Of a DNA stretch of 64,000 bases, positions 1 through 64,000 are shown in pieces (the stretch's first letter is position 1; every line of letters begins with the position of its first letter). The DNA comes from Gallionella sp. (lineage in GTDB: Bacteria; Pseudomonadota; Gammaproteobacteria; Burkholderiales; Gallionellaceae), in the NCBI GenBank assembly GCA_028710565.1, contig JAQTTV010000017.1, positions 1-64,000 of the forward strand. The letters are read 5' to 3'. The notes beneath the pieces were generated by a model. That model did not search any database, was not told the DNA's origin, and worked only from the letters and a program-made list of their open reading frames with translations. The position numbers and the translations under genes were made by a program.

Positions 1-228
1 GCGCACCCGCCCATCCCGCTCCACGCGGTGACGAGCTTCCAAGACTTTTTTGATTTCTACACTCAGTTTGATTTCCATCTGGACATTGTCTGCTATTTTT
101 CGGGGTTTTCAAAGGCGATGGGTATAGTTGCCCCAAAGTGGCTGCAAGCCAAACGCTCGCCGCAAAAGTTATTGTGTAAAATGCGAATCCAACGTACAAC
201 ACTGAAAACCACACACTCAAAACTTTAG

Positions 229-2796
229 ATGCAGCATATCCATAAACTAGGCTGGTCAGGCGTACACCCCAATTACCAAGATAGCATGACCAATATGATC
301 AGGGTGCTCCTGATGCTTGCGATCATTCAATTGCTTGCTTGGTTAACGCCCACACTACCAGAGTTTAAAGGCATCCCAAATTACCTGCCGTTGCACATGC
401 TGTTAGAGACTGTATCGGTCGTGGTCTCTATGATGGTTTTTGCCATAGGCTGGAATTCCCGTAGCACCAATCTTTCGGGCAATATCGTCCTGCTGGCATG
501 CGCCTTTTTTTCAGTCGGGATGCTCGATTTTTTACACACCATTTCCTACGTCGGCATGCCTGATTTTTTTACGCATAACGATTTACAAAAGCACCTGAAT
601 TTCTGGTTATCTGCTCGTTTTGTCGCTGCTATTGCCTTGCTCATTATCTCCATCAGACCCTGGAAGCCGCTCCATTCTAGGACGATGCGCTACACCATCT
701 TTGGCTCGCTCTTCTTTTTGACGGTTCTCCTGAATTGGACCGTGATATATCACCAACCTTGGCTGCCAGATACCTTTGTATCTGGCCTAGGGCTCACCAC
801 CTTTAAGAAGAGCACCGAATACCTCATCATCCTGCTCCATCTCATCACCGCTGCAATCTTGTGGCAAAAGCTACGCCAGCCCCAAAAATTCAAAGGCGTG
901 CTTCTCTTTGGTGCGGTCTGCACCTTAGCGATGAGTGAATTCTTTTTTACGCTCTATACCACCATGACGGGTAGTTACAACGTGCTAGGGCATGTGTATA
1001 AAGTGATCGCATACCTGTTTATTTACCGAGCCATCGTGGTTGAAACCATTGAAGAACCTTACAGCAAACTAACGCAGGCACAGCAAAACTTAGCAACTTC
1101 TCTAAAGGCCTCTAATACAGGCTTATGGGATTGGAATTTACAAACGCATACGGTGAGTTACTCACCCGAATGGAAAGCGCAGCTGGGTTATTTTCCAAAT
1201 GAATTGCAGGATCAGTTTTCAACGTGGGAATCACTGCTACATCCTGATGACCTTGAACCTGCATCAGCCTATGTTCAAAAATTTTTGGCAGATACCTCAC
1301 CACAATACCTCAGTGAGTTTAGGATGCGCCACCGTGACGGCAGCTATCGCTGGATATTGGCACGAGGCGAGAAACAATATGATCAAAATGGTGTCGCGAC
1401 TCACCTGATTGGATCGCATATTGACATTACCGAACGCAAACTGGACGAGCAGCATATACAACAACTCGCCAATTTCGATACGTTGACAGGGTTACCCAAC
1501 CGCATGCTGTTTAATGATCGCGTCGAACAAGCGATCAACGCTGCAAAACACAATCACACGTCCTTATCTATCCTGTTTCTCGACCTCGACCACTTCAAAG
1601 ACATCAATGACACCCTAGGTCATCACATCGGGGACAAAGTATTGATTGAAGTCGGTAAACGACTAAAACTCAGCGTACCCACCGAGGATAGCGTCTCTCG
1701 CATGGGCGGGGACGAATTTATGCTGATGCTGACCGACAGCACCACTCAGGACGCAGCCTTTACCGCCACCAAATTACTGCAAGTGATCGCCGAGCCTTAC
1801 CACATCGAGCTCAACGAATTGATTGTCACCCCTTCCATCGGCATAGCGATGTATCCCGAAGATGGGGAAGATTTTGTGACGCTGTATCGACACGCGGATA
1901 CTGCGATGTACCGCGCCAAGCAGGAAGGTCGCAATAATTACCGCTTCTTTACGCAAGAAATGCAATCGTTAGCGGTACGTACACTCAAAATTGAAAATGC
2001 GTTGCGATACGCAATCACACGCAATGAGTTGCAACTACACTACCAACCACAACTCAGCTTGACCACTGGACGCGTCATTGGCGTAGAAGCACTTTTGCGC
2101 TGGCAACAGGCAGAACTCGGCAATCTTTCTCCGACAGAATTTATTCCCATTGCCGAAAGAAGTGGGCAAATTATTAAAATCGGTGAGTGGGCGTTGCGCA
2201 CCGCTGTAGGACAACTCCAAACTTGGTTTAACTTAGGACTCCCGCCCATGATCATGGCGGTCAACTTATCCACGATCCAATTTCGTCATCCAGACCTCCT
2301 TGGCTTAGTGGGGAACATCCTCGAATCGGCACAATTACCACCACAGTATTTGGAACTAGAACTCACCGAAAGCCTCGCCATGGACAATCCGAAAAAGGCG
2401 ATCGCATTGATGAATGCGCTACACGCACACGGGGTGCGCATGTCGTTGGACGATTTTGGTACGGGCTATTCTTCACTGAGCTACCTCAAGCAATTCAAGG
2501 TGTACAAACTCAAAATAGACCAGTCTTTTGTACGTGAAATCAGCACCAATGCCGATGACAAAGCCATTGTGGGCGCGATTATCCAAATGGCTCATCACCT
2601 TGGTTTTCAGTGTATCGCAGAAGGTGTCGAAACGGCGGAGCAGCTCGCCTTCCTAAAGGCGGCTGGCTGCGATGAGATACAGGGATATTATTTCAGCCCC
2701 CCTTTGCCCGCCGATAAATTTGAAGCCTATGTACAAAAGCATCGGACGATTTCGTCTCAACTCAACCCCAACCTCAATCTGGGTGCGGAAATTTAA
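229..2796 (+). CDS. MASE-type membrane sensor + PAS + GGDEF + EAL protein (c-di-GMP cyclase/phosphodiesterase)
   Basis: Hydrophobic N-terminus, PAS region (LWDWNLQTHTVSYSPEW), RMGGDEFM, EALLRW and DDFGTGYSSLSYL motifs. Confidence 0.95.
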   Translation: MQHIHKLGWSGVHPNYQDSMTNMIRVLLMLAIIQLLAWLTPTLPEFKGIPNYLPLHMLLETVSVVVSMMVFAIGWNSRSTNLSGNIVLLACAFFSVGMLDFLHTISYVGMPDFFTHNDLQKHLNFWLSARFVAAIALLIISIRPWKPLHSRTMRYTIFGSLFFLTVLLNWTVIYHQPWLPDTFVSGLGLTTFKKSTEYLIILLHLITAAILWQKLRQPQKFKGVLLFGAVCTLAMSEFFFTLYTTMTGSYNVLGHVYKVIAYLFIYRAIVVETIEEPYSKLTQAQQNLATSLKASNTGLWDWNLQTHTVSYSPEWKAQLGYFPNELQDQFSTWESLLHPDDLEPASAYVQKFLADTSPQYLSEFRMRHRDGSYRWILARGEKQYDQNGVATHLIGSHIDITERKLDEQHIQQLANFDTLTGLPNRMLFNDRVEQAINAAKHNHTSLSILFLDLDHFKDINDTLGHHIGDKVLIEVGKRLKLSVPTEDSVSRMGGDEFMLMLTDSTTQDAAFTATKLLQVIAEPYHIELNELIVTPSIGIAMYPEDGEDFVTLYRHADTAMYRAKQEGRNNYRFFTQEMQSLAVRTLKIENALRYAITRNELQLHYQPQLSLTTGRVIGVEALLRWQQAELGNLSPTEFIPIAERSGQIIKIGEWALRTAVGQLQTWFNLGLPPMIMAVNLSTIQFRHPDLLGLVGNILESAQLPPQYLELELTESLAMDNPKKAIALMNALHAHGVRMSLDDFGTGYSSLSYLKQFKVYKLKIDQSFVREISTNADDKAIVGAIIQMAHHLGFQCIAEGVETAEQLAFLKAAGCDEIQGYYFSPPLPADKFEAYVQKHRTISSQLNPNLNLGAEI

Positions 2797-4052
2797 ACTC
2801 GTTCTAACACCGCCGCAAAGAAGCCATCGGTATTGTGTAGATGTGGACGCAATTCCAAATAATCGCCCATTTCCATTGCGACTTTTTGTTGAGCCAACAC
2901 TTCACCTGCGGGGCGCAACACAAAATCAGGATGCGAAGCGAGGAAAGCTTGCACAATGTGCTGATTTTCTTCGGGCAAAATACTGCAGGTCGCATAGACC
3001 AGTCGCCCGCCTTTTTTCAGCAAACGTGCAGCAGCATTCAGGATATTGGTTTGTTTTTGATTCAGTTCGGCAACGCTTTGCGCCGATTGGCGGAATTTCA
3101 AATCAGGATTGCGGCGCAGTGTGCCTAAGCCACTACACGGCGCATCGACCAACACGCGGTCGATTTTGCCTGCCAAGCGTTTGACCTTCAGGTCATTTTC
3201 ATTGTCGATCAGGGTGGGTTGAATGTTGCTGGCACCTGAACGTTTCAAACGCGGTTTGAGGTTAGCGAGGCGTTTTTCAGACACATCCAGCGCGTACAAC
3301 CGCCCTTGTGAATTCATCAATGCCGCCAACATCAAGGTTTTGCCACCCGCACCCGCACAGAAATCCACCACCATATCGCTGCGCTTAGGGGCGAGCATCA
3401 AACCTAACAATTGGCTGCCTTCGTCTTGCACTTCCACTTTGCCTTCAGTGAACAAAGCGTCTTTATTCAACGGAATTTTGTCGCGCAAACGGATGCCCAC
3501 AGGCGAATACGTCATCAACGTGGCAGAAATTTGTTGGCGCACCAATTCAGCCAACACCTCATCGCGTTTCGCCAACAGCGTATTGACCCGAATATCCAAC
3601 GGCGCGCCTTGCTGCATCGACATGCCGAGGGTCAAAATATCTTCATCGCTATAGCTGGCACGCAGCTTTTCAATAATCCAATCGGGCAATTCCGCTTGCA
3701 CCGACAACGATTCAGACTGGTAGCCTTTGACCGTCGCCAGCCACTCTTTTTCATCACGTTGCAATAGTGGGGCGAGTTCGCGCAGGTTATAGCCGCCAAA
3801 ACGTACCAAAAATCCCAACGCCAAACGCCGCGTGGTAATCCGCTCCCCACACGCCGCCTCCAACAACAAGCGATGGCGCAACACGCCAAACACCGCTTCC
3901 GCCACAAACTCGCGCTCATTCGAGCCCAACTTCTCCTCTTTGAAGAAATAGCGCAAGGTCGTGTCCGCAGGATGCGCCAACGGCAAAATGCGTTTCAACG
4001 CGTCGATAGCAAGTTCAAGTCGGTATTCAGTAATCAGCATGGCAAAGTTCAC
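2793..4052 (-). CDS. rsmB: RsmB/NOP-family 16S rRNA m5C methyltransferase
   Basis: VVDFCAGAGGKTLMLAALM, DRVLVDAPCSGLGTLRRNPD, LVYATCSILPEEN motifs. Confidence 0.88.
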   Translation of the reverse strand: MNFAMLITEYRLELAIDALKRILPLAHPADTTLRYFFKEEKLGSNEREFVAEAVFGVLRHRLLLEAACGERITTRRLALGFLVRFGGYNLRELAPLLQRDEKEWLATVKGYQSESLSVQAELPDWIIEKLRASYSDEDILTLGMSMQQGAPLDIRVNTLLAKRDEVLAELVRQQISATLMTYSPVGIRLRDKIPLNKDALFTEGKVEVQDEGSQLLGLMLAPKRSDMVVDFCAGAGGKTLMLAALMNSQGRLYALDVSEKRLANLKPRLKRSGASNIQPTLIDNENDLKVKRLAGKIDRVLVDAPCSGLGTLRRNPDLKFRQSAQSVAELNQKQTNILNAAARLLKKGGRLVYATCSILPEENQHIVQAFLASHPDFVLRPAGEVLAQQKVAMEMGDYLELRPHLHNTDGFFAAVLERV

Positions 4053-4126
4053 CTAAAAATAAGGTGCGCAGTTTAACCGAAATTGAGGGTAAACCTTGGG
4101 GATTCCAGCAATTCTCATTTTGGCCG

Positions 4127-4222
4127 TGGGTACGAATTCATTCGTACAGTTAAGCGAGCGTAAAGGCTTGTTGGCCGCATTTTTCGCCCTTTCGGGCGAT
4201 GTACGAATCAATTCGTACCCAC
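4127..4222. repeat. Dispersed palindromic intergenic repeat (GGGTACGAATT..AATTCGTACCC ends, CGCCC..GGGCG core)
   Basis: gggtacgaattcattcgtac ... ttcgccctttcgggcgatgtacgaatcaattcgtaccca; related copy at 32579-32671 and partial core near 5008-5038. Confidence 0.75.
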
Positions 4223-4311
4223 AAAATCCTGTTGTTTAGTCAAATGACGGATTGACGCGAGCTAAAGAGTTTTGGCTTGACTATACTTATTAAATACTTA
4301 TAATTCCATCC

Positions 4312-4566
4312 ATGAACGAGATAGAGTACACGCGCAAAGCGATTAAACAATTGACCAAACTGCAAGCGCAAGATGGGGCAAAGATTCGTTCGGAATGTCG
4401 TAAATTGGCTGGTATGCCAGACTGCGAGAACGTGAAGGCATTGACCAACCATGCGTGCCAGTATCGTTTGCGCGTAGGGAATTATCGGGTATTTTTTAAT
4501 TTCGACGGTGCGATTTGCATTGTCACCATTGAGGAAGTGAGGAAACGCGATGAGCGCACTTATTGA
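4312..4566 (+). CDS. RelE/ParE-type toxin
   Basis: Small protein IEYTRKAIKQLTKL...YRLRVGNYRVFFNFDG, typical RelE fold signature; overlaps the downstream HTH gene. Confidence 0.85.
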   Translation: MNEIEYTRKAIKQLTKLQAQDGAKIRSECRKLAGMPDCENVKALTNHACQYRLRVGNYRVFFNFDGAICIVTIEEVRKRDERTY

Positions 4567-4891
4567 AAGAGTACAAATCTTGCGCGATGCAGGTGGGCAT
4601 CCTGCATTTGCAGTTGTGCCGTTTGCACAATACCAAGCCCTGATTTCAGGCAAGCCCAAGGCTGAACCCACCATACCAGGCAAGGTTGTTGACTTGTTTT
4701 TTGATAACGGCTGGACAGCAACCCGCGCATGGCGTGAGTATCTGCACTTAACCCAAGCCGAAGTCTCGGCGCGCATGGGCATTTCACAAGCCGCCTTTGC
4801 CCAAATGGAAACCGCCAAACGCCCCCGCAAAACCACTATAGCTAAAATCGCTCAAGCATTGGGCTTGGAGGTTGAGCAATTGCGATGGTGA
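4550..4891 (+). CDS. XRE-family HTH antitoxin
   Basis: HTH region WREYLHLTQAEVSARMGISQAAFAQMET; 4-codon scale overlap with the toxin. Confidence 0.85.
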   Translation: MSALIERVQILRDAGGHPAFAVVPFAQYQALISGKPKAEPTIPGKVVDLFFDNGWTATRAWREYLHLTQAEVSARMGISQAAFAQMETAKRPRKTTIAKIAQALGLEVEQLRW

Positions 4892-5182
4892 GTACATGTC
4901 GCCTTTGGCAAATCCACCTGACGCACTTGGGAAATGACAAGATAAATGGTGGATTGCCTTTGCCGCACCTACCTACGGGTTAGCTCAGCATCATCCCTTT
5001 TGCCACGCTATTTCGCCCTGTCGGGCAATGTACGAATCTGCCATACTCGCAAGCCACCATCAAAATAGTGCTCACAACATCCATGACAATCCCTACTGAC
5101 GCGAGTACAATTCTGCCGCACTGCAAGGGAACACGCCACAAGATTCCCGTTCTTTCTCGACTAACAACAGAATGAATCCTTG

Positions 5183-5545
5183 ATGCCCATAAACTCATCC
5201 CTGCCAGATTGCCACTCCATCAGCGAGGCGTTTCTTGCGCTGCATGAACAGGATGGGTTTTCACGTCTTCCGCCTTCTTCTTTGCTGCACGATTCCGTGC
5301 CGATGTCCTTTGTAATGAGCGCGGGGTTAATCCAAGTTGAAAATGATTTAGACCAGATTATCAAAAAAACAGGCGGCAAATTCACCTTTACCCAGCCCTG
5401 CTTTCGTCATTTTGATTTAGACCAAGTCGGTAGCGATCCCAACCGCCTCAGTCTGTTCCACATGCCCGCCGCATTTTATATCGGCTCAAACCAGCAGTAT
5501 AGGATGTGCCAACAGGGGCATCAGTTAAATTCTGGTGCTAGGTAA
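5183..5545 (+). pseudogene. Alanyl-tRNA synthetase-like catalytic-core fragment (truncated)
   Basis: ISEAFLALHEQDGFSRLPPSSLLHDSVPMSFVMSAGL...QPCFRHFDLDQVG......LFHMPAAFYIG follows the AlaRS motif 1/motif 2 pattern but ends after 121 aa. Confidence 0.5.
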
Positions 5546-5596
5546 AACACCCCATTTGTAGTAGAGTCGCCCGCCCCCGCTTATTGTGTTTCTATT

Positions 5597-6748
5597 ATGT
5601 CGCAAGCCTTGCCCAACCCCTTACCTGACAACGACCCAATCGAAACGCCAGAAGTTATTTTTGCACGCGTCGTTGCTGAAATTCGAGCTGAATATCTGTC
5701 TAGCGATCAATCGTTTCCGTGGATTATTGGATTTTCAGGGGGTAAAGACAGCACACTGGTTGCACATGCCGTATTCACCGCTTTGCTGGATATTTCTCCC
5801 AGTCGTTTAACCCGTCCCGTTCACCTCATTGCCAATGACACGCTTGTGGAAAGCCCTTTGGTGGTTGCACATTTGCATCAATCATTGGCAGAAATTCGCC
5901 ATGCGGCAGAAACACTTGATTTACCAATCACGGTTGCCACCACCAATCCCAATCCAGACAACACATTTTGGGTGTTGCTTATTGGCAAAGGGTATCCAAG
6001 CCCTAATTCCACCATGCGCTGGTGTACCGATCGCTTGAAGATTCAACCCACTAGCCGATATATTCTCGATCAAGTTGCCGCTTGTGGTTCAGCGATTATT
6101 GTTTTAGGTGTGCGCAAGGATGAATCCGCATCACGAAAACGAAATGTTGAAGCGAATCAAAATGATGCAGGCACACGATTGCATCCTCACAAAGACTTAA
6201 AAGGGGCTTTTGTTTATCGCCCCATCGTAGATTTATCAACCGACGAAGTTTGGGAAATTCTTGCGAGCACCGCGCCACCTTGGGGTGGTACGCACCAGCG
6301 ACTGATTAAATTGTATCGGGATGCCGCAGGCGGCGAGTGTCCGATTGTGATGTCTCAAGAAGAAGCCCCAGGTTGCGGCACGAATTCCAGCCGTTTTGGT
6401 TGTTGGACTTGCACTGTGGTTGAAAAGGATAAAAGCCTGCAAGGCTTTGTGGATAGCGGCAATCGTCAATACGAACCCCTTATCACTTTCCGCGATTGGT
6501 TGCGCGAGATTCGCAATGACAGATCATTGCGTCAAGGTAGGAGACGCAACGGTAAAATTACCGTGATGGACAGTGGAAAATTGATTCCAGGTCCATTCAC
6601 ATTAGAAGCACGTCGGATGATATTGGAACGCCTGCTTAAAACACAAGCTGAGTACGGAGATACACTGATTTCCGAACAGGAAATTGAAGCTATCCAACGA
6701 ATTTGGGCTGTCGATTTAATTGCCATGCACTCTCAGGGAGAAAAATAA
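5597..6748 (+). CDS. dndC: DndC-like PAPS-reductase-family sulfurtransferase (DNA phosphorothioation)
   Basis: PP-loop FSGGKDSTLVAHAV; MRWCTDRLKIQP; cysteine set CGTNSSRFGCWTCTVVEKDKS. Confidence 0.9.
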   Translation: MSQALPNPLPDNDPIETPEVIFARVVAEIRAEYLSSDQSFPWIIGFSGGKDSTLVAHAVFTALLDISPSRLTRPVHLIANDTLVESPLVVAHLHQSLAEIRHAAETLDLPITVATTNPNPDNTFWVLLIGKGYPSPNSTMRWCTDRLKIQPTSRYILDQVAACGSAIIVLGVRKDESASRKRNVEANQNDAGTRLHPHKDLKGAFVYRPIVDLSTDEVWEILASTAPPWGGTHQRLIKLYRDAAGGECPIVMSQEEAPGCGTNSSRFGCWTCTVVEKDKSLQGFVDSGNRQYEPLITFRDWLREIRNDRSLRQGRRRNGKITVMDSGKLIPGPFTLEARRMILERLLKTQAEYGDTLISEQEIEAIQRIWAVDLIAMHSQGEK

Positions 6749-6975
6749 TGACCGTTAATGATATTGCTATACGTCACGAAGTAGATGACTTGCCGTTATG
6801 GCGTGATTCTGAAGCCTATGGTGTATTGAAAACCGCACTTGAAATTCACAAAGTAGATGAAGAGGTGTTCGCACGGCTACTTAATGCTTATCGACCACTG
6901 GCTCATAGAGGTAATACGAGAGGCATTGCTGTTGCATTTGACGAGATATTTCAATCTATTAGTGAGGATAGCTAA
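6748..6975 (+). CDS. Small protein between dndC and dndD (DNA-modification-system-associated small protein)
   Basis: 75-aa ORF, TAATG overlap with dndC stop, 2 nt before dndD; assignment by position and size. Confidence 0.65.
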   Translation: MTVNDIAIRHEVDDLPLWRDSEAYGVLKTALEIHKVDEEVFARLLNAYRPLAHRGNTRGIAVAFDEIFQSISEDS

Positions 6976-6977
6976 TC

Positions 6978-9032
6978 ATGTGGTTGTCACGTATTGAGTT
7001 AAAAAATTTCAAAAGCTATCGCCAGCAGATATTCGACTTTCCCAAACCTCAAAATGGTCAAAATTTAGTGTTGATTGGAGGCGTCAATGGCTATGGCAAA
7101 ACGACGCTACTGGAAGCCATTTATGTCGGTTTATATGGCGAAGAGGCGGTAAATCATAAAGCATTGGATCGGGCGGGACTAAAAGCAAAAAGTTATGGTC
7201 ATTTTCTAGAAACAGCACTTTACCGATTGGCCGCTCATGCAGGCGAAGCTCGCATGGAAGTGGGTATCGAATTTACTAGGGATGATGAAACAGCATTACG
7301 GATTACGCGTAGGTGGTTTTTCAAAAGCAATGGCAAATACGATGACCAGAAAATAATCGTAGAAACACGCTCTAACGCTAATTCATGGATGCCACATAAA
7401 GAAGACGAGCTACCTGAGCTATTTGGAAGCTACGTCACGCCCCCGTGGCTTGCTCCTTTTTTCTTTTTCGATGGGGAAAAAATATCTAGCCTTGCCGATG
7501 AAGATCGCAACGGTTGGGTTACTTCTGGCCTCGAAAGTTTGCTCGGTGTTGTTTTAGTCAAAGAATTGCGTGAACAATTGGCGAGTTACAGCCGAAAGAA
7601 AATAACACAAGGAGGAGGCACGGATGAAAACCGAGTAAATGAACTTGGACTCACTCGTGAAGAAAATATCCGTCAAATGGAACGGCTTACTCAAGAATTG
7701 ACAGACATTCGCTACCAACTCAGTGAAGAAAGGGATAAGCGAGAACGCTTAACCAGTTGTTTGACTGACTTAGCTCAAGGCGGTGATGCTCGCACAGTGG
7801 CAGAAGTGGCGGAAGCAGGGAGCAGAGCCGAGCAAGCAGAAAGAGAGACTCGTGAGAAATTACGAAAACTGTTTTCCAGCACATTACCGCTTCAACTTAT
7901 TCGTCCAGCACTTTATAACTCATTGACTCGCTCGCTTGAGGCTGAGAAACAACTCACAGACTGGGAGCAATCTGTCAGCACCTTGTTACCAAAATGGCAA
8001 AAATTCCACGACACTTTCTTTGAATCAGAGTGGATCAAAGTTGTATCTCAGTTTCCTAACGCACACGACTCATTGGAAAAAACATTACGTCAAGCATGGG
8101 ACAGCATCAATCATCCACGACCAGAATGTTGTGCTGAGGCAATTTGGCACGATTACTTACAACTCCAAGAGCAGCACAAGTTGGAGCAGATGCGAGAAAA
8201 ATTCAAACTATCAGCCACGGAGCTACGTCAGGCTGAACAAGACAGCACGCACGCAGAACAAGAGAAAAAGCGATTGCGTCGGGAGTTGACACGGTTGGAA
8301 GGCATGGATGGTGAAAACAAAGTTGCGGAAATTAAGGCATTAACACTACAACTTGAGTCTGCTTACGAAAAAGTGGATACGCTAAGTAGAAAAGAAATTG
8401 CAAAGGCAAATGAACATAAGGCTTTGTCAAAAGAAGTCGCAGCGCAAACGGCTACCTATGAACGGGAGCGCAAAGAGTTGGCTGACAAACACCCCGAAAG
8501 GGATGCCGCACGAGAGGCTGAGCGCGTCATCGCCATGATAGATGACTTGCTACAACCCTTGTTTAAACTCAAACTTCAAGCATTATCCAAAGCCGCAACT
8601 GAAATATTTAGAGGGTTGCATCACAAAAACCAAATTGCATCTATTGAAGTTGCCGTAGATGGTCGAGCTACAGTCAGAAGCCATGAGGGCACAGAAATCA
8701 CCCTTGCCAAGTCGTCAGGTGAGTCACAGCTTTTTGTGTTAGCTCTAGTTGGCGCACTGGCTGAAGTGACAGGTTATTGCGTGCCCTTGATTGTAGATAC
8801 CCCGCTTGCCCGCCTTTCCAAACAGCATTGTGACAACCTATTAGGATATTGGACGAAAGACACGTCGCGCCAAGTTATTCTACTGGTGCAGGACAAGGAG
8901 ATCGGCAACGACGAATACCAAAAATTAAAATCACGCATTTCAAAAACCTATTTGTTGCAGCATCAGCAATTAAAGCATGGGGTTGGGCAAACGGAAGCTA
9001 TTGCAGACCACTATTTTGGAGGTGTGCAATGA
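6978..9032 (+). CDS. dndD: DndD-like SMC/Rad50-type ATPase
   Basis: GGVNGYGKTTLLEAIYVGLYGEEAV Walker A, coiled coils, C-terminal SSGESQLFVLALVGALAEVTG..PLIVDTPLARL. Confidence 0.9.
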   Translation: MWLSRIELKNFKSYRQQIFDFPKPQNGQNLVLIGGVNGYGKTTLLEAIYVGLYGEEAVNHKALDRAGLKAKSYGHFLETALYRLAAHAGEARMEVGIEFTRDDETALRITRRWFFKSNGKYDDQKIIVETRSNANSWMPHKEDELPELFGSYVTPPWLAPFFFFDGEKISSLADEDRNGWVTSGLESLLGVVLVKELREQLASYSRKKITQGGGTDENRVNELGLTREENIRQMERLTQELTDIRYQLSEERDKRERLTSCLTDLAQGGDARTVAEVAEAGSRAEQAERETREKLRKLFSSTLPLQLIRPALYNSLTRSLEAEKQLTDWEQSVSTLLPKWQKFHDTFFESEWIKVVSQFPNAHDSLEKTLRQAWDSINHPRPECCAEAIWHDYLQLQEQHKLEQMREKFKLSATELRQAEQDSTHAEQEKKRLRRELTRLEGMDGENKVAEIKALTLQLESAYEKVDTLSRKEIAKANEHKALSKEVAAQTATYERERKELADKHPERDAAREAERVIAMIDDLLQPLFKLKLQALSKAATEIFRGLHHKNQIASIEVAVDGRATVRSHEGTEITLAKSSGESQLFVLALVGALAEVTGYCVPLIVDTPLARLSKQHCDNLLGYWTKDTSRQVILLVQDKEIGNDEYQKLKSRISKTYLLQHQQLKHGVGQTEAIADHYFGGVQ

Positions 9033-10558
9033 ACAACATCAGCAACATTATTACGGCTTCTTATAAAACCAGCCGCGAAGCTGACCAAATCAGCCAAGGA
9101 CTAAAAAAAGCATTAGGTTGTGAAGCAAATTATGAGATCGCTCGACTGGCATTAGGGCGTTCGCTAGGCCTAGAAAACACACCTGAATCTGCACCAGATA
9201 GCAATGGTTCCCCACTCAAAGGATTGCAATTATTTGGTAAAGAAGAAGATGGTAATTATTTGTGGATTGCTTTATTAGGCGAACAACTAAAACTTTACGG
9301 GCAGCCTAAATTTACCTTAGAAGCTTTGCAAAAACTGGTACGCGATCATTGGCATCGTGGCGTACAACTGTTGCAAGAAGACTGGCAAAAAGCAGAAGGC
9401 GACTTCGCCAAATTTCTCGATGAATTGGCACACCGAGCTAACCTACCAGAAAGCCGACAAATCGGAGAGTTACCCACCATTGTCACATCAAGCAATTCAA
9501 AAAATCCCGCTACGAAAGAGGATTGCGATCATTTGTTCAAGGAGTTACGCAAAGTAGGTATCACTGTCGAAATCCGTTCCTCAGTCATTGGTTCACGCCT
9601 TACCCGTTATCGCTTATTTCTACCTAATGCCAGCGACTATGCCGTTTTAGAGAAGAAGCTCGACCAATTGGGATTCGCGCTGGGTTTGGGAGTAGAAAAG
9701 CTAGTATTGACTAAAGCCGCTGAGCCACAAACCTGCGACCTTGATCGTCCCCGAAGAACAGAAGAATGGCTACCCGTAGGTATTTCAGATTTTGACCGCG
9801 CTGTGCAAGCTTTCTCGCTTATGAATATGTCATTACCTGTTAGTCCTGGAGTTGATTTAGAAGGTCAGCCAATAATTTTTGACTTGGCAAATGCCCCTCA
9901 TCTTTTAGTGGCTGGAACAACTGGCAGTGGAAAAAGTGTTTGTGTTAATGCGTTACTGTTAAGTCTAATTTACGTGGCAAAACAAAAACCCGTCAAACTG
10001 GCACTGATTGATCCAAAACAAGTTGAATTTTCGCAGTGGCGTAATTGTGGTTGCTTGTATGCAGAAATCGCAACTTCAGCAGCCGACGCAATTAGTTTGT
10101 TGGATGAGTTGGTAGTTGAAATGGAAGCACGTTACGCACAATTTGAGCTCCTTGGTGTAAAAAACCTCCACGAAGCACGTGAACGTGGATTTGAAGGAGG
10201 TTGGATTGTGGTCGCTGTAGATGAACTTGCGGATCTAATCACTCAGGATAAGGTCACCGAGGATAGGCTAGTGCAACTCGCCTCAAAAGCTCGTGCTGCG
10301 GGCATTCATTTGATTCTGGCAACGCAAAGACCAGATGCAAAAACATTTAGCGGTTTATTGCGCAGTAATTGCCCTGCGCGCATTGCGTTGAAGGTACAGA
10401 GGTCAACCGAATCAAGCATTATCTTAGATGAAACTGGCGCGGAGTCATTACTAGGAAAAGGCGATATGCTCATCAAAGGAGTCATACCCTTGACGCGTGC
10501 GCATGGTTACAAGATTGAAAGCGATGATATTACAAAGCGGTTGCGGTCTTCTTTGTAA
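9029..10558 (+). CDS. DndE-like N-terminal domain fused to FtsK/SpoIIIE-type translocase
   Basis: N-terminus GLQLFGKEEDGNYLWIALL...LQKLVRDHWHRGVQLL resembles DndE; LLVAGTTGSGKSVCVNALLLSL Walker A, GWIVVAVDELADLI Walker B, AAGIHLILATQRP; ATGA overlap with dndD. Confidence 0.8.
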   Translation: MNNISNIITASYKTSREADQISQGLKKALGCEANYEIARLALGRSLGLENTPESAPDSNGSPLKGLQLFGKEEDGNYLWIALLGEQLKLYGQPKFTLEALQKLVRDHWHRGVQLLQEDWQKAEGDFAKFLDELAHRANLPESRQIGELPTIVTSSNSKNPATKEDCDHLFKELRKVGITVEIRSSVIGSRLTRYRLFLPNASDYAVLEKKLDQLGFALGLGVEKLVLTKAAEPQTCDLDRPRRTEEWLPVGISDFDRAVQAFSLMNMSLPVSPGVDLEGQPIIFDLANAPHLLVAGTTGSGKSVCVNALLLSLIYVAKQKPVKLALIDPKQVEFSQWRNCGCLYAEIATSAADAISLLDELVVEMEARYAQFELLGVKNLHEARERGFEGGWIVVAVDELADLITQDKVTEDRLVQLASKARAAGIHLILATQRPDAKTFSGLLRSNCPARIALKVQRSTESSIILDETGAESLLGKGDMLIKGVIPLTRAHGYKIESDDITKRLRSSL

Positions 10559-10663
10559 ATGTAAAAAATGCAGTCACACGGTATTGTCGGGTTACGGTGC
10601 ACCCTCTCCCCTGCCCCTCTCCCGCAAGCGGGCGAGGGAATATATTTGCACCTTCCTAAAAAC

Positions 10664-11685
10664 TCAATCCTTCACCCGTATTTCCGCAATCACCATTTCG
10701 GCGGCGACTTGACCTGCTCGGTCTATCTGAGAGAATTTAATGGGCAGCAGGCGATATTCCAGTCCTAGCCAGATTTCCAAGCCTTCTTCACCAGCGGCGT
10801 GTACTTTTCGCAAAGGCAACGCCCGCAATTTGCCTAGGCGCGTGGACAATTCAACTTCTTCGCCCACTTCAAATTGGATGTATTCCAGTTTGCGGCCATT
10901 GGTGTAAGGCACGGAGATTGTGCCTTTTTCCAATGCCAATTGTGAAACCTGATACAGGGAGCTGAGTAAATCTTGAGTATGTGCAGGTAGTGTGACTTGA
11001 TTGCCTTCAGAAAAACTGAGGGTTTTGTCTATCCAGTTGAATTTCGCTCCAAAGGATTCCTTGCCACTACCTGTGCGCTTATTTTCGGTAAAACTATCTG
11101 GGCGCAGTCCTTGGGCATCAATTGTGCCGCTGCTAATTTGCTCCGAATCGTAGGTTTTGAACAAGCTTACGATGCCCGTGGTACTCATGCCGACTTTGAT
11201 GCTGTAGTGCTGATCTTCAGAGATTTCAAAGCGGTGTTTGGCTTCACCCACCTGAAAATCTTTGCCTTTGTAAATGATAAAGCGTAGTTGGGCGTGCTTG
11301 GGTAAGGCGGGATGGCTGACAGGCGCAGCTTCCACTGCAATCACAGGTGCGGGTTCTACTGCTGATGCGGCGACCACACTGGATGCCGCCTCCACCGATG
11401 ATGCCGCAGCAACATCAGAAGCGGCAATCACATCCGAGACGGCTTCCTCGACGGGCATGATCGGTGCAATGGGCTTAGGTTTAGACGGTTTGGGGTTTTT
11501 AGGCGGCGCAGGGTGCTTGGCTGGTACGGCTTTAGGCAATGCCACCAACTTGGCGGTTAAAGGCGGCAGTTCAGGTTCTTCTACAGGCGGCAACTGCACC
11601 CAAGGTACGAACAGCAAAACCAGATGTATCAATAGTGATACAACTAAGGTAATCGCGATTCTACCCTTGGTGGTGTGCAGCATTA
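10664..11685 (-). CDS. DUF3108-domain protein with TonB-like proline-rich N-terminus
   Basis: Start taken at MLHTTKGRIAITLVVSLLIHLVLLFVPW; Pro/Ala/Val/Ser-rich linker; C-terminal DUF3108-like LEIWLGLEYRLLPIKFSQIDRAGQVAAEMVIAEI. Confidence 0.75.
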
Positions 11686-12429
11686 TGGTTCGATCACGAG
11701 TTTGCTGAGGATTTGAATCAGCTCGTCCCCATTGGCATCGGTGATGCGCATTTTGCAAGGTAAGTGGTGCTGTTGCGTTGCCAACCAAATTTCGGTACGA
11801 CTTTCACCTGCTTTGGATTGGTTGTCCAAATACAGCGTTTTAAATTTCCCAGCGGGCGTGGTTATCATGTCGCCAGCAGCGATGGCGTAATGTTGTTGAC
11901 TCAAGGAGTTGCCATTGGTTAAGGAAAAATCTAAGGTAGACGGATGTTTTAGATTCAAAAAAATAAATTGATACATCACGCTCAGGCGGTCTTGTGTGCC
12001 TTCAGGTAGCGCGAGTACATTACGTGTCGTCTGACGAATCAGCGCGACTTCGCCATTTTCCCAATTAAATTCCGCGCGGCTGCTACGTGCGGGATCATTT
12101 TCACGCTCATAATCAAAGGCAAGCGGCTGTAAACCTTGTTGGGTGATGCGCCCGTTGCTGCGGCTGATTATTTTCTCTGGTTTAAACACCGCCAACAATC
12201 CGACAGAGCGTGCCGTGCTGGTGAGTTGATAGCTACCATCTGGATTACGGGTGTAGCTTTCTTCAATCTGCGCCACTTGCATTCCACTTTTGGAAACATC
12301 ATAAGTAGCCAGAATGTGGCTGGGTGGTGCTGCAAAAGCGAGATTAGTTAACAAAACGCCCAGCCAGACCTGTATCCAATAAGATGCCAATCGCTGCTTT
12401 TTCAACCCGCTTAAAAACAAAATCATCAC
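11683..12429 (-). CDS. DUF3108-domain periplasmic protein
   Basis: Signal-like N-terminus; TEIWLATQQHHLPCKMRITDANGDELIQILSKL; paralogous in pattern to the neighbour. Confidence 0.75.
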   Translation of the reverse strand: MMILFLSGLKKQRLASYWIQVWLGVLLTNLAFAAPPSHILATYDVSKSGMQVAQIEESYTRNPDGSYQLTSTARSVGLLAVFKPEKIISRSNGRITQQGLQPLAFDYERENDPARSSRAEFNWENGEVALIRQTTRNVLALPEGTQDRLSVMYQFIFLNLKHPSTLDFSLTNGNSLSQQHYAIAAGDMITTPAGKFKTLYLDNQSKAGESRTEIWLATQQHHLPCKMRITDANGDELIQILSKLVIEP

Positions 12430-13070
12430 TCCAACCCTGGTGAAATTAAGGCAAAACTAGCTTGTTTTTGATGACAAAACTTGACTTTCCCCTCAATCAA
12501 ACTCACTTCACCATCACATAGCCAACGTACCGCTTGCGGATAAACACGATGTTCTTCCAGCAATACACGCTCAGACAACACGTCCTCCGTGTCGTCACAC
12601 AAAACAGGCACGGCAGCTTGAATGATAATCGGCCCATGATCCAAATCAGCGGTAACAAAGTGCACAGTGCAACCGTGAATTTTGATGTCATCTTGCAATG
12701 CCCGCGCATGAGTATGCAGCCCTGTGTAAGCGGGCAGCAACGAAGGATGAATGTTGACCAGTCGCCCGCAATAATGCGATACAAATTCAGGGGTCAAAAT
12801 ACGCATAAAGCCAGCCAGTATCACGAAGTCGGCTTGATATTGGTCTATCACTTTCGCGAGCGCAACATCAAAATCCGCACGCGTGGGGTAATCCTGATGA
12901 GAAATCACCGCCGTGGGTATTCCTTGCGCAGCCGCAAAACTCAAGCCTTCGGCACTGGCACGATTGCTAATGACCGCCGCAATGGTGCAAGGCAATTGCG
13001 CTTGCAATAACGCTTGCATATTGCTGCCGCGCCCAGAGATCAAAATGACAATTTTTTTCATAGTGGTCAA
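12426..13070 (-). CDS. purN: Phosphoribosylglycinamide formyltransferase
   Basis: ILISGRGSNMQALL, FVILAGFMRILTPEFV..RLVNIHPSLLPAYTGLHTHARAL, GCTVHFVTADLDHGPIIIQAAVPV. Confidence 0.97.
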   Translation of the reverse strand: MTTMKKIVILISGRGSNMQALLQAQLPCTIAAVISNRASAEGLSFAAAQGIPTAVISHQDYPTRADFDVALAKVIDQYQADFVILAGFMRILTPEFVSHYCGRLVNIHPSLLPAYTGLHTHARALQDDIKIHGCTVHFVTADLDHGPIIIQAAVPVLCDDTEDVLSERVLLEEHRVYPQAVRWLCDGEVSLIEGKVKFCHQKQASFALISPGLE

Positions 13071-13096
13071 AAAATAATGCTGTGTAAAAACATCGC

Positions 13097-13410
13097 GGCT
13101 CTATGTGAATCATCGTGGCACAAGTGACAATCTCCCTCCCCTTCAAGGGGAGGGGCGGGGTGGGGATGGGGTATAACCGCCGCGTTCTGTAAAGCTATCC
13201 AGCTACGAATGTTGGCGGCGGAATTTGCTGCCCGCTAGTTGCCGACTGCGTATTCGTTGCCATAACCGTATTTTCGCATCGGTCATCTGTTCGCTGAAGC
13301 TGTCTGCCGATAATCGTACTGTAGGCTTTCATTTCTACCCCATCCCCACCCCAGCCCTCCCCTTGAAGGGGAGGGAGTTTTGTTTCACCCACTGTCAACC
13401 TCATAGAACC
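13097..13410. mobile_element. Internally deleted copy of the DUF559-nuclease TIR element
   Basis: Ends ggctctatgtgaatc.../...cacccactgtcaacctcatagaacc match the 27673-28198 element; retains nuclease N-term (MTDAKIRLWQRIRSRQLAGSKFRRQH) and tail, middle missing; flanked by ~24-bp imperfect direct repeats. Confidence 0.75.
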
Positions 13411-13461
13411 AAATAATACGGTATAAAAACATCGAGTAGGGGTTAAAACCAGACCTCCGTC

Positions 13462-14523
13462 TTACCAGCCACTCGACACTTGTGTCGGAGCTTCGTCGCC
13501 GACGCGGGTACGAACTGTGCCGATTACCGTGGCAGTTTCACCTGCCGCATTCAATTGTGCCAAGGCGACCTCCGCATCACTGGCTGCCACAATCACCACC
13601 ATGCCGATGCCGCAGTTAAAGGTGCGATACATTTCTTGCGGCGCAACATTACCTTTTTCGCGCAACCAGTGGAACAGTGCAGGCGCACGCCAAGACTTAC
13701 CGTCGATGTCTGCCACCACATTGTCAGGCAACACACGCGGCACGTTTTCGGTCAATCCGCCGCCTGTGATGTGCGCCATGCCTTTGACGGTTAAACTTTG
13801 CATCAATGCCAACAACGGTTTTACATAAATGCGAGTCGGTGCCATGATGAGATCAGCCAACGGCGTGCCGTCCAATTCTGCTGATAAATCAATTTGTTGT
13901 GTGCTGATGATTTTGCGCACCAAAGAATAACCGTTGGAATGCGCGCCATTAGAAGCCAAGCCGATGACTACATCGCCCGCGACAATGTCTTTGCCTGTGA
14001 TGATGTTGGCTTTTTCCACCACGCCGACGGCAAAGCCTGCCAAATCGTATTCACCTACGGGATACATGCCTGGCATTTCAGCAGTCTCGCCGCCAATCAG
14101 CGCGCAGCCTGCTTGTTCGCAGCCGTAAGCAATGCCTTTAATCACTTCAGTTGCGGCATCGACGTCTAACTTACCACAGGCGAAATAGTCCAAGAAAAAC
14201 AGCGGCTCTGCGCCTTGCACCAAAATATCATTGACGCTCATGCCCACTAAGTCGATGCCCACGGTGTCGTGGCGATTCAGTTCAAATGCTAAACGTAGCT
14301 TGGTACCCACGCCGTCCGTGCCAGAGACCAACACAGGCTCCTTGTATTTTTTGGAAATTTCGACTAATGCACCAAAACCGCCCAATCCGCCCAACACTTC
14401 TGGACGCATGGTGCGCTTGGCAAAAGGTTTGATATTTTCGACCAAACGGTCACCCGCATCAATGTCGACACCCGCATCGCGGTAGGAAAGACTGGGGGTG
14501 GCGGGGGTGGAATTCGTATTCAA
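13462..14523 (-). CDS. purM: Phosphoribosylformylglycinamidine cyclo-ligase
   Basis: [75 protein letters not shown]. Confidence 0.97.
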
Positions 14524-14586
14524 GTTGAGTTCTCGCTTTCTTCAGGATAAAGTGCTGCACAATTTTATACGCGAATTTTACCTGAA

Positions 14587-15645
14587 ATGACCTTATCTCG
14601 CCTCACTGCTGTGCAATGGCTGGTTTTAATGGTGACAGCGGCGACGCTATTTTACCTATTAAGTCCTATTTTGACCCCATTTGTCGCGGCGGCCATCTTT
14701 GCTTATATCTGCAATCCCTTGGTTAATCGACTGGAAAAATATAAGTTTCCACGCAGTCTCGCCGTCACGGTGGTCATGGCATTGTTATTTGCTCTGTTGG
14801 TTATCTTGTTGCTGATTGTGTTGCCCTTGCTCGAAAAAGAGCTGCGCTTACTGCTCACGCGCTTACCTGATGGCTTGGAAATGCTGCGCGTCAAGCTACT
14901 TCCCCGTTTGCAACCGTTGTTTGGTGATGCGCTGACGTGGGACAGTAACGCAATTAAACAATTTGCCCTCAGCCATTGGCAGAGCGCAGGCAGTGTCGCA
15001 GGACAAATTTTGCCGTGGTTATCTAGTCGTGGCGGGGCAATTGTCGGCGCGCTGGTGAATATGCTGCTCATTCCTGTCGCCTTGTTTTATTTTTTACGCG
15101 ATTGGAATGGGCTGCTGGCAAGATTGGACAGACTGATTCCGCGTCCGCTGTATGCGAAAACCATGAAAATGATGAGTGAAGTCGATAATGTCTTAGCCGA
15201 ATTTTTACGCGGACAAATTTCGGTCATGCTGTTAATGAGTCTATTCTACAGCGTGGCATTGTGGATGACGGGGCTGGAGTTCGCTTTACCTATCGGGCTG
15301 GTCGCGGGGATGTTGGTGTTTGTACCCTATTTAGGGATGATTCTGGGCTTGGTGCTGGCAACATTGGCTGCTGTGATGCAGTTTACGACGGTTGGAGAGG
15401 TGATATGGGTATGGATTGCCTTTGGATTAGGGCAGCTACTAGAAGGGATGCTGGTTACCCCGCTTTTGGTGGGCGAGCGCGTAGGATTACATCCCCTTGC
15501 CGTGATTTTTGCCTTGCTCGCTTTTGGGCAGTTATTTGGCTTTTTTGGCATACTATTAGCTTTACCGATGTCCGCCATTCTACTGGTTGGACTCCGTCAC
15601 GCACTTGCGTGGTATCTCACCAGCAATATGTATAGACAGCGATGA
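14587..15645 (+). CDS. AI-2E family transporter (PerM-like)
   Basis: Multi-TM; FALPIGLVAGMLVFVPYLGMILGLVLA; HPLAVIFALLAFGQLFGFFGILLALP. Confidence 0.9.
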   Translation: MTLSRLTAVQWLVLMVTAATLFYLLSPILTPFVAAAIFAYICNPLVNRLEKYKFPRSLAVTVVMALLFALLVILLLIVLPLLEKELRLLLTRLPDGLEMLRVKLLPRLQPLFGDALTWDSNAIKQFALSHWQSAGSVAGQILPWLSSRGGAIVGALVNMLLIPVALFYFLRDWNGLLARLDRLIPRPLYAKTMKMMSEVDNVLAEFLRGQISVMLLMSLFYSVALWMTGLEFALPIGLVAGMLVFVPYLGMILGLVLATLAAVMQFTTVGEVIWVWIAFGLGQLLEGMLVTPLLVGERVGLHPLAVIFALLAFGQLFGFFGILLALPMSAILLVGLRHALAWYLTSNMYRQR

Positions 15646-16304
15646 GTCAATTACTACTCGATATTGGTCCCGACTGGCGACCCACATTGGATAACTTTGT
15701 GGTGGGCAGCAATGCAGAACTGCTGTTTGGTTTACGTGAGGCTTTGGCGGGACATGGCACTGAACGATGCTTTTATATATGGGGCGAGGCGGGCAGCGGC
15801 AAAAGTCATCTGCTGCACGCGATGGTTGAATCGGCACAACACGCTGGACACGCGGCGGTTTACGCCCAAAGTAGCGTCCCCGAAGCAGCCCAAGTGGTCG
15901 CTGTCGATGATGTGGAGATATGCGATGCAGAGGCGCAAATCGCCTTGTTCAATCTCTACAACGACATGCGTGAGCAGGGCGGCGTGTTGCTGGTGAGCGG
16001 TTCGGTCGCCCCTCAACACCTATCATTGCGCCCTGATCTACGCACCCGTTTAGGCTGGGGCTTGATTTATCAGCTACAAGGACTCAGTGAGCAGGAAAAA
16101 GCCCTCGCCTTAACCGAACACGCCAAAGCCAAAGGCTTTATCTTGCCGCCTGATGTCGCGCAGTACCTGCTAAATCACGGCAGACGGGATTTACCCAGTT
16201 TGCTTACCACGTTAGATTCATTGGACGAACTCTCCCTACGCCTGCATCGAGCCCCCTCTGTTCCCCTGCTCAAGCAAGTGATGCAATCCCACCCTACCGA
16301 ATAA
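15642..16304 (+). CDS. hda: DnaA-related regulatory inactivator Hda
   Basis: DnaA-like AAA+: FYIWGEAGSGKSHLLHA, VVAVDDVEICDAEAQIALFNLYN, DLRTRLGWGLIYQL. Confidence 0.9.
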   Translation: MSQLLLDIGPDWRPTLDNFVVGSNAELLFGLREALAGHGTERCFYIWGEAGSGKSHLLHAMVESAQHAGHAAVYAQSSVPEAAQVVAVDDVEICDAEAQIALFNLYNDMREQGGVLLVSGSVAPQHLSLRPDLRTRLGWGLIYQLQGLSEQEKALALTEHAKAKGFILPPDVAQYLLNHGRRDLPSLLTTLDSLDELSLRLHRAPSVPLLKQVMQSHPTE

Positions 16305-16325
16305 CCTATTCTGACGAAAAAGATC

Positions 16326-16616
16326 ATGAACGATACGCCTGAAGCCACGCAAGATGATGTACTCGACTTTACCGATGCAGGACCTGTCGATACACCCCCT
16401 ACTCCCTTTATGCAGGATAAGGCACACTGCATGACACTTTGGATAGATACCGAAACTCAAGACTTCTTTAACACCCATGCCGAACTAAGTGGCACAGATC
16501 CACAAACGCTCATGGCGCAAACACTTCGCCAGCACGCCCAAGGTCAAACATTGGTCGAAGTGATTCGGGAAGCCATACGAGAAGAACTACGAACCGATGC
16601 CCATCAACAGGTATAA
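16326..16616 (+). CDS. Hypothetical small protein
   Basis: 97-codon ORF after hda, same strand; no family recognised. Confidence 0.45.
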   Translation: MNDTPEATQDDVLDFTDAGPVDTPPTPFMQDKAHCMTLWIDTETQDFFNTHAELSGTDPQTLMAQTLRQHAQGQTLVEVIREAIREELRTDAHQQV

Positions 16617-16704
16617 ACGCCATGGCGCAGTTGATATAAACACATCGACATTACTATCAAATTTTCACCATCCACATTATTTACATCTTTTTCGCAAAAA
16701 GGGG

Positions 16705-16732
16705 TTGACAGCAAATCTTTAATCTCTATAAT
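16705..16732 (+). promoter_or_regulatory. Sigma70-type promoter of tRNA cluster
   Basis: TTGACA (16705-16710), 16-bp spacer, TATAAT (16727-16732), 13 bp before tRNA-Gly. Confidence 0.75.
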
Positions 16733-16744
16733 GCACACCTGTTC

Positions 16745-16820
16745 GCGGGAGTAGCTCAGTTGGTAGAGCGATACCTTGCCAAGGTATAGGTCGAGAGTTC
16801 GAGCCTCTTCTCCCGCTCCA
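16745..16820 (+). tRNA. tRNA-Gly (GCC)
   Basis: Cloverleaf: GCGGGAG acceptor pairs CTCCCGC, anticodon loop TTGCCAA, GTTCGAG T-loop, encoded CCA. Confidence 0.97.
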
Positions 16821-16878
16821 AATCAAAGGGAAAGCTTCACGCTTTCCCTTATTCATTTCAAGTTGTCAATTAAGACAT

Positions 16879-16952
16879 GGCGAGATAGCAAAATGGTTAT
16901 GCAGCGGATTGCAAATCCGTTCATCCCAGTTCGATTCTGGGTCTCGCCTCCA
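16879..16952 (+). tRNA. tRNA-Cys (GCA)
   Basis: GGCGAGA acceptor pairs TCTCGCC, anticodon loop TTGCAAA, encoded CCA. Confidence 0.97.
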
Positions 16953-16957
16953 GAACT

Positions 16958-17049
16958 GCCCGAGTGGTGAAATTGGTAGACACAACGGACTTAAAATCCG
17001 TCGCTTCGATAAAACGGGCGTACCGGTTCGATTCCGGTTTCGGGCACCA
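16958..17049 (+). tRNA. tRNA-Leu (TAA)
   Basis: GCCCGAG...; long variable arm; anticodon loop CTTAAAA; ends GGGCACCA. Confidence 0.97.
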
Positions 17050-17080
17050 ATCCAAAATAGAGAAAAGTACAGGGCTTATC

Positions 17081-18424
17081 ATGCTCAAAACACTGGGAAA
17101 CGTCATCAAATGGATCGTCGCAACCCTTGTGTTGCTAACTATTCTATTTTTCATCCTGAATCATATTGATGAATCGCTGCAACCTGATGCAGAAAAGCTG
17201 TTACATCCTTCGCTACTTGAAGTTCCCCCTGAAAAAAACGCCTACTTCACCCTAATTGGCCTCACCGCCCCCAGCGGCGTGAACGCGGCGGAATGGGGAC
17301 TCAAGACATCCCAAGCGCATAGGTTATATACCCCCCCTATCCTATCCAATGACCCCGTATGTGATCTAGAAGCCCAGCATTGTTTACGTCTTGCCAATCA
17401 ACACCCAGAACAACTCCAACAAGCATTGGCCGCGCAACCTGAATTGGTCGCACGCTATATCGCCGCACGACAATTTCCACAATTTTCCGAAAGCACGGGC
17501 AAACAAAGCATTGATCCTTACCCTAATTTTTCGGCTGCATTTCGTGCGCAAACCTTGCGCCACGCCCAAATTGCTTTATGGGTAGAAGCAGGGAAGATGG
17601 ATGCAGTCTTAGCTGAATTGACTGAAGACATGGCTTTTCAACGTCGCTGCCTCACGGGTGCGCAGACACTGATAGGCAAAATGGTGACCTTGGCGGCGTT
17701 GCAGCGTGACTATGTACTGCTCGCAGACTTAATGCGAGCAAAACCCAGCGAAATGGCTGCGCAACAAGCGAAGGTTCACGCCTTACTCATCCCCCTCACC
17801 GCCACTGAACGCGACATGCTACCTGCTATTCGACATGAATTCCGTATGTTGTCAGCGGCTCTGCGATCATTCAAATACGAGTCATTGCGCGAAGAATGGG
17901 CGCAAGCAGCAGTATGGATAGACACCATTCGTGCGCCTTTAATGGAAAACTTACTGTTGCGCAATGCCAGCATCAATCGCCTGTATCAGCTAGAACAAGC
18001 TGATGAAGCATTAGCGCGCGCTTTACCGCAGCATTTTGCTCAAAAACAAGCGGAGGCTCGCGCGTTGTCTATTCAACTGTCGGATGTTGATTGGCGTTAT
18101 ATTTACAATCCTGTTGGAAAATGGCTGGTTGAGCTGAGTCGTGTCGATTATCACCGCTATATTCGTCGCCCACACGAACTGGATGCATTTATTCGCTTGA
18201 TGATCTTGCAACAGCAAATCACGGACATGAACATCACGGAGGCGAACCTCCCAGCGTTTCTCAACAACAGCGCGCCAGAATTGCACAATCCTTTTAATGG
18301 TCAACCTGTTTCATGGGATGCGGATCGTCACGAACTTTTTATTGAGCTAGCAGGTGGCGCACTTCAATATAAACGCTACGGTAAAAATCGCCAACGCATT
18401 GCACTGCCCCTCGCCATAAAATAA
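17081..18424 (+). CDS. Hypothetical membrane-anchored protein
   Basis: ATG at 17081 (upstream part of the ORF overlaps tRNA-Leu); N-terminal TM WIVATLVLLTILFFIL. Confidence 0.7.
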   Translation: MLKTLGNVIKWIVATLVLLTILFFILNHIDESLQPDAEKLLHPSLLEVPPEKNAYFTLIGLTAPSGVNAAEWGLKTSQAHRLYTPPILSNDPVCDLEAQHCLRLANQHPEQLQQALAAQPELVARYIAARQFPQFSESTGKQSIDPYPNFSAAFRAQTLRHAQIALWVEAGKMDAVLAELTEDMAFQRRCLTGAQTLIGKMVTLAALQRDYVLLADLMRAKPSEMAAQQAKVHALLIPLTATERDMLPAIRHEFRMLSAALRSFKYESLREEWAQAAVWIDTIRAPLMENLLLRNASINRLYQLEQADEALARALPQHFAQKQAEARALSIQLSDVDWRYIYNPVGKWLVELSRVDYHRYIRRPHELDAFIRLMILQQQITDMNITEANLPAFLNNSAPELHNPFNGQPVSWDADRHELFIELAGGALQYKRYGKNRQRIALPLAIK

Positions 18425-18429
18425 CTTAA

Positions 18430-18570
18430 GAACCTGTTTACGATCTTACTGCGAGGCCGTGATCGAGGCTCATGCGCTGCTAGAAATCCTCATTTACACC
18501 AGTAAACTGCGGTTTCTGCGCTGCTCTTCACCACGCTGACGACCTCTCGCGACAGATCGTAAACAGGTTC
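18430..18570. repeat. MITE-like inverted-repeat element
   Basis: 17-bp perfect TIR GAACCTGTTTACGATCT / AGATCGTAAACAGGTTC, flanked by TAA on both sides. Confidence 0.75.
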
Positions 18571-18722
18571 TAAGGAGACGCTGATTAAATCCCTTCGCCC
18601 TGAGCCGTGAGCTTGTCGAATGGTCGAAGGATAGGCATATTTAATTCTTTGATTTCATTAAATCTTCCGTTCATGGTTCGACAAGCTCACCAAGAACGGA
18701 AAACTTAACCAGTACCTCCCTA
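18571..18722. repeat. MITE-like repeat, 'GAGCTTGTCGAA' family
   Basis: TAAGGAGACGCTGATTAAATC...CCCTGAGCCGTGAGCTTGTCGAA...TTCGACAAGCTCACC...CTCCCTAA; relatives at 36190, 54052, 62754. Confidence 0.75.
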
Positions 18723-19658
18723 ACCCAGCAAATGCGTCAACGTTAGCATAGCCAGCAATACTAACCAAAAAAGCACGGCGCGCCACACCAAGCCCACCGT
18801 GCTTTGCATAAACCCTGTATCAGCATCGTCGCCCACACCCAATTCAGCACGATCCAGCAGCAATCCTTCTTGAGGAAGCGGCATTCCTAATCTCACGCCC
18901 AGCGAGCCTGCCCCACTGGCGAGCAAAATGCCAATCTCGCGATCCGCCCAATTGGCGGCTTGGCTGCGCCAACAATACACCGTGTTCTCAAAATCACCCA
19001 CAATGGCAAAGGTCAGTGACGCGAGACGAATAGGCAACCATTCTAGATAGTAATCGACACGACGAGAAAACTCACCGAAGGCACCGAACTCTGCTTGATC
19101 GGCATCACCCCACTGCGTGCGTAAAAACTGTCCTAAACGATACAACAATGCCCCCGCTGCGCCCCCTGCACCTAAAACACTAAATAAAACAAACCATACA
19201 ATGACCCCAAATACGTTGCGATGCGAGGACAATAATGCCTGCTCAATGGCGACCCTCGCCACCTCTTCTTGATTCAATTCATGCGTTGCCATCCCACTCC
19301 ATGTCGCCAGCGTTTGCTGCGCGCCATTCAGTTCGTCCGCACGCAAACGCTGATAAATATCAGTAAAGTAATGACTAAATTGGCGAAATCCCATCGTCAT
19401 GTATAAAACCAATACGTTAAATGACCACGCCAACAAGGGATTCACATGATGTAGCCACCAAAATATCAGCACAACCAAGCTGGTGAGCGGCAGCACTGCC
19501 AACAACCATGCAACTCTGCCGTGTTTTTGCTCCCCTGCATTGAACTTCTGCTGAAAGAAGTTGACATACCGCGACAACCAACCAAACAGATACTGACGCG
19601 AGGACAATGGATGAAATTGTTCCAGCAATAATGCCGCGATCAAAGCAAATAGGCTCAT
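18720..19658 (-). CDS. CobD/CbiB-AmpE family membrane protein
   Basis: Multi-TM protein; MSLFALIAALLLEQFHPL..., MGFRQFSHYFTDIYQRLRADELNGAQQTLATW, EQALLSSHRNVFGVIVWF. Confidence 0.75.
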   Translation of the reverse strand: MSLFALIAALLLEQFHPLSSRQYLFGWLSRYVNFFQQKFNAGEQKHGRVAWLLAVLPLTSLVVLIFWWLHHVNPLLAWSFNVLVLYMTMGFRQFSHYFTDIYQRLRADELNGAQQTLATWSGMATHELNQEEVARVAIEQALLSSHRNVFGVIVWFVLFSVLGAGGAAGALLYRLGQFLRTQWGDADQAEFGAFGEFSRRVDYYLEWLPIRLASLTFAIVGDFENTVYCWRSQAANWADREIGILLASGAGSLGVRLGMPLPQEGLLLDRAELGVGDDADTGFMQSTVGLVWRAVLFWLVLLAMLTLTHLLG

Positions 19659-19924
19659 AGCTTATGACAAACAAGTTAAATTAAATGGGGTGAAAGATAG
19701 CACACAACTTGCACAACCGTGTGTTTGAGATAACTAGACATCTTCATCTTGACGACAAACAACCACAGGAGAACCTAATAACTATGCAATTTTCACACTG
19801 AAATCCCCCGTATTCCCCACAATTTATACGGTACAATCGCAACCAGCCACACATTGCAATTTGTTTTTTACACATTAAAGCGCATCTTCCGCCAAAGATG
19901 CCTGATTTCTAAGGGAGTCACGCT

Positions 19925-21682
19925 ATGTTGTTTCGTCCTACTGTTTTCGCGATGTTATGTGTTACCTTATTCCCCTTGTCCGCACAAGCGGAGTCCTCCA
20001 CCCCACAAGGTTTATTCGATGTTTATCAAGAAAATAGAGAGCGAGACATTGCCAACTTGGTAACACCCGATCTACTCCTCGTTTCTTATAGCCTACTGCG
20101 CCAACAACTGAATCAACAGGCAGAAGCTAAAGTTGTGATCCCTGCCTTTCAGGCCTTGCTCAATGGCTTACAAAAGAAACTGACAACCGATAAGAATGAT
20201 GCCGTTGGTCAATTGGGACGGGATTATTTGACCTTGCTACAAGCGATGCAAACAGGTGAATTAGCTAAAAAATCCCCTGCACATGTGCAAAGAGAATGGG
20301 AACTGATACAACAAGCGGCGGGTGTGACGGAATCTCCTGTGTGGGGCATTCCCTTGGATTATTCACAGTTTAAGCCGCGTGGACGCTATATGATGTCCGA
20401 ATCGCTTCAACATTTCTTTACAGCCTATCGCTACGCTAATTCCGTTAACTTCTTTGTCCAACCCAGCTTGGCAACAGGTGTCAGTCCTGAAAAATCCCAG
20501 CAAATGACACAACTCGCGGTGCGTCTCTCACAAATTATCAACAAAAATCCTTTCCTGAAAGCACACTTCGACAGCCTGAATCAAGCAAGCAATTGGGAGT
20601 ACGGTGCAGCGGGGGACTTAAGCGCACAAGATGTGCCACTGGCATTAAAGGATGTAAAAGAAAGTAATCAATACGGCGCAGCTTTATTGGCTTACGCACA
20701 GAAGACGAACAAACTCCCCCAAGTAATCGACTTTCCCGTGGATACAGGCAAGTTAGACAAAAATCAAAAACTGGCGGAAGTCGCTGTGGGTTGGCGACTC
20801 ATTCCAGGGACACTGAATCCAGATGCCATGGCAACGCAAGCCGTGCTCTACCCCAATACCCAACAATTTATCAGCCCTTGTGGCACGATCAGCTGCGTAG
20901 AACCATGGACAGTTTCGCGACTGGATGGCGTGCAGGCAAAAGGCTATGTCAGCGGCATGGAGGTGATGAGTTGGCTAGGGTCAGAAACGGCACGTTGGAC
21001 AAGTCAGCGCAATGGTGACCATCTTTACACAGGCTATGGCGAAGCAAGTAAGCGTGCACAAGACTTGCTGCAAAACGATCCCAGCTTGAGCGGGGCACAA
21101 ATGCAATTTATGCATAACGTATTCACCCAAAAGGGAACGCCTCCCACACGACAACTCACTAGTATGCTGGGATTCTGGACATGGCAACGCAATATCAACG
21201 CCTTGTACGCCAAACAACCTTCCAGCGCAGGCAGTAAATTCATAGGCTCGACTAAAGTGGTTGCACGGGCGGGCGCGAAATTATTGGGTGGGACAGCTTT
21301 TTATCACGCGCTCTCTCAACTGGCACAACAACATCAAACACATGGCGACACCGAAATATGGCAACAATTTGCCGACATCACGACGCGCTTAGAACAATTG
21401 GCGAATAAAGCAGACGGTAGTTTGAATGAAGAAGAGGAATCCTACCTCAATGCTTTGGATCAAACGCTGCTGACCTTAACGAAAACCAAAGACGCACCTA
21501 TCGTCATTGACGTTCAAACCAATCCTGCCGATAAGCTGGTGGTTGAAGAAGCCATAGGCTTACCAGACATCGACATACAGGGCGCAGCACGGGGTGCGTG
21601 GTTTAGTCATTATGAATTCAAGCAAGCCATGTCGGATCGACTCACCCATGAAGCATGGCGCAAACAAGTCAAAATCAAGTAA
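19925..21682 (+). CDS. Secreted/periplasmic protein of unknown function
   Basis: Signal peptide MLFRPTVFAMLCVTLFPLSAQAES; large unknown protein (DUF3160-like suggestion only). Confidence 0.7.
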   Translation: MLFRPTVFAMLCVTLFPLSAQAESSTPQGLFDVYQENRERDIANLVTPDLLLVSYSLLRQQLNQQAEAKVVIPAFQALLNGLQKKLTTDKNDAVGQLGRDYLTLLQAMQTGELAKKSPAHVQREWELIQQAAGVTESPVWGIPLDYSQFKPRGRYMMSESLQHFFTAYRYANSVNFFVQPSLATGVSPEKSQQMTQLAVRLSQIINKNPFLKAHFDSLNQASNWEYGAAGDLSAQDVPLALKDVKESNQYGAALLAYAQKTNKLPQVIDFPVDTGKLDKNQKLAEVAVGWRLIPGTLNPDAMATQAVLYPNTQQFISPCGTISCVEPWTVSRLDGVQAKGYVSGMEVMSWLGSETARWTSQRNGDHLYTGYGEASKRAQDLLQNDPSLSGAQMQFMHNVFTQKGTPPTRQLTSMLGFWTWQRNINALYAKQPSSAGSKFIGSTKVVARAGAKLLGGTAFYHALSQLAQQHQTHGDTEIWQQFADITTRLEQLANKADGSLNEEEESYLNALDQTLLTLTKTKDAPIVIDVQTNPADKLVVEEAIGLPDIDIQGAARGAWFSHYEFKQAMSDRLTHEAWRKQVKIK

Positions 21683-21721
21683 TCGTATCCCCTAATTTTT
21701 GCCAAGGCGAAGGAGAGAACA

Positions 21722-24613
21722 ATGAATATAAAACCACTCTTTAAATCATCATACTGGATGATGTTATGTCTCTTCACAAGTACATATGCACAAGCGGATG
21801 TGATGCCCACCGAACCCATTTTGCGCATTGACACGGGTGACCATGTCGCTGTGATTAGACGGATTGCCTCGGATGATGCGGGGCGTTGGTTGGCAACGGC
21901 TTCAGATGACAAAACGGTACGCGTATGGGATTTGAGCAACAATGGTCGTTTGGTCACCACCTTGCGCCCCCCAATTGGCTTGGGCAATATCGGCAAGCTC
22001 AATGCCGTCGCGATGTCACCCGATGGCAAGCTGGTTGCGACAGGGGGTTGGACAGATGATTCGGATAATTCAGCTTACCTGTTTGACCGTGCCAGTGGTC
22101 GCATGATCCATCGCTTATTAGGCTTACCGAATGTAGTCAATCACCTGGCTTTTTCACCTGATAATCGACTGATCGCCGTATCTTTAACCTTAAAGCATGG
22201 TATTCGTTTGATGTCGGCTGAGACGGGGAAGGTGGTGGCTGAAGACAAGGATTATGGTGGTGCAAGTTTCAGCGCGCACTTTAGTCGAGATGGCCGATTA
22301 ATTACCAGCAGTGAAGATGGCTATGTGCGGATTTATCGCTATGGCGATAATTCTCTTAGTCTCATCAGTAAGGAAAAAGCTGCTGGCGGAACGGATCCTG
22401 GATCAACCGTGTTTTCCAATGACAGTCGCCGCGTCGCCGTTGGGTTCTACGACAAAAACACCATCAGCGTGCTGGATGGCGGTGACCTGTCTTTACGCTA
22501 CTCCCCAGACATCTCTGGCGCGACAGCATCCATGCAATGCACCGCATGGTCGGATAATGGCAACTGGTTGTATGCCGCTGGCTCATCGCAAAGTGGGGAC
22601 AAGCGTTTTATTCGCCGCTGGAAAGCATACGACCTTAGCGCGGGAAACTTCGTAGACTGGCCTGTTTCTAGTGACACCATTATGTTTTTATCCGCCCTGC
22701 CTGGGGATAAAGTCGCTTTTAGCACGGGGGAACCTAGCTGGGGCGTGATGAATTCATCGGGCGAGAAAGTGATTTACCACGGTGCACCTGTGGTCGATTT
22801 TCGCTCCAATTACGAAGGCTTTAAGTTGTCACGCGATGCATCAAAAGTGCGTTTTGGTTACTTGAATTACGGCAAAGACCCTGTGGTATTTGATGTTCAA
22901 CGGCGTGCTTTCCTGCCCGAAAATGCCGACGGACTGAATTCGCCCGTTATTTCAACTTCGGCTTTGACCGTGTCCAATTGGAAAAACTATCTCGATCCCA
23001 AGCTCAATAACAATCCTTTGACGCTCAAGTCGAACGAAAGGTCACGTAGCGTAGCGATGCGCTTTGATACGGTCGGTTTTGTACTAGGGACAGAATGGCG
23101 GTTGCGTGCCTTTGATGGCGCGGGTAAACAAGTCTGGGAAAAACCAGTTCCAGGCTCCGCATGGGGGGTGAATACCTCGCAAGATGGTCGCTGGGTCGTT
23201 GCCAGCTATAGTGATGGCACCATCCGCTGGCACCGCGTGAGTGACGGCGAAGAGCAATTAGCCTTGTATCCAAGTCCTGATCGCAAACGTTGGGTCATGT
23301 GGACACCCAATGGGTATTACGATGCCAGTCCTGGTGCGGAAGATTTAATCGGATGGCATGTCAATAACGGCAAAGACCAAGCTGCGGACTTCTTCCCTGC
23401 TTCGCGTTTCCGTGACCGCTTCTATCGCCCCGACGTCATTAGCAAAGTGCTGGATTTAGGCACGGCCGATGCAGCTTTGCAACAGGCCAACCAAGAAACA
23501 GGTCGCAGAGAGCAAACTCAATCCATTACGGAAGTATTGCCACCTGTCATTACCATACTCTCTCCACCAGGGATGACCGTCAGCTCCACCACCATCAAAA
23601 TCAAGTACTCAGTACGCAGTCCTGACAACGCGCCTGTGACATCGGTTCGTGTACGGATTAACGGACAAGCCGTGACGGTTGAACGTGGATTAGCCCGTAA
23701 AGATAACCCCGCTGATCCAACGCGCGAAATCGAAGTCAAGATTCCTGAGTCTGACAGCGAAATTGCCCTATTTGCCGAAAACAGAAATGGCGTATCGGTT
23801 GCTGGCAAAGTCAATGTGGTATGGGGTGGTGCTCGCTCGATTCAATCTGAAGAAAGCCTATTCAAACCTAAACTTTATGTTTTGGCGGTTGGCGTATCGA
23901 AATACAAAAATGCGGATTACAACTTAGGACTCGCTTCTAAGGATGCGCGTGACTTTGCTGCCGTATTGCAAAAACAAAAGGGTCGCTTATATGGTGATGT
24001 GGTTGTCAAATTACTGACGGATGAGCAAGCTAACAAAGATGATGTGCTGGATGGCTTGGAATGGCTTAAATCCCAAGTAACTTCTCGCGACGTCGGGATT
24101 ATGTTCTTGGCGGGTCATGGTCTAAATGACAATAACGGCAATTACTACTTCCTGCCCCACAACGTCAATACCAGCCAATTACTCCGTACTGGGGTGGCAC
24201 AAAACGACATCAAAATCACCCTGAACAGCTTGGCGGGCAAGGCGATATTCTTTGTCGATACGTGTCATTCTGGCAACGCACTGGGTTCGGCTAAAACCCG
24301 TGGCGTGGCAGACACCAATGGAATCGTCAACGATCTGTCTTCCGCAGAAAATGGCGTGGTGGTGTTTGCGGCATCCACAGGCAAACAGTCTTCACAAGAA
24401 GATCCAGCTTGGGGTAACGGTGCCTTTACCAAGGCAGTCGTCGAAGGTTTGAGCGGCAAAGCAGACTTTGGTAATCGCGGTAAAATTACGCATAAAGGCT
24501 TGGATTATTACGTCGCAGAACGTGTGAAAGAACTGACCCATGGTCAACAATCTCCTGTCAGTATCGCGCCAAATGGCGTGGCAGACTTCCCGATTGCAAT
24601 TACAGGGAAATAG
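21722..24613 (+). CDS. Exported WD40-repeat protein with C-terminal caspase (peptidase C14) domain
   Basis: Signal peptide ending TSTYAQA; WD repeats (ASDDKTVRVWDL); catalytic His region FLAGHGLNDNNGNYYFLPHN and Cys region FFVDTCHSGNAL. Confidence 0.9.
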   Translation: MNIKPLFKSSYWMMLCLFTSTYAQADVMPTEPILRIDTGDHVAVIRRIASDDAGRWLATASDDKTVRVWDLSNNGRLVTTLRPPIGLGNIGKLNAVAMSPDGKLVATGGWTDDSDNSAYLFDRASGRMIHRLLGLPNVVNHLAFSPDNRLIAVSLTLKHGIRLMSAETGKVVAEDKDYGGASFSAHFSRDGRLITSSEDGYVRIYRYGDNSLSLISKEKAAGGTDPGSTVFSNDSRRVAVGFYDKNTISVLDGGDLSLRYSPDISGATASMQCTAWSDNGNWLYAAGSSQSGDKRFIRRWKAYDLSAGNFVDWPVSSDTIMFLSALPGDKVAFSTGEPSWGVMNSSGEKVIYHGAPVVDFRSNYEGFKLSRDASKVRFGYLNYGKDPVVFDVQRRAFLPENADGLNSPVISTSALTVSNWKNYLDPKLNNNPLTLKSNERSRSVAMRFDTVGFVLGTEWRLRAFDGAGKQVWEKPVPGSAWGVNTSQDGRWVVASYSDGTIRWHRVSDGEEQLALYPSPDRKRWVMWTPNGYYDASPGAEDLIGWHVNNGKDQAADFFPASRFRDRFYRPDVISKVLDLGTADAALQQANQETGRREQTQSITEVLPPVITILSPPGMTVSSTTIKIKYSVRSPDNAPVTSVRVRINGQAVTVERGLARKDNPADPTREIEVKIPESDSEIALFAENRNGVSVAGKVNVVWGGARSIQSEESLFKPKLYVLAVGVSKYKNADYNLGLASKDARDFAAVLQKQKGRLYGDVVVKLLTDEQANKDDVLDGLEWLKSQVTSRDVGIMFLAGHGLNDNNGNYYFLPHNVNTSQLLRTGVAQNDIKITLNSLAGKAIFFVDTCHSGNALGSAKTRGVADTNGIVNDLSSAENGVVVFAASTGKQSSQEDPAWGNGAFTKAVVEGLSGKADFGNRGKITHKGLDYYVAERVKELTHGQQSPVSIAPNGVADFPIAITGK

Positions 24614-24723
24614 GATTGATGGTGAAAAGTGAAACGTGAAAGATGGGCAGTGTGGGTGTGCAACAGTTTGCTTCACATTTCACCTCTCACCTTTCACAAA
24701 AAATCAGCTTTGAAAGGATTACC

Positions 24724-25584
24724 ATGCAAAATTTGATACGTAATTTAGTCTTATTCGGTGTATTTGCCAGCGCGCCTGTATTGGCAGAGGAAGACTGTTC
24801 CGAAGCGGTTCGTATTACCCAACAAGCCGAAGGACAAGCGCAACTTGCCCATCGTCTAAACGAGTACACCCAAGCCAGAAGCCTGTGTCCAAGCGATCCG
24901 CGTATGCACTACCGTGAGGGATTAGCATTGATGGCAAGTGCTCGTTATGCTGAGGCGCACAGCGCGCTCATGAATGCGATGGAGCAAGCAACCAAACAAA
25001 ACCTTCCTCCTATGATGCGTTTAGAAGTGCTAGGCAGACTGGCTGAAAATGACTATCGCAGTGAAAATCGTCCCAAAGCCTTGATCGGCTTCAAAGTAGC
25101 CAGAGAGTTTGCCAAAAAACATCAACTCTCCTTGCCCGACTGGGTCGTCCCCTTACAAAAGGACTTGGATCAACAATTAGACAAACGCCCACTCACCCCC
25201 ACAGAAATGCAGGCCTCATTGCGTTCTATGCGAGATTTGGGGGTAGAACCGACCGTGGATTATCGCGTGTTATTCGAGTTCAATAGCGATCAACCCACTG
25301 AAGCAGGTAAACAACAATTGAGTCAAATTGCCGCCTCGCTACAAGCTGACAACGGCACGATTCGCGTCATTGGACATACCGATGTACAAGGCAAGAAAGC
25401 CTATAACCAACAGCTTTCCGAACGACGTGCAAAACGTATCGTCGCTTTACTGCTTGGTGAAAATCCTGCTTTGCAAGGACATTTACAAGCGCAGGGAAAA
25501 GGGATGACACAACCTAAATACCCAGGCAATAGTGAAGAGGATCATCAACTAAATCGCCGTGTCGAGTTCGTCTTTGCGCAATAA
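24724..25584 (+). CDS. OmpA-family C-terminal domain protein with TPR-like N-terminal region
   Basis: ATG at 24724; signal peptide; LFEFNSDQPT...IRVIGHTDVQGKKAYNQQLSERRAKRIVALL...NRRVEFVF. Confidence 0.88.
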   Translation: MQNLIRNLVLFGVFASAPVLAEEDCSEAVRITQQAEGQAQLAHRLNEYTQARSLCPSDPRMHYREGLALMASARYAEAHSALMNAMEQATKQNLPPMMRLEVLGRLAENDYRSENRPKALIGFKVAREFAKKHQLSLPDWVVPLQKDLDQQLDKRPLTPTEMQASLRSMRDLGVEPTVDYRVLFEFNSDQPTEAGKQQLSQIAASLQADNGTIRVIGHTDVQGKKAYNQQLSERRAKRIVALLLGENPALQGHLQAQGKGMTQPKYPGNSEEDHQLNRRVEFVFAQ

Positions 25585-25638
25585 AGTAGTATAAAATGCC
25601 TAGCCACTCCTGTTGTCCATTCAACGTAAGGAATTTTC

Positions 25639-26667
25639 ATGCTCAGTAGTATTGCAATTGCAGTCGTTATTTTAGGCGGAATATTGATCCTTTTTGGATT
25701 GATGGGCATCAGATTGAAATTTTTTGGACAGCCCTTGCAGCAATGGTTGGGTGAGTTTGCCCGAGGGATCGGTTTGGTCGTGGGTATTTGTCTCATTACT
25801 TTGGGCATTTGGCTCTATCCCAACCACGAATCAATCAGAGGTATGGCAAAAGACGAAGTGGCTAAAGCAGAGTTGCAAGCCGCGCCGCTTCCCCAACAAA
25901 TATCGACCAAACCAGGCTCCGTGTTTCGGGACTGTCCAAGTTGCCCAGAAATGATCGTGCTACCCGCAGGTAAGTTTTTAATGGGCGCACCCGAAGCAGA
26001 AACTGCACACGAACAAATGGAGATGCCCCAGCATAGTGTCACCCTTAATTATGCTTTAGCCGTGGCGAGAACAGAGATCTCTTTTGCCGAATGGGATGTC
26101 TGTTCAACAGCAGGAGTCTGTCGCAAAAACGTTGAAAGCAATTGGCCACGTGGGCAACAACCTGCCATCAACATTAACTGGAATGATGCGAATACTTACA
26201 TAGAGTGGCTCTCCAAGACGACAGGTCAATCCTATCGTTTGCTCACAGAGTCCGAATGGGAATATGCCGCTCGTGGCAATACTCAAACCGCCTACTCTTG
26301 GGGAAATCAAATCGGCAATAATCAAGCCAATTGCTCCCTATGCGGTTCACAGTCCACACAGTCCAAAGTTATTGGGCCACAACTGGTCGGCTCTTATACC
26401 CCAAATTTATTCGGTTTATTTGATATGCACGGCAATGTGCAAGAATGGGTACAGGATTGCTGGCATGAAAACTACCAAGGTGCGCCACAAGATGGAAGCG
26501 CGTGGATCACCGCTTGCAGCGAAGGTCGGCGCATCGTGCGTGGCGGCGCATGGGACAGTAGCGCAACCGCATTACGTAGCGCAGCGCGTGACCGAAAAAC
26601 ATGGGATCACCTCAGTCCGAGCATCGGTTTCCGTGTGGCACGCGTCATCACTCTAGCCAATCTATAG
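25639..26667 (+). CDS. Membrane-anchored formylglycine-generating-enzyme/sulfatase-modifying-factor domain protein
   Basis: TM N-terminus; MIVLPAGKFLMGAP, YRLLTESEWEYAARGNTQTAYSWG, LFDMHGNVQEWVQDCW, VRGGAW...IGFRVAR. Confidence 0.9.
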   Translation: MLSSIAIAVVILGGILILFGLMGIRLKFFGQPLQQWLGEFARGIGLVVGICLITLGIWLYPNHESIRGMAKDEVAKAELQAAPLPQQISTKPGSVFRDCPSCPEMIVLPAGKFLMGAPEAETAHEQMEMPQHSVTLNYALAVARTEISFAEWDVCSTAGVCRKNVESNWPRGQQPAININWNDANTYIEWLSKTTGQSYRLLTESEWEYAARGNTQTAYSWGNQIGNNQANCSLCGSQSTQSKVIGPQLVGSYTPNLFGLFDMHGNVQEWVQDCWHENYQGAPQDGSAWITACSEGRRIVRGGAWDSSATALRSAARDRKTWDHLSPSIGFRVARVITLANL

Positions 26668-26731
26668 TCAACCGTTGGACATCAAATGCACAGCAGGCTA
26701 GATCGCCCTGTGCATAATGCCTGAAGGCATA

Positions 26732-27088
26732 TTACACCTGCCCATACTTTTGATTGAATGTCTCGTCACTCATCGAGAGCAGCAGGATAAACTCGATCAA
26801 CGCGACAATGGCAGGAATAAACGTCCAGCAAAAGAGTAAATAAAGGATGCCTAGCCCAATTTGACCGAGGTAAAACTTATGTGCCCCGAATCCACCGAGA
26901 AAAAAGGCAAATAGCACTGCGGCAATCCTGTTTTTACCATTGTCCGCCACAGGACCCAAATTGATCGCCAAGGGTTTACGCATTTGGCGTACACCACATT
27001 TTGGACAGATTTCAGCCTTCGCCTTAATCACCGACCCGCACTCACTGCAAAATTTCTCATCAACCGCTTTACTCGCAAACTCACTCAT
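26732..27088 (-). CDS. Zinc-ribbon + TM2-domain membrane protein
   Basis: FCSECGSVIKAKAEICPKCGVRQ; AVLFAFFLGGFGAHKFYLGQIGLGILYLLFCW. Confidence 0.88.
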   Translation of the reverse strand: MSEFASKAVDEKFCSECGSVIKAKAEICPKCGVRQMRKPLAINLGPVADNGKNRIAAVLFAFFLGGFGAHKFYLGQIGLGILYLLFCWTFIPAIVALIEFILLLSMSDETFNQKYGQV

Positions 27089-27194
27089 ACATTCCTCTTG
27101 AGGTTAGTGCTACTTGACTCTGTTGCGATTTGAAACAAAGACTATCTGGCAACACGTGCAGGAGACGAAGCACAACAATACCATCACCGCCAAC

Positions 27195-27563
27195 TCATTG
27201 CGCCATAAACAAATAAACCGTCAACGCTACACCCAAAAAGCTAACCATGAGATTAGTGAAAACACCATTAGCGGTACGATAGCCTTCTGGAATTTCAATG
27301 GGCTTCAGCGTTTTCAACACCAAGCGATACTGGCGTGTAGAGGCATAGGCAATGTACGCACCCAGCAGCACAAATGCGATGCCAACCCAAAATGAAAAAT
27401 TGGTTTCCAATTGACTACTCACTTTGGGGGTCATTAACTTGAGGAACAAGCCAAAGCGTTCAATCACAAACCCAAACGCCATCAACGCCAAACTGGTTCG
27501 ATTCCATGCCAACAACGTGCGCTCAGCTGCAAAAAACACTCTAGGGTCGTTTAAGTCACTCAT
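27195..27563 (-). CDS. DUF202/YidH-family membrane protein
   Basis: PRVFFAAERTLLAWNRTSLALMAFGFVIERFG. Confidence 0.88.
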   Translation of the reverse strand: MSDLNDPRVFFAAERTLLAWNRTSLALMAFGFVIERFGLFLKLMTPKVSSQLETNFSFWVGIAFVLLGAYIAYASTRQYRLVLKTLKPIEIPEGYRTANGVFTNLMVSFLGVALTVYLFMAQ

Positions 27564-27672
27564 TTTTATTCCTTATTTTGAAATGTGAAGGTTGATGCCC
27601 TGCTTCGCAGCTTGGTGAAAAGTAAAACAAAGCGTCACACCCCACACTTTTCTCTTCACCCTTCTCAGCCTT

Positions 27673-28198
27673 GGCTCTATGTGAATCATAGTGGGTCATC
27701 GTGGCACAAGTGAGCAATCTCCCGCCCCTTCAAGGGGAGGGCTGGGGTGGGGATGGGGGTATAACCGCCTCGTTCTGTAAAGCGATCAAGATAGCCTCGA
27801 CCACCGCATCCGTTTCTTGCAAAACCTGGTTGTTCCAGAACCGCAACACCCGAAATCCAGCTTCCTGTAAACGCCAGTCTCGTGCTTGATCTCGCTGGTT
27901 TCCTAAGGGCTGCCCGCCATTGACCTCAACAATCAAGCTCTTTTCCAAACAGACAAAGACCAACACGTAATCCAAGTACGGATGTTGGCGGCGGAATTTA
28001 CAACCATCTAGTTGCCGACTGCGTAGTCGTTGCCATAACCGCATTTCCGCATCGGTCATGTGGCAGCGCATGTTCACTGAAGCTGCCTGCCGATGATCGT
28101 GTGTTTGTTTGCGCCTTCATCTCTACCCCATCCCCACCCCAACCCTCCCCTTGAAGGGGCGGGTGACGCGTTTCACCCACTGTAAATCACATAGAACC
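27673..28198. mobile_element. TIR element carrying a DUF559 nuclease gene
   Basis: Ends GGCTCTATGTGAATCATAGTGGGT and (reverse complement) GGTTCTATGTGATTTACAGTGGGT; subterminal CTCCCCTTGAAGGGG repeats; two decayed relatives in the window. Confidence 0.75.
27730..28077 (-). CDS. DUF559 (Vsr-like endonuclease fold) protein
   Basis: MTDAEMRLWQRLRSRQLDGCKFRRQHPYLDYVLVFVCLEKSLIVEVNGGQ...RDQARDWRLQEAGFRVLRFWNNQVL. Confidence 0.92.
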   Translation of the reverse strand: MNMRCHMTDAEMRLWQRLRSRQLDGCKFRRQHPYLDYVLVFVCLEKSLIVEVNGGQPLGNQRDQARDWRLQEAGFRVLRFWNNQVLQETDAVVEAILIALQNEAVIPPSPPQPSP

Positions 28199-28203
28199 TC
28201 AGC

Positions 28204-29529
28204 TTAAACTTCCCGCCCAATGCCGTGGTATTCAATGCCCTGCGCAGCAATGGTTTTGGGTTCAAATAGATTACGCCCATCAAAAATCACAGGCTGTTTC
28301 AAGCGGGCTTTGATGATGTCGAAATCGGGGCTTTTGAATGCTTTCCATTCGGTGACGATCACCAGCGCGTCGGCGTTGTGCAGCGCGTCTTTGCTATTTT
28401 CGGCGTAGCTTAAATCCGCGCGTTCGCCGTAAATATGTTGGGTTTCAGGCATGGCAACAGGGTCAAAAGCCGTGACGGTCGCACCACGCGCCCACAAGCC
28501 TTCCATCATCACGCGACTGGTCGCTTCGCGCATATCATCTGTGCCAGGTTTAAATGCCAGGCCCCACAACGCAAAATGTTTACCTGTTAAATCCTCGCCA
28601 AAACGGGCGGTAATTTTGTGCAACAACACCGACTTTTGCGCATCATTCACTTGCTCGACCGCATCCAACACCTTGAGCGGCAATCCATATTCTCGTCCTG
28701 TGCGTTGCAAAGCACGAATATCTTTGGGGAAACACGAGCCGCCGTAACCGCAACCCGCGTATAAGAAGTGATAGCCAATGCGTTGATCTGACCCTATGCC
28801 TTTGCGCACATGCTCGATGTCCGCACCGACACGTTCCGCCAAATTCGCCAATTCGTTCATAAACGAAATGCGCGTGGCGAGCATGGCATTGGCGGCATAT
28901 TTAGTCAGTTCCGCCGATTTAATGTCCATCACCATCAGTCGGTCGTGGTTGCGTTGGAAAGGCGCGTACATTTCGCGCATCACTTCAATCCCACGTTCAT
29001 CTTCCGCGCCAATGACGATACGATCAGGACGATTAAAGTCATCCAACGCCGCCCCTTCCTTCAAGAATTCAGGATTGGACACCACGCTAAATTTCGTATC
29101 CACGCCGCGCTGATTCAAGATTTCCTGCACCGCGTGCTTCACCTTGTCTGCCGTACCGACTGGCACGGTGGACTTATCCACGATCACTTTGTATTCCGTC
29201 ATCGCCGTTGCAATCGCGCGCGCGGCAGCAATCACATATTGCAAATCCGCCGAACCATCCTCACCCGACGGCGTACCGACCGCAATCATCTGCACCAAGC
29301 CATGCGCCACGCTCGCCGCCACATCGGTGGTAAAACGCAACCGCCCCGCAGCCACATTGCGCTGAATCACCACATCCAAACCAGGTTCATAAATCGGCAC
29401 CCCGCCCGACTGAAGCAGGTCGATTTTGCGTGCATCCACATCCAGACACAGCACATCATTACCCAATTCCGCCAGACACGCGCCCGACACCAACCCCACA
29501 TACCCAGACCCAATGACCGTGATTTTCAT
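28204..29529 (-). CDS. ugd: UDP-glucose 6-dehydrogenase
   Basis: [61 protein letters not shown]. Confidence 0.96.
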
Positions 29530-29675
29530 TCCCGCACGCTTTCGTAAAAATTAAGGCGCGTATTATGCCGCAGAACACAGGATACGTCGCCGTCCAACGT
29601 TCGCGCATATCGACGGAATGAACCCCCTCACGTATGATGCGGCGCACTCCCTGCTTGCAGAAAAAGGTGATTCCC

Positions 29676-32447
29676 ATGACGCAATCTTCCCCAACTCCGA
29701 TTGAAGCACTCAAGGCATTGCTGGATGCAGGTTTACTCCAGCAAGTTGCTTACGATGCCGCCGTGTCTGCCATGCAAGCCCAACTCACGGGAAACGGGGC
29801 GATTGCCCAAGGAGAAAACAATGTTGCACTTGGGGCTGGCAGTGTTTATATCAACGGCAACTTTAACTTCGACGGGTTGCTCAAGCAAGGCACGCAAGCC
29901 AATGCCAGCAAGGAAGATATGCAGCGCGCTTACTTGGCGTGTATTTTGCAGTCGGCGGATGAGTTGCCGCTGTTTGCCAACGATAAAAAACTGAAACTTT
30001 CCTCTGTTTACACCGCGCTGCTAACCCAACGTAGCGAATCGAATGTCATCGAAAAATCCCCCGAACAGCAGGCCAAACTCCTCTCAGCCTTGGATGTATT
30101 GAATGCCGAAAAAAAGCTGGTACTGCTAGGCGGGCCTGGCAGTGGCAAAAGCACATTTGTCAATTTTGTCGCGCTGTCGATGGCGGGAGAGTTGCTGGGC
30201 GACAATACGCTCAATCTCGCCAGCCTCACCGCGCCGCTACCCAATGAGCAAGACAGCCGTCCACAACACTGGGATCACGGTGGGCTGCTACCCGTTTTGA
30301 TTACCTTGCGCGACTTTGCCAGTCAGTTGCCCCCAGCGGGATGCCCCGTGAATGCAGAAACAGTTTGCACCCATCTGCAAAAGAAACTCCAAGCGTATGC
30401 GCTGGCGGATTTTTATCCCCATTTGCGTGACGAAATGTTGCAAGGGCGCGCCATGATTTTGTTTGACGGACTGGACGAAGTGCCCGATGCAGATGAGCGG
30501 CGGTTGCAAATCAAACAAGCGGTGCAAGAATTTGCCAAAACCTTTTTCCGCAGCCGTTTTCTGGTAACCAGCCGCACCTACGCCTATCAACGGCAAGACT
30601 GGAAACTGGATGGTTTTGCAGCGGTTGACCTGTTGCCCTTCACGCTGGGGCAAATTCATCGCTTTGTCGAAGTGTGGTATCAGCAGATGGTGCATCTGCA
30701 CAAGCTCACCGCCGTCAGTGCAGCAGATCGCGCCGAAGTATTGCTTCGCACGGTAGAACGCAACGAACGTCTGTTCAAATTGGCGGAACGACCGTTATTG
30801 CTGACTTTAATCGCCCAAATCCAAACTGACAAAGGCGGCGACCTGCCCGAAAAACCTGAGCAACTTTACGACAAAGCCGTTGAAATGCTGCTGAATCAAT
30901 GGGAAGGGATGAAGAAAGTCATCGGCGAAAAAGGTGAAGAAATCATCCAGCTCAGTCTTGCCGAGTATCTCGATGTCGGGAAAGACAAAATCCGAAAACA
31001 ACTCAATCGCTTGGCATTTGAGGCACATCGTGACCAACCCGACCTCAGGGACACTGCCAGCATTCGGCAAGCGGACTTGATTTGCGCCCTGATGAACGCC
31101 AGTCCAACCCCTGAAAAAGTGAAGCCCAAACTTTTGGAGCGGTATTTGAGTGAGCGCGCAGGCATTTTGGCGGCACACGGCAACAAAATGTACCAATTCC
31201 CGCACCGCTCTTTTCAAGAATATCTCGCCGCCTGCCATCTGACCGATGACGATTTTCCTGAGCAATTAGTGGAATTATTCCTCAACGATACCAATCGTTG
31301 GCGCGAAGTAGTGTTGCTGGCAGGGGCAAAAGCCGCACGCGGTGCAGCGGTCAATGCTTGGATGTTAAGCGAAACCTTGTGCCCAGAAATTCCCACGGGG
31401 CAGGATGATGAAAAAGATCATTTCGGCGCGCTGTTAGCGGGACGCGTGCTGGTGGAGAGTGCAGATTTAAGCCACGTTGCGCGCCGCGACCTGCCCAAAC
31501 TGGATCGCATCCGCACTTGGCAACTTGCTATTTTGCGCCAAAACGTCTTGCCCGCCCTAGATCGTGCACTGGCAGGACGAACCCTCGCCACATTGGGCGA
31601 TACGCGGCAAGAAGTGATGACACTGGACGAGATGCAATTTTGCTATGTCCCCGCAGGCAGCTTTACCATGGGCGAAGGCGAGGAAGCGCATTCTGTTACA
31701 TTGCAACAACCCTATTGGATGGCGCGCTTTCCTGTGACGCTCGCACAATGGCGTGAGTATTTGCAATGCAGCGGCAACGCGCCTGACGATGATGACAGCC
31801 TGAAAGGTCATGGCAATGTGCCTGTTGCCAATGTCACATGGCATGACGCACGGCGTTTTTGCGATTATCTCACCCAAGCATGGCAAGCTGTTTTACCCAA
31901 GGGCTATATCGTCACTTTGCCGTCCGAAGCGGAATGGGAGCAAGCCGCACGCGGCGGCGAATGGATACCAGATGCCCCGCGTTATGCCTCAGTCGCGCAA
32001 ATGGGAAAATGCGTGGAAACACCTTTGCACGTCAATGCTTCGCCGCAACGTGGTTATCCTTGGGGCGATGACTTTGACGCAGACAAAGCCAATGTCAATA
32101 CACCTTTCGGTGAGGCCAGCGTGGTCGGTTGCTATCCGTTAGGCGCAAGTCCTTACGGCTGCGAAGAAATGAGCGGCAATGTATGGGAATGGACGCGTAG
32201 CTTATGGGGTAGAGATAGGCGAAAACCAGAATATAGCTATCCATATCAACCTGACGATGGGCGTGAAAATCTGGATACGGACGATACGGGGGGGCGGGTG
32301 CTTAAGGTGCTGCGCGGCGGATCTTGGGGCTGGCCCAGTGACTATGCACGCTGTGCCTTGCGCTTCTGGGTTGATCCTAACTTTCGTATTGTCGGTATCG
32401 GCTTTCGGGTCGTGTTGCGTTTTTCCCCTGTTAACTCTGGACTCTGA
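29676..32447 (+). CDS. NACHT-STAND NTPase with N-terminal 'GAIAQG' tag and C-terminal FGE-sulfatase/C-type-lectin domain
   Basis: ATG at 29676; GNGAIAQGENNVALGAGSVYINGNFN tag; VLLGGPGSGKSTFVNFVALSM Walker A; MILFDGLDEVPD; FLVTSRTYAYQ; FGE domain MQFCYVPAGSFTMGEG...LRGGSWGW...IGFRVV. Confidence 0.92.
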   Translation: MTQSSPTPIEALKALLDAGLLQQVAYDAAVSAMQAQLTGNGAIAQGENNVALGAGSVYINGNFNFDGLLKQGTQANASKEDMQRAYLACILQSADELPLFANDKKLKLSSVYTALLTQRSESNVIEKSPEQQAKLLSALDVLNAEKKLVLLGGPGSGKSTFVNFVALSMAGELLGDNTLNLASLTAPLPNEQDSRPQHWDHGGLLPVLITLRDFASQLPPAGCPVNAETVCTHLQKKLQAYALADFYPHLRDEMLQGRAMILFDGLDEVPDADERRLQIKQAVQEFAKTFFRSRFLVTSRTYAYQRQDWKLDGFAAVDLLPFTLGQIHRFVEVWYQQMVHLHKLTAVSAADRAEVLLRTVERNERLFKLAERPLLLTLIAQIQTDKGGDLPEKPEQLYDKAVEMLLNQWEGMKKVIGEKGEEIIQLSLAEYLDVGKDKIRKQLNRLAFEAHRDQPDLRDTASIRQADLICALMNASPTPEKVKPKLLERYLSERAGILAAHGNKMYQFPHRSFQEYLAACHLTDDDFPEQLVELFLNDTNRWREVVLLAGAKAARGAAVNAWMLSETLCPEIPTGQDDEKDHFGALLAGRVLVESADLSHVARRDLPKLDRIRTWQLAILRQNVLPALDRALAGRTLATLGDTRQEVMTLDEMQFCYVPAGSFTMGEGEEAHSVTLQQPYWMARFPVTLAQWREYLQCSGNAPDDDDSLKGHGNVPVANVTWHDARRFCDYLTQAWQAVLPKGYIVTLPSEAEWEQAARGGEWIPDAPRYASVAQMGKCVETPLHVNASPQRGYPWGDDFDADKANVNTPFGEASVVGCYPLGASPYGCEEMSGNVWEWTRSLWGRDRRKPEYSYPYQPDDGRENLDTDDTGGRVLKVLRGGSWGWPSDYARCALRFWVDPNFRIVGIGFRVVLRFSPVNSGL
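32308..32425 (+). other. Candidate diversity-generating-retroelement variable-repeat region
   Basis: LRGGSWGWPSDYARCALRFWVDPNFRIVGIGFRVV: CLec VR-like layout; varying positions F,V,N,F,I,V,G are all NNY codons (TTC GTT AAC TTT ATT GTC GGT). Confidence 0.45.
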
Positions 32448-32578
32448 TAACTCTGGAGGGAGTGCGGGGGAGAGCGTAGTGTGGATAAGCAATAGCGCAT
32501 CCACATTTTCCCTGTTTATTCAGGTGGATGCGATTCGCTCACCTACCCTGCTCACGCTAAAAATATAAAACCTGACTG

Positions 32579-32671
32579 AGGGTACGAATATATTCGTACT
32601 TTTTGGGGGAATCAGGTATTTACCCCTTGTTTTTCGCCCTGTCGGGCGATGTATGAATCAATTCATACCCA
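32579..32671. repeat. Second copy of the GGGTACGAAT palindromic repeat
   Basis: gggtacgaatatattcgtact...tttttcgccctgtcgggcgatgtatgaatcaattcatacccac. Confidence 0.75.
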
Positions 32672-32685
32672 CGAGGGGCAAACCG

Positions 32686-33150
32686 CTAACCCAACGTTTC
32701 TTTGAGTTTTTCCAACACATATTCTGTCGCGGGTTTGGCAATGCCGCCGAGTATGGGCGAAGCAAACATACTCACGACCACACCCACGGCAGCGGGCACT
32801 AATGCCACAAAACCCTCGATCATTTTTGCCATCACTTTGTCTTCGGCTTTATCGCCCTTGGCAACTTCCGCCTTGAGAGCTTCAACGTGTTGCACCGCAG
32901 CGGCTTGTTTCTCGGCGGGGGCTAGTTTAATTTCGGTCAACAAAGGGGAAAACAGCAATGCTAATTGTTCGGCTGAAATGCCGTTGGTTTGCGTGCCAGT
33001 GTTGATATTGCCGCTATTGTTGCCGCCAACATGAACGGCTCCCGCACCGAGTGCTTGTGCCCCGTGACCTTGTGCGATTGCGCCGCTTCCGTTGACCGTG
33101 GCACTGTATGACGTGCCGCCTTGTGACGTTGCATTTTCGTTGTTTGGCAT
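32686..33150 (-). CDS. Small 'GAIAQG'-tagged protein with C-terminal hydrophobic segment
   Basis: Start taken at MPNNENATSQGG (33150); VNGSGAIAQGHGAQALGAGAVHVGGNNSGNINTGTQ; hydrophobic FVALVPAAVGVVVSMFASPILGGIA. Confidence 0.75.
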   Translation of the reverse strand: MPNNENATSQGGTSYSATVNGSGAIAQGHGAQALGAGAVHVGGNNSGNINTGTQTNGISAEQLALLFSPLLTEIKLAPAEKQAAAVQHVEALKAEVAKGDKAEDKVMAKMIEGFVALVPAAVGVVVSMFASPILGGIAKPATEYVLEKLKETLG

Positions 33151-33315
33151 GGTGATTCCCCTTATTGGTGATACAAACCGCGTGGCAGGATTGCCACAGT
33201 ACGCGCCTTGATAAGGTGGACAGTCCGCCATCCCCTTGTTGGGCAGGGAATTATAAACGGCTTTGATTTTGGAGGAGAGGGAGATGCGCAGCGCATCCAT
33301 GATTTTTGACTATTC

Positions 33316-33551
33316 TTGCGGCGTTCGAGGCTATCTGGATCGCTTTACAGAACAGGGCGGTTATACCCCAGCCGAACCCACCCCCATCCTAATTGCCCCC
33401 TCGCTTCGCTCTCCCCCTCTGAAGGGGAAGGGACTATCACACTCTCCCCTTCAAGGGGAGAGCTGGAGAGGGGATGGGGTGATTCCGCCCTTGAAGAGGA
33501 GGGAGATTGTTCACTTGTGCCACGATGACCCACTATGATTCACATAGAGCC
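33316..33551. mobile_element. 5'-truncated relative of the DUF559 TIR element
   Basis: Contains nuclease 3' end (gttcgaggctatctggatcgctttacagaac) and terminal ...cacttgtgccacgatgacccactatgattcacatagagcc; flanked by perfect 16-bp direct repeat TGATTTTTGACTATTC (33300-33315, 33552-33567). Confidence 0.75.
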
Positions 33552-33590
33552 TGATTTTTGACTATTCAGGTGGATGCGCTGCGCATATCC

Positions 33591-33714
33591 ACCGACTACC
33601 GACTACCGACTACCGACTACCGACTACCGACTACCGACTACCGACTAAGAACTACCGACTAAGAACTAACGACTAAGAACTAACGACTAAGAACTAACGA
33701 CTAAGAACTAACAA
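33591..33714. repeat. Heptamer tandem array (CCGACTA, then AGAACTA/ACGACTA)
   Basis: Direct reading of ccgactaccgacta... and aagaactaacgactaagaactaacgact... Confidence 0.95.
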
Positions 33715-33724
33715 CCAGACGCAT

Positions 33725-35107
33725 CTACTGCATCAAGTTAATCCTAGCCCGCGCGATTGCCATGATGACTTGGCTCGGTGCGGTGCCGCCAATATGATTT
33801 CGGCTGGCGAGCGAGCCTTCTAGGGACAACACGCCATACACATCATTGGCAATATCGGCGGAAAATTGTTGTAGCTCTGCCAAAGGAATTTCCGCCAAAT
33901 CACAGCCCTTTTGTTCGGCAAAGCGCACGGCGCGCGCCACGACTTCGTGTGCATCGCGGAAGGGCAAGCCTTTTTTCACCAAGTAATCCGCCAAATCGGT
34001 CGCCGTGGCATAACCTTGCAACGCGGCATTGCGCATCGCGTCAGGTTTGACTTTGATACCCGTAATCATGTCGGCATAGATGCGCAGGGTTTGGGTCAAG
34101 GTTTCCACGGTGTCAAACAGCGGCTCTTTGTCTTCTTGATTGTCCTTGTTATACGCCAGTGGCTGACCTTTCATCAGGGTCAACAAGGCAATCAAATGCC
34201 CATTGACCCGCCCTGTTTTGCCACGTACCAGCTCTGGCACGTCAGGATTTTTCTTTTGCGGCATGATGGACGAACCCGTACAGAAGCGATCCGCGATGTC
34301 GATAAAGCCAAAACGCGGGCTCATCCACAAAATCAGTTCTTCGGAAAAACGCGATAAATGCGTCATGATGAGTGCGGCACACGCAGTGAATTCAATCGCG
34401 AAATCACGGTCAGACACCGCATCCAGCGAGTTTTCGCAGACCCCATCAAAATCCAATAAATCCGCCACCATTTCCCGCTGAATCGGATAGCTCGTCCCCG
34501 CCAATGCCGCCGCGCCCAAAGGCAAGCGATTCACGCGTTTGCGACAGTCGCGCAAGCGTTCGGCATCGCGTTTGAGCATTTCAAAATACGCCATCAGATG
34601 ATGGGCAAAGCTAATTGGTTGCGCCACTTGCAAATGAGTGAAGCCAGGCATGATGGTATGCGTGTGCTGCTCCGCCAAATCCAACAGCGCGCTTTGCAAG
34701 GCTTTTACCAGCTCAATCAGCTCATCAATCGCACTGCGCAAATACAAGCGCACATCGGTTGCGACTTGGTCATTGCGTGACCGCCCTGTATGCAAGCGTT
34801 TGCCCGCATCGCCCACGATTGCCGTCAGCCGCCTTTCAATATTCAAATGCACATCTTCCGCATCCAAAGACCACTCAAATTCGCCTTTGAGAATTTCTTC
34901 CTTAATCTGCGCCAGCCCGCGCTGAATGTCGCCAAAATCTTCCGCGCCGATAATTTTGCAATTCGCCAGCATTTCCGCGTGTGCCAAAGAGCCTTGAATA
35001 TCAAACAATGCCAGCTTGTAATCAAAGCCCACCGAAGCGGTATAACGTTTCACCAATTCCGCCACAGGCTCACTAAAACGTCCTGACCAAATATGTTTAT
35101 CTTGCAT
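33725..35107 (-). CDS. argH: Argininosuccinate lyase
   Basis: [59 protein letters not shown]. Confidence 0.97.
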
Positions 35108-35160
35108 CGTTATCCCTCTATGTCCCAAAATGCGGCGTGCATCGTTCACCTACCCACGCC

Positions 35161-36192
35161 ATGAATAAGTCGCGCAGTATAAAACAAAACGCCGTGTCCG
35201 ACGCGCTCCCCAACTTCCGCAACTTGGGCATCGTGTTAAAAATCATTCTATTAAGTAATGTATTGGTTGGATTTTATGCACTTGCACTGGCCAACAGCTG
35301 GAGCAATATACCCGCCATCCTATTGCAGATATTCCCCTTATATACGCCCGTTTTGCTCTTTAGCCTGTTACTGCTATGGGTCATACAACCGCAATTGAGT
35401 CAATTAAGCTATCGCTACGGCGTACTGACGGTCAATGGATTAGTCCTGTTGTTTATGCTGATGACCTATTTTTTAGGCGGTGATCTCTACCACCCGCTCG
35501 GCAAGGATGACAACCTATTTGATGTCATTCGCTATAGTTTGCTGAGTGCCATGATGTGCAATGTCGTGCTGATTTACTTTCGCCTGCGCAACCAAGTCCT
35601 GTCGCGCGCACTGCATGATGCACGCTTGCAAGCCTTACGCGCCCGCATCCGCCCACACTTTCTGTTTAACACCCTCAACATGGTATTAGCGATTATTCGC
35701 AACCAACCCAAGCAAGCAGAAACCGCGTTGGAAGACATGGCAGATTTGTTTCGCTCAGCGATGAATGAAACTGCCGATCTGGTGCCACTCATGGCAGAAA
35801 TTACCCTAAGCAAACAATATCTTGCCCTTGAACAACTGCGATTGTGCGAACGTTTGCAAGTGAATTGGCGGAATGAGGGCGTACCCGATACGACCCTGAT
35901 TCCGCCGCTGCTGCTACAACCTTTGTTAGAAAATGCGGTGTATCACGGCATAGAACCGCTGGTTGCAGGCGGTATCATTGACATTACCCTTCGTGACCAA
36001 GGGGAGACGTTTCAAATCCAAGTCAACAATACCTGTAGCCCACAACAGCACTTCCCCCATTCAGGCAACAAAATGGCCTTGCAAAATATCCGCGAACGCC
36101 TGATTTTATTGTTTGATGTGGAAGCACACTATGAAGTGGAGCGAGGCAAAGATTTTTATCGCGTCACCATCACCCTACCCTATGGACATTAA
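35161..36192 (+). CDS. LytS/AlgZ(FimS)-type sensor histidine kinase
   Basis: RPHFLFNTLNMVLAIIRNQP..AETALEDMADLFR, LIPPLLLQPLLENAVYHGIEP, ALQNIRERL. Confidence 0.9.
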   Translation: MNKSRSIKQNAVSDALPNFRNLGIVLKIILLSNVLVGFYALALANSWSNIPAILLQIFPLYTPVLLFSLLLLWVIQPQLSQLSYRYGVLTVNGLVLLFMLMTYFLGGDLYHPLGKDDNLFDVIRYSLLSAMMCNVVLIYFRLRNQVLSRALHDARLQALRARIRPHFLFNTLNMVLAIIRNQPKQAETALEDMADLFRSAMNETADLVPLMAEITLSKQYLALEQLRLCERLQVNWRNEGVPDTTLIPPLLLQPLLENAVYHGIEPLVAGGIIDITLRDQGETFQIQVNNTCSPQQHFPHSGNKMALQNIRERLILLFDVEAHYEVERGKDFYRVTITLPYGH

Positions 36193-36259
36193 GGAAACAC
36201 AGATTAAATCCAGCATTCGCCCTGCGCTTGTCGAAGGGATGCTATCTGCGATTCCTTAG
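36190..36259. repeat. Short copy of the 'GAGCTTGTCGAA' MITE-like family
   Basis: TAAGGAAACACAGATTAAATC...CCCTGCGCTTGTCGAAGGG...GCGATTCCTTAG. Confidence 0.65.
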
Positions 36260-36292
36260 TCCATCACCCACTTAGAAAAAATGGGCAGTAAA

Positions 36293-37375
36293 CTATGCCG
36301 CGCCGATAGGGTAGTCGGTGTAGCCCTTTTCATCTGCGGTGTAGAAGGTCGCGAAATCAGGTGCAGTGAGGGCTGTGTTATTGCGCAGTTTTTCGACCAA
36401 GTCGGGGTTAGAGATAAACGGACGACCAAATGCCACTAAATCACCGCGTTGCGCATCCAAATCAGCGTTAGCACGGGCTGCGTCATAGCCACCCGACATC
36501 ATGTAGCAACCTTTGAAGTTGGCACGGATTGTGGCTTTGAGCGTAGGACTGACTTCGGGCGCGCCCATCGCGCTGTGATCGACAATGTGGATATACACCA
36601 CACCGATGGCATTTAATTCTGCGATTAAACGTTCAAATAGCGCGTCAGTTTCTGCATCAGGGGTCATATTGTTGAATACGCCATAAGGCGCGATACGCAT
36701 GCCCACGCGTTCAGCACCAATCGCCGCCACCGTGGCTTTTGCCACTTCCACCACAAAGCGAATACGATTTTCTACACTGCCGCCCCATTGATCGGTGCGT
36801 TGGTTGGACGCGACGTTCAAGAATTGATCCAGCAAATAGCCATTCGCCGCGTGCAATTCAACGCCGTCAAATCCTGCGGCTATCGCATTACTCGCCGCTG
36901 CGGCAAATTCGGCAATGGTCGCCGCAATATCGGCTTCACTCATGGCTTCAGGGACAGGCAAGGCTTGTTGCCCTTGGCTATCCGTCCACAATTCACCTTG
37001 TGAAGCAATCGCGGAAGGCGCGACGATTTTAGTACCCGCCAGCATATTGGCGGCATGGCTGACGCGTCCGCAGTGCATCAATTGCGCAAAGATATGCCCA
37101 CCCGCTTGATGAACAACAGCCGTCACCGCTTGCCAGCCTTGCACTTGCGCATCGGTAAATAATCCTGGCATACGCGCATAGCCCAAGCCATTGACAGAGG
37201 GCGCCACACCTTCCGAGATCAACAATCCTGCGGCAGCGCGCTGTTGGTAATACTGCACCATCAGCGCATTGGGAACATTGCCGATCGCGCGGCAACGGGT
37301 CATCGGTGCCATGGCGACGCGATTGGATAAAGTGAGTTTGCCGAGGGTGTAAGGGGTGAAAAGTGTAGCTCTCAT
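36293..37375 (-). CDS. Old-yellow-enzyme-family alkene reductase (NemA-like)
   Basis: LFTPYTLGKLTLSNRVAMAPMTRCRA, FDGVELHAANGYLLDQFLNVASNQRTDQWGGSVENR, FGRPFISNPDLVEKL. Confidence 0.95.
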   Translation of the reverse strand: MRATLFTPYTLGKLTLSNRVAMAPMTRCRAIGNVPNALMVQYYQQRAAAGLLISEGVAPSVNGLGYARMPGLFTDAQVQGWQAVTAVVHQAGGHIFAQLMHCGRVSHAANMLAGTKIVAPSAIASQGELWTDSQGQQALPVPEAMSEADIAATIAEFAAAASNAIAAGFDGVELHAANGYLLDQFLNVASNQRTDQWGGSVENRIRFVVEVAKATVAAIGAERVGMRIAPYGVFNNMTPDAETDALFERLIAELNAIGVVYIHIVDHSAMGAPEVSPTLKATIRANFKGCYMMSGGYDAARANADLDAQRGDLVAFGRPFISNPDLVEKLRNNTALTAPDFATFYTADEKGYTDYPIGAA

Positions 37376-37530
37376 GGAATTTCCTTATTGTTGTTGATTA
37401 GAAATAAACGCCCTCGCCCATTTGTGGGAAGAACGAAGCGAGGGATATGTAGCAGGTTGTGAGGAAAGATAAAACAAAAAGCCCCTCTCCCTAACCCTCT
37501 CCCGCAAGCGGGAGAGGGGACTCCAAGGGA

Positions 37531-38373
37531 TTACGCCATCCGTCCATTACGAAAATCATCTAGTGCTTGATTGATTTCAGCTTGCGTGTTCATCACAAAG
37601 GGGCCGTATTGTACGATGGGTTCATTGAGCGGTTTGCCCGCGACTAAAATCAAACGAGTATCTTCTGACGCGGTGATGGTCACACTATCCGCCGTATTGC
37701 TCAAAATCCCCATGCGCTGTTTATCTACTTGAGTTTCGCCGACTTGCGCCGCACCGCGATACACATAGATAAAGGCGTTATGCGTCATCGGCAACTCGGT
37801 GGTAAATGTACTATTCGCAGGTAAATGCACATCCAAATACACGGGTTCGGTGAAGTCACGCTGCACTACACCCGCGATACCATGGCTAACGCCCGCAATC
37901 ACCCGCACCAACACACCCGCAGCCGTGGTGAACTCTGGAATTGCCGCCGTCGGGAAATCTTGATACCAAGGTTCACACAGCTTGTGCGAGGCGGGTAGAT
38001 TCAACCAAAGTTGAAAACCTTCCATCACACCCGCTTCTTGTTCAGGAATTTCGGAATGAATCACGCCGCGCCCCGCCGTCATCCACTGCACGCCACCGTT
38101 TTCCAACAAGCCCTCATGCCCTGCACTGTCCCGATGACGCATCCGTCCCGCCAGCATATAGGTAATGGTTTCAAAGCCGCGATGCGGATGGTCAGGAAAT
38201 CCCGCGATGTAGTCGTCAGGATCATCGCTACCAAACGCATCTAACATCAAATAGGGATCTAAACGGCGTTGCAATTTTCCCGTCAACACGCGGGTGAGTG
38301 TAACGCCCGCGCCATCCGAGGTGGCGACACCTGTAATTAAACGTTCAATACTGCGGGAGCTATCCATGCCCAT
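37531..38373 (-). CDS. Pirin family protein
   Basis: LMLDAFGSDDPDDYIAGFPDHPHRGFETITYMLAGRMRHRDSAGHEGLLENGGVQWMTAGRGVIHSE. Confidence 0.95.
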   Translation of the reverse strand: MGMDSSRSIERLITGVATSDGAGVTLTRVLTGKLQRRLDPYLMLDAFGSDDPDDYIAGFPDHPHRGFETITYMLAGRMRHRDSAGHEGLLENGGVQWMTAGRGVIHSEIPEQEAGVMEGFQLWLNLPASHKLCEPWYQDFPTAAIPEFTTAAGVLVRVIAGVSHGIAGVVQRDFTEPVYLDVHLPANSTFTTELPMTHNAFIYVYRGAAQVGETQVDKQRMGILSNTADSVTITASEDTRLILVAGKPLNEPIVQYGPFVMNTQAEINQALDDFRNGRMA

Positions 38374-38535
38374 TCCTTTCGTGAGTTTGCCCGAACTGCT
38401 TATTATCTATCATAATAAACATTTTGAATTTCCCCTAGAAAATGGGGTATTCTTCGCGCTCTAGGAATGCCTGTCATTTGAGTCCTGCTGTTGACATTCC
38501 CCCGTGCTGCAAATTAATTGCTACAAAGGTTGACC

Positions 38536-39456
38536 ATGTTTCGCTCTTTATCTTGCCATATTAATACTTATGTCGTGCTACCAATTGTGATATTGCTCAG
38601 CGCATGTAGTGAATCGGCAGACAGCACCTACCACCCTACCCTCGCCCCCAAACAAGCTCAACATACCCCAGAATATATTGTCGGCATACATCCTTTGCAT
38701 AATCCACAACGCCTGATGGAATTATATGGTCCTATCGTGGATGACTTGAATGCGGCTATTCCCACGGCTCACTTTATATTAGAAACCTCACGCAGCTATG
38801 CTGAGTTTGAAAAAAAACTGTACGCGGGACATTTTGCCTTTGCGATGCCCAACCCCTATCAAACGGTCATGTCACTGAAACATGGTTATCATATCTTTGG
38901 CAAAATGGGCGACGACGCAGATTTTCGCGGCATTATTCTCATACGGCGGGATAGTGGCATTCAAAAGGTGAGCGACCTCCAAGGCAAGGCCGTCTCATAC
39001 CCTGCGCCCACCGCCTTGGCCGCCACCATGATGCCGCAATACTATTTACACACCCATGGTATCAACGTAAACCATGACATCGAAAATCGCTATGTAGGTT
39101 CACAAGAATCCTCTCTTGAAAACGTTTTTCGAGGTCATGTCGCGGCGGGGGCAACTTGGCCTGTGCCATGGAAACTGTACACGAAAGAACATCCAGAAAA
39201 GGCGAGCCAGTTGGAGGTAAAATGGCAAACCAATACGTTGCCCAACAATGGTTGGGTGGTTCGCAACGATATTCCCATCTCACTGACCACACAATTTTCC
39301 CAACGGTTATTCAGCCTGCAAGATAGACCATCAGGCAAAGTCATTTTGGCACGTTTACCCCTTACTCATTTTGAAGCTGCCACAGATAAAACTTATCAAC
39401 CTGTTCGTGATTTTTTAGCCGTGTTTTCTGCGAGCGTAAGAGAAATTGAGCACTGA
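38536..39456 (+). CDS. PhnD/phosphate-phosphonate-type substrate-binding lipoprotein
   Basis: Lipobox LLSACS; YIVGIHPLHNPQRLMELYGPIVDDL; DLQGKAVSYPAPTALAATMM; GNNGWVVRNDI-type C-terminus. Confidence 0.85.
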   Translation: MFRSLSCHINTYVVLPIVILLSACSESADSTYHPTLAPKQAQHTPEYIVGIHPLHNPQRLMELYGPIVDDLNAAIPTAHFILETSRSYAEFEKKLYAGHFAFAMPNPYQTVMSLKHGYHIFGKMGDDADFRGIILIRRDSGIQKVSDLQGKAVSYPAPTALAATMMPQYYLHTHGINVNHDIENRYVGSQESSLENVFRGHVAAGATWPVPWKLYTKEHPEKASQLEVKWQTNTLPNNGWVVRNDIPISLTTQFSQRLFSLQDRPSGKVILARLPLTHFEAATDKTYQPVRDFLAVFSASVREIEH

Positions 39457-39466
39457 ACAGCCCCCC

Positions 39467-42085
39467 ATGAATCCAGTCAAATCGCTATTTACACAACTTC
39501 ACCACGCGTGGAGCAAGTCGATCCGCCGTCAATTAGCTTGGTCATTTTCTCTGGTGGTGCTAAGCATTATCCTAACAACAGGTTCCCTCCTCTACGCCTA
39601 CCAACGTGACTTTCTCTATCAGCAGGGCAACAACAACGCTATAAAACTCGCCCGCGCTTTGTCTTTCAGCAGCACCTCTTGGTTGTTATCAGACGACGTA
39701 GTCGGTTTACAAGAAGTCATCAAGGGCACAGAGGGCATCGCCGATCTACAATTTGCCGTGGTACAAAATACGCATGGCGAAATAATGGCATCTAGCCGAC
39801 CTGAATATATAGACCAGTTTTTTAACGACAAGGTCAGTCTTAGCTTATTGACCAAACCGCCCTCACCCCAAATTCTGGTCAACACCTCCAAGCTAATTGA
39901 TGTGGCTTTTCCCATTAAAGCAGGAGATCGCCACATTGGTTGGGTACGTATTGCTTTATCTCGACAAACCGCCAATGCGAATTTGCGTGAAATGGCATGG
40001 GCGGGGTTGGTCATGACGCTGTTCCTTTTGTTTGTCATTATCTTCATTGCACAGGCACTCTCACGACGCATGACGCGTGGATTAACGCGTTTAATGACCG
40101 TCGCCAACAACCCTCATCACAAATACGCCTTTCAACAGGAAGAACTCGAACGCCACGATGAAATTGGGGTGTTGGCACAAAATTTACAACACATGCTCAC
40201 TACGATAGAAACCGAACAACAGGCAAAACTGCAGAACGAAATTCGTTTTCAAGTGGTGTTTAATCATGCGATGGCTGGACTGGCTCAGGTCAGCATTTCT
40301 GGGCAATTCCTACAAATAAACAATGAGTTTTGTCGCATTATTGGTTATGAAAAAACAGAAGTATTGTCACCCACATTTTCATTTCAACACATCACTTTTC
40401 CTGCAGACTTACCCCGTGATCTCGCCTATGTCAATGAACTACTCAATGGCACGCGCAACGCATTTGCAATGGAAAAACGCTACATTCGCAAAGATGGCGA
40501 AGTCATTTGGGTCAATCTTTCCGTCTATTTATTCAGAGATGAAAAGGATCAACCACAATATTTCATCGGCTCTATTTTGGATATTACTGAACGAAAAAAA
40601 TCCGAAATCGAGCTGGAGCAATACAAAAATCATCTGGAAGAAGTCGTTCAGCAGCGCACCGAATCGCTCATTTTAGCGCGACAAGCCGCCGATACTGCCA
40701 ACCAAGCCAAAAGCGTATTTTTAGCCAATATGAGCCACGAATTGCGCACGCCGTTAAATGCCATTTTGGGGTTTTCCAGCTTGTTACGTCGTGAGGAGAA
40801 TCTCGCAGAAAGTCAGCGTGACAAGCTGAACATTATCAATCGCAGCGGCGAGCATTTGTTAACGCTAATTAACGACGTGTTGGAAATGGCCAAAATTGAA
40901 GCGGGGCAAGTGCAAATTAGCCATGAGGCCTTTGATTTGGGCGGTTTGGTGCGCGATATTGTCGATATGATGTCCGTGCGAGCGCATGACAAAGGGCTGT
41001 ATTTACACATAGACCAATCTTCTCGTTTTCCACGCTATATCAAAAGTGATGAGGCTCGCTTACGCCAAATATTCATTAACCTCATCGGCAACGCCATTAA
41101 ATTTACCCAGCATGGTGGGGTCATCCTGCGCTTAAACACCCTCGAAAATCACACCTCACATCTTGTTGTCGACATTGAAGATACAGGAACAGGGATTAAG
41201 CCAGAAGATCAAACCAGAATCTTCGAGCCTTTTGTACAACTCAGCGAAGATAGCTCACAAAAAGGCACGGGCTTAGGGCTCAGCATCACCCGCCAATTTA
41301 TCCAATTGATGGGCGGCACACTAAGCATGACCAGCACCATAGGCAAAGGGACAATTTTCAAGATCGACTTACCCGTGGAGAAAATTGCCTCTAGTGATGT
41401 CATCCGCCCTGACCCCTTGGCACATGGCGAAGCCATCAGCTTAGTCGCAGGACAACCTGACTACCGCATTTTGATTGTTGAAGATCAGCTCGAAAACCAA
41501 ATGTTGCTGACGCAATTGATGAAAAACATGGGGTTTCAGGTCAAACTCGCCGAAAACGGCAAAGAAGCGGTGCAACTCTTCAAAGCGTGGCAACCACACT
41601 TGATTTGGATGGACAGACGTATGCCCATAATGGATGGCTTAGAAGCAACGCGACATATTCGTGCATTACCTGGCGGCAAAACAGTCAAAATCGTCGCTGT
41701 AACCGCATCGGTCATGTTTGAGCAACACAATGAAATCATTACCGCAGGCGTGGATGGCATCGTGCGCAAACCCTATCGCGCACACGAAATATACGACTGT
41801 CTCGCCGAACAACTTGGCGTGCAGTATGTATATGCCGACACACAACCTGCTCAAGCTCCAGAACATGATCTTTTGACGGCTGAAATGTTAGCGACACTCC
41901 CGTTAGCCTTCCGTCAGCAATTGCTAGAGGCACTCAACAGCTTGGATGACAGCCGCATCACCCACGTCATTCAACAAGTTTCTGCCGTTGATAGCAAACT
42001 TTACAAAATACTGATGCAACTAACCGAAAACTTTAACTATCCCGCGATACAATCCGCACTTCAAACCAGCCTGACGCAGACATGA
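39467..42085 (+). CDS. Hybrid sensor histidine kinase (TM sensor, HAMP-like, PAS/PAC, HisKA, HATPase, receiver)
   Basis: FLANMSHELRTPLNAILGFSSLL, GTGLGLSITRQFIQLMGG, ILIVEDQLENQMLLTQLMKNMGF..IWMDRRMPIMDG. Confidence 0.95.
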   Translation: MNPVKSLFTQLHHAWSKSIRRQLAWSFSLVVLSIILTTGSLLYAYQRDFLYQQGNNNAIKLARALSFSSTSWLLSDDVVGLQEVIKGTEGIADLQFAVVQNTHGEIMASSRPEYIDQFFNDKVSLSLLTKPPSPQILVNTSKLIDVAFPIKAGDRHIGWVRIALSRQTANANLREMAWAGLVMTLFLLFVIIFIAQALSRRMTRGLTRLMTVANNPHHKYAFQQEELERHDEIGVLAQNLQHMLTTIETEQQAKLQNEIRFQVVFNHAMAGLAQVSISGQFLQINNEFCRIIGYEKTEVLSPTFSFQHITFPADLPRDLAYVNELLNGTRNAFAMEKRYIRKDGEVIWVNLSVYLFRDEKDQPQYFIGSILDITERKKSEIELEQYKNHLEEVVQQRTESLILARQAADTANQAKSVFLANMSHELRTPLNAILGFSSLLRREENLAESQRDKLNIINRSGEHLLTLINDVLEMAKIEAGQVQISHEAFDLGGLVRDIVDMMSVRAHDKGLYLHIDQSSRFPRYIKSDEARLRQIFINLIGNAIKFTQHGGVILRLNTLENHTSHLVVDIEDTGTGIKPEDQTRIFEPFVQLSEDSSQKGTGLGLSITRQFIQLMGGTLSMTSTIGKGTIFKIDLPVEKIASSDVIRPDPLAHGEAISLVAGQPDYRILIVEDQLENQMLLTQLMKNMGFQVKLAENGKEAVQLFKAWQPHLIWMDRRMPIMDGLEATRHIRALPGGKTVKIVAVTASVMFEQHNEIITAGVDGIVRKPYRAHEIYDCLAEQLGVQYVYADTQPAQAPEHDLLTAEMLATLPLAFRQQLLEALNSLDDSRITHVIQQVSAVDSKLYKILMQLTENFNYPAIQSALQTSLTQT

Positions 42086-43125
42086 ACGACGCTACTGATA
42101 CCGCCAAAAAAGGGAAGATACTTGCTATTGACGACACCCCCGCCTCCCTGCGTTTATTAACCGACATACTCAAAGCCGAAGGCTATGAAGTTCGTTCTGC
42201 CATTAACGGCACAATTGCGCTGCATTACGCTTTCAACAATCCACCTGATCTTATTTTGCTAGACATACGCATGCCAGAATTAGATGGTTTTGAAGTGTGT
42301 CGCCAACTCAAAGCCCAGTTCTGCACCCGCGATGTCCCTGTTATTTTCGTTAGTGCAGCAACGGAAACTCAAGAAAAGCTACAAGGATTTGAAGTCGGCG
42401 CAGTGGATTTTGTCACCAAACCTTATCAGCGCGAAGAGCTTTTAGCACGGGTGCGCACGCATCTGGAATTGAATCGGCTGCGCAATCGACTGGAAGATTT
42501 AGTCGATGAACGGACACAGGAGCTTAAACAAAGTGAACATAAATTACGCTCCAATCTGCTGGAATCGGTCACCGCATTAGCCGCGACCGTCGAAATGCGT
42601 GACCCTTATACCGCAGGGCATCAACGCCGCGTGTCCGAGCTGGCAGTTGCCATGGCGCAGGAACTACACCTACCTGAAGAGGAAATTGAAGGGATTCGGC
42701 TGGCAAGCGTGGTGCATGATGTGGGCAAAATTCGCGTCCCTGCCGAAATCCTCAGCAAACCAGGACATCTCAGCTTGCATGAAATGGGCATCATCAACGA
42801 GCATCCACAGAATGGCTACGAAATCCTGAAAAATATCGACTTTCCTTGGCCCATCGCTGAAATTGTGCATCAACATCACGAACGCGAGGATGGTTCGGGC
42901 TACCCGCAAGGCCTCCACGCAGAACAAATTTTACTCGCGGCAAAACTGGTATCCGTTGCAGATGTGGTGGAATCTATGGTGACGCACCGACCATATCGTG
43001 CCGGGTTGGGTATAGACGCGGCATTGGCAGAAATCACTCAACATCAAGGCACGCTCTACGACGCACAGGTCGTGCAAACCTGTTTGCAACTTTTCCGAGA
43101 AAAAGGCTTTAAGTTCTCAACGTAG
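42082..43125 (+). CDS. Response regulator with HD-GYP domain (RpfG-like)
   Basis: ILAIDDTPASLRLLTDILK, LLDIRMPELDGFEV; HD-GYP: ASVVHDVGKIRVPAEILSKPGHLS..EHPQNGYEIL..HHEREDGSGYPQGL. Confidence 0.95.
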   Translation: MNDATDTAKKGKILAIDDTPASLRLLTDILKAEGYEVRSAINGTIALHYAFNNPPDLILLDIRMPELDGFEVCRQLKAQFCTRDVPVIFVSAATETQEKLQGFEVGAVDFVTKPYQREELLARVRTHLELNRLRNRLEDLVDERTQELKQSEHKLRSNLLESVTALAATVEMRDPYTAGHQRRVSELAVAMAQELHLPEEEIEGIRLASVVHDVGKIRVPAEILSKPGHLSLHEMGIINEHPQNGYEILKNIDFPWPIAEIVHQHHEREDGSGYPQGLHAEQILLAAKLVSVADVVESMVTHRPYRAGLGIDAALAEITQHQGTLYDAQVVQTCLQLFREKGFKFST

Positions 43126-43169
43126 ACCCTCTCCCCTGCCCCTCTCTCACAAGTGGGCGAGGGGTTCAC

Positions 43170-44315
43170 TCAACAAATCCTCGGCAAGGGTTCGCCATGC
43201 AGTTGGTCCACCATGCGCCTGCCACCCAGCTTAGTTTGCATCTGCACAAAACACGCTGCATCGGCAATCACTTCCCCAATGATTGCAGCATCCCGCGCCA
43301 ACGGATGAGCACGCATCGCGCTTAGCAACCGCGCTGCATCAGACAGTGCGCAAATCGCCACCAACTTGCCTTCATTCGCCACATTCAGCGGATCTAAGCC
43401 CAGAAATTCACAGGCGGCGGCAACCGATTTTTTCACAGGAATCTGCGCTTCCTCCAATACCATACCCACGCCCGATTGTTGTGCGATTTCATTGAGCGCA
43501 CTTGCCAATCCACCTCGCGTCGGATCACGCATGACCCGAATATCCGCACCTGTTGCCAACATCGTCGCGACTAAATTATGTAGCGCGGCACTGTCCGAGG
43601 TAATTTCTGATTCAAATTGTAACCCAGCGCGCTGCGACATAATCGCCATACCGTGATCACCTAGCGTGCCCGACAACAAAATCACATCCCCCGCCCGCGC
43701 TCGATCGCCCGCTGGGGAAACGCAAAACTCCCCGCTTGCGGGAGCTACATCCTCCCCTCGCCCGTTTACGGGAGAGGGGCTGGGGGAGAGGGGATTTTGG
43801 GGAGCGAGGGCATGTGTCGTCACATACCCAACGCCAGTAGTAGTGATATAAACCCCATCGCCTTTGCCGCGTTCCACCACTTTGGTATCGCCCGTGACAA
43901 TCAACACCCCCGCCGCGAGCGCAGCGCGTGCCATTGAGTGTACGATGCGTTGCAAGTCGGCTAACGGCAGTCCTTCTTCTAAAATAAAACCCGCTGACAA
44001 CCACAATGGGGTCGCCCCCATCATAGAGAGATCATTCACCGTGCCATTTACCGCCAAACTGCCGATGTCCCCGCCTGCAAAAAATAGCGGTGACACCACA
44101 TGACCATCAGTGGATATCACCAGCCGACTGCCTGCGGGCGGCATCGGCAACACCGCGCCGTCATTACCTTGACGCAAATAATCATTGTCGAAGGCTGCGG
44201 CAAACAAAGTGGCAATCAACTGCGCCGAGGCTCGCCCCCCACTGCCGTGGCTCATTTCCACCCGCCCATGTTTAAAATCCAAGGGACGGACATAAACGGA
44301 TTTTGCAGCAGTCAT
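43170..44315 (-). CDS. hypE: Hydrogenase maturation factor HypE (with internal repeat-derived insertion)
   Basis: MSHGSGGRASAQLIATLF, GNDGAVLP, MRDPTRGGLASALNEIA, C-terminus GEPLPRIC. Confidence 0.95.
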   Translation of the reverse strand: MTAAKSVYVRPLDFKHGRVEMSHGSGGRASAQLIATLFAAAFDNDYLRQGNDGAVLPMPPAGSRLVISTDGHVVSPLFFAGGDIGSLAVNGTVNDLSMMGATPLWLSAGFILEEGLPLADLQRIVHSMARAALAAGVLIVTGDTKVVERGKGDGVYITTTGVGYVTTHALAPQNPLSPSPSPVNGRGEDVAPASGEFCVSPAGDRARAGDVILLSGTLGDHGMAIMSQRAGLQFESEITSDSAALHNLVATMLATGADIRVMRDPTRGGLASALNEIAQQSGVGMVLEEAQIPVKKSVAAACEFLGLDPLNVANEGKLVAICALSDAARLLSAMRAHPLARDAAIIGEVIADAACFVQMQTKLGGRRMVDQLHGEPLPRIC

Positions 44316-44367
44316 GCGAACTCCTTGTGGGAAATGGTTATGAATTGATTGATAAGGTGTTGCGTTA

Positions 44368-44490
44368 GTTGCTAGTTGCTAGTTGCTAGTTGCTAGTTGC
44401 TAGTTGCTAGTTGCTAGTTGCTAGTTGCTAGTTGCTAGTTGCTAGTTGCTAGTTGCTAGTTGCTAGTTGCTAGTTGCTAGTTGCTAGTTG
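44368..44490. repeat. Heptamer tandem array (GTTGCTA)n, about 17 units
   Basis: Direct reading of gttgctagttgctagttgcta... Confidence 0.97.
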
Positions 44491-44575
44491 AGATCACATC
44501 CATATGAATACATTAAAAAATCATGTATGCACTGCGCATATACACCCTACCAACTATCAACTAACCGCTAACTAT

Positions 44576-45385
44576 TCAATGCTCAAAAAATTTTGTCCGA
44601 TTGCGCCCTTCTTCTTTGGCTTGATACATGGCGATGTCAGCCCACTTGAGAACATCTTCCTGCGTCGCTTCGTGACCCAAGAACAGCACCACGCCAATAC
44701 TTGAGGTGCAATGATGCTCAACCGTGGCATTCGCTGCTTCACCCTGATTGCGGATCAAAAAATAGGGTTCTGCCAAGGTAGCACGAATTTTTTCTGCGAC
44801 AAGCGCAACCTGTGATCGTGCGAGTCCTTGATCCGCATCCAATTCTCCTATCATCACCACAAACTCATCACCACCGAAACGTGCCACGGTATCCGTTTCA
44901 CGCACGCAACCCGTAATGCGATGTGCCACCTCAATCAGCAGCAAATCGCCTACATCATGTCCATAAGTGTCATTCAGTGGTTTGAAATTATCTAAATCAA
45001 GAAACATCACTGCGCCATAACACTGGCTACGATTTCCCGCCGCCATGGCTTGCCCTAAGCGTTCGGTCATCAATCGGCGATTAGCCAGTTCGGTCAATGT
45101 GTCATAAAAGGCTAATTTCCGAATTTTATGTTCACTTTCGCGCAAGGCGCGGGTGATTTTCTCATTTTCCCGCAACGCGGCTTCCAGTTCATCGGTACGA
45201 CGACGCACTTGCTCTTCGAGGGTGATTGCGGTCTGAAACAAACTAAAGTCTGAACCTTGCAGACTTGAATTGCGTTCAGCGCGATTCATCAATGCCTGAA
45301 TTATTTTGTTCAAGCGCAAAATCTCCAGCTGCAAATGTTGCTTATCCGCATCAATCGGCACTTCATCCACCACGGTTTTATTCAC
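44576..45385 (-). CDS. GGDEF diguanylate cyclase
   Basis: FYDTLTELANRRLMTERL, VMFLDLDNFKPLNDTYGHDVGD, ARFGGDEFVVM. Confidence 0.95.
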   Translation of the reverse strand: MNKTVVDEVPIDADKQHLQLEILRLNKIIQALMNRAERNSSLQGSDFSLFQTAITLEEQVRRRTDELEAALRENEKITRALRESEHKIRKLAFYDTLTELANRRLMTERLGQAMAAGNRSQCYGAVMFLDLDNFKPLNDTYGHDVGDLLLIEVAHRITGCVRETDTVARFGGDEFVVMIGELDADQGLARSQVALVAEKIRATLAEPYFLIRNQGEAANATVEHHCTSSIGVVLFLGHEATQEDVLKWADIAMYQAKEEGRNRTKFFEH

Positions 45386-46595
45386 TGCTTTCCCCTTGGG
45401 CAGCCTCTAGCAGGGTGCCGATAGCTATACCTGTGAGGGTTTGGTTGACATGTATGCCGTGGAATTGCTCTCCGAAACTGCTAAACCCAATAGTGTTGTT
45501 GCGCTGAAAAACCTCTCCGACGCGATCTTTTAAACCGTTCGCTGTGATTTCCAGATTGCGTAGCACGCAATCGCAAGCCAGAACGAGTTGGGGTTGTCCT
45601 ATTTCAGCATGAATATTGTCGAATGTCCGCTCTAACCCTTGCACCAGATTCACACCATGCGCCACCCTAAACACTAAGCCTTCTTCAATGGCACAAAAGA
45701 AAGTTAGGCTGCCATCAGGATTCGCTTTCTGGATGGAACGTACATAATCTGTACCGTCAATCATCACGACCACGGGCGAAGCCGCAAATCGCTTGGGATT
45801 GAGTTCATGCTCAGCCACGCCAACCAAGCGCGCGTATTCAGCGGCAGCGGGAAGTCCGTTGATTTCCTTGACGATACGACTGGTGGCATCCGCTTCCGTG
45901 ACGACCAGCCGTTCATCGCTCGCCACAAAATGCTGGGTCTTGAATATAGTAAAAGGTAGGGAAGTGTGTGCCAGTACGAGTATGGCACTATTGGAATGAA
46001 AACGTCCCTCACTATAAACATAGGTTTGCGTAAATTGCAGATCGCCACCAGCCGATCCACCAAACAACACCATTTTACCCAACGCATGCTGCAAGGCATG
46101 TGCCACAGGTTCCTCGCGCACCGACAAACCATCAATCAGGAGTAGCGCAAAACTGTTATCTGGACTTACCGCAGGAGCTTTACTTTCAAGACGCTGCAAC
46201 AAGGTTTGCGCGAAGACATTTCCCTGAGTGAGTTCAAATGTGTCCAAATGATTCAACAACCCACTGACAGCAACAAAACGCCCCGCTGCAAAACTTGCTC
46301 CCGATAAACTATGCTGGCGATAGCCGAGCGGTCCGATTTCCCCCGCAGCCGTACACCCCACCACCTGCACGCCCGCAAACAAAAGGGCTATTTCAGCAGC
46401 CAGTACATCAAGGTCATATTCACTGGAACAGAAGAAGATAACCAGTTCCATATCGGGCTGTGAAACCGCCGCATGAAACTCATGTGCTGCCTGACGCGAA
46501 TCTGTTGCACACGATTGCGCCCGACGAATACCCTGCTCATCCATCATTACCCCCATATTTTGCATAAAACCAAACTGGTTAATTGTGGAACTCAC
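45378..46595 (-). CDS. FIST-domain sensory protein
   Basis: FIST N/C pattern: LVIFFCSSEYDLDVLAAEIALLFAGVQVVGCTAAGEIGPLGY; LLIDGLSVREEPVAHALQHALG..VLFGGSAGGDL; LACDCVLRNLE; overlaps the GGDEF gene. Confidence 0.85.
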   Translation of the reverse strand: MSSTINQFGFMQNMGVMMDEQGIRRAQSCATDSRQAAHEFHAAVSQPDMELVIFFCSSEYDLDVLAAEIALLFAGVQVVGCTAAGEIGPLGYRQHSLSGASFAAGRFVAVSGLLNHLDTFELTQGNVFAQTLLQRLESKAPAVSPDNSFALLLIDGLSVREEPVAHALQHALGKMVLFGGSAGGDLQFTQTYVYSEGRFHSNSAILVLAHTSLPFTIFKTQHFVASDERLVVTEADATSRIVKEINGLPAAAEYARLVGVAEHELNPKRFAASPVVVMIDGTDYVRSIQKANPDGSLTFFCAIEEGLVFRVAHGVNLVQGLERTFDNIHAEIGQPQLVLACDCVLRNLEITANGLKDRVGEVFQRNNTIGFSSFGEQFHGIHVNQTLTGIAIGTLLEAAQGESSE

Positions 46596-46717
46596 AAATA
46601 ACCCGCTATCTAGATAGCCTCCTTAAGAATACCATCGTTATTGCACCGTATGTTTGAAGTCTGCGAACCCTTATGGGTAGCGGAATCGGGTCTGCCCCGC
46701 TTGATTCAGAAGCGGGG

Positions 46718-47578
46718 TTAAGCTGCGCGCCGCCCTGCCCGAAAATAAGCCGTGTTGTCGTAATAGGCTGAATCTTCATTATCAGCCGTCCAGCCTGGCA
46801 CGCCCAATAACGGTACGGGGGACAAGTCGCGGGTGTGACGGCAGTGTTCGGGATCAGCCAGATGCTGAGCCAACAACGCATCCAGATGCGATAGCCGCTT
46901 ATCCAGCGGCCAGCCGAAGAATTCTGGTTCCACCGCCAGCAGCAGTCCCTGCCCCGTCATGCCGACATAAGGTTGCAACGCTTTCTCGTACAGACCGTGG
47001 CCGAAAATATAAAAGTCCATCTCTTGCTGCGCGGATTGAGGTCTCACCTGCTCGCGGTGCTGCCAAAACAGCTCCTTCCATTTGAAGTCGCGCAGCAATC
47101 CTGCCAGTTCGTTGCCTGAATGATGATTGGCATAAGGCACGATCACGCCCGATTCATCCAGCAAAGTATTCACATCGCGCACCGCGCCGCGCTGACTGCT
47201 GGATTCCATCGCTTCTTGCTGTATTAGAGCCTGATAATGGCGCGCATTGATTGCCGCCTTGGTGTGGGGATACGCCAGCCACACCAGCGCATTGAGCAGA
47301 TCGTGCCAGTTATCCGAACGCGTCGGCACTTCGCCCTGCAAATAACAGCGCGGCTCATATTGCCGCTCGAACGGCAACTTGCCGCACTCCTGCGGGACGA
47401 AGCGAATGGTCGCGCCACTTTGCGCCACGATGGCAGGCTGCTGCGCCGCCAGCAGCGCGTTGTAATCCGCCAGCGCAGGGAAACCCGCAACGTGGAAGTC
47501 AGCGAGTACAGGGTGCAGCGGGGCGAACAAGGGGGATTGCAACAGTGCAGCTCTGTTCCATGCGGGGGTTGGTTTCAT
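46718..47578 (-). CDS. DUF3025-domain protein
   Basis: YEPRCYLQGEVPTRSDNWHDLLNALVWLAYPHTKAAINARHY; FGHGLYEKALQPYVGMTGQGLLL. Confidence 0.8.
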   Translation of the reverse strand: MKPTPAWNRAALLQSPLFAPLHPVLADFHVAGFPALADYNALLAAQQPAIVAQSGATIRFVPQECGKLPFERQYEPRCYLQGEVPTRSDNWHDLLNALVWLAYPHTKAAINARHYQALIQQEAMESSSQRGAVRDVNTLLDESGVIVPYANHHSGNELAGLLRDFKWKELFWQHREQVRPQSAQQEMDFYIFGHGLYEKALQPYVGMTGQGLLLAVEPEFFGWPLDKRLSHLDALLAQHLADPEHCRHTRDLSPVPLLGVPGWTADNEDSAYYDNTAYFRAGRRAA

Positions 47579-47764
47579 CCGCTCAGTTTAACCGAAGTTT
47601 TGAGACGGCAAAAATCAAGAGGGAAGATAGGATGTTTAAACGGACTCAAGATGATGATTTGACTATTTATTTCGAGCCGTGACGCACGGAAACAAACTCA
47701 ATTTGGCGCGTGAACGGATAGTGAGGTTCATTTTGGAATAATAGGCTGTGGTTTGGATAGCTTC

Positions 47765-48349
47765 TCAAAAAATGTCCATCAGTAGGTGAATTTCTGTACT
47801 GGGATTCATGCTTGCATCGTTCAACGCTTCGGCAAGCACTTTTGCAGAATTTTGACGTGCAGCGGGAAACTTGTCGAAAAGCAAATCGAAAAGGTTCGTT
47901 TTGTCGCCCTTGTCGTAGCTTTCCATATTGGGCTTTTTGCTCAAGGCTTTTGTAATCGACTCCTCACCCTTGGTGCTATAAGGCTTTCGCGTATAGCCAA
48001 AATGAAGCAGTAGCCAAAACTCAAAACAGGGATAAGAAGAAATAACTTCGACTTTTTTGGTTTTCTTGGCATGTTGAATGGCATCCTCAAGCGCATCGCG
48101 CATATCCCAATCTATGACGCAATAAATTTTGTCAAACTTAGCTTGACGCGAAACGGCCTTCTCAACAATCCCTTTGGGGTCTGTCTTCCCGCAATGCTCA
48201 ATGGTTAAGGTTTCGCGATGAATGCGAAAGCAATGGCTACGAGCCGCATCCTCAAAGTATTTCAATCCTGATTTGCTATCTTCACAAAGCAGCAAGACTT
48301 TCGGTTGCGGCTGAAAGCGAGGTTGACGTAACTTGGGCGTAAATGCCAT
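47765..48349 (-). CDS. RloB-like protein (AbiLii-type)
   Basis: Start at MAFTPKLRQ (48349); VLLLCEDSKSGLKYFEDAARS, IYCVIDWD, VISSYPCFEFWLLLHFGYT. Confidence 0.85.
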   Translation of the reverse strand: MAFTPKLRQPRFQPQPKVLLLCEDSKSGLKYFEDAARSHCFRIHRETLTIEHCGKTDPKGIVEKAVSRQAKFDKIYCVIDWDMRDALEDAIQHAKKTKKVEVISSYPCFEFWLLLHFGYTRKPYSTKGEESITKALSKKPNMESYDKGDKTNLFDLLFDKFPAARQNSAKVLAEALNDASMNPSTEIHLLMDIF

Positions 48350-48359
48350 TTTGGATTTC

Positions 48360-49622
48360 CTAACGAATAAACGGAAGTCCGCGATAGCGTCCTTCGTAAT
48401 AGCGTTTTTCCAAGTCTTCACCTTCTCGCCCCTCAAAATCGTGGATAGAACGTAGTTGCGTCGCACCGTTTTCATCGCGCTCTGTGAGCCAAAATTGGTC
48501 GCGGCGCAGCAATTTGGTATCCATGAGGTGCGTATCGTGGGTGGTAAAAATGAGTTGCGTAAACTGCTCTGCCTCAAGGTGTTTTTTGATTAAACTGGCG
48601 ACGATATTGGGATGCAAGCTACTATCTAGTTCATCTACAACTAATACTTGTGATGCTGCTCGTGATGTTGCAGACCACACCATCATTGTCCAAGGAAGCC
48701 AAAATCCAATTAAATTTTGCGTTCCTTTGGATTCTTCACTAAGCTCAAATAAGGCTTCACCCAGTGCTGTTTTGTGAGTAAAAACAGTCTTATGCTCCAC
48801 ACTTGGAGACTTTGCTTGTTCTAAAGTATTAATGAGGGATTCTGAGCCAAGTTCAGCGGTCTGTATGGTTGGTTCAAATTGAATATGTGCCACAGGAACA
48901 TCAATCTGTTGTAGGAATAAAGCTATTTCACTCGCAAATTCAGGACTGTTCTTAGCTAATCTTTGAGCTACAGTAGTAAAAGGACTCATATCCTCCCCAA
49001 CAACAAACACTCCAGATGCTAACCAATTAAAGGGCTTTTTAAGTTGGCTCATATTGTCACTGCTGTTTGCAACCGCTTGCACAATAAACAAGGTTTTAGA
49101 ATTGGTGAGTTTTTGCCAAACCGTATGCAAAGCCGTTTCACCCTCTAGTGTTTTCCCCATCGTATATTGCTCACTTGCGGCAGCGTTAATTCGCTCATAC
49201 AACAAGGTTTCTTTGCCATTAGGGAACGCGGTTAGTCGTTCTTCCACAATCCGTTCCTTGGTCGCCGCTAATTCAAACAAATAGCGTTGTCCCGCCGTTA
49301 CAAAATGCAGCTCAATGCGGCTGGGTTGTTCCGCCAAAAGGGGATCAAAACGAAAAGGAGAAACAGGAAGACAGGATGCTTGTGTACTAGGTTGGCGATT
49401 TGCAAATTCGTGCACTAATCCAAGTGCCTTAACCAAATTGCTTTTGCCCGATGCGTTTGCGCCGTAGATGGCAGCAACTTTTAGTAATTTGGGTAATTTC
49501 TCTCCTTGCACGTCGGGTGTAAAAACATTTTCTTTCTTTCTTAATCGCGGCACTGCAACCATCGAAAAGGTTTGTTTTTCGCGGAAAGAGAGAAAATTTT
49601 CAACTGAGAATTCAATCAACAT
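48360..49622 (-). CDS. RloA/AbiLi-like AAA ATPase
   Basis: MLIEFSVENFLSFREKQTFSM; IYGANASGKSNLVKALGLV; VLVVDELDSSLHPNIVASLIKK; LIFTTHDTHLM. Confidence 0.88.
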   Translation of the reverse strand: MLIEFSVENFLSFREKQTFSMVAVPRLRKKENVFTPDVQGEKLPKLLKVAAIYGANASGKSNLVKALGLVHEFANRQPSTQASCLPVSPFRFDPLLAEQPSRIELHFVTAGQRYLFELAATKERIVEERLTAFPNGKETLLYERINAAASEQYTMGKTLEGETALHTVWQKLTNSKTLFIVQAVANSSDNMSQLKKPFNWLASGVFVVGEDMSPFTTVAQRLAKNSPEFASEIALFLQQIDVPVAHIQFEPTIQTAELGSESLINTLEQAKSPSVEHKTVFTHKTALGEALFELSEESKGTQNLIGFWLPWTMMVWSATSRAASQVLVVDELDSSLHPNIVASLIKKHLEAEQFTQLIFTTHDTHLMDTKLLRRDQFWLTERDENGATQLRSIHDFEGREGEDLEKRYYEGRYRGLPFIR

Positions 49623-49717
49623 ACAGAAATCTCGCAAATAATGGACTATAGGAGCAATTATTATGCAGCAAATCCAATTTAAGTACAGAAAAATTGCATT
49701 TAAATGAAAGTCATCAT

Positions 49718-50827
49718 CTACTGAGCAAACCGTCTATAGGTGTAATGCGCGGCGCATGCGCCTTCAGAGGAGACCATACACGCGCCTATGGGGTTGTCGG
49801 GCGTACACACTGTGCCAAACAATTTGCATTCCGATGGACGGGTAGTGCCGCGCAATACGGCAGCACATTCGCAGCCTTTTTGATCGGGCACGGCGGTATA
49901 AACCAGTTCTGGAAAACGCTGTTCCGCATCAAAATCCGTCCATTCTCCCCGCAAACACAAGCCCGACGCGGGCAAGGTGCCCAGCCCACGCCACTCAAAT
50001 GAAGGGCGAATCACAAATACTTCCGCCACCAGCCGTTGCGCCTTGGCGTTGCCGTGTGCCGTGACGGCACGGGTAAATTCGTTTTCCACATCGGCACGTC
50101 CCGTATTCACTTGACGCACCAACATCAAAATCGCTTGCAACAAATCCAGCGGTTCAAAGCCCGCAATCACAATCGGCATGGCAAAATCCGTGGCGAGCTG
50201 CTGATAAGGTGCGGAGCCGATCACCGTGGAAACATGGGCGGGACCGACCAGTCCGTGCAATGGCACATCGCCCATTTGCGTCAAAATCGCCTGCATCGCG
50301 GGCAAGGTCAACACGTGGTTACACAATACTGAAAAGTTTTCCAAGCCCAGCGCTTTCGCCTGCAAAATCATACTGGCGGTAGGCGGCGTGGTGGTTTCAA
50401 AACCAATCGCCAAAAACACCACCTCACGATGCGGATGCTGTTGGGCGATGGTCAGCGCGTCCAAGGGGGAATACACCATTTGCACGTTCGCACCCTGCGC
50501 TTTTGCCTTGAGCAAGGACATCTGATGCGAGGCGGGTACGCGCAAACAATCGCCGTAGCTACACAAAATCACCTCACGCTCCAACGCCAGCCGTATTGCC
50601 AAATCCACCCGCCCAATCGGCAACACGCACACGGGGCAGCCAGGGCCATGGATCATCTGCACTTGAGGCGGCAAACGATCCAACAAACCATATCGCGACA
50701 ACGCATGGGTATGCCCGCCGCAAAACTCCATAAAACGATACGCGCGATCGGCTTGCACTTCCGCCGCGATGCGGGCAATCAGATGCTGCGCCAGTTCACC
50801 ATCCCGAAATTCATCGACGTATTTCAT
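49718..50827 (-). CDS. hypD: Hydrogenase formation protein HypD
   Basis: YRFMEFCGGHTHALSRYGL, GPGCPVCVLPIGRVD, FETTTPPTA, CECAAVLRGTTRPSECKLFGTVCTPDNPIGACMVSSEGACAAHY. Confidence 0.97.
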   Translation of the reverse strand: MKYVDEFRDGELAQHLIARIAAEVQADRAYRFMEFCGGHTHALSRYGLLDRLPPQVQMIHGPGCPVCVLPIGRVDLAIRLALEREVILCSYGDCLRVPASHQMSLLKAKAQGANVQMVYSPLDALTIAQQHPHREVVFLAIGFETTTPPTASMILQAKALGLENFSVLCNHVLTLPAMQAILTQMGDVPLHGLVGPAHVSTVIGSAPYQQLATDFAMPIVIAGFEPLDLLQAILMLVRQVNTGRADVENEFTRAVTAHGNAKAQRLVAEVFVIRPSFEWRGLGTLPASGLCLRGEWTDFDAEQRFPELVYTAVPDQKGCECAAVLRGTTRPSECKLFGTVCTPDNPIGACMVSSEGACAAHYTYRRFAQ

Positions 50828-51045
50828 GACTGCGCACCCAATTGGGCAAACAATGCCAAAGTCTGTGCGGCTTCGTCAGGATCGAGCAACTGCAAGGCAT
50901 AACCCACATGCACAATCACATAATCCCCCACCTTCGCGCCTTCGACCAAAGATAAGGAAATCACCTTACGCACCCCGTCCAAGTCTATGCGCGCCATGTC
51001 ATCTGGCAATAATTCAATTACTAGAGCAGGAATAGCGAGACACAT
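50824..51045 (-). CDS. hypC: HypC/HybG/HupF-family hydrogenase chaperone
   Basis: MCLAIPALVIELL...DLDGVRKVISLSLVEGAKVGDYVIVHVGYALQLLDPDEA. Confidence 0.95.
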   Translation of the reverse strand: MCLAIPALVIELLPDDMARIDLDGVRKVISLSLVEGAKVGDYVIVHVGYALQLLDPDEAAQTLALFAQLGAQS

Positions 51046-51085
51046 AAAGATCCTTTCAAAATAAGGTGGGTCGGATTGCACCAAT

Positions 51086-52216
51086 CTAAAACGATGATTG
51101 CGCCGCCACCCATGCTTGTCCCAGGGCAATTGCGGTGTCGTTGGGCGGGATGGCTTGTGCGGTGAGTATCTTAAATCCAGCCGCTGGTAGAGATGCGTGT
51201 AGTCCTGCGCTAAGCAGTTGATTGAAAAAACAACCGCCACCTAATGCCACCGTGTGTATCCCTGTTTGTTGCGCGGCGTATTGTACCCACTCAGTCAGCG
51301 CGGCGATAAGGGTTTGGTGAAAAATCGCTGCGGCGCGTTCGACATCCGATGTTTCAGTCAAATACGCTAAAGTGGGCAGCAGGTCGAGTAGCCCTGTCGC
51401 ACTGATGTGCCAACCTTGTGCCAACGCGGGCGGCGCATCGTGGTGTTGCAAATAGCGCGTGGCTGCTTGTTCCAAAGCGATGGCAGCTTGTGCATCATGC
51501 TGCATCACTGCACACAAACCTAGCAAACCCGCTGCGGCATCGAACACCCGCCCCATACTGGAGGTGCGCGGGCAGTGGAGGTCGCGTTGTAACAAGGTAG
51601 ATACTGTGGGTGCGGCTACTTGATCGCCAAATCGACTCACGATTTCAGCATTGCGCCCCAGTTCGTGCAAAACCGCTGCCGCCATACGCCACGGTTCTTG
51701 CGCGGCACGATCCCCGCCCGCCAAAGCCAAAGGGTGCAGATGACCGAGACGTTGACAGTCTGCGCCGTGCACTTGCAGCAACTCACCGCCCCAAGCCGTG
51801 CCATCCGTCCCCAATCCCACGCCGTCCAATGCCAAGCCTAAAACGGGCTGAACGATGCCGTGTTCCGCACACACGGCGGCGAGATGGGCATGATGATGTT
51901 GCACGGCAATGCAAGGGACATTCAATTCCGCAGCAAGCTGAGCCGCCAAGCGGCTGGAATAAAAGTCGGGGTGTAAATCGTGGGCAATGGTGTGTATAGG
52001 TTCATCCAGCGCAGACAACAGTTTTCTCGCCAAAAGCGCATGGGCGCGGCAGGCTTCGGGCGTATCGAGATTGCCTACCGATTGGGTCAAATAGGCGTAA
52101 TCGCCCACCGCGAGACACAAAGTATTATTGAACCACGCGCCCATCGCCAAGATCGGCGGCACGGCATGTGGCAAGCGAATCACGTGCTGCACACACGCAT
52201 GCAACTTGGCATTCAT
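51086..52216 (-). CDS. hypF: HypF-type carbamoyltransferase, Kae1-like C-terminal part only
   Basis: [83 protein letters not shown]. Confidence 0.92.
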
Positions 52217-52998
52217 GCGTTACGCGCTTTGCCTAACCACGCCAACCAATCGTCCATGCCTTCGCCCGTGGTGGCGGATAGTTGGATGATTTCAATATCG
52301 GGATTGACGCGGCGGGCGTTGGCAATCACCAGCTCCACATTAAAGTTTAAATAAGGTAGCAAGTCACATTTATTCAATAGCATCAGGCGCGCGGCGCGGA
52401 ACATATCGGGATATTTCAGGGGCTTGTCTTCGCCTTCTGTGACGGATAGCACCACGACTTTGGCGGCTTCGCCCAAGTCAAATGCCGCAGGGCACACTAA
52501 ATTGCCAACGTTTTCAATAAACAGTAGCCCATTTTCAGGCATCGCCAGTTGCGCCCACGCGTGCGAGATCATGGCAGCATCTAGGTGGCAGCCTTTGCCC
52601 GTGTTGATTTGTATCGCATTGACCCCCGTGGCACGGATGCGTTCGGCATCGCACTCGGTTTGTTGATCGCCTTCAATCACCGCCATCGGAGTATGCGGAT
52701 GCAGTGCCTGCAAGGTGCGCACCAACAAGGTGGTTTTGCCTGAGCCAGGGCTGGACACCAGATTCAGCGCGAGCGTATGAGATGCGGCAAATTCGCGACG
52801 ATTGTCCGCCGCCTGCTGGTCGTTTTGCGATAACAAATCCCGCTCGACGCGTATCAATCGCGATTCCATTGGGTCGAGCTCAGGCTGCGTGTCGGCAGGA
52901 ACAGCGCGAAAAGCGGTCGTGCCTGTGCGCGGCGCGCGAGAGGACTTTTTCCCTGCAATCAATGCCTCCCGACCCCCACAACCACATGTGCCACACAT
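52213..52998 (-). CDS. hypB: Hydrogenase/urease nickel-incorporation GTPase HypB
   Basis: [68 protein letters not shown]. Confidence 0.97.
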
Positions 52999-53012
52999 AA
53001 ATATCCTTTCGA

Positions 53013-53354
53013 TTAGGCTACGATTAAGTCCTGCACCCGCATACGATTCCCTGCTGTAATCTGCAAACGTGGGCTGTCGCATCTGGGGCATAAGCCATAT
53101 TGCGCCTGCATCTCCACCGCCGCCCCACAGGCTAAACACATCCCTGCACCCGCCGTTTCGATAATTTCCAATTCCGCGCCTTCCGCTAACGTGCCGCGCA
53201 TCACCGCGTCAAAACAAAAACGCATGGCATCAGGTTCGACTGCCGATAACTTGCCAATTTCCAACACCACACGGCGTACTGATTGGAAATGCTGCGTGCG
53301 CGCCGCCTCTTCGATGATGTTCAGCACGCTTTCCGCCAAGGACATTTCGTGCAT
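53013..53354 (-). CDS. hypA: Hydrogenase nickel-incorporation protein HypA
   Basis: [56 protein letters not shown]. Confidence 0.97.
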
Positions 53355-53355
53355 A

Positions 53356-53946
53356 TCAGCCTAGTAACGCCGCGCCCATTAAGGCAATTAATACACCCAA
53401 TCCCCGCACACCTTGCGGACGACCCTGCTTAATCAGGGCTTGCGCCAGCAAAATGCCCGCGATATGCAACAGGGAAGTGGTCAATATAAAGCCCAAGGCA
53501 TAGCTTAAACCTGATGCGTCGCTCGGCATTTCCGCCCCATGTGCATAACCGTGAAACACCGCAAACCCGCCCACGATCAGCGCGCCGAGTCCTAAAGATA
53601 AACGCTGCGCACGGGTAATAAACACGCCCAGCACCAACAGCGATAAGACGATGCCACCTTCCACAAAAGGCAACGGCAAAGCACTCATGCCTAAGAATCC
53701 ACCCAACGCCATCACACTGACAAAAGTCAGCGGCAACCCCCACACAGCGCGTCCGCCCAACTGACTCGCCCATACCCCAACCGCCAACATGGCGCAAAGG
53801 TGATCGACCCCCAACAATGGATGCAACACCCCATCCGCCCAGCCACTGGCAGCCGCAATGCCAACATGCGCCTCGGCAAAATTAGGCACCACAATCAATA
53901 ACCCTAACAACAGTTTCGGGAGTGTTAGATGAGATGAGCTCTTCAT
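53356..53946 (-). CDS. hupE: HupE/UreJ-family nickel permease/accessory protein
   Basis: GWADGVLHPLLGVDHLCAMLAVGVWASQLGG; VFHGYAHGAEMP. Confidence 0.93.
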   Translation of the reverse strand: MKSSSHLTLPKLLLGLLIVVPNFAEAHVGIAAASGWADGVLHPLLGVDHLCAMLAVGVWASQLGGRAVWGLPLTFVSVMALGGFLGMSALPLPFVEGGIVLSLLVLGVFITRAQRLSLGLGALIVGGFAVFHGYAHGAEMPSDASGLSYALGFILTTSLLHIAGILLAQALIKQGRPQGVRGLGVLIALMGAALLG

Positions 53947-54051
53947 GGTGATTTTCCTTGGGTTTTAGATTTTGAGAGACTACCTTAAAGTGTTGCGTGC
54001 TAATAGTCGTTAGTTAGCTAAGTGTGATGCAAGCATATTTGCATGAATATA

Positions 54052-54203
54052 TAGGGAGACGCTGATTAAATCTTCCGTTCGTGGTGAGCAAGTCGAACCA
54101 TGAACGGAGGATTTAATAAAATCAGTGCATTAAATCCGCCCACCCTTCGACCGTTCGACAAGCTCACGGCTCAGGGCGAACGGATTTAATCAGCGTTTCC
54201 CTA
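54052..54203. repeat. MITE-like 'GAGCTTGTCGAA' element with good terminal repeats
   Basis: TAGGGAGACGCTGATTAAATC...GATTTAATCAGCGTTTCCCTA. Confidence 0.8.
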
Positions 54204-54232
54204 GCAAATAGTTGTGTATGCGTTGCGCCTAT

Positions 54233-54340
54233 CTACCAACTACCAACTACCAACTACCAACTACCAACTACCAACTACCAACTACCAACTACCAACTACC
54301 AACTACCAACTACCAACTACCAACTACCAACTACCAACTA
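54233..54340. repeat. Heptamer tandem array (CCAACTA)n, about 15 units
   Basis: Direct reading of ctaccaactaccaactacc... Confidence 0.97.
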
Positions 54341-54384
54341 ACAGCTTATCCACGGCAATTTACAATCAGGTGAATTTATCACGC

Positions 54385-55848
54385 CTACAACCCCAACTCT
54401 CCCCACATCGCATCGACTTTGGCTTTGATGTCATCGCGCATCACGATGGGTGTTCCCCATTCGCGCTGCGTTTCGCCTGTCCATTTGTTGGTGGCATCTA
54501 AGCCCATCTTACCGCCTAATCCCGACACGGGGCTGGCAAAATCCAAATAATCAATCGGCGTATTTTCGACTAGCAAAGTGTCACGCACGGGGTCAACGCG
54601 GGTGGCGATTGCCCAAATCACTTCCTGCCAATTACGGATGTTAATGTCATCATCGACCACGATAATGAATTTTGTGTACATAAACTGGCGCAAAAACGAC
54701 CAGATGCCGAACATCACCCGTTTGGCGTGTCCTGCGTATTGTTTACGAATACTGACCACTGCCATGCGATAAGAACACCCTTCAGGCGGGAGGTAAAAAT
54801 CGACAATTTCGCTAAATTGCTTTTGCAGCAGCGGGACAAACACTTCGTTTAACGCCACGCCCAACATGGCGGGTTCGTCGGGCGGCTTGCCTGTGTAGGT
54901 GGAGTGATAAATCGGGTCGCGCCGCATGGTGATACGTTCGATGGTCAACACAGGAAAACGATCTTGCTCGTTGTAATACCCCGTGTGATCGCCGTAAGGC
55001 CCTTCCAGCGCGGTTTCGTTGGGGTGGATCACCCCTTCCAGCACGATTTCCGCGTAAGCAGGCACTTGCAAATCACTGCTCAAGCATTTCACCAATTCGG
55101 TTTTGCTGCCACGCAACAAGCCTGCAAATTGATATTCCGACAAAGAATCTGGCACGGGGGTCACTGCGCCTAAAATCGTGGCGGGGTCTGCGCCAATGAC
55201 CACCGCGACAGGAAACGGCGTATTTGGATGCGTTTTGCACCAATCCTGAAAATCCAACGCGCCGCCGCGATGCGCCAACCAGCGCATGATGACTTTATTC
55301 GGTGCGATGACTTGCTGACGATAAATGCCCAGATTCTGCCGCGTTTTTTGCGTGCCACGTGTGACCACCAAGCCCCAAGTAATCAGCGGGGCAATGTCTC
55401 CAGGCCAACAATGTTGTATCGGCAGCCGCCCTAAATCCACGTCATTGCCTTCCCATACAATTTCTTGGCACGGCGCGCTGGATAAAATTTTCGGCGACAT
55501 ATTCATCACCTGTTTCAAAATCGGCAACTTGTCCCACGCGTCTTTTAAACCTTTGGGCGGTTCGGGTTCTTTTAAAAATGCCAATAATTTGCCGACTTCG
55601 CGCAACGCGCTGACCTCATTTTCGCCCATGCCCAATGCCACGCGGCGAGGTGTGCCAAATAAATTGGCTAACACGGGGATGTCGTAACCCACAGGTTTTT
55701 CAAATAACACTGCCGCACCTTGTGCCCGCAGCACACGGTCACAAATCTCGGTCATTTCCAACACGGGCGAAACAGGCGTGCTGACGCGCTTTAATTCGCC
55801 TATTTTCTCCAACTGCGCGATAAAATCACGCAAATCACGATAACGCAT
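54385..55848 (-). CDS. ubiD: UbiD-family decarboxylase
   Basis: [92 protein letters not shown]. Confidence 0.97.
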
Positions 55849-56021
55849 ACGATTCCCTTTGCTCTGTCATATAAAAACGCGGCTACGCCCAACGTTCATC
55901 ATTGCGCATCGTACAATAGCTTCCGCTATAAAACAGTATTAAACGAAACGTGTTTTATGATTACAATGACAACTTCATTGGGTTAGATACGCTATCGCAC
56001 TGAATTTCTGGACAAACACGT

Positions 56022-56666
56022 ATGATCCACCGCTTGAAACAAATTTCTCTGAACACATTCACGCACATTCCCGCGCTACTACACCATAAAAAAACCCATC
56101 AATATGGGCTGACGACACTGTTCTGGGGCATGATCGCAGCCTGTTGTTGGCTATTGGCTTATTGGACTTGGATTTTTGTAACGCCATCCGCCACCCTCGC
56201 CCCGTTGACTCGCGATCCGCTTGCCTTCACACCGTTGTCAATTGAGCCTATCACCAATGCGCATTTATTCGGCGTTTCCGAATCCCCCGTATCGTCCGTC
56301 GTAGCAACGCAAACGCTGAGCGCATTAGGATACAAATTACACGGCGTATTTGCGGGAGAAGGTAAAAAAGGCGTGGCGGCGATTTTCAACATTGGGCAAA
56401 AAGATCTCGCCTTTACCTTGGGCAGCGAAATCACGGCTGGTGCGGTATTGGAACACGTTTATGCAGACCATGTAGAAATCAAATATCACGGCGTATTGGA
56501 ACGCTTGGACTTAGTGCGCGCCACACCTGCGACAGGACAGGTACTCATTACCCCTCCTATCGCGCCCATTGTCGCCCCACCTCAAGCTAACTCTCCCCCT
56601 GCCCCCGAAGCACTCAACGCATTGGTCGGGCAACAAGGTCAACGTTTGCTAGGGATGCGTCCCTAA
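56022..56666 (+). CDS. Type II secretion GspC-like protein
   Basis: TM then LFGVSESP... ALGYKLHGVFAGEGKKGVAAIFNIGQKDLAFTLGSEITAGAVLEHVYADHVEIKYHGVLERLDL (HR-domain pattern). Confidence 0.8.
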   Translation: MIHRLKQISLNTFTHIPALLHHKKTHQYGLTTLFWGMIAACCWLLAYWTWIFVTPSATLAPLTRDPLAFTPLSIEPITNAHLFGVSESPVSSVVATQTLSALGYKLHGVFAGEGKKGVAAIFNIGQKDLAFTLGSEITAGAVLEHVYADHVEIKYHGVLERLDLVRATPATGQVLITPPIAPIVAPPQANSPPAPEALNALVGQQGQRLLGMRP

Positions 56667-56904
56667 TGCTAGGCTTTATCCTCCTCTCTTTTCATCGTTT
56701 ATGGCTAAGGTGTTGCGTACAAATAATTGGGTCGTTAGTCGCTAGCTGTTAGTTAGCCAGAAAAAACAAGCATACCCACCTGAATATATTGCAAATATTT
56801 GTGTATGCGCTACCAACTAAAAGCTAACGACTAACAGCTTAATGACTTATCCACTCTTTAAAAACTGCCTTAATTTTTGTTGAGCTAAGCTCGACCTACC
56901 CACG

Positions 56905-57777
56905 ATGTCCCTCACTTACCGCTTAACGCTCTACACCCAACTCGCTCGTTTACATCGCCCCATCGGGATTTTATTACTGCTATGGCCGACGCTTTGGGGG
57001 TTATGGATCGCAGGGCAAGGTCAGCCTGCGTGGTGGATCGTTGGTATTTTTGTATTGGGTACTACGCTGATGCGCTCAGCGGGTTGTGTCATCAACGACT
57101 ACGCTGACCGTCATATTGACAAACACGTTAAACGCACCTGCGAACGTCCGCTTACCAGCGGCAAAGTGACCTCGCGCGAGGCATTGTGGTTAGCCGCAGG
57201 CTTGGCATTGTGTGCGTTTCTGCTCGTACTCCCGCTGAATGGACTGACGATTTTGCTGTCCATTCCTGCCGTTGTGCTGGCTGCCAGCTACCCGTTTACC
57301 AAGCGTTTCTTTGCCATTCCACAAGCCTATCTCGGCATCGCCTTTGGCTTTGGCATTCCCATGGCATTTGCCGCATTGAACAACACCGTCCCACCTGTTG
57401 CATGGCTGCTACTGCTCGCCAATGTGTTTTGGGCAATTGCGTATGACACGGAATACGCCATGGTGGATAGAGATGACGACATCCATCTGAACATCCATTC
57501 CTCAGCGTTATTCTTTGGCCGATACGATGTCATTGCCGTGATGTCATGCTATGCCATCACCTTGGGGCTGCTCGCGCTGGTCGGGTACATGGCTGGTTTA
57601 GGACTCGCCTATTACCTCTCCCTACTCATTGCGGCAGGCATCGCCGCCTATCACTACACCCTCATCCACACCCGCCAACGCGAACATTGTTTTCAGGCAT
57701 TTCTGCACAACAACTGGTTCGGCGCGGTGATCTTTGTGGGGATGGTGGTTGATTATGGGCTATTCCCGAAAGGCTGA
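56905..57777 (+). CDS. ubiA: 4-hydroxybenzoate octaprenyltransferase
   Basis: [68 protein letters not shown]. Confidence 0.96.
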
Positions 57778-58091
57778 AATCGCGCTTGGTTCAGTTGAAA
57801 TTGATGGCGAGGTGGCAGGGATAATTGAAATGCGTGCGATTACGCCACGCTAATCACATCTATGAACTCATGCAGACTGGGAGGATGTGGGGTGGCAAAA
57901 TTTCAAGCATCGCAGGTGTGTTTCAGATTTTTATGATTAAAAATGAGGGCGTGCTAAAATCACGCTCAACATTGATATAAATCAAATATTTTTCATGAAA
58001 AACCAATTATCCACCTGTCCAGCTAAAACATTTAGTTGTACTTTGGTGGCTACTTTACGTTATGCGTCCAATCTCCCAGCACAGGTGACCT

Positions 58092-59075
58092 ATGAAATGG
58101 CGTGATGTACTTGTCGGCGCAGTCGCATCTCTCACAGTGACAGTGCTTGGTGGGGTCAGTGTGTATTACGCGACGAAGGAGCCCGATGAGAAGAAGGTTG
58201 AGAAGTTAACCTATTCGCTCAATCAAACTGCATCATTTACTGGAAGTACGCAAAATCTTTCGTTCAGCACCGTTACCGTTTCAAACGAGGGCGGAGTTGC
58301 TGCGAAGAAGGTCTCGATAGTCATCGGCGTCCAGGCCTCACAAATTCGCGATGTCGCAGTTAATGCTGAAAGAGGGCTGCGCGAGATTGCCCAGGAAAAG
58401 ACAGCAAAGAGCTTGCGAGTAGCTTATGAAACATTACTTCCGAAAGAATCAGTAACCATCAACCTGCTACTTTCAGAGGCTGAAAAACCAACGATTGACG
58501 TTCGAAGCGAAGCAACACTGGGTGAAGAACAGAAGCGAAATGTTACCGATTCAACAACTCTCCGTTCGAAGCTCAACGTCTATTCCGTTGCAGTAGTCCC
58601 TGTGAGCGGCCTTATTTCCATCGTTATTTTGGTTGGGCTATTAACATTCATTCGGCGCCGTGGGCTGCTCGACCATTTTCCCGACCGCAATGATGCTGGT
58701 TTCCTATTGCTTCATCACGGCCTCATCGACGAAGCAGCAGAGATTTTGTCCGAATCTGTACGCGCGGGGCGGTGTGACCAATATACGCTTTCAAACTACG
58801 CACTTTGCAAAGCCGCAAAAGGAGAAATCGCTAGCGCGAGGCAACTGATACAGGCGGCTGAATTTCGTGATCGAACTGGGCACGGAAAGGCTGTGCTCTT
58901 GTTCAACGAAGCACTAGTTCACCTGCTAGACGGAAATAGGGATGCTGCCCTAGATAGCCTTAGGCAGGCGATTGAATTGTCACCTAATAAAATTCGACGT
59001 TACTGTCAAAGATCAGTCCATCTTAATGCGGTGCGATCTGAACCAGCCTTCTATGATTTATTTAAGGACGCATAA
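58092..59075 (+). CDS. Membrane-anchored TPR-like protein of unknown function
   Basis: TM near N-terminus, second TM LISIVILVGLLTFI, C-terminal TPR-like EALVHLLDGNRDAALDSLRQAIELSP. Confidence 0.7.
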   Translation: MKWRDVLVGAVASLTVTVLGGVSVYYATKEPDEKKVEKLTYSLNQTASFTGSTQNLSFSTVTVSNEGGVAAKKVSIVIGVQASQIRDVAVNAERGLREIAQEKTAKSLRVAYETLLPKESVTINLLLSEAEKPTIDVRSEATLGEEQKRNVTDSTTLRSKLNVYSVAVVPVSGLISIVILVGLLTFIRRRGLLDHFPDRNDAGFLLLHHGLIDEAAEILSESVRAGRCDQYTLSNYALCKAAKGEIASARQLIQAAEFRDRTGHGKAVLLFNEALVHLLDGNRDAALDSLRQAIELSPNKIRRYCQRSVHLNAVRSEPAFYDLFKDA

Positions 59076-59116
59076 CCCTGCGGTTAACACGGACCTTGCG
59101 CGAAAAGCCGCGCAAG

Positions 59117-59204
59117 CCTAGTAGGGTGCGCTATGCGCACGCGGAAAAACCATTTAACTTCAATAAAATACGAAATTCCCCGTGCGCACGGCGCACCCTA
59201 CTCA
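59117..59204. repeat. Inverted-repeat element, copy 1 (TAGGGTGCGC...GCGCACCCTA)
   Basis: gtagggtgcgctatgcgcacgcggaaaaa...cgtgcgcacggcgcaccctac. Confidence 0.85.
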
Positions 59205-59235
59205 CTTTGATGTCTACTTTACGTTAGCGACGATT

Positions 59236-59667
59236 ATGCGGATGCACTCACTTTCCCCGATACTCTTTGCAACCTTTGTGCTAAACACCATCGTCGCAGG
59301 TGGAGGTTTAGCCGTGCTGGAGGGGCACGCCAGCGAGCACCCCGTCCTTGGTCCCTTTATCACCGTCTCGTTTTTCTTGACACTTCCCCTGCTTGTAGCC
59401 GCTGCAATATTTGCGTGGCGCGAAGAGGCGAGAAAGACCACCCAAGACTTACCGTTGTCGCCCAAGACGAGACTCCTCACTCCAGGCATCTTTGCGGCTC
59501 TCGGCTGCTGCGGAATCTTAATCATGTCTGTGACCCCATCATCACTTGGCCCGTTCGGCGACGCGCTGACAACCTCCGCAATTCCATGCCTCGTGGCTGC
59601 TGCCGTTTGGTCAATCGTGTTGTGGAGTGCCAGAAAGCGCGCATTGAGATCGAGGAACTCCACTTAA
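59236..59667 (+). CDS. Small multi-TM membrane protein of unknown function
   Basis: ORF 59182-59667, start uncertain (upstream part overlaps the repeat); hydrophobic segments. Confidence 0.5.
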   Translation: MRMHSLSPILFATFVLNTIVAGGGLAVLEGHASEHPVLGPFITVSFFLTLPLLVAAAIFAWREEARKTTQDLPLSPKTRLLTPGIFAALGCCGILIMSVTPSSLGPFGDALTTSAIPCLVAAAVWSIVLWSARKRALRSRNST

Positions 59668-59668
59668 A

Positions 59669-59759
59669 GCCTAGTATGGTGCGCTATGCGCACGCGGAAA
59701 AATCATTTAATTTCAATGCAATACGTAAATCCCTCTTGCGCACGGCGCACCCTACTCAC
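59669..59759. repeat. Inverted-repeat element, copy 2
   Basis: gtatggtgcgctatgcgcacgcggaaaaatcatttaatttc...cttgcgcacggcgcaccctac. Confidence 0.85.
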
Positions 59760-59767
59760 TGAACTTG

Positions 59768-61303
59768 TCATTTTCGGCGAGTTGGTTCTGCCGCAATCTG
59801 CGCAATCGGTATGACCAAGGCGAGGCGCACTTCGTGGTTGGGATGCAAGGTTAAGCTCAGTTCGCCGCCATGGGCGCGGACAATTTCTCTGGACAGGCTT
59901 AATCCTAAGCCCACGCCTTCTATCTGACGACTGTGCGCCGCATCCACGCGGTAAAAGCGTTCAAAAATTTTGTGCGTGGCATCTATGGGAATCCCTGCCG
60001 AGGCGTTGGCGACAATCAGCGTGAGTTGTTGCGGGCTAGATAGCACGGAAAAATGTATCCAACCGTTGGGAAGGTTGTATTTGATGGCATTGCTCATCAG
60101 GTTTAACAATACCTGCCGAAACAATTCTTCATCAGCATCAATCGTTAAATGTGGCGGAATGTCGCCTGTGACGTTGAGGGTAGGGGCTAACATGTGCGTG
60201 TCTTCAATCAGCTCCAGCAGCGCGCTGGAGAGATCAAATGGGGTGAGTTTCAGGCGTAATTTTCCTGCATCGGCTTTGGACAACAACAGCAATTTGCGCA
60301 AAATCGACGACAGCCGCCGCACTTCGTCCAGAATAATCCCGAGTGAAGTTTGAATGGCGGATCCCGCTTCAGCTTGGTTCATGGCGTGTTCGATTTGCCC
60401 TTGCAAAATCGTCAGAGGAGTATTCAACTCGTGCGCCGCATCCGCCGAGAAACGCGAGGCTTGGTGAAAGCTGGTTTCCAAGCGTTCCAGCATGGCGTTA
60501 AACCCCTCGACCAAAGCTTCAAATTCACGCGCTTCGCGGATCGGCGGCACGCGCTGATGCAGCCCTTGCGCGGTCACATTACGCACGGATTCGACCAGAC
60601 GATTCACGGGTCGCAACGCCCGCCCTGAAATAAACCACGCCCCGAACCCAATTAAAATCAATGCCATCGGCATCGCCCACAAAAAGCTATTGCGAATCAC
60701 CGCCATGTCTTTTTGAATGGTTGCCACATTGACCGCAATCGCTACCCGCCCACGCGGAGAGCTTGCCAGCCCAATGTGCCATGTCGATCCGTGAGTCTTC
60801 AAGGTCAACAATGAGGCAGCGGAGCGGATGTTATGCGGTGGTGGGGCGTGTTCACCAAATGGAGGGCGTTCGCCATTTGGCGGGGGTGCGTCAGGGCGGG
60901 GAGCGTCGAACGGCGGCGCATCAGGTGGCGGGGGATGGAAAGATTCCTGCCCCGATGCCTGCGGAAAAGATTGCCAATGGAACTGCGTGCTATCCAACTG
61001 ATTCGACCAATGCGCGGAGCGGTAAACCTCATTCCCCTCGTCATCTTGAATCAGCACCAGCAAATGCTGCGAATTGCGCACGCCCAAGGTACTCGGCAAG
61101 ACCTGACCTTCAAAATGCTGCCAAAAATCAGGCGGTTGTCTGCGCCGTGATTCGCGTTCGGCATAGGACACGACATCCAACTTGATTTGATTCACTTTAA
61201 TGTCATACACCACCCACCAAGCAAACAAACCAAACCCCGCCAGCGCAATGCCCGACAGCAAGGCGGATAAGACGGCAACGCGTAATCGAAAAGAGTGGAA
61301 CAT
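59768..61303 (-). CDS. Two-component sensor histidine kinase with proline-rich periplasmic region
   Basis: ADAAHELNTPLTILQGQIEHA (HisKA), VLLNLMSNAIKYN, GVGLGLSLSREIVRAHGG; PPPPDAPPFDAPRPDAPPPNGERPPFG. Confidence 0.95.
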   Translation of the reverse strand: MFHSFRLRVAVLSALLSGIALAGFGLFAWWVVYDIKVNQIKLDVVSYAERESRRRQPPDFWQHFEGQVLPSTLGVRNSQHLLVLIQDDEGNEVYRSAHWSNQLDSTQFHWQSFPQASGQESFHPPPPDAPPFDAPRPDAPPPNGERPPFGEHAPPPHNIRSAASLLTLKTHGSTWHIGLASSPRGRVAIAVNVATIQKDMAVIRNSFLWAMPMALILIGFGAWFISGRALRPVNRLVESVRNVTAQGLHQRVPPIREAREFEALVEGFNAMLERLETSFHQASRFSADAAHELNTPLTILQGQIEHAMNQAEAGSAIQTSLGIILDEVRRLSSILRKLLLLSKADAGKLRLKLTPFDLSSALLELIEDTHMLAPTLNVTGDIPPHLTIDADEELFRQVLLNLMSNAIKYNLPNGWIHFSVLSSPQQLTLIVANASAGIPIDATHKIFERFYRVDAAHSRQIEGVGLGLSLSREIVRAHGGELSLTLHPNHEVRLALVIPIAQIAAEPTRRK

Positions 61304-61442
61304 AGAATGACCCTTTTAGGGAGGGAGAAAGAAATACTTTATGGTGAAGGGGAAAGAGGGAAGGGAGAAGGGTAAAACTACCTTTTCTAACAAAGGATGC
61401 GAGGACATTACCCTTCCCTCTTCTCCCCTCTCCCTTCCCACC

Positions 61443-62138
61443 TTATACATCCGTATGCGGTTTATGGAAGCGATACCCCACGCCGCGCACGCTTTCAATC
61501 GGCGACGGTTCTTGGTCGTTCATATTCAGCGCGACGATTTTTTTGCGAATGCGCTGAATGCACACATCTACAACATTGGTACTGGGGTCAAAATCATAGC
61601 CCCAAACGTGTTCCAAAATTTGCGTGCGGGTGAATACGCGCCCTGGGGAACGCATCAGATATTCGATCAAATTAAATTCGCGGCGGGTCAGGTCGATGGT
61701 ATGCCCTGCCCACGCCACTTCGCGGCTGATGCGGTCTAGGCGCAAATTCCCCACCACCAACACATTTTGCCGCTCACCCGAAATACGCCGCAACATGGCA
61801 TGAATACGGGCAATCAATTCTTCCATAAAAAAAGGTTTGGCGAGGTAATCATCCGCGCCCAAATTGAGCCCATCCACGCGGTCATCTAATTCGTTGCGAG
61901 CGGTCAATAAAATCACAGGCGTGGCATTCCCTTCGCGGCGCAAGCCTTTCAAAATGGACAAGCCATCGCGCCCTGGCAACATAATGTCCAGCACGATCAC
62001 ATCGAAATTGCCACTGCTGGCGGCATCAAAACCCGCGTTGCCCTCGTCGCAATGCGTCACCACAAAGCCTTGCTCCTTAAAGCCCGCGCACACAAAATCG
62101 GCAATCCGCCGTTCGTCTTCAACTAGCAAAATTTTCAT
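61443..62138 (-). CDS. OmpR/PhoB-family response regulator
   Basis: MKILLVEDERRIADFV, DVIVLDIMLPGRDG, winged helix LTRREFNLIEYLMRSPGRVFTRTQILEHVWGYDFDPSTNVVDVCIQRIRKK. Confidence 0.96.
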   Translation of the reverse strand: MKILLVEDERRIADFVCAGFKEQGFVVTHCDEGNAGFDAASSGNFDVIVLDIMLPGRDGLSILKGLRREGNATPVILLTARNELDDRVDGLNLGADDYLAKPFFMEELIARIHAMLRRISGERQNVLVVGNLRLDRISREVAWAGHTIDLTRREFNLIEYLMRSPGRVFTRTQILEHVWGYDFDPSTNVVDVCIQRIRKKIVALNMNDQEPSPIESVRGVGYRFHKPHTDV

Positions 62139-62306
62139 TGTCGTTCCTCTTTCAGTTTTGCTGAGAACCCGTGAATAACTGCAAAGGATACGCTAAGGCG
62201 CGCATCCATCTCATTACAAAATCGTAACCATTCTGTGGGAAAAGTTGTCATTTAAACAGGTTTTAATGCACGCCAGATCAACGACCACTTTGACATGGGG
62301 AGTATC

Positions 62307-62726
62307 ATGAAAAAACTTGCAATCTGCCTCTTACTACTGGGATGGACTACCGCGACATTCGCGGCACCCACTGCGACCCCAGCGCAACCGCCCGCACAGG
62401 GTTGCCCCCCGCCGCCACAGGCCTTTGAAAGTTGTAAAGGCAAAAAAGCAGGGGACACGGTACAACATGTCACGCCTTCGGGACAAAAAATTGCCGCTAC
62501 TTGCACGGCATCACCACAAGGATTGTTCGCCCTTCCCGCCTGCGAAAAGAATCCACCGCCGCACCATACCCCACCGCCCAGCGCGTTTGCGGATTGCAAG
62601 GGCAAAAAAGAAGGTGCTGTCATACAACATAAAATTCCATCAGGCGAAAAAGTCGCGGCAACGTGCACCGCCTCGCCGCAAGGGCTGTTTGCCCGCCCAG
62701 ACCGCCCACCCCATCCACCTCGTTAA
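62307..62726 (+). CDS. Small secreted Pro/Cys-containing protein with a duplicated motif
   Basis: ATG at 62307; signal peptide MKKLAICLLLLGWTTATFAA; two copies of CKGKKxGxxxQHxxPSGxKxAATCTASPQGLFA. Confidence 0.8.
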   Translation: MKKLAICLLLLGWTTATFAAPTATPAQPPAQGCPPPPQAFESCKGKKAGDTVQHVTPSGQKIAATCTASPQGLFALPACEKNPPPHHTPPPSAFADCKGKKEGAVIQHKIPSGEKVAATCTASPQGLFARPDRPPHPPR

Positions 62727-62753
62727 TTCATGCCAATACAACCAATTAGCAAC

Positions 62754-62901
62754 TAAGGTGGCACTGATTCAATCCGTTCACCCTGAGCTTGTCGAAGGGG
62801 GTATTTAACACATCAATTTTATTAAATATTCCATTCATGGTTCGACCATTCGACAAGCTCACGGCTCACCACGAACGGAAGATTTAATCAGCGTCTCCCT
62901 A
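62754..62901. repeat. MITE-like 'GAGCTTGTCGAA' element
   Basis: TAAGGTGGCACTGATTCAATCCGTTCACCCTGAGCTTGTCGAAGGGG...TTCGACAAGCTCACGG...GATTTAATCAGCGTCTCCCTA. Confidence 0.75.
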
Positions 62902-62926
62902 ACTCTCCACTTACCAAGGAAACACC

Positions 62927-63190
62927 ATGAACGGACAAGCCGTTGAATTTCCCAAGCAAGCCCTACTCACTCGCCTTGCGTTAAGTGACAGTGGTTTTGT
63001 GTTTGACCCTGTGACGGGCAACAGTTTTACCGTCAATACGAGCGGGCTGTCTATCTTGCGCTTATTGCAAAAAACCGAAGACTGGACAGACATTATCGCC
63101 ACGCTACAAGCAGAATTTGAGGTGAGCTATTCCGTTGCCGAGCGCGATGTCCTCGAATTTGCCACGGCATTACGGAGCGCGTTCAAATGA
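62927..63190 (+). CDS. PqqD-family (RRE-like) small protein
   Basis: SGFVFDPVTGNSFTVNTSGLSILRLLQKTEDWTDIIATLQAEFEVSYSVAERDVLEFATAL. Confidence 0.8.
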   Translation: MNGQAVEFPKQALLTRLALSDSGFVFDPVTGNSFTVNTSGLSILRLLQKTEDWTDIIATLQAEFEVSYSVAERDVLEFATALRSAFK

Positions 63191-64000
63191 GCCGCGTCAT
63201 CACCGTTGCCATCACGGGCATGAACGCCTTGCCCGAAAGCCCTGGACCTGGCTTGGCGGTGGCGCGTTGTTTGCGCGAACAATATGGCGACCGTGTGCGC
63301 ATTATCGGACTGGGCTATGACGCGCTTGACCCTGGGCTGTATTTGTCGGAATTTTGCGATGCCTCGCATCTGATTGCCTATCCGCTGCATGGCTCTGAAG
63401 TCTTGCTGGAACGCTTGAGCTTGATTCACCAAGCCGATCCGATTGATGTTTTGATTCCCTGTTTAGATGCAGAATTACCCCTGATGGTGTTGCTCGCACC
63501 CCGTTTATCAGCCATCGGCATACGCACTTTTTTGCCGACCGCCGAGCAACTCACGCGCCGCGCCAAAGACCAACTGCCTGAGTTGTGCGAACTTGCCGAG
63601 GTGCATTGCCCCGAATTACGCGCTTTAACCCATCCCAATTTTTTCCACACCTGCCATAACGAAGGCTGGCACTACCCCATGGTGGTGAAAGGCGTGTTTT
63701 ACGATGCCAAAGTCGTTTACAACGCGGAAGAAGCCACGACTGCTTTTTATAAAGTCGCGGCGGAATGGGGCTTGCCCGTATTGGCGCAACGCTTTGTCGC
63801 GGGCGAGGAATACAACCTCACCGCCGTGGGCGATGGCGCGGGCAAATTATTGGGCGAAGTGATGATGAAAAAACGCGCCCTGACTTCTAAAGGCAAAGCC
63901 TGGGCGGGCATTTCCACCTTGGATGAAAACCTCTCTGCGGCGGCAGGACGCTTGGTGGCGGCTTTGAATTGGCGCGGCCCGTTGGAAGTGGAAGTCATGC
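63187..64000 (+). CDS. ATP-grasp-family protein (runs off the window)
   Basis: ATGA overlap with the PqqD-like gene; open to the window end; YPMVVKGVFYDAKVVYNAEEA...LPVLAQRFVAGEEYNLTAVGDGAGKLLGEVMMKKRALTSKGKAWAG. Confidence 0.8.
   Translation, partial: MSRVITVAITGMNALPESPGPGLAVARCLREQYGDRVRIIGLGYDALDPGLYLSEFCDASHLIAYPLHGSEVLLERLSLIHQADPIDVLIPCLDAELPLMVLLAPRLSAIGIRTFLPTAEQLTRRAKDQLPELCELAEVHCPELRALTHPNFFHTCHNEGWHYPMVVKGVFYDAKVVYNAEEATTAFYKVAAEWGLPVLAQRFVAGEEYNLTAVGDGAGKLLGEVMMKKRALTSKGKAWAGISTLDENLSAAAGRLVAALNWRGPLEVEVM

What the first reader, a model, noticed from the sequence alone, without database searches (positions are those of the whole stretch)
29676..33150. Convergent pair: NACHT-STAND sensor and small hydrophobic protein sharing the same N-terminal 'GAIAQG' tag
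Seen directly: the NACHT protein carries GNGAIAQGENNVALGAGSVYINGNFN..GLLKQGTQ and the convergently encoded small protein (32686-33150, minus) carries GSGAIAQGHGAQALGAGAVHVGGNNSGNINTGTQ. The shared frame is G-x-GAIAQG-x4-ALGAG-x-V-x3-GN. Glycine-rich repeats of this type resemble beta-roll/left-handed helix segments such as YadA-head repeats. The small partner then has an amphipathic stretch and a long hydrophobic segment (FVALVPAAVGVVVSMFASPILGGIA), as expected for a membrane-acting effector. Inference: the tag is a homotypic docking module that pairs a STAND sensor (C-terminal FGE/lectin domain as recognition surface) with a pore-forming effector in a two-gene conflict or immune system.
Basis: partly seen in the sequence, partly recalled or inferred. 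Interest (0 to 1): 0.85.

Follow-up and report, generated by a model that had tools for sequence, protein, structure and literature searches.

The report
Tagged NACHT sensor and partner pair
Two neighbouring bacterial genes, an immune-receptor-like sensor and a small helical protein, share a short glycine-rich tag; relatives show them to be the stripped-down remains of a larger self-diversifying, probably antiviral, system in which the same tag links variable sensors to a TIR-like toxin domain.

Summary
The NACHT-FGE protein (29676-32447 +) and the convergent 154-aa protein (32686-33150 -) share a ~38-aa tag; the match scores 95 against a maximum of 74 in 60,000 shuffles, and the two are the only full-length tags in the genome. 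The pairing recurs. In Gallionella STC_38 a 65% identical small protein adjoins a different tagged NACHT-FGE paralogue in the same argH-ugd slot. In a distant gammaproteobacterium (L052) the same parts sit in one 9-kb locus: NACHT-FGE type 1, an intact diversity-generating retroelement (TR, Avd, RT), NACHT-FGE type 2, and a tagged TIR/DUF4062 protein ending in the window protein's C-terminal domain. The window keeps type 1 plus the effector tail, STC_38 type 2 plus the tail; this explains 'convergent' here and 'tandem' there. The window's FGE end carries a fossil adenine-targeted mutation pattern, but no RT or TR was found in its genome. Reading: a retroelement-less descendant of a diversified STAND conflict system, with a YadA-head-like tag as sensor-effector adaptor. 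Tag binding and membrane action are inferred. Closest known: BASS/BELL and EAD8/DGR systems. New variant of a known kind.

The parts
29676..32447 (+). NACHT-FGE STAND protein, 923 aa ('type 1' sensor)
   Evidence: ORF; Pfam NACHT and FGE-sulfatase; 60% identical over its length to L052 NACHT type 1
29778..29897 (+). Tag in the NACHT protein (AQLTGNGAIAQGENNVALGAGSVYINGNFNFDGLLKQGTQ)
   Evidence: Tag profile A2 E=1.2e-19 (this row is in the profile); significance against shuffles
30084..30677 (+). NACHT NTPase domain with Walker A and B
   Evidence: Pfam NACHT and related P-loop models, about residues 137-334
31641..32414 (+). C-terminal FGE-sulfatase (C-type-lectin-like) domain, putative ligand-binding surface
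   Evidence: Pfam E=5e-36; weak match to the Treponema DGR variable protein TvpA, PDB 2y3c, E=0.0017
32307..32423 (+). Fossil DGR variable region (VLRGGSWGWPSDYARCALRFWVDPNFRIVGIGFRVVLRF)
   Evidence: Differences from the STC_38 VR at 19/27 template-adenine positions versus 14/90 others, p=1.6e-7; no TR or RT found in the genome
32448..32685 (.). 238-bp gap between the convergent genes; in L052 the corresponding interval holds TR, Avd, RT and NACHT type 2
   Evidence: Comparison with L052
32686..33150 (-). Small tagged protein, 154 aa: tag plus helical/hydrophobic C-terminal domain; predicted effector or adaptor
   Evidence: ORF; 65% identical to the STC_38 homologue; 60% identical in the aligned part to the tail of the L052 TIR-tag protein; dN/dS 0.31
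32989..33102 (-). Tag in the small protein (ATVNGSGAIAQGHGAQALGAGAVHVGGNNSGNINTGTQ)
   Evidence: Tag profile A2 E=6.9e-20 (this row is in the profile)
32689..32838 (-). C-terminal helices including the hydrophobic stretch VALVPAAVGVVVSMFASPI (mean hydropathy 2.12)
   Evidence: Hydropathy; AF2 helices with block pLDDT about 57-80
33151..33262 (-). Leader of the small gene (possible -10 TATAAT, RBS AAGGGG), strongly conserved with STC_38
   Evidence: Alignments

Best explanation
A reduced, retroelement-less descendant of a DGR-diversified STAND conflict (probably anti-invader) system. Ancestral parts, seen in L052: two NACHT-FGE sensors whose FGE ends were rewritten by adenine-targeted mutagenic retrohoming, and an effector made of a TIR/DUF4062 domain, the tag and a helical tail. 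The window keeps sensor type 1 and a TIR-less effector (tag plus helical tail). Proposed working: an invader molecule binds the FGE surface; the NACHT domain, on NTP exchange, oligomerises; the clustered tags, each like two rungs of a YadA-head beta-roll, stack with the tags of the small protein and gather it, so that its helical, partly hydrophobic C-terminus becomes active, most likely at the membrane, and the infected cell stops or dies. Shown: the shared tag, its recurrence, the domain architectures, the DGR in the relative, the fossil VR signature. Inferred: ligand binding, oligomerisation, tag-tag contact, membrane action, any antiphage role.
For: Tag homology and recurrence in two Gallionella and two other gammaproteobacterial genomes. 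L052 holds N1(+)-TR-Avd-RT-N2(-)-effector(-) with Pfam bAvd E=5e-19, RVT_1 E=6e-12, TIR_2 E=1.5e-5; its two VRs differ from TR at 15/27 and 16/27 adenines but 0/90 and 1/90 other bases. Window = N1 plus effector tail in the same relative orientation as L052; STC_38 = effector followed by N2 on one strand, again as in L052. L053 fuses a TIR_2-matching domain, tag, NACHT and FGE in one ORF: a Rosetta-stone link of tag, effector and sensor. Window and STC_38 VRs, from paralogues only 33% identical, agree at 76/90 non-adenine positions and differ at 19/27 adenine positions. 7/14-residue period, YadA-head partial hits, beta strands in the AF2 tag. dN/dS 0.31.
Against: No interaction, toxicity or defence data. 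The AF2 tag has pLDDT below 50 and the NACHT model is unusable. The TIR domain, the only recognised effector activity of the system, is missing from both Gallionella loci. The hydrophobic segment is less hydrophobic in STC_38. Only about ten tag instances are known, so co-variation of partner tags could not be tested. The tagged NACHT in L054 stands beside a patatin without a visible tag. The reduction-from-L052-like-ancestor scenario rests on one complete locus; gain of parts in the L052 lineage is not excluded.
Confidence: 0.62

Rival explanations
1. The tag is a true amyloid/prion-like signalling motif (a family outside BASS1-10): the activated NACHT oligomer is a seed that converts the tag of the small BELL-like protein into a growing beta-solenoid fibre, switching on its membrane domain.
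For: Same genetic logic as BASS/BELL: short motif at the NLR N-terminus and in an adjacent small helical protein with a hydrophobic helix, sometimes with TIR instead (PMC7889193). Periodic Gly/Asn-rich motif of about two rungs.
Against: In BASS the motif is C-terminal on the effector; here it is N-terminal or central. Amyloid formation not testable here. The BASS profiles were not available.
Confidence: 0.27
2. The small protein is not a killer but a regulator or adaptor (a decoy that caps the NACHT tag, or a bridge to another effector), left after loss of the TIR domain, comparable to HET-s versus HET-S.
For: It matches exactly the TIR-less part of the L052 effector; its last third is the least constrained (dN/dS 0.46 against 0.15 for the middle) and less hydrophobic in STC_38.
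Against: Overall purifying selection, its own leader and RBS, and retention in two strains with different NACHT partners; no alternative effector seen beside either locus.
Confidence: 0.25
3. A decaying remnant without present function: the retroelement and the TIR domain are gone and the rest is drifting.
For: No RT or TR found in the genome; rare, patchy presence (2 of 159 family genomes).
Against: Both ORFs intact, Walker motifs intact, dN/dS 0.31 over the small gene.
Confidence: 0.12
4. The shared tag is only convergent low-complexity glycine-rich sequence.
For: YadA-type heads, Gly/Ala-rich repeats, give partial hits.
Against: Shuffle test, specific residues (GxGAIAQG...INTGTQ) conserved across loci, only two full-length tags in the genome and they are neighbours.
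Confidence: 0.03

Closest known systems
DGR-diversified STAND/FGE conflict systems (Thiohalocapsa PB-PSB1 DGR 3 and 6, RT clade 5D; PMC10907252)
   Same: NACHT or nSTAND plus C-terminal FGE/CLec targets, often two per DGR; in DGR 6 an adaptor (EAD8) is shared with a neighbouring effector; L052 has this layout
   Different: Window and STC_38 lack RT, TR and Avd beside the sensor; the shared adaptor is a glycine-rich beta-type tag, not EAD8; the effector is TIR/DUF4062 or its TIR-less tail, not trypsin
BASS/BELL bacterial amyloid signalosomes (PMC7889193, PMC8086366)
   Same: Adjacent NLR and small helical-hydrophobic protein share a 20-40-residue motif; TIR effectors also occur with such motifs
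   Different: Motif is N-terminal or central on the effector; looks like 14-residue YadA-head rungs; amyloid nature untested; assignment to BASS1-10 not testable here
YadA/Hep_Hag trimeric autotransporter heads
   Same: 14-residue GxGA[IV]A.G rungs; remote profile hits
   Different: Two rungs only, in non-adhesin NACHT and TIR proteins; full-length profile specific to the conflict loci
Swarozyc DUF4062 TIR-like NADase (PMC13174449)
   Same: The effector of L052 begins with a DUF4062/TIR_2-matching domain
   Different: Domain absent from the window; trigger there is a phage portal bound by the protein's own auxiliary domain, not a STAND sensor
Avs / bNACHT antiphage NLR-like proteins
   Same: STAND NTPase with a C-terminal sensor region
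   Different: No fused N-terminal effector; effector function outsourced to a tagged partner; no PADLOC NACHT-type match
PADLOC candidate PDC-M14B
   Same: [quoted passage not shown] STC_38 0.0014)
   Different: 261-aa model with a different N-terminal part; the rest of PDC-M14 could not be inspected

Membership tests
STAND (NACHT) NTPase | NACHT domain with Walker A and B | tested here: met
   Pfam NACHT 26.2 bits (cut-off 26.7); orthologue L052 N1 32.3 bits, over the cut-off; GGPGSGKST and LFDGLDE read directly
DGR-diversified STAND conflict system | NACHT plus C-terminal FGE/CLec target with VR-like end | tested here: met
DGR-diversified STAND conflict system | RT, Avd and TR present | tested here: not met
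   No RVT_1 match and no second VR-like copy in a 99.99%-complete genome; present in L052. The window is therefore filed as a derivative, not a member
DGR-diversified STAND conflict system | Substitutions concentrated at template adenines | tested here: met
   Window versus STC_38 19/27 against 14/90, p=1.6e-7, using the L052 TR to define adenines; independent divergence at exposed residues could mimic this in part
BASS/BELL amyloid signalosome | Short motif shared by the NLR N-terminus and an adjacent gene's product | tested here: met
BASS/BELL amyloid signalosome | Motif at the C-terminus of the effector | tested here: not met
   Tag at residues 17-54 of 154
BASS/BELL amyloid signalosome | Effector with BELL-like helical bundle and hydrophobic helix | tested here: inconclusive
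   AF2 all-helical C-terminus and hydrophobic stretch, no PDB match; BELL profile not available
BASS/BELL amyloid signalosome | Amyloid formation and seeding | not testable with these tools
   Needs experiment
EAD / Death-like adaptor (Kaur et al., PMC8195603) | Alpha-helical adaptor domain | tested here: inconclusive
   AF2 gives short beta strands in the tag, pLDDT below 50; no Pfam match
YadA-head / Hep_Hag repeat | 14-residue repeat, two short strands per coil | tested here: inconclusive
   Period 7 (6/2000 shuffles) and 14 (83/2000); profile hits to heads only partial; Pfam Hep_Hag not hit
Swarozyc (DUF4062) | DUF4062 TIR-like domain | tested here: not met
   Absent from the window protein; present in L052 at DUF4062 6.8e-4 and TIR_2 1.5e-5, both under the Pfam cut-offs
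Pore-forming effector | Membrane insertion or permeabilisation | not testable with these tools
   One hydrophobic stretch only

The most novel reading that the evidence does not exclude
A previously undescribed class of signalling module: a two-rung YadA-head-type beta-roll that works as an interchangeable plug between retroelement-diversified STAND sensors and their effectors (TIR/DUF4062, or a minimal membrane-acting helical tail), polymerising by rung stacking; Gallionella would have kept a 'frozen' sensor from a once self-diversifying immune receptor.
Probability: 0.3. Interest if true: 0.75.

Novelty: new variant of a known kind. Interest (0 to 1): 0.6.

Why it matters
It supplies a compact, testable model of how a bacterial STAND receptor with a retroelement-diversified antigen-binding end could pass its signal to a separate effector: two sensor paralogues, one effector family and one 38-residue connector, with a natural one-ORF fusion (L053) and natural reductions (Gallionella). 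For many STAND targets in such DGR systems the N-terminal extensions were described as uncharacterised (PMC10907252); this tag is a candidate answer for some of them. It also places a TIR-like domain of the recently described DUF4062 NADase family in a retroelement-diversified STAND locus, and suggests that a sensor can survive loss of its diversifier.

Tried and rejected
Own-genome DGR (no RT, no TR): rejected for the window. DGRs of other Gallionellaceae as the lost diversifier: related RTs occur in 32 of 159 genomes, but in the six neighbourhoods examined none has the tag; two have short FGE targets with other VR ends. Tag or small protein on plasmids, in phages, in viral contigs: no match. 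Tag profile in order and phylum samples: outside the own genome only partial hits; those that could be identified are autotransporter heads. PDC-M14B as identity: weak domain-level match only; one marginal genome hit (L051/L055) not clearly related. Plasmid NACHT-FGE proteins of Thiodictyon, Chlorohelix and Herpetosiphon: 26-30% identical, no GAIAQG-type tag found. Gene conversion between the two tags in one locus: silent sites do not show it. Fold search of the small protein: no significant match. AF2 of the NACHT protein: pLDDT 43.5, unusable. Structured leader RNA: z -1.5 and no Rfam match to it.
Full report
Observation. The two ORFs and the shared motif are real and correctly placed. The NACHT-FGE protein (29676-32447 +) has intact Walker motifs and a C-terminal FGE-sulfatase domain; the small protein (32686-33150 -) has no Pfam match. 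Aligning the two proteins gives a local score of 95; 60,000 composition-preserving shuffles of either or both tag regions reach at most 74. Searched against its own genome (3.27 Mb, 99.99% complete), the small protein finds only itself and the NACHT tag, and the tag profile finds only the same two full-length tags plus one 14-residue partial hit. A single tag pair in one genome, with the two genes next to each other, is strong evidence of a functional link.

Recurrence in the family. Among 159 family genomes only one other has the small protein, 65-66% identical. It is Gallionella sp. STC_38 (L005). There too it adjoins a tagged NACHT-FGE gene in the same slot, between argH and ugd (window neighbours identified). 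That NACHT protein is not the orthologue of the window's: the two are only 33% identical, and it lies in tandem with the small gene instead of convergent.

The complete locus. A profile of the two small proteins, searched through 339 genomes of the class, found two further carriers in other families. The contig from G1085 (L052) explains both Gallionella arrangements. It reads: NACHT-FGE type 1 (+, 60% identical to the window's over its length), a template repeat, Avd (-), a reverse transcriptase (+), NACHT-FGE type 2 (-, about 60% identical to STC_38's), and a 345-aa effector (-). The effector is a TIR_2/DUF4062-matching domain (both matches just under Pfam's cut-offs), the tag and a C-terminal domain homologous to the window's small protein. 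All three, both NACHTs and the effector, carry the tag. The window equals type 1 plus the TIR-less effector in the same convergent relation; STC_38 equals effector then type 2 on one strand, again as in L052. The type 2 gene of L052 is broken in frame (552 + 313 aa ORFs), by mutation or assembly error. Whether Gallionella lost parts or the L052 lineage gained them rests on this single complete locus; loss is favoured by the VR evidence below.

Retroelement signature. In L052 the two variable regions differ from the template at 15 and 16 of 27 adenines and at 0 and 1 of 90 other positions, with Pfam bAvd and RVT_1 matches: a textbook diversity-generating retroelement with the two sensors as targets. 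The window's genome has no detectable RT and no second copy of the VR. Its VR still agrees with STC_38's at 76 of 90 non-adenine positions, although the proteins are distant paralogues, and differs at 19 of 27 adenine positions (p=1.6e-7); the agreement is better than with its own orthologue in L052 (66 of 90). I read this as the trace of a retroelement that once wrote both sensors in a Gallionella ancestor. Caveat: the 'adenine' positions are defined by the L052 template, and independent divergence of exposed residues could produce part of the pattern. RTs related to L052's occur in 32 of 159 family genomes, but in the six neighbourhoods examined none has the tag.

The tag. Nine instances align, with the core GxGAIAQG, then AxG, then VxVxG, then GxINTGTQ. 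They show a 7-residue period (6 of 2000 shuffles) and a weaker 14-residue one (83 of 2000), as in YadA-type heads; in the order sample the remote partial hits that could be identified are autotransporter heads, and the best PDB match, not significant, is a Hep_Hag protein (E=0.31). AlphaFold2 draws short strands there at pLDDT below 50. In 280 class genomes the nine-row profile finds tags in four genomes including the window's: window (2), L052 (3), G1109 (2) and G986 (1, partial). Seven of these eight are NACHT proteins or tagged partners beside them; rows used to build the profile match it by construction, so only the G986 hit is independent in this search, while L052 and G1109 were first found with the two-row Gallionella profile. 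G1109 contributes a protein fusing a TIR_2-matching domain, tag, NACHT and FGE (L053) and a tagged NACHT beside a patatin phospholipase (L054). In G986 (L083) a tag opens a protein of unknown kind next to an ORF with a weak AAA-lid match.

The small protein. Its C-terminal two thirds are predicted helical (block pLDDT about 57-83), with one strongly hydrophobic stretch in the window and L052 but not at that place in STC_38; no PDB fold match. dN/dS between the two Gallionella copies is 0.31 overall, 0.15 in the middle and 0.46 in the last third. PADLOC's candidate family PDC-M14B weakly matches the C-terminal region. So the protein is under constraint, but 'pore former' is a guess; a scaffold, localiser or regulator left after loss of the TIR domain fits nearly as well.

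Mechanism. Most likely: the FGE end senses an invader molecule, NACHT oligomerises, tags cluster and recruit the tagged partner, and the partner's output (TIR-like activity in L052; membrane or scaffold action of the helical tail in Gallionella) stops the cell. The sequence homologies, architectures, recurrence and DGR signatures are shown; every step of the chain of events is inferred from STAND, DGR and TIR biology. DUF4062 was recently reported as a TIR-like NADase in the antiphage system Swarozyc (PMC13174449), which gives the L052 effector a plausible chemistry; its catalytic residue was not checked here.

Comparison. Closest in logic are the BASS/BELL amyloid signalosomes (PMC7889193) and the EAD8-linked DGR 6 system of Thiohalocapsa (PMC10907252). 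The locus differs from the first in motif position and apparent motif type, from the second in adaptor and effector, and from both in lacking the retroelement at the window.

Verdict. Observation confirmed; interpretation partly supported; new variant of a known kind. Interest 0.6.

Noticed in passing
window 27673-27736 / 33488-33551 and 27756-27808 / 33317-33369: Two pairs of inverted repeats (64 nt at 95%, 53 nt at 91%) flank the block ugd + NACHT + small gene; the left copies lie in or next to a DUF559 gene (27730-28077 -), so the right side is probably a DUF559 remnant. They could mark a mobile cassette or allow inversion.
   Followed up: partly
window 33595-33720: Array of a 14-nt unit ACTACCGACTACCG (itself two 7-nt units) ending just beside argH.
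   Followed up: no
window 32980-33262 versus L005 5890-6175: Leader and first ~58 codons of the small gene are much more alike between the two strains than the rest: identical codons among same-residue positions 39/48 against 22/47, p=6e-4. Recent recombination or a nucleotide-level constraint; unexplained.
   Followed up: partly
L052 9481-10518, 7813-9471; L053: A second glycine motif (GGGAYVGGSVDAGGDFIGRD and variants) follows the tag in the type 2 NACHT and TIR proteins but is absent from both Gallionella small proteins.
   Followed up: no
L083 1537-2355 +: Tag at the start of an unclassified protein (no Pfam match) next to an ORF with a weak AAA-lid match and a vWA-looking stretch: possible use of the tag outside STAND systems.
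   Followed up: partly
L054 1-3563: Tagged NACHT protein divergent from a patatin-like phospholipase that matches PADLOC effector models (E=8e-46) but shows no tag.
   Followed up: partly
L074, L075: Other Gallionellaceae carry RT-linked FGE variable-region pairs (asparagine-rich template-like copy plus diversified copy), i.e. probable DGRs with other, untagged targets.
   Followed up: partly
window 25639-26667 +: Another FGE-sulfatase protein with an N-terminal hydrophobic segment, 3 kb from the NACHT gene; no tag.
   Followed up: no
L057 8486: Chlorohelix plasmid: asparagine-rich, template-repeat-like copy (VLRGGSFNNNEANASCAYRNNNNPNNDNNNIGFR) just downstream of a NACHT-FGE gene: probable DGR.
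   Followed up: no

Follow-up and report, generated by a model that had tools for sequence, protein, structure and literature searches.

Features of the locus

The window considered here is a 64,000-nucleotide stretch of a Gallionella sp. genome (contig JAQTTV010000017.1, positions 1 to 64,000). It carries an intact gene for a protein that joins a NACHT NTPase domain to a C-terminal FGE-fold domain, followed by the probable remains of a DGR target site and by a small gene on the opposite strand. The features are:

29634-32447, forward strand: NACHT-FGE protein, an intact ORF of 937 aa; target 'A' of a presumed former DGR cassette
29790-29876, forward strand: N-terminal Gly-rich motif of NACHT-FGE, GNGAIAQG...GAGSVYINGN, by sequence similarity
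30117-30677, forward strand: NACHT NTPase domain (PF05729, E 8.6e-6) with Walker A GGPGSGKS and Walker B-like MILFDGLDE
31641-32414, forward strand: FGE-sulfatase/C-type-lectin-fold domain (PF03781, residues 670-927, E 5e-36), a putative ligand sensor
32310-32420, forward strand: very probable DGR variable repeat (VR), aligned with the template repeats L248:4590-4717 and L027:10240-10369
32464-32473, forward strand: hairpin 5' arm GCGGGGGAGA, its 3' arm missing in the window
about 32474-32477: putative deletion junction between the hairpin 5' arm and the far-side sequence
32478-32532, forward strand: far side of the putative deletion, 87.5% over 56 bp to L145:3312-3257
32686-33150, reverse strand: small protein, 154 aa, with the shared Gly-rich motif and a C-terminal region containing a hydrophobic stretch

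The start codon of the NACHT-FGE gene is probably the ATG at 29676 rather than 29634, because homology with the corresponding protein of G331, the relative described in the next section, begins there. The Walker A and Walker B-like motifs, at residues 166 and 274, are both intact, and the PF05729 score lies just under the curated cut-off, with both G331 targets over it. The family name FGE is used here as a statement of fold. The predicted structure of the last 300 residues has a pLDDT of 81 and a pTM of 0.87, and the model of the FGE domain resembles TvpA (2y3c), a DGR variable protein of Treponema, as well as enzymes of the FGE fold. The coding sequence terminates in LRGGSWGWPSDYARCALRFWVDPNFRIVGIGFRVVLRFSPVNSGL; its last 45 codons, from 32310, lie within the FGE domain. 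Searches with defence models gave no strong match in PADLOC, and the NCBIfam anti-phage NACHT models all scored under cut-off. Within a few kb of this gene, at 21722-24613, the window encodes a large protein whose N-terminal part is WD40-like and whose C-terminal domain is caspase-like (PADLOC 'caspase', E 6e-12).

The N-termini of the small protein and of NACHT-FGE have in common a Gly-rich motif, GNGAIAQG..A.G.G.V...G...G.INTGTQ, that is also present in both targets of G331 and in the effector of G331, where it stands behind a TIR-like domain. The small protein is 50% identical over 176 aa to residues 168-343 of this effector, and no remnant of the TIR-like part was found upstream of its gene. 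NLR-like receptors and adjacent effectors sharing motifs are known in amyloid signalling (PMC8086366), and the Gly-rich motif, judged by its sequence, is possibly a homotypic, amyloid-like signalling motif. Between the small gene and argH, at 33591-33715, lies a tandem array with a 7-bp unit (ACCGACT / ACTAAGA).

An intact cassette in a relative

A search across the class located G331, the closest relative found with a full-length ortholog of the window protein. There the gene belongs to a two-target DGR cassette with the following parts:

L248:1574-4438, forward strand: target A, a NACHT-FGE protein, with its VR at the position of the window segment
L248:4590-4717: template repeat (TR), after target A
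L248:5380-4979, reverse strand: Avd (NCBIfam DivGenRetAVD NF033474, E 3e-26, over cut-off)
L248:5427-6521, forward strand: DGR reverse transcriptase (RT; RVT_1)
L248:9471 to 6592, reverse strand: target B, a second NACHT-FGE protein, convergent with A and split into two ORFs
L248:10518-9481, reverse strand: TIR-like effector (TIR_2, E 1.5e-5, under cut-off)

The window protein is 60% identical to target A end to end, over 953 aligned positions, and the VR of target A falls exactly where the preliminary description had placed the variable segment of the window gene. Among the targets, A with A and B with B are each 60% identical, and A with B 33%. Nearly all TR-to-VR mismatches in G331 lie on template adenines, 16 of 17 for the VR of A and 17 of 19 for the VR of B. 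The RT is 54-57% identical to DGR RTs that adjoin other NACHT-FGE genes (L027, L011 and L018). The first of these, a Chloroflexi locus, encodes a NACHT-FGE protein with 44% identity, an RT alongside and a template at L027:10240-10369; L027 and L066 are independent relatives, each with a cis DGR whose template stands at the equivalent place, in an arrangement like that of G331.

Cis DGRs are also found in members of the genus (L210, L211, L214, L215, L216, L220 and L221), with other template types that are mostly not FGE-like. DGRs have therefore been gained and lost within the genus.

Adenine-specific divergence of the variable repeat

The preliminary description took the tail at 32308-32425 for a DGR VR in an FGE/C-type-lectin fold, and relied for this on the layout and on codons: those at the suspected variable positions (TTC, GTT, AAC, TTT, ATT, GTC and GGT) are all NNY. 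The codons are as it gave them, but they are weak evidence by themselves. At the 10 columns with AAY in the related template, NNY is found in 9 of 10 codons of the window VR and in all 10 for G077, the sister genome, and the five ordinary FGEs of the window genome have 7, 7, 8, 6 and 10. Because ordinary FGEs reach 38/50, and one of them 10/10, NNY alone does not single out DGR targets, and as proof it was rejected. Nor are all the residues that were thought conserved invariant: G077 has R in place of the D of WVDP, and the W aligns with an R of the template.

Comparison with the template is the better guide. Over 35 codons the window VR, in which the template-adenine codons span 32328 to 32396, is changed relative to the G331 TR at 21 of 27 adenine positions and at 21 of 78 others (Fisher p=4.6e-6); at codon positions 1-2 only, the counts are 20/26 and 5/44 (p=4e-8). 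The G331 VRs, compared with their own TR over the same 35 codons, are changed at 15-16 of the 27 adenine positions and at 0-1 of the 78 others. The window VR thus combines adenine bias with ordinary drift elsewhere, the pattern to be expected of a VR long separated from its template.

A second comparison, with the VR of the G077 sensor, sets two targets side by side and not one ortholog, the window and G077 sensors being paralogs (A and B); the two VRs differ at 19 of 27 template-adenine positions and 13 of 78 elsewhere (p=5.8e-7), or, at codon positions 1-2 only, at 19/26 and 5/44 (p=2e-7). The differences number 12, 12 and 8 at codon positions 1, 2 and 3 (35 codons each). Five ordinary FGE ortholog pairs from the window genome and G077 have 1, 2 and 22 changes at the three positions of the same stretch. 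At third positions, the divergence between the window and G077 sensor genes is 0.23 in the VR and 0.20 in the tail, and 0.65 in the gene bodies, the species background given by argH and ugd being 0.17-0.21. Saturation at positions 1-2 combined with third positions close to background is the trace that one shared template would leave. The real signal for a VR is the adenine-specific change relative to the template, with positions 1-2 saturated and third positions near background.

An ordinary FGE/C-type-lectin domain, its loops varying under selection and its likeness to a VR coming only from the fold, would explain the LRGGSW...R.A.R...GFR layout, common to all FGE domains, as well as the frequency of NNY at the same columns. 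It leaves unexplained the saturation of the template-adenine codons at positions 1-2 with third positions at species background, an excess missing from the five ordinary pairs of the same two genomes, and it does not accommodate the RT, Avd and TR of the orthologous cassette or the RT fossil in G077 and the half hairpin at the window locus, both described below; it is the least probable of the explanations weighed here. The other FGE domain of the window (25639-26667), which the preliminary description set apart from the tail, is indeed ordinary: it and its G077 ortholog are 95% identical, and across the 35 VR-equivalent codons they differ once at positions 1-2. As for the tail itself, its descent from a cassette orthologous to that of G331 and its adenine bias bear out the original assignment, and the segment is very probably the VR of a NACHT-FGE sensor that a DGR once diversified, the machinery for this having since been lost.

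Absence of the machinery and damage to the target site

Nowhere in the assembly of the window genome (G000; 3.27 Mb in 69 contigs, 99.99% complete) did RVT_1 find a match, a model that detected RTs in 66 of 150 genomes of the family. The assembly is likewise without a match to a profile built from nine DGR RTs. A BLAST search with the VR returned only the VR itself, as did a pattern search in which the suspected positions were masked and up to 3 mismatches allowed; these RT and TR searches cover the 69-contig assembly, and an RT on a replicon that was lost or left unassembled would escape them. In the window locus, TBLASTN with the G331 Avd gave no match, and 3' of the VR there is no remnant of RT or Avd. 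The C7 FGE fragment was considered as a template and rejected, being a truncated FGE without A at many mutable positions.

A GC-rich hairpin, with an 8-bp stem and a 4-nt loop, follows both VRs of G331 and the VR of G077, and is missing after the G331 TR. Hairpins downstream of the VR belong to the target site of DGRs, and in phage BPP-1 homing is efficient only with such a hairpin (PMC3240598). The loops in the relatives are GACT/AACT, not the GRNA consensus. In the window the 5' arm is followed by the putative junction and then by sequence whose G077 counterpart, L145:3312-3257, separates target B from the small gene; this match supports the junction without proving it, as the sequence holds a dispersed repeat.

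The preliminary description supposed that an RT and template would act on the window VR in trans. In Thiohalocapsa PB-PSB1, remote or incomplete loci have been inferred to be served in trans (PMC10907252), DGR RTs are present in other members of the genus and the NACHT-FGE gene is intact, all of which would suit an active target served from elsewhere in the genome or from a mobile replicon. Against this stand the lack of any RVT_1 or DGR-RT profile match, and of any template by BLAST or masked pattern, in a genome that is 99.99% complete, the truncation of the hairpin, which has no 3' arm, and the drift of the window VR at non-adenine positions (21/78, compared with 0/78 and 1/78 for the G331 VRs). 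Present-day action in trans is therefore highly unlikely, and this assembly lends that part of the preliminary description no support. It had also named what would argue against a VR, a genome lacking RT and template together with an absence of adenine-biased variation; no RT or template was indeed found, but the adenine-biased variation is there.

The sister genome

The genes ugd and argH flank a NACHT-FGE gene in both the window genome and G077, and the flanking proteins are 98% identical between the two. The G077 NACHT-FGE protein at this site is 33% identical to the window protein and 60% identical to target B of G331, and its gene is oriented, relative to its neighbours, in reverse of the window gene. 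Past the end of this target B, on the predicted strand, G077 retains an RT fossil (L145:6424-6582), in which RT codons 4-25, interrupted by a stop, are fused to codons 267-288 at 77% identity; it scores 40.8 bits, the maximum among 200 shuffles being 23.9. Matches to Avd in G077 all had E >0.05 and are not taken as a remnant. The other RTs of G077 were rejected as DGR RTs, none matching the DGR-RT profile. A CTCTGA-type repeat array lies between the VR tail and the hairpin of G077 (L145:6278-6410), and a degenerate stretch related to it follows both G331 VRs.

The DNA downstream of the VR is also common to the window and G077 NACHT-FGE genes. This shared tail, and the several FGE genes of the window genome that are closer to one another in their 3' ends and downstream DNA than in their bodies, could point to an RT-independent process in which FGE paralogs exchange 3' ends by recombination and the VR is replaced as a cassette. 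The window genome, however, contains no donor that matches its VR, and recombination alone does not explain why the differences fall at template-adenine positions; such exchange is even less likely than action in trans. Loss of the machinery from a two-target cassette remains the preferred explanation, and because G077 holds an RT fossil and the window half a hairpin, we infer a reciprocal loss that left one frozen sensor in each species, drawn from three genomes among which no ancestor of the window with a full cassette was seen.

A second family of orphan repeats

Four further FGE genes of the window genome have VR-like C-termini:

C8:9815-10504, reverse strand
C7:125-319, forward strand (truncated)
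C18:137998-138666, forward strand
C36:82899-83639, reverse strand

Besides the VR-like stretch they have in common a 3' block that could form a hairpin, and one FGE of G077 has a stretch and block like theirs. In G029, of the same family, a cis DGR with RT, TR and VR carries this 3' block after its VR and lacks it at its template. Compared pairwise, the copies at C7, C8 and C18 and their counterparts in G077 and G136 differ at 14-21 of 30 template-adenine positions and at 4-15 of 69 others. As this second set of FGEs bears a DGR signature of the G029 type, at least two DGR lineages appear to have left VRs in a genome that is now without a DGR RT.

Proposed history and significance

The ancestral-type cassette, of the kind preserved in G331, would have run from ugd to argH as A (forward), TR, Avd (reverse), RT (forward), B (reverse) and effector (reverse). 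Between ugd and argH the window genome has target A and the effector's C-terminal portion, and lacks TR, Avd, RT and B; at this site G077 has B, in the expected orientation, with the same portion of the effector and the RT scar, and would have lost A and the machinery. The orientation of each surviving part agrees with this scheme. The VR was very probably written by adenine-specific mutagenic retrohoming from a TR serving both A and B, and is now inherited as a frozen version. In the protein, the surface that the VR builds on the FGE/C-type-lectin fold would bind a ligand, the NACHT domain would oligomerise and the shared N-terminal motif would couple NACHT-FGE to the small neighbouring protein. 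The outcome may be a defence of the cell-suicide type, with one fixed specificity in place of a changing repertoire.

A bolder version of this history can be offered only tentatively. In it the sister species each froze a different one of two hypermutated NLR-like sensors once the mutator was lost and hand its chosen specificity down to their descendants, passing from an adaptive-like repertoire to an innate, germline-encoded receptor, and the same was repeated at C7, C8, C18 and C36; the result would be a 'post-DGR' genome in which several fixed sensors are kept by selection.

The locus offers a natural before-and-after comparison, of an intact two-target cassette in G331 with two sisters that have one target each, the RT lost and the receptor frame intact. 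It bears on the lifetime of a chosen variant and on its fate after loss of the mutator, and the idea that a winning specificity is selected and the mutator then lost becomes directly testable here.

Comparison with known systems

DGR-diversified NACHT/STAND sensors have been proposed as bacterial antigen sensors. Examples with C-type-lectin domains, often two per RT, are described from Thiohalocapsa PB-PSB1 and its relatives, as are degenerate loci without RT or template, the RT being missing or pseudogenised (PMC10907252), and FGE-fold (FGS) domains with DGRs were described earlier in conflict systems (PMC7159879). The window locus is a relic within this known class; what is unusual is that, of A and B, each sister species has retained the one that the other lacks.

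Among the closest parallels are the DGR clade 5D systems with paired STAND/NACHT-CLec targets, such as DGR 3 of Thiohalocapsa PB-PSB1 (the clade is that of these systems and not an assignment of the G331 RT), in which a NACHT NTPase likewise carries a C-terminal DGR-diversified C-type-lectin/FGE domain, with two targets per RT and putative conflict-system partners. Unlike the situation there, RT and template are missing from the whole window genome, and of the two targets of a single cassette the sister species have kept one each, not the same one. The partners also differ, a Gly-rich motif and a small protein in the window as against EAD8/trypsin and S8-peptidase in Thiohalocapsa.

TvpA of Treponema denticola (2y3c) has the same FGE/C-type-lectin fold and a C-terminal VR, and resembles the window domain in sequence (E 9.6e-6) and in structure (Foldseek E 1.7e-10). 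It has no NACHT fusion, and its genome has a DGR. The Mtd/Brt system of Bordetella phage BPP-1 has in common with the cassette described here the adenine-specific transfer from TR to VR, the Avd, the RT and the hairpin 3' of the VR, but its target, unlike that of the window, is a phage tail-fibre. Hairpins of phage DGRs lie 4-34 bp from the VR and have a GRNA loop (PMC3240598), whereas those of the relatives studied here, with an 8-bp stem and GACT/AACT loops, lie farther downstream. The window protein is also like the bacterial NACHT and Avs anti-phage STAND proteins in joining a NACHT core to a variable C-terminal sensor.
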